17,283 nucleotides of DNA from Jimgerdemannia flammicorona (taxonomy: Eukaryota > Mucoromycota > Endogonomycetes > Endogonales > Endogonaceae). A program made the position numbers and the translations under genes. The notes below the pieces were generated by a model that saw nothing but the letters and a program-made list of their open reading frames with translations, was not told the DNA's origin and did not search any database. The stretch is from assembly GCA_003990745.1 (NCBI GenBank), contig RBNI01002868.1, positions 1 to 17,283 of the forward strand, given 5' to 3'. Position 1 is the first letter of the stretch, and the number at the start of each line of letters is the position of its first letter. Below are positions 1 to 17,283 of the stretch, piece by piece.

Positions 1-360
1 GGGGGGGGGGAATGGAAACGCAAGGTTATTGACATGGCCACCACTCTGATGAACGCTGACAACCAAAGAACTCTACGCACGTCTGTACCACACAACACAG
101 TGACGATCCCACAACTCCAGACGTGTCGAACTGAGCACTCAAGATAGCGATCTCGATTTAGGCGGGCCAACTGAGCATGAGTTCTTTTTACATACAAATA
201 AAGTGGATTGTTTAGGAAAACGAAATGCGTAACAAAATGCGAATGTGCGACAACGAGCATGTGAAAGAGACTCATGTGAGGAAAGAAAGAATATGTTCAC
301 CCTCACGCTCATTCAGACGACGTCTGCCTATATGACTTTACGAGCATCAACGGCGTTCGG
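1..360. other. Intergenic host-like DNA, no gene seen
   Basis: This stretch has mixed composition and many CpG dinucleotides, unlike the AT-rich CpG-free DNA that follows. It opens with a run of ten G, which may be a low-quality contig edge. I see no convincing open frame, RNA gene or element. The last CpGs before the repeat block are around 350-358. Confidence 0.6.
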
Positions 361-540
361 AGAAGTCAATAGATAACTATTGAATTTGTTAAAATCACTT
401 GACTAGTCTTGAATAGTTCTTTTTCCATTTCCATAGCAAGAATATAGCACAAACAAAAACAAAAACAAAATCCACATATATAAGCAAGTAAAGAGGTATT
501 CTTCACATTCATTCTTTTATTCTTTAACATGAAAATATAC

Positions 541-561
541 TCAAGCATTCTCAAAACTTAG
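541..561. repeat. Left copy of a long direct repeat, candidate end marker of the old element
   Basis: The segment reads TCAAGCATT-CTC-AAAACTTAG. The same 18 bases without the middle CTC occur at 10909-10926. The two copies lie close to both edges of the CpG-free AT-rich block, so they may be an old target-site duplication. The 3-nt difference and AT-rich context leave room for chance. Confidence 0.4.
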
Positions 562-827
562 TGTCTCTTTATGCACTCTTTGTTACTGGTATCATTAAGG
601 CAAAATTGCTACACTCTGATCTCCAAGTGGTGTTTGACTCTACAATGTCACTAATATTATGAGATCTGGATAGAGACAAACTGTCCCCTCCTCCACTCCC
701 TCCTTCTTTTCCTCCTCTGCTATCTCTCTCAGATCCTCTAATAGAGCTCTGCCATTACTAAGCCCAAAAGGCTACATCTATGCCTGCATCTCAAGTGTCA
801 AGCAGAAAGCTCATCTTGAGCAGTAAA

Positions 828-841
828 AGCAACTTCTCCTC
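828..841. repeat. 14-bp target-site duplication, left copy (mini-insertion)
   Basis: AGCAACTTCTCCTC at 828-841 is repeated exactly at 872-885 on the other side of a poly-T insertion. Confidence 0.8.
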
Positions 842-871
842 TTTTTTTTTTTTTTTTTTTTTTTTACAGTC
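842..871 (-). mobile_element. Ultra-short retrotransposed insertion (poly-A tail plus 6 nt)
   Basis: Twenty-four T (842-865) followed by ACAGTC lie between two perfect 14-bp direct repeats. On the minus strand this reads GACTGT plus A24. The full LINE in this window ends GACTAT plus A26, so the six bases match its 3' end with one transition difference. This is what target-primed reverse transcription gives when it aborts almost at once. Removing 44 nt (insert plus one repeat copy) restores a stop-free 24-codon stretch in the minus-strand frame, which supports a true insertion. Confidence 0.7.
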
Positions 872-885
872 AGCAACTTCTCCTC
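872..885. repeat. 14-bp target-site duplication, right copy (mini-insertion)
   Basis: This is an exact second copy of the 14 bases at 828-841. Confidence 0.8.
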
Positions 886-1043
886 AATAAATACCCCCAA
901 TATGAGTTCATCTCAGATATTGAGAGCAGAATCAACTTCAAGAGACCCAGATTGCATTCCTTACTAAAACTCTCATACTATGGACTGGTCAAAGAAGTAA
1001 GTAATTTTTTAATATATATGGGCATAAAATATAATATAAGTGT

Positions 1044-1195
1044 GAATTCTCTCTAGTAATATAGGATCCTCTCTAGTAATGTAGAATCCTCTTCAGCAAT
1101 ATAGATAGTATGAATTCTCTCCAATAATATGAGTAGTATAAATTTTCTTTAGCAGTAATATGAGTAAGAATCCTCTCAGTATGTAGATATAATAC
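1044..1195. repeat. Degenerate tandem repeat, about six units of 20-29 nt
   Basis: Units begin GAATTCTCTCTAGTAATATA or close variants (for example GATCCTCTCTAGTAATGTAG and AATCCTCTTCAGCAATATAG) and repeat about six times with growing divergence. The array lies inside the minus-strand decayed frame, so it may encode a repetitive segment or be noncoding DNA of the old element. Confidence 0.6.
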
Positions 1196-2094
1196 TCATT
1201 TATTATTATATGTATATAGTATTTTTTTCTGATAAAAAATATTAAAACTTTTAACTCATTTTATCTTTTCTCAATACTATACTAGTTCTTACCTAAAAAT
1301 ACATTTTAATACTCAAATTATATATTAAATATTATTAGATTATATTTATCTAGAGAGACTATCTCTATTAGTTTGTCTTCAATCTCCTCAGTTATATCTT
1401 CTAACTCAATGAAATCAAAATTATAGTTCTCTCAGCAGATGATATCTTTGATGATTCTAAAGAATTTACAGAAGACCTTATGATCATCAATACTGTTTTC
1501 ATTTGTTAACTTCAAGATAGACAAGTAGAACAATATTGATAGCTCAGTATAATAATATATCTTTACTATTATGATAATTATACTCTTTAAGTTAATAATC
1601 CTTGTTATCAATAACTTAAAGGCACTTATGTCAGATATCTTTAGCTTGAGAAAGCAGCTATCTTAATGTTTAAATACTATCTGTTATACTTCTAATTGAT
1701 CTAGTCTCCTTCTGGTAAACTTGAATAATAATTTGGCAATTATAGACTTTAATTCTTTAGAGTCTAAGTCTTTTAGTATATATATCCTTTTTAGATATAA
1801 TCTGAGTTTGAGAATTATATTTAGATTCTTCAGAGTTCAAGTATTTATAAGATTCAGAATATCTAATTTTAGATGTAGTCTTTTTATTAAAGATTATTCT
1901 AAAACTTATCTATATATTATAGACTTAAGTCTTAATTGTTCTTTTATTTAATATTCTGTAAAATTCTCTATAAAATTCTTAAGTTATTTCTCTGAAGGTA
2001 TTTATATATTTTGAAGGTCTCTTAATATTGACTAACCACTGGCTAAAATATATAAGATAGAAGATTGCTAGAAATAATATAAAAGTTATATAAA

Positions 2095-2108
2095 GTAATT
2101 GTTCTAGA
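2095..2108. repeat. LINE target-site duplication, 5' copy
   Basis: GTAATTGTTCTAGA directly precedes the LINE and recurs exactly at 7991-8004 after its poly-A tail. Three upstream A residues may extend the duplication to 17 bp but cannot be separated from the tail. Confidence 0.92.
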
Positions 2109-2189
2109 CTCTCTTTCCAGTACCATTCAGATTACACAATCTTTGGAGAGCACTTACAACATCATTTTTGGAGAAAAGAGACTAATAAC

Positions 2190-4215
2190 ATGGCGACCGA
2201 CAGGTAACCTGAGGTGCATACTGAGCAGGGTGGCCCAAGTGCTTTCGACTGACAGCAGGTGGGGAGGGGTCCAGGCCTGGGGGGGGGGTATGAGGGGGCT
2301 GCTGGTGGGTGGACATGGAAGGGGTGGAGGAGGTGGCAGAGGCTCAGGATCTGGGAGGGCGAGCTTCATGGAGATGGTGAAGGAGAGACAGCAGGCATCA
2401 GGGCTAGAGGGCTGGCTGAGGAAGGGCAAGGAAAATGAGAAGAGGACAGCACAGGGGGGAGCAGCCCTTGGAAGGGGGGGTAGTGGAGCTGGGGGAGTAG
2501 TGGCTGGGGAGAGTGTGACTGCTGATGGTGATGGGACTGTCAATCTGGAAAAAAATCTAGATGTGACAGCTGATGGTGAGGCTGAGTGGCTGAGGCTTAG
2601 ATGACAAGAGGACTTAGTGGATGGTATAATGGGTCTGGCAGTGGCCCCATTGCTCAAAAAATCGATTTTGGTATTCGCGGTTATACTATGCTTCCGGGGC
2701 CTAGCGGTGATGGTGAAAATGGTACTGGGACTCATCACTAAGCAGGTGGCCAGAGCTGCGTCAGTGAAGTTTTTGAAGGGACTGGAGAGAGTAGAGGTGG
2801 GTTTTGAGGAGGCAGCACCATTGGAGGAGGCCCTGAAGGTTGGATTGGTGGTTGGGGAGGTGTGTGTTCCGATGGCATGTTGTCTGAAGTGGGATCCCAG
2901 GGTAGTCCAACTGCTGGTGAAAGGAGTTCCAATGGTGATGGCGATGGAGATGAGAAAGAGGGTTGAGGATTTCATGGCAGAATATGGAGAGGTGGTGGAT
3001 ATTGGATTCCAGGTCTGGGAAGGGACCTCGCTTAGAACTGGTGATATGGATGTGAGGATTCAGCTGGCTGGGAAGGAAGCTACTGGGAAGGCGAGGGACT
3101 GGCCTTTGGCAATGGTCTGGGGAGTGATTTTGTATAAGGTGATGAGGGTGAAGGGAAGTGAGGAGGAGGAGGAGGATTTATTGGAAGTACTGGAAGAGTT
3201 GGATGGTGCTATAGAGAGACAAGCGAAGGCTTAGGCAGCTTTCATGGAGTTGACATACTTGGAGGTGGTGGATGGAAAGTAGATTCGAGTGACCAAGGAG
3301 CAGTGGGAAAGAGCTCAGGGGCATAAGAGGCAGAAAGAGCTGCTGGCCAAGCTGGATAGCAGATCACTGGGAAATGTAAGTAAGGTAAAGGGCATCGGGG
3401 GTGCCGAAGCGAGTGTCTGGGCTGGCAAGGGGGAGGGGAAGGATAAGAAGGAGGCAGGGAAGGATGAGGAGAAGGCTAGTAAGGATCTATTTGCTGATGG
3501 TATGTTTGAGGTTTGGGAGGAGGACTGGGAGGGCTCCCCTACCTCTACCCCTCTTATCAGGTGCGGCCTGGCTTCCCAAAACAGGGCAGAAGAAGATGTG
3601 CCAATACAAGGGGCCCAGAGGGTACAATTCGGAGTTCCAGAGGTGGTGTATGGAGGATAGGGGATGGCAGCTGGTAAGGAGGAATTGGTGGATGTCCTGG
3701 AGGTATGGGATGAGTCTGCAAGCACTGGAGCTGACACCATGATGTTGGAGGGAGGGAGGCCAGTGACTCTGGGGGGGAAGGAGGTGGGGAACTTACTTTG
3801 AATGTGTCAGATGATGAATAACTTAGTGGTGGAAGAGTTGGGGGAGGTGGACTTATGAGTGATGAGTGATGAGCATTGGGCAGGGATACTGCAGGGGGAT
3901 GGAGTGATGAAGGCATTGAAGGCAGAAATTCTGGTGGTGTACCTAGAGGAGGAAGAGTATAAGGTGGATAAGGAGAGAGAGGCAGAGATGGTAGTTATTG
4001 CTGGAGAGCGAGCGGAATACTGTTGGAACAAGTGTCATGGACTGCAGCTCTGGCAGGAGGCATGCATAGAATACCGAGAGGAGTTTAAGGAAAAGGCAGA
4101 TAGAGAGATGAAGGAACTGCTAGCTGGATTGGAGGCTCAGAGGGCAGAAGAGGAGGAGGTGGCTGCAGAACATAATCTGGATACAGCGCAGGAGAAGATG
4201 AGTATGGAGCAGTAG
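2190..4215 (+). pseudogene. LINE ORF1 (Gag-like RNA-binding protein), decayed
   Basis: ORF1 of such LINEs encodes an RNA-binding chaperone that packages the element's transcript. An ATG at 2190 begins MATDR and then meets TAA; this frame appears to join the main frame (codon positions of 2605 onwards) near a ten-G run at 2279-2288, suggesting a slippage frameshift. The main frame has stops at 2602, 3232, 3280, 3658, 3799 and 3856 and ends at TAG 4213. The N-terminal third is Gly-rich. The middle contains EYGEVVDIGFQVWEGTSL. The last 100 residues are Glu/Lys-rich and probably coiled-coil. No CCHC knuckle was found. ORF2 starts 30 nt later in the same frame. Identification rests mainly on position. 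Confidence 0.65.
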
Positions 4216-4245
4216 AGATTGATTGCCAACATAACATATTTCATA

Positions 4246-7200
4246 ATGAACAGTACAATCAACATTTTTTCTCTAAACGTGAATGGGTTACAGGGTGCTG
4301 TGTGATGTAGGAACATTTTTACTTGGTTGAAGGGATTGGAGGCCAATCTCTTCCTCTTGCAGGATATTAGGTGTAAGGATGATGCTGATAAGATGAAGTG
4401 GACGAAGGAATGGGGTGGTGTGGCGATCTGGAAGGGCAAGGTTGGGATTTTGGTTCGGAAAGGCAGCAGAGAGATACAGGATGTGAGGAGCTGAGGGGAG
4501 AGACTGGTCTGGGGTGAGTGGATTCAAGCAGGCTGGGAGTCAGTTACAGTTGGCTCCTGTTACTGTCCTGCAGTATGGAGTGAGTGGATAGATTGGGTGA
4601 AAGGTCTGCAGGAGAGTGGGAGCCTTGTAGAGGCTGGGGTGGATATGCTTGGGGGAGATTTCAATATAGTACGGGACATGCTATTGGATAGAACAGATAG
4701 AGGACAAGGTGCTGAGGGCAGGAGCAGAGGACTGACGGCATGGAAGGAAGTCGAAAGGCTAAGTACACTGATAGATGCTGGTCGGGAGTACTGGGGGAAT
4801 AGGAGGGTATATACTCATTGGGCAGGGGGTCTGGGGATGAGGATCGACTGGATTTTAACTGCCAGCTACTGGGGCCTAGATGTTTGGAAATCACTGGAGG
4901 TAGAATGGTGTCCATGGTCAGATCACTGAGGGCTTTTGAGACAGGGGTGCTTTGGGGGAAGTAGGGATGGGCCTGGACATTGGCACCTCAATTCCTCTTT
5001 GTTAGATGACAAAACCCAGTGGGATGAGTGGGCTAAGGACATTCAGCTGAGGGTGGAGAATTGGCGGCAGGAGGGTGCCTCAGTTGGGGTTAGGTGGTTG
5101 AGGATGAAGGAGATGGCCAAGATTTACTAGAGTGAGGCTGGTAAGGATGCAGGGAAGCAGAGGAGGCATCAAGTACATTGGGCTTCTACTAGATTGACTA
5201 AGCTCCTGGAGGAGTGGGCAAGGGTGAAGATATTGGAGGGAGAAGAGGATTGGAGGTTGATGAGGGTGAAAATGGAGGTTGGGGAACTACAACAGGTGCT
5301 GCAGGAAGAGGAAGAGGCGAGGGTACAGAGCTTGGCAGCATGGCTCTGCTGGCAGGATCTGGAGGAGGGAGAGAGGCCTTCCAAGTTTCTTATGAGGGCT
5401 CTTAGAGCAAGGCAGATACAACAATGGTGGGAAGAGGTGTTGGACTCAGATGGTATACTGGTGCATGGGGTACAGGACATTCTTGGATCACTGAAGGAGA
5501 GATGGAGTGGATTGTGGAGTGAGGAGGAGGGTGGGGCAGATGCTGCAACTATTGACAGAACATTGGAGGATTGGCACTCACTACAAGTAGAGGGGCTAGG
5601 TGACCTGGTGATGCCTGTACAGGAAAATGAGATCCACCAGGTTCTTGCTACAACAATGTCAGGTACGGCTCCTAGAGAGGATGGTCTGCCCTGGGACTTT
5701 TGGAAGTGAATGGTTGGAGTCCCAGAGGTGATGGGAGAGATGACAGCAATGTGTGACTTCATTTTACAGACTAGGAGGTAGGTGGGGGAGCAGGATCTTG
5801 GGCTGGTGATGCTGCTCTATAAAAACAAAGGAAGGCAGGAGGATTGGAAGAACTGGTGGCCAATAATGTTGCTAGATATGGACAGAAAGTTGGTAACTAA
5901 GGTGGTGGTGGCCAGACTACAGAAGGTGGCCCAGCAAGTTGTGAGTGTTGAGCAGAGGGGATTTGTGGGTAGTCAGCTCATCAGGGATGGCACTGCCTAG
6001 ATATATAGAGTTATTGAAGGGGCAAGGGCCTGTGGACTGGATGGACATCTAGTCTTCTTGGATCAGGAGAAGGCCTATGACCAGGTGCAAAGAGTCTGGC
6101 TGGTGAAATTTTTAGATAGGATGGAGATTCCATTTTAATTCTGATCAGCAATGATCAGCCTACTGGAAGGGAGTAGGGCTGTGCTCATATGTAATGGTCA
6201 TAGAGGGGTGGCATTCTCCTTGGGTAGGGGGGTGCCCCAGGGGGACCCACTGTCCCCCATTTTGTATGCTCTTTCTCTGAAATCCCTTATGGATAGAATT
6301 AGGTGGAGGATAGAAGGACTCTCTGTCTTTGGCATAGGATGGAAAGTTGGGGCCTTTGCAGACGACATGGTGGTTGGTTTGGGTTCGATTGCTGATATTG
6401 AAGAGCTCAAAAAGACTGTAGAGTGGTATGAGGAGAACTCTGGTGTGAAGCTGAATTGGCATAAGTGTGAAACAATAGTACTCGGCAACAGCCTGGTGGG
6501 AGGAGAGGTCATAGGAACAATTGTCCCCACTGGTGAAGCAGTACAGTACTTGGGCATCTATTTGTCAGTATATGGGTCAGTTCTGCCCAGGCTTTGGTGG
6601 GAGCAGCAGATTGGAATCTGAGAGGAGGCCCTGCAGAGTTGGGGGGGAAGGCGATTTTCTCTGGCAGGAAGGGTCTCAATTTTGAATGTCTACTGGCTGC
6701 TGAAGTTGTGGTACCTGGCATATCATCTGGACTTCCCAGCCTGAGTGGTGAAGAGATTGGTGAAAACGGTGAAGAGATGGATCTGAGCAGGAGGGCAGAG
6801 TCAGATTAATTGGGAGATCTTGTCCCTACCAGTGGTGAGAGGTGGTCTGGGGCTAGTTGACTTTCTGAAACAGTTGCACTGCTTGCGGGCATGGTGGCTG
6901 AAGAGGGCTATGGAATTGAGAGGAGGTGGTTGGGTTCCTCTGCTACAGAAGATCTGGGAGAGGCGGTCATCACCAAGGGGTTCAACTGGCGATCTCCTCT
7001 CATTAGTTGGGCTTTAGAACACTAAACAACTGCAATATAAAGGATTTTGGTTGGGGATAGCAGAGGGGGTACACCGTATTGGAATTCGTTGGCAGGGAAA
7101 TAAAGGTGAGGAAAATTGGGACCCAGCGATGTGGAGATGGGATCGCTTACTGCTGGGTGGCACTCCTTTAATTGAGTTCAATATTGGTGATGGAATGGAA

Positions 7201-7902
7201 TGCCAAAGGGGACCAGGCCTGGATCTGTGGCCTAGCAGTTGGCAAGGAGTTGGAATTGGCGAAGAGTGGAACTGGCACAGTGTCTGGACCTGGAGTGCTG
7301 CAGTGTGAAAGTGGATGCTGCCAAAGTACTGGGTGGTCTGGTGGTGCATGCTGTGGAGGAATGTTATGCTCAACTTTCACTCGGGGCACCTTATCATAGG
7401 GGGTTGCTTTAACTGTGAGGAGTACTACAATATAGAGCAGAAGGGGGGTTGTGTACAGACACCTGAACATTGGCTTGGAGAGTGTGAGGTATTGGGGGAC
7501 TTTTGGCAGGCAATTGGGGAGCACTTGGGGGTACGACATAGGAGAGATGAAGTATGGGAGAGGTGGGAGGACTTGAGAGATCGATTGGTAGGAGGGATAG
7601 GGAAGGAGTGGATTACTTTGGGCTGAGCTTTAGCTATTTAGGTAGAGCTGGCCAGTCACTGGCTATTTGTTTTTGAGGATGGGTATAGACAGGGCTTGGG
7701 GGACCAGTTGTTGTGGTGGCGTTGGCTTATGGAAGATACCTTAACAGGCTGGTGGCTTGGTTGGGGGCTGCAGAGTGGTCAGAGATGCCGCTTAGTGGAG
7801 AAAATTTGTGGACAAAGTGGGGGGAGAGTGGGCATAGTTGGTGAAAGGGTGATCTTTATCTGTAAGGAGGTGGGGAGGAGCTCCCCTATGGGGATTGGGT
7901 AG
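4246..7902 (+). pseudogene. LINE ORF2: APE endonuclease and reverse transcriptase, decayed
   Basis: The product nicks target DNA and reverse-transcribes the element RNA from the nick. It starts MNSTINIFSLNVNGLQG (4246). Endonuclease motifs are SLNVNG (4270-4287), LQDIR (4357-4371, Asp where Glu is usual), GGDFN (4651-4665) and WSDH (4915-4926). Reverse-transcriptase motifs are DGLPWDFWK (5680-5706), FLDQEKAYDQV (6055-6087), VPQGDPLSP (6232-6258) and the catalytic FADD (6355-6366). A C-terminal Cys-x2-Cys, His and Cys cluster spans 7405-7485. Sixteen in-frame stops interrupt it, at 4303, 4492, 4927, 5128, 5707, 5779, 5998, 6136, 6142, 6619, 6742, 6784, 7015, 7306, 7624 and 7639 (ten TGA, five TAG, one TAA), with no frameshift over 3.6 kb. 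Confidence 0.9.
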
Positions 7903-7964
7903 TGTGTGGTGATGATGTATACTTATTCATAGACTGGTAATAAAGGCAGAGTCCGTGTGACTAT

Positions 7965-7990
7965 AAAAAAAAAAAAAAAAAAAAAAAAAA
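7965..7990 (+). other. LINE poly-A tail
   Basis: Twenty-six A follow GACTAT and directly abut the downstream target-site copy. This fixes the element's 3' end and its orientation. Confidence 0.95.
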
Positions 7991-8004
7991 GTAATTGTTC
8001 TAGA
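7991..8004. repeat. LINE target-site duplication, 3' copy
   Basis: This is an exact copy of GTAATTGTTCTAGA at 2095-2108. Confidence 0.92.
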
Positions 8005-8740
8005 TTTCAACTAAGACTTATAATATAGTATTTTATTATATCATATAGTAGTAATGGACCTCTGTATAAGGGGTTAGAGGCTCTCTATCTATCTCTGTAC
8101 TAGATGAGGAATAGGTTAGCTCTTCTGAGCTAGCTTCTGATCTTATAATCTTAGATAATATAGAAGACCAGTCAGAGACTAGTCTAACATTGGAAAGAAC
8201 AGAGTAGCCAGATGACCAGATACTGATAGGGATAGAGACTTATGCAATTGGTTCTTGAAAGAGGCCAATGATAGAGTTGAACACCTTGTTCTCATAAGGC
8301 CAAGTATCATTATTATAGTGGTCTTGAAGGTTAAAGTTATTTGTAAGATCTAACTCTACTTGTATAGTATAGGTATCATTAAGGCTATCAATTTTGACAG
8401 AAGCTATCCTTTATATACCACTAATAATAAAGAATATTTTCCTAAAGAGTTGGTAAATATAAAGCAAAATATGCTATTTAAATATAAAGATATTATATTC
8501 ATTTAGTATTTCTGAAGTATTTATACTACTTTTGACAATAAGTCTACCTACCTGATAGTTTCTTAATATTATGAAGTATTTGATAATTTGTTACATTCTA
8601 GATACAACTTTATCAGTAGCTTATAGATACTACTTAAGATTATAGATATTTATATTAATATATTCTCAGATAAACTAATATTGATAGTCAAAGACAGCAT
8701 TCCAGAGTGCTTGGTAGATATGTTCAGAGAGAGAGGACAT
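8005..8740 (-). pseudogene. 5' part of the decayed unknown gene
   Basis: The minus-strand frame opens with an ATG at 8740 (MSSLSEHIYQALWNAVFDYQ) and runs in one frame to the LINE insertion point, with about 11 in-frame stops and no frameshift. Two runs of about 60 codons are stop-free; one contains NNDTWPYENKVFNSIIGLFQ. Another segment is Ser/Glu-rich. The frame resumes at 2108 on the far side of the LINE. Together the halves give about 745 codons. I do not recognise the family and see no transposase signature. Its divergent placement beside the Fanzor-like gene suggests it belongs to the same element. Confidence 0.5.
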
Positions 8741-9300
8741 GATTTATTTATATTTAGTTTTGTTTTGGAGAGGTATCTTTGAGTTCATATAGCTATTATT
8801 TTAATTGATTATTTTTCAGAACCAATTTGCTGGTCTTTTATTTGTCAAATAAACTATTTTAGTATATGACAACTATAATTTTATAGCTTGTTATAGTCTA
8901 GTTTAGCCTATGAAGTTACTGATCTTGAAGATCTTACTAGCTTCTGATATTAGAGAGCTGATGATATCAGTGATTAATTTTAATATATTCTAATTACTAT
9001 GATATTATAGACTATTTTAGTTTATGATATCAATATAGCTATAGACTAATTTAGTCTCATGCTATTTTTAGCATCCTTAGTCTATTTTTAAGGATATCTA
9101 TAATGATATTAGTGTGAGTATATATTAAACTAGTATAGAGACTAGTATGACTACTATAATATTATTAGTTGAAGAGAGCTGAAATTAGTATAAAATCATT
9201 ATAATCATACTAATATTCTTGGTTTTTCTAGCATATAACCTTGCTGGTGATACAAATCCAATAATGTTAGCTTAATAATATCATCTTTTGTGATATTGAG
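8741..9300. promoter_or_regulatory. AT-rich spacer between the two divergent decayed genes
   Basis: No convincing frame was found on either strand. The spacer contains three related 21-22 nt motifs (8892-8912, 9006-9026, 9040-9061) and two ACTAGTAT copies 12 nt apart (9129-9136, 9141-9148). By position it would hold the promoters of both decayed genes; this is inference. Confidence 0.35.
8892..9061. repeat. Three copies of a 21-22 nt motif
   Basis: The copies at 8892-8912, 9006-9026 and 9040-9061 share a core close to TATAGWCTADTTTAG followed by YYTATG or YYCATG, all in the same orientation. They could be binding sites for an element-encoded protein, or remnants of local duplication. Confidence 0.5.
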
Positions 9301-9470
9301 ATATAATTTCATTATACTCAGAAAGTAGTAGTAGTAAGTCAAATAGAAGTTATACTATTATAAGAAACAGTAAGTGATAGATACAGTGATAAGATCAATA
9401 AAAGTGAGGGTATATCTGAATATAAGGTAGAGTTCATTGATGAAACAATAGATATATTGTGCTAGGTAAG
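9300..9470 (+). pseudogene. Coding-like fragment, possible first exon of the Fanzor-like gene
   Basis: Within this stretch the frame of 9364 gives a 33-codon stop-free acidic run (9364-9462) including SDRYSDKINKSEGISEYK, then TAG, then GTAAGT at 9466-9471, which resembles a splice donor. It lies in the same frame as the RuvC-I region further right. Whether it belongs to the Fanzor-like gene is uncertain. Confidence 0.3.
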
Positions 9471-9492
9471 TTTTTTTTTTTTTTTTTTTTTT
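9471..9492. repeat. T22 homopolymer
   Basis: Twenty-two T follow a GTAAG. Unlike the tract at 842 there is no direct repeat that I can find on its two sides, so it cannot be called a retro-insertion from the sequence. It could be an intron tract or an old tail whose duplication has decayed. Confidence 0.6.
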
Positions 9493-9699
9493 CATTTATT
9501 TAAACTTTTTATTAATATATTTATTTTCTTTTTAAAAAAGAGTTATATATAATATAGTTATTACCAACTATTAGTAAATAAGACATTATAACCACTAGTT
9601 CTTCTTCTATATTCTGCTCAAGTATAAAATCAGGACTACATATCACTAGTACTTCATGAAGACAGTTTCATATGAGGTTTTGGACCATATAATCATATT

Positions 9700-10740
9700 A
9701 GTAATCTAGATATAAAATAAGATATACTGATATAACAATGAGCTCAGAAATGTAGAATAGTTATTATAGTATAAACTTAGTTTTATACCAAGAAAAATCT
9801 CATTTAAACTATTATAATCTATACTCAGTATTGTTGCATATTTCTCTAATTCTACTTTCAGCTATTGCACAATAAGGAGCTACTATCTACAGATTTTAAC
9901 CACCCATATTATAAGGTGAAACCACTATTATATCATAAGTACTGAAGAAAGAACTACTACTGGTCTAATGATGGACTTATTGAGATAGACTCAAAGCTCT
10001 CATATAATCAACAACTCAGACAGTAGATATTTATTTAGATATATAGCAAGGAAGTTATATCAGCTCATAAAGACCAAGCAGAAGTCAATGTCTGTATCAT
10101 TAATTCTGATATTCAGATCTTTCTGATATAGTACTCACCTATACAAGATCATGGTTACTTTGGTAAAAATGACATTCAGTATATAATTTAGCTGCTACTT
10201 ACTCTTGATGATCTCATATTATATATCTGTCAGATACTTACTGATGATGAGATAAGTTCTGTCATATACAAGTATATATATATTAACAGATATATAACCT
10301 GATTGATGAGGTCTACAAGAAAGCAGTATTATGGCTACTGAGAATATTTAATATAGTGATTATCCTCTAGTTCAACTCACATTCCATAGCTAGAGAAAAA
10401 AAAAGAAAGTTGAATAGATATATAGTACAGAAGATACTAATGTGGAGTCATGGATACTTTCTCAACTAGCTACTCAGCAAGGCTGAGGAGCTGGGTAAAA
10501 AGGTTGTGATTGTATCTGAAGCATATATATCAAAGACCTATAGTATATATAGGTAGATCAATTATAGTCTGGATGATCAAAAGGGTTTTTTATACTAGAT
10601 TGCAAATGGGTAGTAGATAGAGATATAAATAGTACTTGAGGGAACTTTCTGCAGAGAATTTTATTCCTTAAGGAGAGGTCTTCAGGCTTTGCTTGATGGA
10701 GCTGCATATAAGTATATGGGTGAAAATCATGTGTTTAGCT
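9700..10740 (+). pseudogene. Decayed Fanzor / TnpB-like RNA-guided nuclease gene
   Basis: Fanzors are eukaryotic homologues of IS605 TnpB: RuvC nucleases guided by an element-encoded RNA. The C-terminal half aligns motif by motif. RuvC-I is NSDIQIFLI*YSP at 10102-10140, matching the DPG-x-R-T-F-L-T pattern with every change a transition. Then come GYFGKND (10153-10173), NLIDEVYKKAVLWLL (10296-10340) and FNSHSIAREKKRKLN (10371-10415). RuvC-II is KKVVIVSEAYISKTYS (10497-10544) with its Glu kept at 10518. The zinc-finger Cys codons have become Tyr at 10539 and 10548. RuvC-III is DCKWVVDRDINST*GNF (10598-10648). Frames change near 10280 and at the T-run near 10590. The N-terminal part is poorly preserved and its start unknown. 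The gene is nonfunctional: RuvC-I Asp is lost and many stops are present. Confidence 0.82.
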
Positions 10741-10823
10741 AGTTGACTAGTATTGATTAGTGATAGCTAGTGGTGATTGCTCAGAGCCATCTGTAAAAGG
10801 GAGAATAAAAATAAAACCTCTAT

Positions 10824-10895
10824 GGTAGTAACCAGATGTAAAATTTAGGCTGAAATTGCTACCCTTTTTTTTTTTGTTTTTTTTTTTTTGTTTTT
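10824..10895 (+). terminator. Hairpin followed by T tracts, candidate guide-RNA 3' end
   Basis: GGTAGTAA (10824-10831) can pair with TTGCTACC (10856-10863), giving eight pairs with one U-G wobble. After one more C comes T11-G-T13-G-T5. A hairpin plus T-run is the form of a Pol III-type transcript end. Fanzor/TnpB guide RNAs come from the 3' end of the element, which is where this lies. The role is inferred, and the DNA is decayed. Confidence 0.3.
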
Positions 10896-10908
10896 AATAA
10901 TAATAAAG

Positions 10909-10926
10909 TCAAGCATTAAAACTTAG
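10909..10926. repeat. Right copy of the long direct repeat
   Basis: TCAAGCATTAAAACTTAG matches 541-561 except for three extra bases in that copy. CpG-containing host DNA resumes 20 nt later (first CpG at 10946). Confidence 0.4.
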
Positions 10927-11161
10927 GATAGAATGTTATGACAATCGGGGTGGCAAGAATCCCCGACAGGAACGTCGAATCCAGTTTGCTGCTTTTTTAC
11001 CCCCCAGACACAACCGATTTTCCCAATGTTTGTAGTGTGGAGAAATTTGGTTCCAGCAGGAAAAAGATGACCCATACCATCATTGAGTAATCATCCCTGT
11101 TATTTATTGCGATCTCATAATACCCATCTCGACAACTGTGGAACTCCTCCTGTCTCCCCAC
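10927..11161. other. 3' flank of the carnitine acetyltransferase gene
   Basis: Host-composition DNA returns here. A 6-bp inverted repeat (TCGGGG 10945-10950, CCCCGA 10961-10966) can form a hairpin. On the minus strand AATAAA lies at 11108-11103, about 55 nt past the stop codon, and is a plausible polyadenylation signal for the gene. Nothing else is seen. Confidence 0.5.
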
Positions 11162-13997
11162 TCACTTCCATCGCTTCTCCAACACGTCCGCCAGTTCCTC
11201 CATAACTCCCTCGATGGTTTTCCTGAATGCGGCTGAATCCGTCTCCTTCACGTTCTTATACGATGACACGCTCATACGAACCCTCTTCTTCCCAATAGCA
11301 TAATTGACGCCATATCCATCCTCATACACAGCGCCGAACCCGCCCCAGTGGTTATCGCCAGGGGAGGTATTGGATGTGGACAGACGCCAGTGCTGCGAGG
11401 ACCAGTAAGAGGGATCGTTGAAGATGCCTGCCTGCGCGCGCTCGGCGTCCGTGCGAAGCTGGAACCGGAGACCGAGCAGATGGCGGTCTACGCCCTGGCC
11501 TGATAATTGAAGAGAAGTCAATTAGAGCCGAGGAGAGAGGGGGAGTCCGGCAGGGCGAGCGAGTAGGAAAGAGGACACAAACCAGTGCTGGCAGCTTTCA
11601 TGTATTCGCCGTGAGATGCGACGGCCTTGTCAAAGAGCTCGAGCTTCTGGGCCGGCTAGAGACGTCGCCACACGAAAAAAAGAGAGAAAAAAAAAAAAGC
11701 ACTTCAGAAAGCCGTAACAAAGTCCGACATCGTTGCTCAAAGCGCACCTATGTCTCTTCAATAAAACCAACTCAAAAATCCTCACCGAAACATTCTTATC
11801 CTCCCACGCCTCCGTGAAGCGAACACTCTCCACAGAGCACGATCTCACGGTCTCAGTTCTTCCGTGCTTGAACGCGCGCGATGACGCAGACTCGTACGTG
11901 GGGGTCGGGCGGCCGTGCTGGCGGTAGTAGGCCAACTGGTAGACCATCTGCATGAAGCTGTCCGGGCTGACCTTGACTGTCCGTTTCGAGGCAGGGGTGG
12001 GGAGATTTAACATTTCGAGCAGTCAACGATCAACAGAATCGCAAATCGATCATAGGGAACATAAAAACACGTACCCTTTTTAATAAACTCGGACCCGAAT
12101 ACCCCATAATGCAAGATGACGCTATCAACGTTCTCGATGACCTTGCGCGCCCTCTCCTCCGCCACCACAATGGCCTCGGCCGTCGCAGCATCCACGGTCC
12201 AGTGCAAGTGCTCTGGGGGCGGGAGCGTAATGGAGGCGTTGGCACCCGCAGGGTCCTGGGCCGGTTCGCTAGAAGGGAGGTGGGGATGAGTGAATGCGGA
12301 TCAAGTGCGGGTGAGGAGGGGTCGTTGGAGGTGGACGCCGTACCTCGTCAAGAATTCATCGAAGATTTTGCAGGGGATGACAGCGTCGGCGGGGGAGTGC
12401 TGTGGTGTGCGAGTTGATTTAGCGGTCAAGGTGTCATTGACCTTGAATAAATAAATCAGCGCACATTCCTCCCCTCCCCCCACCACCCAAGCCAACTGAC
12501 CTCTCCATTAACTCCTCCCCGTCCATTACTCTCTACAATAAATTGCATGCTCTTATCGAACCACCTATTCCTCGCGTTACGTCCATGGAAGAGGTTGCGG
12601 TGCGCGATGTCCATATCGTCCGCGGATGCGTAGTCGTCCAGACACAAGACGAATAAAGAAGTGTCTATTGCCTCGAGGCTGTGCACGTTGCCTGGGTCAC
12701 GCGCCAGCGACGCGCGGAACCGCGCCCACGTGTCGCGGTGCTCGGACGTCAGAATGCCCACGGGCGGCTGAAGTGCCAGGTTCGGAAGGGCGTTGACGTC
12801 CGTGACGATCTGACGCAGCTGGCTGTTGACGGAGGGGGTGAATATGAGGTCATGTAAAGCGCCCTCAGAGAAATAGACTCGAGGCATCCAGCTTACCCTT
12901 CGATGGCCTTGACAGGGACGCGCTCGCCAGTGGCGCCGAGGACTTGGACGCGAAACAGCTGGTCGCGGAAGAGAACTGTGATGTGGGAAGCGGTGGCCGG
13001 CCAGGTGACAACGATACGGTCGCGCGGCTCCTCAGGCAGGCGGTAGGCGCCGAACTGGTTCTTGTATTGGTGCATGCAGAGCGGGCCGGCGCGCGTGGAC
13101 TCGGGGGGGATAAGCTCGCTGTGTGCATTGGGGGACCGAGAGCGGTGTGAGGTTATCGCCCGTAACGGTAATCAATGAAACCCTACCCCAATCGTAATCC
13201 AAACACCAACTTATTAATCTTGTGGTTGAAGGTCAGCAGCCCGCTGACGAACCCGGCAGCCCTCTCGAGCTGAAAATCGGACACGTGACCCGGAGCGGGG
13301 GCTTGCTTAAGGAGGCCGACGTCGGGGTCGCGGAACTGGGTCCACCAGTTAACGTTGATGAGCGTCGGTTCGCGGTACTCAAGGTAGGCCTTGTTGAACC
13401 AGAGAGTCTCCAGCCAAGAATTCTGCAGTGGGAGGGTGGAGGGGAGAAGGTAGTTGGGGTGCGCATGTGGGAAGTGGTTTAAGGTCTTTTGAAATGTTCA
13501 GTCCGACTATTGTCCAACACCATTTTTCCTTTAGTTCGCCCTCTGCTCCTATCTTACCCCCTTTCTCCATTACTCGGGGGTCAAAAACTTACCGGCTCTT
13601 CTCGATCAAGTTGTTTCAATCTTTCCTGCAAAACCTCTCCGAGCCCTCCCTCCTTCACGAACTCGTCTACGGCAGTCGCGGCCGAGGCGTACTCATCGGT
13701 GGTAAGCGCGGGCAGTAGTGTGCGTTTGTACCGCTCGGCGGTCGCCGTAAGCGAGGGGATGGGCAGACGCGGGATCTGCGACTGGTTCGAAAATGTCTTA
13801 GGTTGGCCGGAAGGCGAGGCAGCCGAGGCGAGGTGGCGACGGTGGAGAAGCGGGCTGTTCGGATTTGTCGGTTGGGTGGGTTAACTTTATGGGAAACGCG
13901 GCGTTTTGTTGCGGGGTTGTTATTCTTACCAGGCCACAGAGCGGAGGCTAACGCGACCCGAAGCACGCGACAGATGCAAGGAAAGAGTTGTAGCCAT
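11162..13997 (-). CDS. CAT2: Carnitine O-acetyltransferase, mitochondrial type, complete, 10 exons
   Basis: The enzyme exchanges acetyl groups between CoA and carnitine so that acetyl units can cross organelle membranes. Exons: 13997-13930, 13854-13593, 13422-13211, 13118-12897, 12822-12501, 12399-12344, 12268-12075, 11976-11786, 11655-11583 and 11499-11162. They join in phase to 645 aa. The choline/carnitine acyltransferase family is clear: IPRLPIPSL near residue 50, LCMHQYKNQFGAYRLPEEPR, GEHS with catalytic His363, SPDSFMQMVYQLAYYR, YESASSRAFKHGRTE, GVDRHLLGLR (536-545), LSTS (573-576) and a DGYG motif. The first 45 residues have Arg and Ser but no acidic residue, as in a mitochondrial leader. 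The C-terminus KRWK is not a peroxisomal PTS1 signal. Intron 3 uses a weak GTTGGT donor. The paralogue (cytosolic FacC/YAT-like versus CAT2/AcuJ) cannot be settled here. Confidence 0.95.
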
Positions 13998-14160
13998 CAA
14001 GAGAAAGAAAGATAGAAGGATGGATGGAGGACAGGTGCAGGCGACGCGGGCACGGGAGATCTCCTTTTCCGTCAGTCCACGTGAAAGACGCACAGCCCAG
14101 CCACCCCATTTTTTCTTCTTTTTCGTCTTCGACCCGCCAGACCGAGAGCCATTTCACACA
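13998..14160. promoter_or_regulatory. 163-bp bidirectional promoter between CAT2 and TSR1
   Basis: The two start codons (13997 minus, 14161 plus) face away from each other with only 163 bp between, so promoters and both 5' UTRs must share it. It contains a CACGTG E-box at 14078-14083 and a pyrimidine-rich tract at about 14104-14130 before TSR1. No TATA box is evident. Confidence 0.7.
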
Positions 14161-17100
14161 ATGCCCATCGAGAAGAGCCACCATCACCGCCCCACCGGCC
14201 TAAAGCAAACCAACAAGGCCTTCAAGTCGAAGCATGCCTCAAAGGGCCTGCTCAAGGATAGGTCCAAGGGCAAAGTCAACCGGGTGGCTCCCAAGAACCC
14301 GGTCCCCAAGGGCCGGACCACGAAGGCCGACCGCCGGAACGCGGCCAAGCTTCTACAGCAGAAGAAGCGGGAGGAACTCGTGAGGTCAAACCGATTGTTT
14401 GAAGGCAGGCATGGCGCCCCCAAGATTGTGGTATGCTTGTTTATACCGAATCGTGGTGTCTTACTCCTGTTGAGTAAGAGTCGCAAATCGTCGAGAACTA
14501 AACCGTACCCCGCTCCGCACTTCCCAAACAGGCCGTCGTTCCGCTCTGTCCCGACGTCGATGCTGAAGCTGCCATTAGTCACCTCTACTCCAGTATAGGT
14601 GAAGACCTGCCGACGAGGGCGGGACTGTCGGTACTAGAGTATGTCTGGCACAATTCCCCCATTATCTCTTCGCTTCCCCGATCAACAGAGAACACTCAAC
14701 TATTAACCTTACCACCCTTGACCCAATCTCCCCCCTCTCTCTCAGTGCCGATCGCTTTAAGCAGAAGATCCAATTCGTTCCGTTGCGCCGCAACTTCATT
14801 GACGTCATCGACGCCTTCAAGGTCGCCGACTTCGCCATCTTGCTCATGTCCGCCGAGGTTGAGGTCGATAAGTTTGGCCTGCTGTGCCTGTCCGCTATCC
14901 AGCACCAGGGGCTGGTGTCCGTCGTGCCGGTGGTCCAGGTGGGATTTTGAGGGACTGGGCCGGTCGGTCGTAAAGATTGAGTTGTGGGATGCCACTTCAT
15001 CCGTTTGATCACGCTAAAATATCCTCTCCCCACCTCCCTCAGCACCTCGAGAAAGTAACCCAAAAGCTTCGTCCCTCCGTCAGAAAGTCCCTCGTCAGTT
15101 TTACCAAACAATTCTTCCCTGAAGAAGACAAGCTCCTCGCCATCGACAACGAAGCCGTAAGTTAATTCTCCTCCTTCCTCCCTCCTTCCTCTCCACCATC
15201 TAACACTTCACCTCCTCCTCCTCCTCCTCCCATTTCCATACAGGACGCTGTGAACATTCTCCGCCACATCTCTGAGCAGCGCCCCAAGCCACTCGCGTGG
15301 CGCGACCAGCATCCGTACCTAGTCGCCGAGTCCGTCACGTTCCGACCGAACGACGCCACCGAGGGAAGCACCGGCACGCTTGAGGTTACGGGATACGCGC
15401 GCGGCCTGCCGTTCAATGCGAATAGGCTGGTGCATTTGCAGAATTTCGGAGATTTCCAGGTCAAGCAGGTGTGATAAGGGCGGGGAGGAAAAAGGGTGGA
15501 GGAAAACATGGTGGGCGTATGTTGAATATCGCACGGCTTCTCTCGCTCCGCATACCGGACTCATCATCTAACCTATCGAGCCTCATCCTATCGAACCTCT
15601 CCCAAAAGATCATCTCGGCCCCCCTCCCTCACGCAGCGGTGGCAACGTCGGAGATGCAGGAGGACGCGCGGGTGCTGGACACGCCAGACCCAGCATATCA
15701 AGATGACCTCGTGGCGGAGAACGAGCCGGACCTCATGCAGAACGAACAGACCTGGCCCACCGAAGAGGAGATGGCTGAGGCGGATGGTATGTGTGTACGT
15801 GAGGTGGATGGGAGGGTTACGGGGGGAGGATGGGATGGCTTGGGATTTTTCAAGGGTGGTGGTGGTGGTTGCTTTTGCAAAGAGGCGCATCTTATGCAAT
15901 CACGAGATGCTCATTTATAATTTTGGCCCTCCTCGCCAACCACATTTCAGAACACGTCCGCACGCTCCGCCGCGACTCCGATGCATCCATTCCCCCTATT
16001 ATCGCCAGCTTCACGACAAAACTCGCGGCCAAGACGACGAAGCGAGTGCCGAAGGGGACGTCGTCGTACCAGGCATCGTGGATTGTAGACGACGCGTCGG
16101 AGGACGAATATACAGATGAGGACGAAGAGATGGAGGCGGACGAGGACGTGGAGGTGGACGCGGAGGAAGGGCAGGGGAATGCGAGCCGGGACGAGGAGTT
16201 TGAGGATGTCGAAGAGGAGAGTAGGACCGAGGAGACAGCCGAGCAGCTGGGCGACGAAGAGGAGGAGAAGCAGTAAGTGTTTGGATTGTTTCAGTTCAGT
16301 TAGTGGTGGAGAACATGATTGACGTTGTTCATTCCCAACTAACTACACACCACAACTCAACCAGACTCCAAGCCTACCTTTCACGCCAAAAAGAACACCG
16401 CGACGACGCTGAGTTTCCGGATGAGGTGGACACGCCTCTCAACGTGCCCGCACGTACCCGCTTCGCGCGCTACCGTGGCCTGCAGAGCTTCCGCACCTCC
16501 CCCTGGGACCCCTACGAAAACCTGCCCATCGATTATGCGCGCATATTCCAGTTCGAGAATTATAAGCGCACGAGGGCGAGGGTTGTTGCGCAGGCTATCG
16601 GTGGGGCCGTCAAGGTACGTGATTGAGGTTTAGTATTGAAATTGCTCGCGTAGTATGAGAGGTACTTGCATTTATTGCGAACATGACATTTTTGTGCATT
16701 CATACAGCCCGGATCACATATCACAATACACGTCGCCAACGTGCCCAAGGAGGTACTGGGTAGGTGGTTCTCGCCGTTTGCACTTTCGTTGGTCCCACCT
16801 CCCCTTTCGATCCACGTTGCTGATTTGATAACACGTACCTCGTACTGACAGCAACTTACGACCCGTCCCGGCCCTTCGTCGTCTTCGGCTTGTTGCAGTA
16901 CGAGCACAAGATGTCCGTGCTTAATTTCGCCGTTACCCGAAATTCTGAATACACCGCCCCCGTCAAATCCAAGGTTAGTACGTTGTGTTCTTAGTATCCA
17001 TTCGACCAAATCTTTTCATGCTCACGCTCCCGCTCACACTCCCGCTCCTGCCCCTCGCAGGACCCGTTGATCCTGCACGTGGGCTTCCGGCGGTTCGTGG

Positions 17101-17283
17101 TGCGGCCGCTCTTCTCGCAAAACACTCGCGGTGGTAAAGGCACCAACAACGTGCACAAATTCGAGCGGTTCCTACAGCAAGGCAGAACCTCCATCGCCAC
17201 CGTATTCGGACCCGTCCAGTTCGGAAACTTGCCGTGTTTGCTGTTCAAGGAAACCGCGGATGTCAATGGTGAGTTTTTTTTTT
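14161..17283 (+). CDS. TSR1: TSR1, 40S ribosome biogenesis factor (5' part; continues past window)
   Basis: Tsr1 is a GTPase-like but catalytically inactive assembly factor that binds late pre-40S particles. Exons: 14161-14430, 14532-14638, 14746-14938, 15043-15156, 15244-15468, 15609-15786, 15951-16272, 16365-16614, 16708-16759, 16852-16973 and 17061-17268. They join in phase to 680 codons, ending at a GTGAGT donor at the window edge; yeast Tsr1 is about 790 aa. The basic N-terminus includes FKSKHASKGLLKDRSKGKVN. An AARP2CN-type domain spans about 230-305 (ARGLPFNANRLVHLQNFGDF). An acidic stretch at about 415-470 precedes FPDEVDTP, ARYRGLQSFRTSPWDPYENL and FRRFVVRPLFSQ of the C-terminal RIBIOP_C/DUF663 region. 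Intron 5 uses an AAAAG acceptor, the least certain junction. The N-terminal pattern favours TSR1 over its relative BMS1. Confidence 0.95.

What the first reader, a model, noticed from the sequence alone, without database searches (positions are those of the whole stretch)
9700..10740. Decayed Fanzor (eukaryotic TnpB) gene hidden in an AT-rich region
No long ORF exists here, yet translating across stops shows RuvC-I, RuvC-II, the zinc-finger core and RuvC-III in the right order and spacing: NSDIQIFLI*YSP, SHGYF, VSEAYISKTYS and WVVDRDINST*GNF. Changes from the family pattern are mostly C-to-T or G-to-A (Asp-Pro-Gly to Asn-Ser-Asp, Cys to Tyr twice, Arg to stop). This is a fossil of an RNA-guided nuclease system that gene finders would miss.
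Basis: partly seen in the sequence, partly recalled or inferred. Interest (0 to 1): 0.85.

Follow-up and report, generated by a model that had tools for sequence, protein, structure and literature searches.

The report
Dead fungal IS607 transposon with Fanzor
The decayed RNA-guided nuclease gene is real, and it is one half of a dead jumping gene of bacterial type in a fungus, whose other half, the recombinase that would have moved it, lies 8 kb away because two other jumping genes landed in between.

Summary
In detail: a profile of 18 Fanzor relatives scores 86.8 and 45.3 bits in the claimed region, against at most -0.1 bits in 100 shuffled windows. The interpretation needs correcting. The gene is the TnpB (Fanzor2) half of an IS607-type transposon. 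The other half, a serine recombinase (TnpA) remnant, lies at w539-1530 (47.1 and 81.3 bits; best of 100 shuffles 0.7). The element runs w376-1547 plus w9317-10793, split by an AT-rich element (5-bp duplication CTCAG) that was itself split by a LINE (14-bp duplication). The same genome (134.8 Mb; Mucoromycota by one host gene) gives 82 TnpB and 83 TnpA match rows; 21 contigs have both, in 21 of 21 tnpA first on the same strand. No long stop-free TnpB row was found. Independent copies share ends carrying CCG. Decay is almost all transitions; CpG observed/expected is 0.00 in both halves. IS607/Fanzor2 is a known kind; an apparent tnpA intron, overlapping tnpA/tnpB and heavy transition decay in a non-Dikarya fungus are the useful details.

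The parts
376..1547 (+). 5' half of the IS607-type element (left part and tnpA); about the first 27 bp of the family's left end are not recognisable here
   Evidence: Aligns to L019, L027 and in part L026, L021; family left end seen in ten other copies
539..847 (+). tnpA remnant: N-terminal helix-turn-helix and the start of the serine-recombinase domain (YIYACISSVKQ, family LYARVSSxKQ)
   Evidence: 47.1 bits to TnpA profile, best of 100 shuffles 0.7; P0092 at w533-865, 51.5 bits, 42%
828..885 (+). poly(T) insertion flanked by a 14-bp direct repeat AGCAACTTCTCCTC (w828-841, w872-885); changes the tnpA frame
   Evidence: Read from the sequence; not compared with other copies
871..999 (+). tnpA remnant, middle of the recombinase domain (YEFISDIESRINFKRPRLHSLLKLSYYGLVKEV)
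   Evidence: Part of the 81.3-bit profile match; P0092 residues 104-146, 49%
998..1338 (+). apparent intron in tnpA, opening GTAAGT; 3' splice site not fixed
   Evidence: Match breaks at TnpA residue 146; same break in 12 contigs; GTAAGT also in L019 and L027, GTAAAT in L021
1339..1530 (+). tnpA remnant, C-terminal part of the recombinase domain
   Evidence: Part of the 81.3-bit match; P0092 residues 146-207, 44%
1543..1547 (.). target duplication CTCAG, left copy
   Evidence: single copy in L019 (4871-4875) and L026 (5322-5326)
1548..2109 (.). left part of the later AT-rich inserted element (ends TATAAT.../...ATTATA)
   Evidence: second copy without the LINE in L025 (5221-6553 and 6615-7173)
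2110..7990 (+). LINE inserted into the AT-rich element; poly-A w7965-7990; 14-bp duplication GTAATTGTTCTAGA at w2096-2109 and w7991-8004
   Evidence: PF03372 26.2 bits at w4597-4929 and RVT_1 55.2 bits at w6151-6621
8005..9316 (.). right part of the AT-rich inserted element
   Evidence: Repeated in L025, L036, L037; right end also in many further copies
9317..9321 (.). target duplication CTCAG, right copy
9317..10793 (+). 3' half of the IS607-type element (tnpB/Fanzor2 and right end CCATCTG, family CCATCCG)
9347..9475 (+). possible N-terminal helix-turn-helix of TnpB; weak
   Evidence: 0.1 bits, no better than the shuffles; position is collinear
9775..10224 (+). tnpB remnant up to and including RuvC-I (NSD where the family has DPG)
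   Evidence: 45.3 bits; P0013 26.3 bits
10281..10544 (+). tnpB remnant, RuvC core up to the first zinc-finger position (SEAYISKTYS)
   Evidence: 86.8 bits; P0013 54.2 bits
10545..10660 (+). tnpB remnant, zinc finger and RuvC-III (WVVDRDINST*GNF), frame changed
   Evidence: 1.5 bits, collinear; same DNA in copies that match PF07282 over cut-off, such as C3618 and C89
10718..10793 (+). well-kept right end, with TTGACTA/TTGATTA repeats
   Evidence: 97% identical to L020 over w10718-10791; least decayed bin

Best explanation
The region is the 3' half of a dead IS607-type transposon of a Mucoromycota fungus. When alive the element carried tnpA, a serine recombinase with an N-terminal DNA-binding domain that would have moved it by exchange at a short core, and tnpB, a Fanzor2, which in studied relatives is an RNA-guided DNA endonuclease using an RNA from the right end and is thought to help the element persist. 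This copy was broken by an AT-rich element inserted into the end of tnpA, by a LINE inserted into that element, by a poly(T) insertion and by many C-to-T/G-to-A changes. Shown here: identity of both proteins, shared family ends, nested insertions, multi-copy family, decay pattern. Inferred from named relatives: how it moved and how the nuclease was guided.
For: TnpB profile 86.8 and 45.3 bits against -0.1 in 100 shuffles. TnpA profile 47.1 and 81.3 bits against 0.7. Single database proteins find the same places in a genome-wide search. Copies L019 and L026 run uninterrupted across the break, with one CTCAG where the window has two; L027 and L021 show the same order with 19-20 bp unaligned. 21 of 21 contigs with both genes have them on one strand, tnpA first; 16 of 21 within 2 kb. 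The nearest solved structures are mimivirus TnpB-like L79 for TnpB (154 bits) and IS607-type enzymes for TnpA (ISC1904 138, ISC1926 119, IS1535 85 bits; Tn3 resolvase 25). Shared ends: left CCGCTCA exactly in 7 of 10 fetched copies, right CCATCCG exactly in 6 of 9.
Against: Within the window the zinc-finger/RuvC-III part and the TnpB N-terminus score weakly (1.5 and 0.1 bits). Pfam does not recognise the TnpA pieces, the RuvC-I piece or the N-terminus, and PF07282 stays under its cut-off. The left 27 bp of the element are not recognisable in this copy. No conserved guide RNA could be shown. No empty site was compared.
Confidence: 0.94

Rival explanations
1. A Fanzor1 captured by an ordinary eukaryotic cut-and-paste transposon or Helitron.
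For: Fanzor1 is the type that Bao and Jurka list for Rhizopus, Mucor and Phycomyces (PMC3627910, passages).
Against: An IS607-type TnpA is in the same element; no inverted repeats at the shared ends; the profile's solved-structure list of 20 has mimivirus L79, TnpB and Cas12-type chains and none named Fanzor.
Confidence: 0.02
2. A tnpB-only element that merely lies near an unrelated tnpA remnant.
For: In the window the two are 8.25 kb apart.
Against: Four copies show them next to each other without the insertion; 16 of 21 contigs with both have them within 2 kb.
Confidence: 0.01
3. The copy, or at least its well-kept right end, still does something, such as making a small RNA or serving as a binding site for the recombinase in trans.
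For: The last 80 bp are better kept than the body: share of C/G sites already T/A 0.20 against 0.40-0.56 beyond 320 bp; rho 0.256, p 1.6e-9 over 541 columns.
Against: Both genes are broken; no Rfam match in w300-11400; fold z-scores of five right ends -0.18 to -1.74, the window's -0.18. Constraint before death would leave the same trace. The left end and the AT-rich insert show no such gradient (rho 0.056, p 0.27; rho 0.068, p 0.12).
Confidence: 0.03

Closest known systems
Fanzor2-bearing IS607-type elements of eukaryotes and giant viruses (ISvMimi_1/2, ACa-1, yeast elements; Bao and Jurka 2013, PMC3627910, passages read)
   Same: TnpA_IS607-like serine recombinase plus Fanzor2; no inverted repeats; solved relative mimivirus L79
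   Different: This copy is dead and split; the lineage sits in a Mucoromycota genome and part of it shows an apparent intron in tnpA
Cyanobacterial IS607 family and 'pro-Fanzor' TnpBs (Okeania TnpA P0160/P0161; Yoon et al. 2023, PMC10711439, passages read)
   Same: Same two-gene plan; Okeania TnpA P0160 is 34% identical over 97% of the C2222 TnpA; DPG and a displaced glutamate in the TnpB relatives
   Different: Bacterial; this is a fungal, multi-copy, decayed family
Unnamed Fanzor and TnpA proteins of Diversispora, Cetraspora, Gigaspora, Rhizophagus and of metagenomes (P0001-P0028, P0091-P0119, P0172, P0176)
   Same: Closest sequences: TnpB up to 82%, TnpA up to 77% identity to the C2222 copy
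   Different: Several are predicted as long open frames; some gene models run tnpA in the wrong frame into tnpB

Membership tests
Fanzor2 / IS607-type TnpB | TnpB homology over RuvC core and zinc finger | tested here: met
   86.8 and 45.3 bits against -0.1 in shuffles; zinc-finger part weak, 1.5 bits
Fanzor2 / IS607-type TnpB | PF07282 over its curated cut-off | tested here: not met
   19 bits against 26.3 in the window; sister copies such as C3618 and C89 are over the cut-off
Fanzor2 / IS607-type TnpB | DPG at RuvC-I and the displaced glutamate (PMC10711439, passages) | tested here: inconclusive
   DPG invariant in the 18 relatives, NSD in the window; the glutamate I assign is kept in SEAYISKTYS
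Fanzor2 / IS607-type TnpB | RNA-guided cutting by a right-end RNA | not testable with these tools
   No Rfam match, no fold excess; needs expression data
IS607 transposon | TnpA: N-terminal helix-turn-helix followed by a serine-recombinase domain | tested here: met
   w539-847 and w871-1530 in that order; relative P0092 has Resolvase 69.2 bits (over cut-off) and MerR 26.4 bits (cut-off 28.2)
IS607 transposon | tnpA upstream of tnpB on the same strand | tested here: met
   Window and 20 other contigs, 21 of 21
IS607 transposon | No terminal inverted repeats | tested here: met
   Shared ends of copies, read by eye
IS607 transposon | Exchange at a matching dinucleotide, no target duplication | tested here: inconclusive
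   CCG at both family ends; no empty site compared
Fanzor1 | Carried by a eukaryotic transposon with DDE, Helitron or similar enzyme | tested here: not met
   The element carries an IS607 TnpA; no inverted repeats
Repeat-induced point mutation (RIP) | Transitions in repeats with CpA preference | tested here: inconclusive
   Transitions dominate and C/T columns are commonest before A, but CpG loss is total and ancestral CpG sites can mimic CpA; the enzyme was not searched

The most novel reading that the evidence does not exclude
An IS607/Fanzor2 lineage became a naturalised element of Mucoromycota: part of it gained a spliceosomal intron inside tnpA, tnpA and tnpB overlap in different frames, and the whole family in this genome was then destroyed by a repeat-directed C-to-T process in a part of the fungal tree where I could not confirm one from the papers seen.
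Probability: 0.25. Interest if true: 0.55.

Novelty: new member of a known kind. Interest (0 to 1): 0.32.

Why it matters
It shows how an RNA-guided nuclease fossil can be traced back to its transposon once nested insertions are recognised, and adds a large, apparently dead IS607/Fanzor2 family in a Mucoromycota genome. Copies of different age side by side make it a place to ask how fungi outside Dikarya silence and mutate such elements. It also warns that several public Fanzor gene models from related fungi contain tnpA read in the wrong frame.

Tried and rejected
Pfam on the window alone: PF07282 19 bits, under cut-off; nothing for the two TnpA pieces, the RuvC-I piece or the TnpB N-terminus at E up to 0.1. 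Solved structures with the raw window piece gave one hit, a ribosomal protein at E 0.12. Inverted repeats in w7900-11000: 24 of the 25 longest of 77 pairs are poly-A/T runs. A first blastn script printed nothing and was rerun with default scoring. Counting direction of change against a majority consensus was uninformative because the copies are all AT-rich, so pair and column counts were used; the divergent copy L031 was left out of all of these. A general edge effect was tested: the right end shows a gradient, the left end and the AT-rich insert do not. A guide-RNA structure was looked for and not found. Decay following the order of insertion was considered: the LINE, the last to arrive, is least AT-rich (51% G+C), but the AT-rich insert (27%) is no richer than the older Fanzor element (29.5-30.3%), so composition does not date the first two layers. 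Papers: the listings showed no description of this family in Mucoromycota or mycorrhizal fungi; the two large 2023 Fanzor surveys (recalled, not seen) were not opened, so absence from print is not claimed. On RIP in Mucoromycota, one search found 25 papers, 12 were listed and passages of one were read (PMC12543289); they did not settle it.

Full report
What was claimed.

Check. The four peptide stretches are there. The window is contig C2868 of a 134.8-Mb assembly in 7754 contigs, in which the TnpB zinc-finger family PF07282 has 38 matches, all over its cut-off, the window not among them. On the window PF07282 reaches only 19 bits (cut-off 26.3). A better test used relatives: a long TnpB fragment of contig C2222, read with X at stops, found 90 database proteins among 426 candidates. 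Eighteen of the 90 were aligned and made into a profile. In the six frames of the window it gives 86.8 bits at w10281-10544 and 45.3 bits at w9775-10218; the best of 100 shuffled windows is -0.1. Weak collinear matches lie at w10580-10660 (1.5 bits) and w9347-9475 (0.1 bits). Two more weak ones (1.7 and 2.1 bits at w911-1009 and w1337-1522) fall on tnpA read in another frame, because some of the 18 gene models contain that stretch. A single relative, P0013, run against the whole genome returns w10290-10544 (54.2 bits) and w9778-10224 (26.3 bits).

The element is larger and split. DNA search showed similarity to other copies starting at w9317 or w9326 and ending near w10791, while w9000-9316 belongs to another, more frequent repeat (only 40 of 166 candidates were scored). 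Among ten-kilobase-scale pieces of nine copies, L019 and L026 continue from w9317 straight into w1547 and on upstream, L019 as far as w376, with one CTCAG where the window has two. L027 and L021 show the same order with 19-20 bp unaligned at the junction. So w1548-9316 is an insertion with a 5-bp duplication. It consists of an AT-rich element (w1548-2109 and w8005-9316; a copy without the LINE lies in L025) interrupted by a LINE with a poly-A run, endonuclease and reverse-transcriptase matches and a 14-bp duplication. G+C is 29.5-30.3% in the two Fanzor-element halves, 27.4% in the right part of the AT-rich insert and 51.2% in the LINE.

The other half is an IS607 transposase. The serine-recombinase family PF00239 has three matches in the genome; two are on contigs with a PF07282 match, same strand, upstream of it. 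The C2222 recombinase, read with X at stops, found 87 proteins among 173 candidates, among them IS607-family transposases of Okeania. A profile of 25 of the 87 scores w539-847 at 47.1 and w871-1530 at 81.3 bits; 100 shuffled windows reach 0.7. The protein P0092 finds the window at w533-865, w871-999 and w1339-1527, residues 14-116, 104-146 and 146-207. The profile's best solved structures are IS607-type enzymes (ISC1904 137.8, ISC1926 118.9, IS1535 84.9 bits; also entries named serine recombinase and MJ0014), with Tn3-type resolvases at 25 bits and below.

Family in the genome. P0013 gives 82 match rows on 61 contigs, P0092 83 rows on 57; 21 contigs have both, in 21 of 21 on one strand with tnpA first, the closest pair within 2 kb in 16 (the tool calls such counts lower bounds). 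In the fullest copies the tnpA and tnpB matches overlap: 155 bp in C2222, 161 bp in C3364 (also 137 bp in C6102 and 89 bp in C6264). No long stop-free TnpB was found: 8 of 82 rows have no stop, the longest covering 79 residues (C4761:94-330), and the fullest row (C3364, residues 1-471) has 16 stops. The assembly may be incomplete and exons are matched one by one, so an intact copy is not excluded.

Ends. Ten left ends were fetched, chosen among the 31 rows. Seven read CCGCTCA exactly after differing flanks; the other three differ by one base. Of nine right ends looked at, six read CCATCCG exactly, the window reads CCATCTG, and L019 and L021 differ. By eye there are no inverted repeats; both ends carry TTGACTA/TTGATTA/TTGAATA-type words. 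CCG at both ends is what exchange at a short core would leave. The rule of matching dinucleotides and the lack of inverted repeats and target duplications in IS607 are from PMC10711439 and PMC3627910 (passages) and PMC6188088 (start of abstract in the listing). No empty site was compared.

Intron. In 12 contigs the TnpA match breaks off at residues 146-152 and resumes at 140-146 after 45-88 bp (240 bp in C726, 340 bp in the window); in 25 contigs a row runs through residues 125-165, among them C2222 and C3364 (in C3618 and C7287, counted as running through, a second row restarts at 145-146). In the window, L019 and L027 the break opens with GTAAGT, in L021 with GTAAAT, in C3218 with GTGA. I infer a spliceosomal intron in one lineage; no transcript was seen. 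A GTAAGT at about w9466 may mark a second one in tnpB; this is not shown.

Decay. Between the window and eight copies transitions to transversions are 191:13, 173:31, 206:27, 140:5, 193:12, 113:4, 79:3 and 68:1. CpG observed/expected is 0.00 in both halves and in the right part of the AT-rich insert, 0.18 in the LINE, 1.02 in w11400-16800 and 1.04 in the less decayed Fanzor of C1085. C/T columns are commonest before an invariant A: 83 against 58 invariant T or C columns in that context; before invariant T, 29 against 91 (arithmetic). This fits either a RIP-like process or deamination of methylated CpG followed by further decay. The right end is less decayed than the body, while the left end and the AT-rich insert show no trend; I leave this unexplained.

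Host. The TSR1-like gene at w14161 has its best match in Endogone sp. FLAS-F59071 (127 bits, 63% identity), then other Mucoromycota and Glomeromycotina (48 proteins of 83 candidates). I take the host to be a Mucoromycota fungus, perhaps Endogonales; this rests on one gene.

Known or new. [quoted passage not shown] in the part of their table that I saw, fungal Fanzor2 rows are yeasts, and Rhizopus, Mucor and Phycomyces have numbers in the Fanzor1 column. Yoon et al. 2023 (PMC10711439, passages) derive Fanzor2 from IS607 TnpB and describe the DPG motif, which is invariant in the 18 relatives. The finding is a new, dead member of that known kind. Fanzor with mycorrhizal gave one paper (a review on gene transfer in plants, listing only) and IS607 with Rhizophagus none.

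Gene models. Several public Fanzors of this family (P0016, P0017, P0020, P0024, P0027, P0032, P0038) contain near the N-terminus a stretch like PYWND..LS.KLWLPTE.D. In the C2222 DNA the matching stretch (QRLWLPTKTD) is tnpA (SEIVVTY) read in the next frame. Whether that frame is ever translated is open.

Noticed in passing
window 2110-7990: A LINE with endonuclease and reverse-transcriptase remnants, poly-A run and a 14-bp target duplication, CpG observed/expected 0.18.
   Followed up: partly
window 1548-2109 and 8005-9316: A frequent AT-rich element of about 1.9 kb with ends TATAAT.../...ATTATA, a 5-bp duplication and no recognised gene; its right end has over 30 further matches in the genome.
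   Followed up: partly
window 828-885: A poly(T) insertion flanked by a 14-bp direct repeat inside tnpA, like a tail-only retroposition.
   Followed up: no
window 10718-10793 and copies: The right end of the element is markedly less decayed than its body, with a gradient over about 400 bp; the left end and the AT-rich insert show none.
   Followed up: partly
proteins P0016, P0017, P0020, P0024, P0027, P0032, P0038: Public Fanzor models carry tnpA read in another frame as a false or overlapping N-terminus.
   Followed up: partly
proteins P0172 and P0176 (Rhizophagus irregularis), P0100 (metagenome): Gene models that fuse the start of TnpA, or the whole recombinase, to the start of TnpB in one frame.
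   Followed up: no
window 14161 onward: Host gene for a TSR1-like ribosome-assembly factor, closest to Endogone sp. FLAS-F59071.
   Followed up: yes
L039 (contig C3331): Recombinase remnant followed by a TnpB-like stretch (DPGVQIFITGYN) read by eye, missed by both genome-wide TnpB searches.
   Followed up: no
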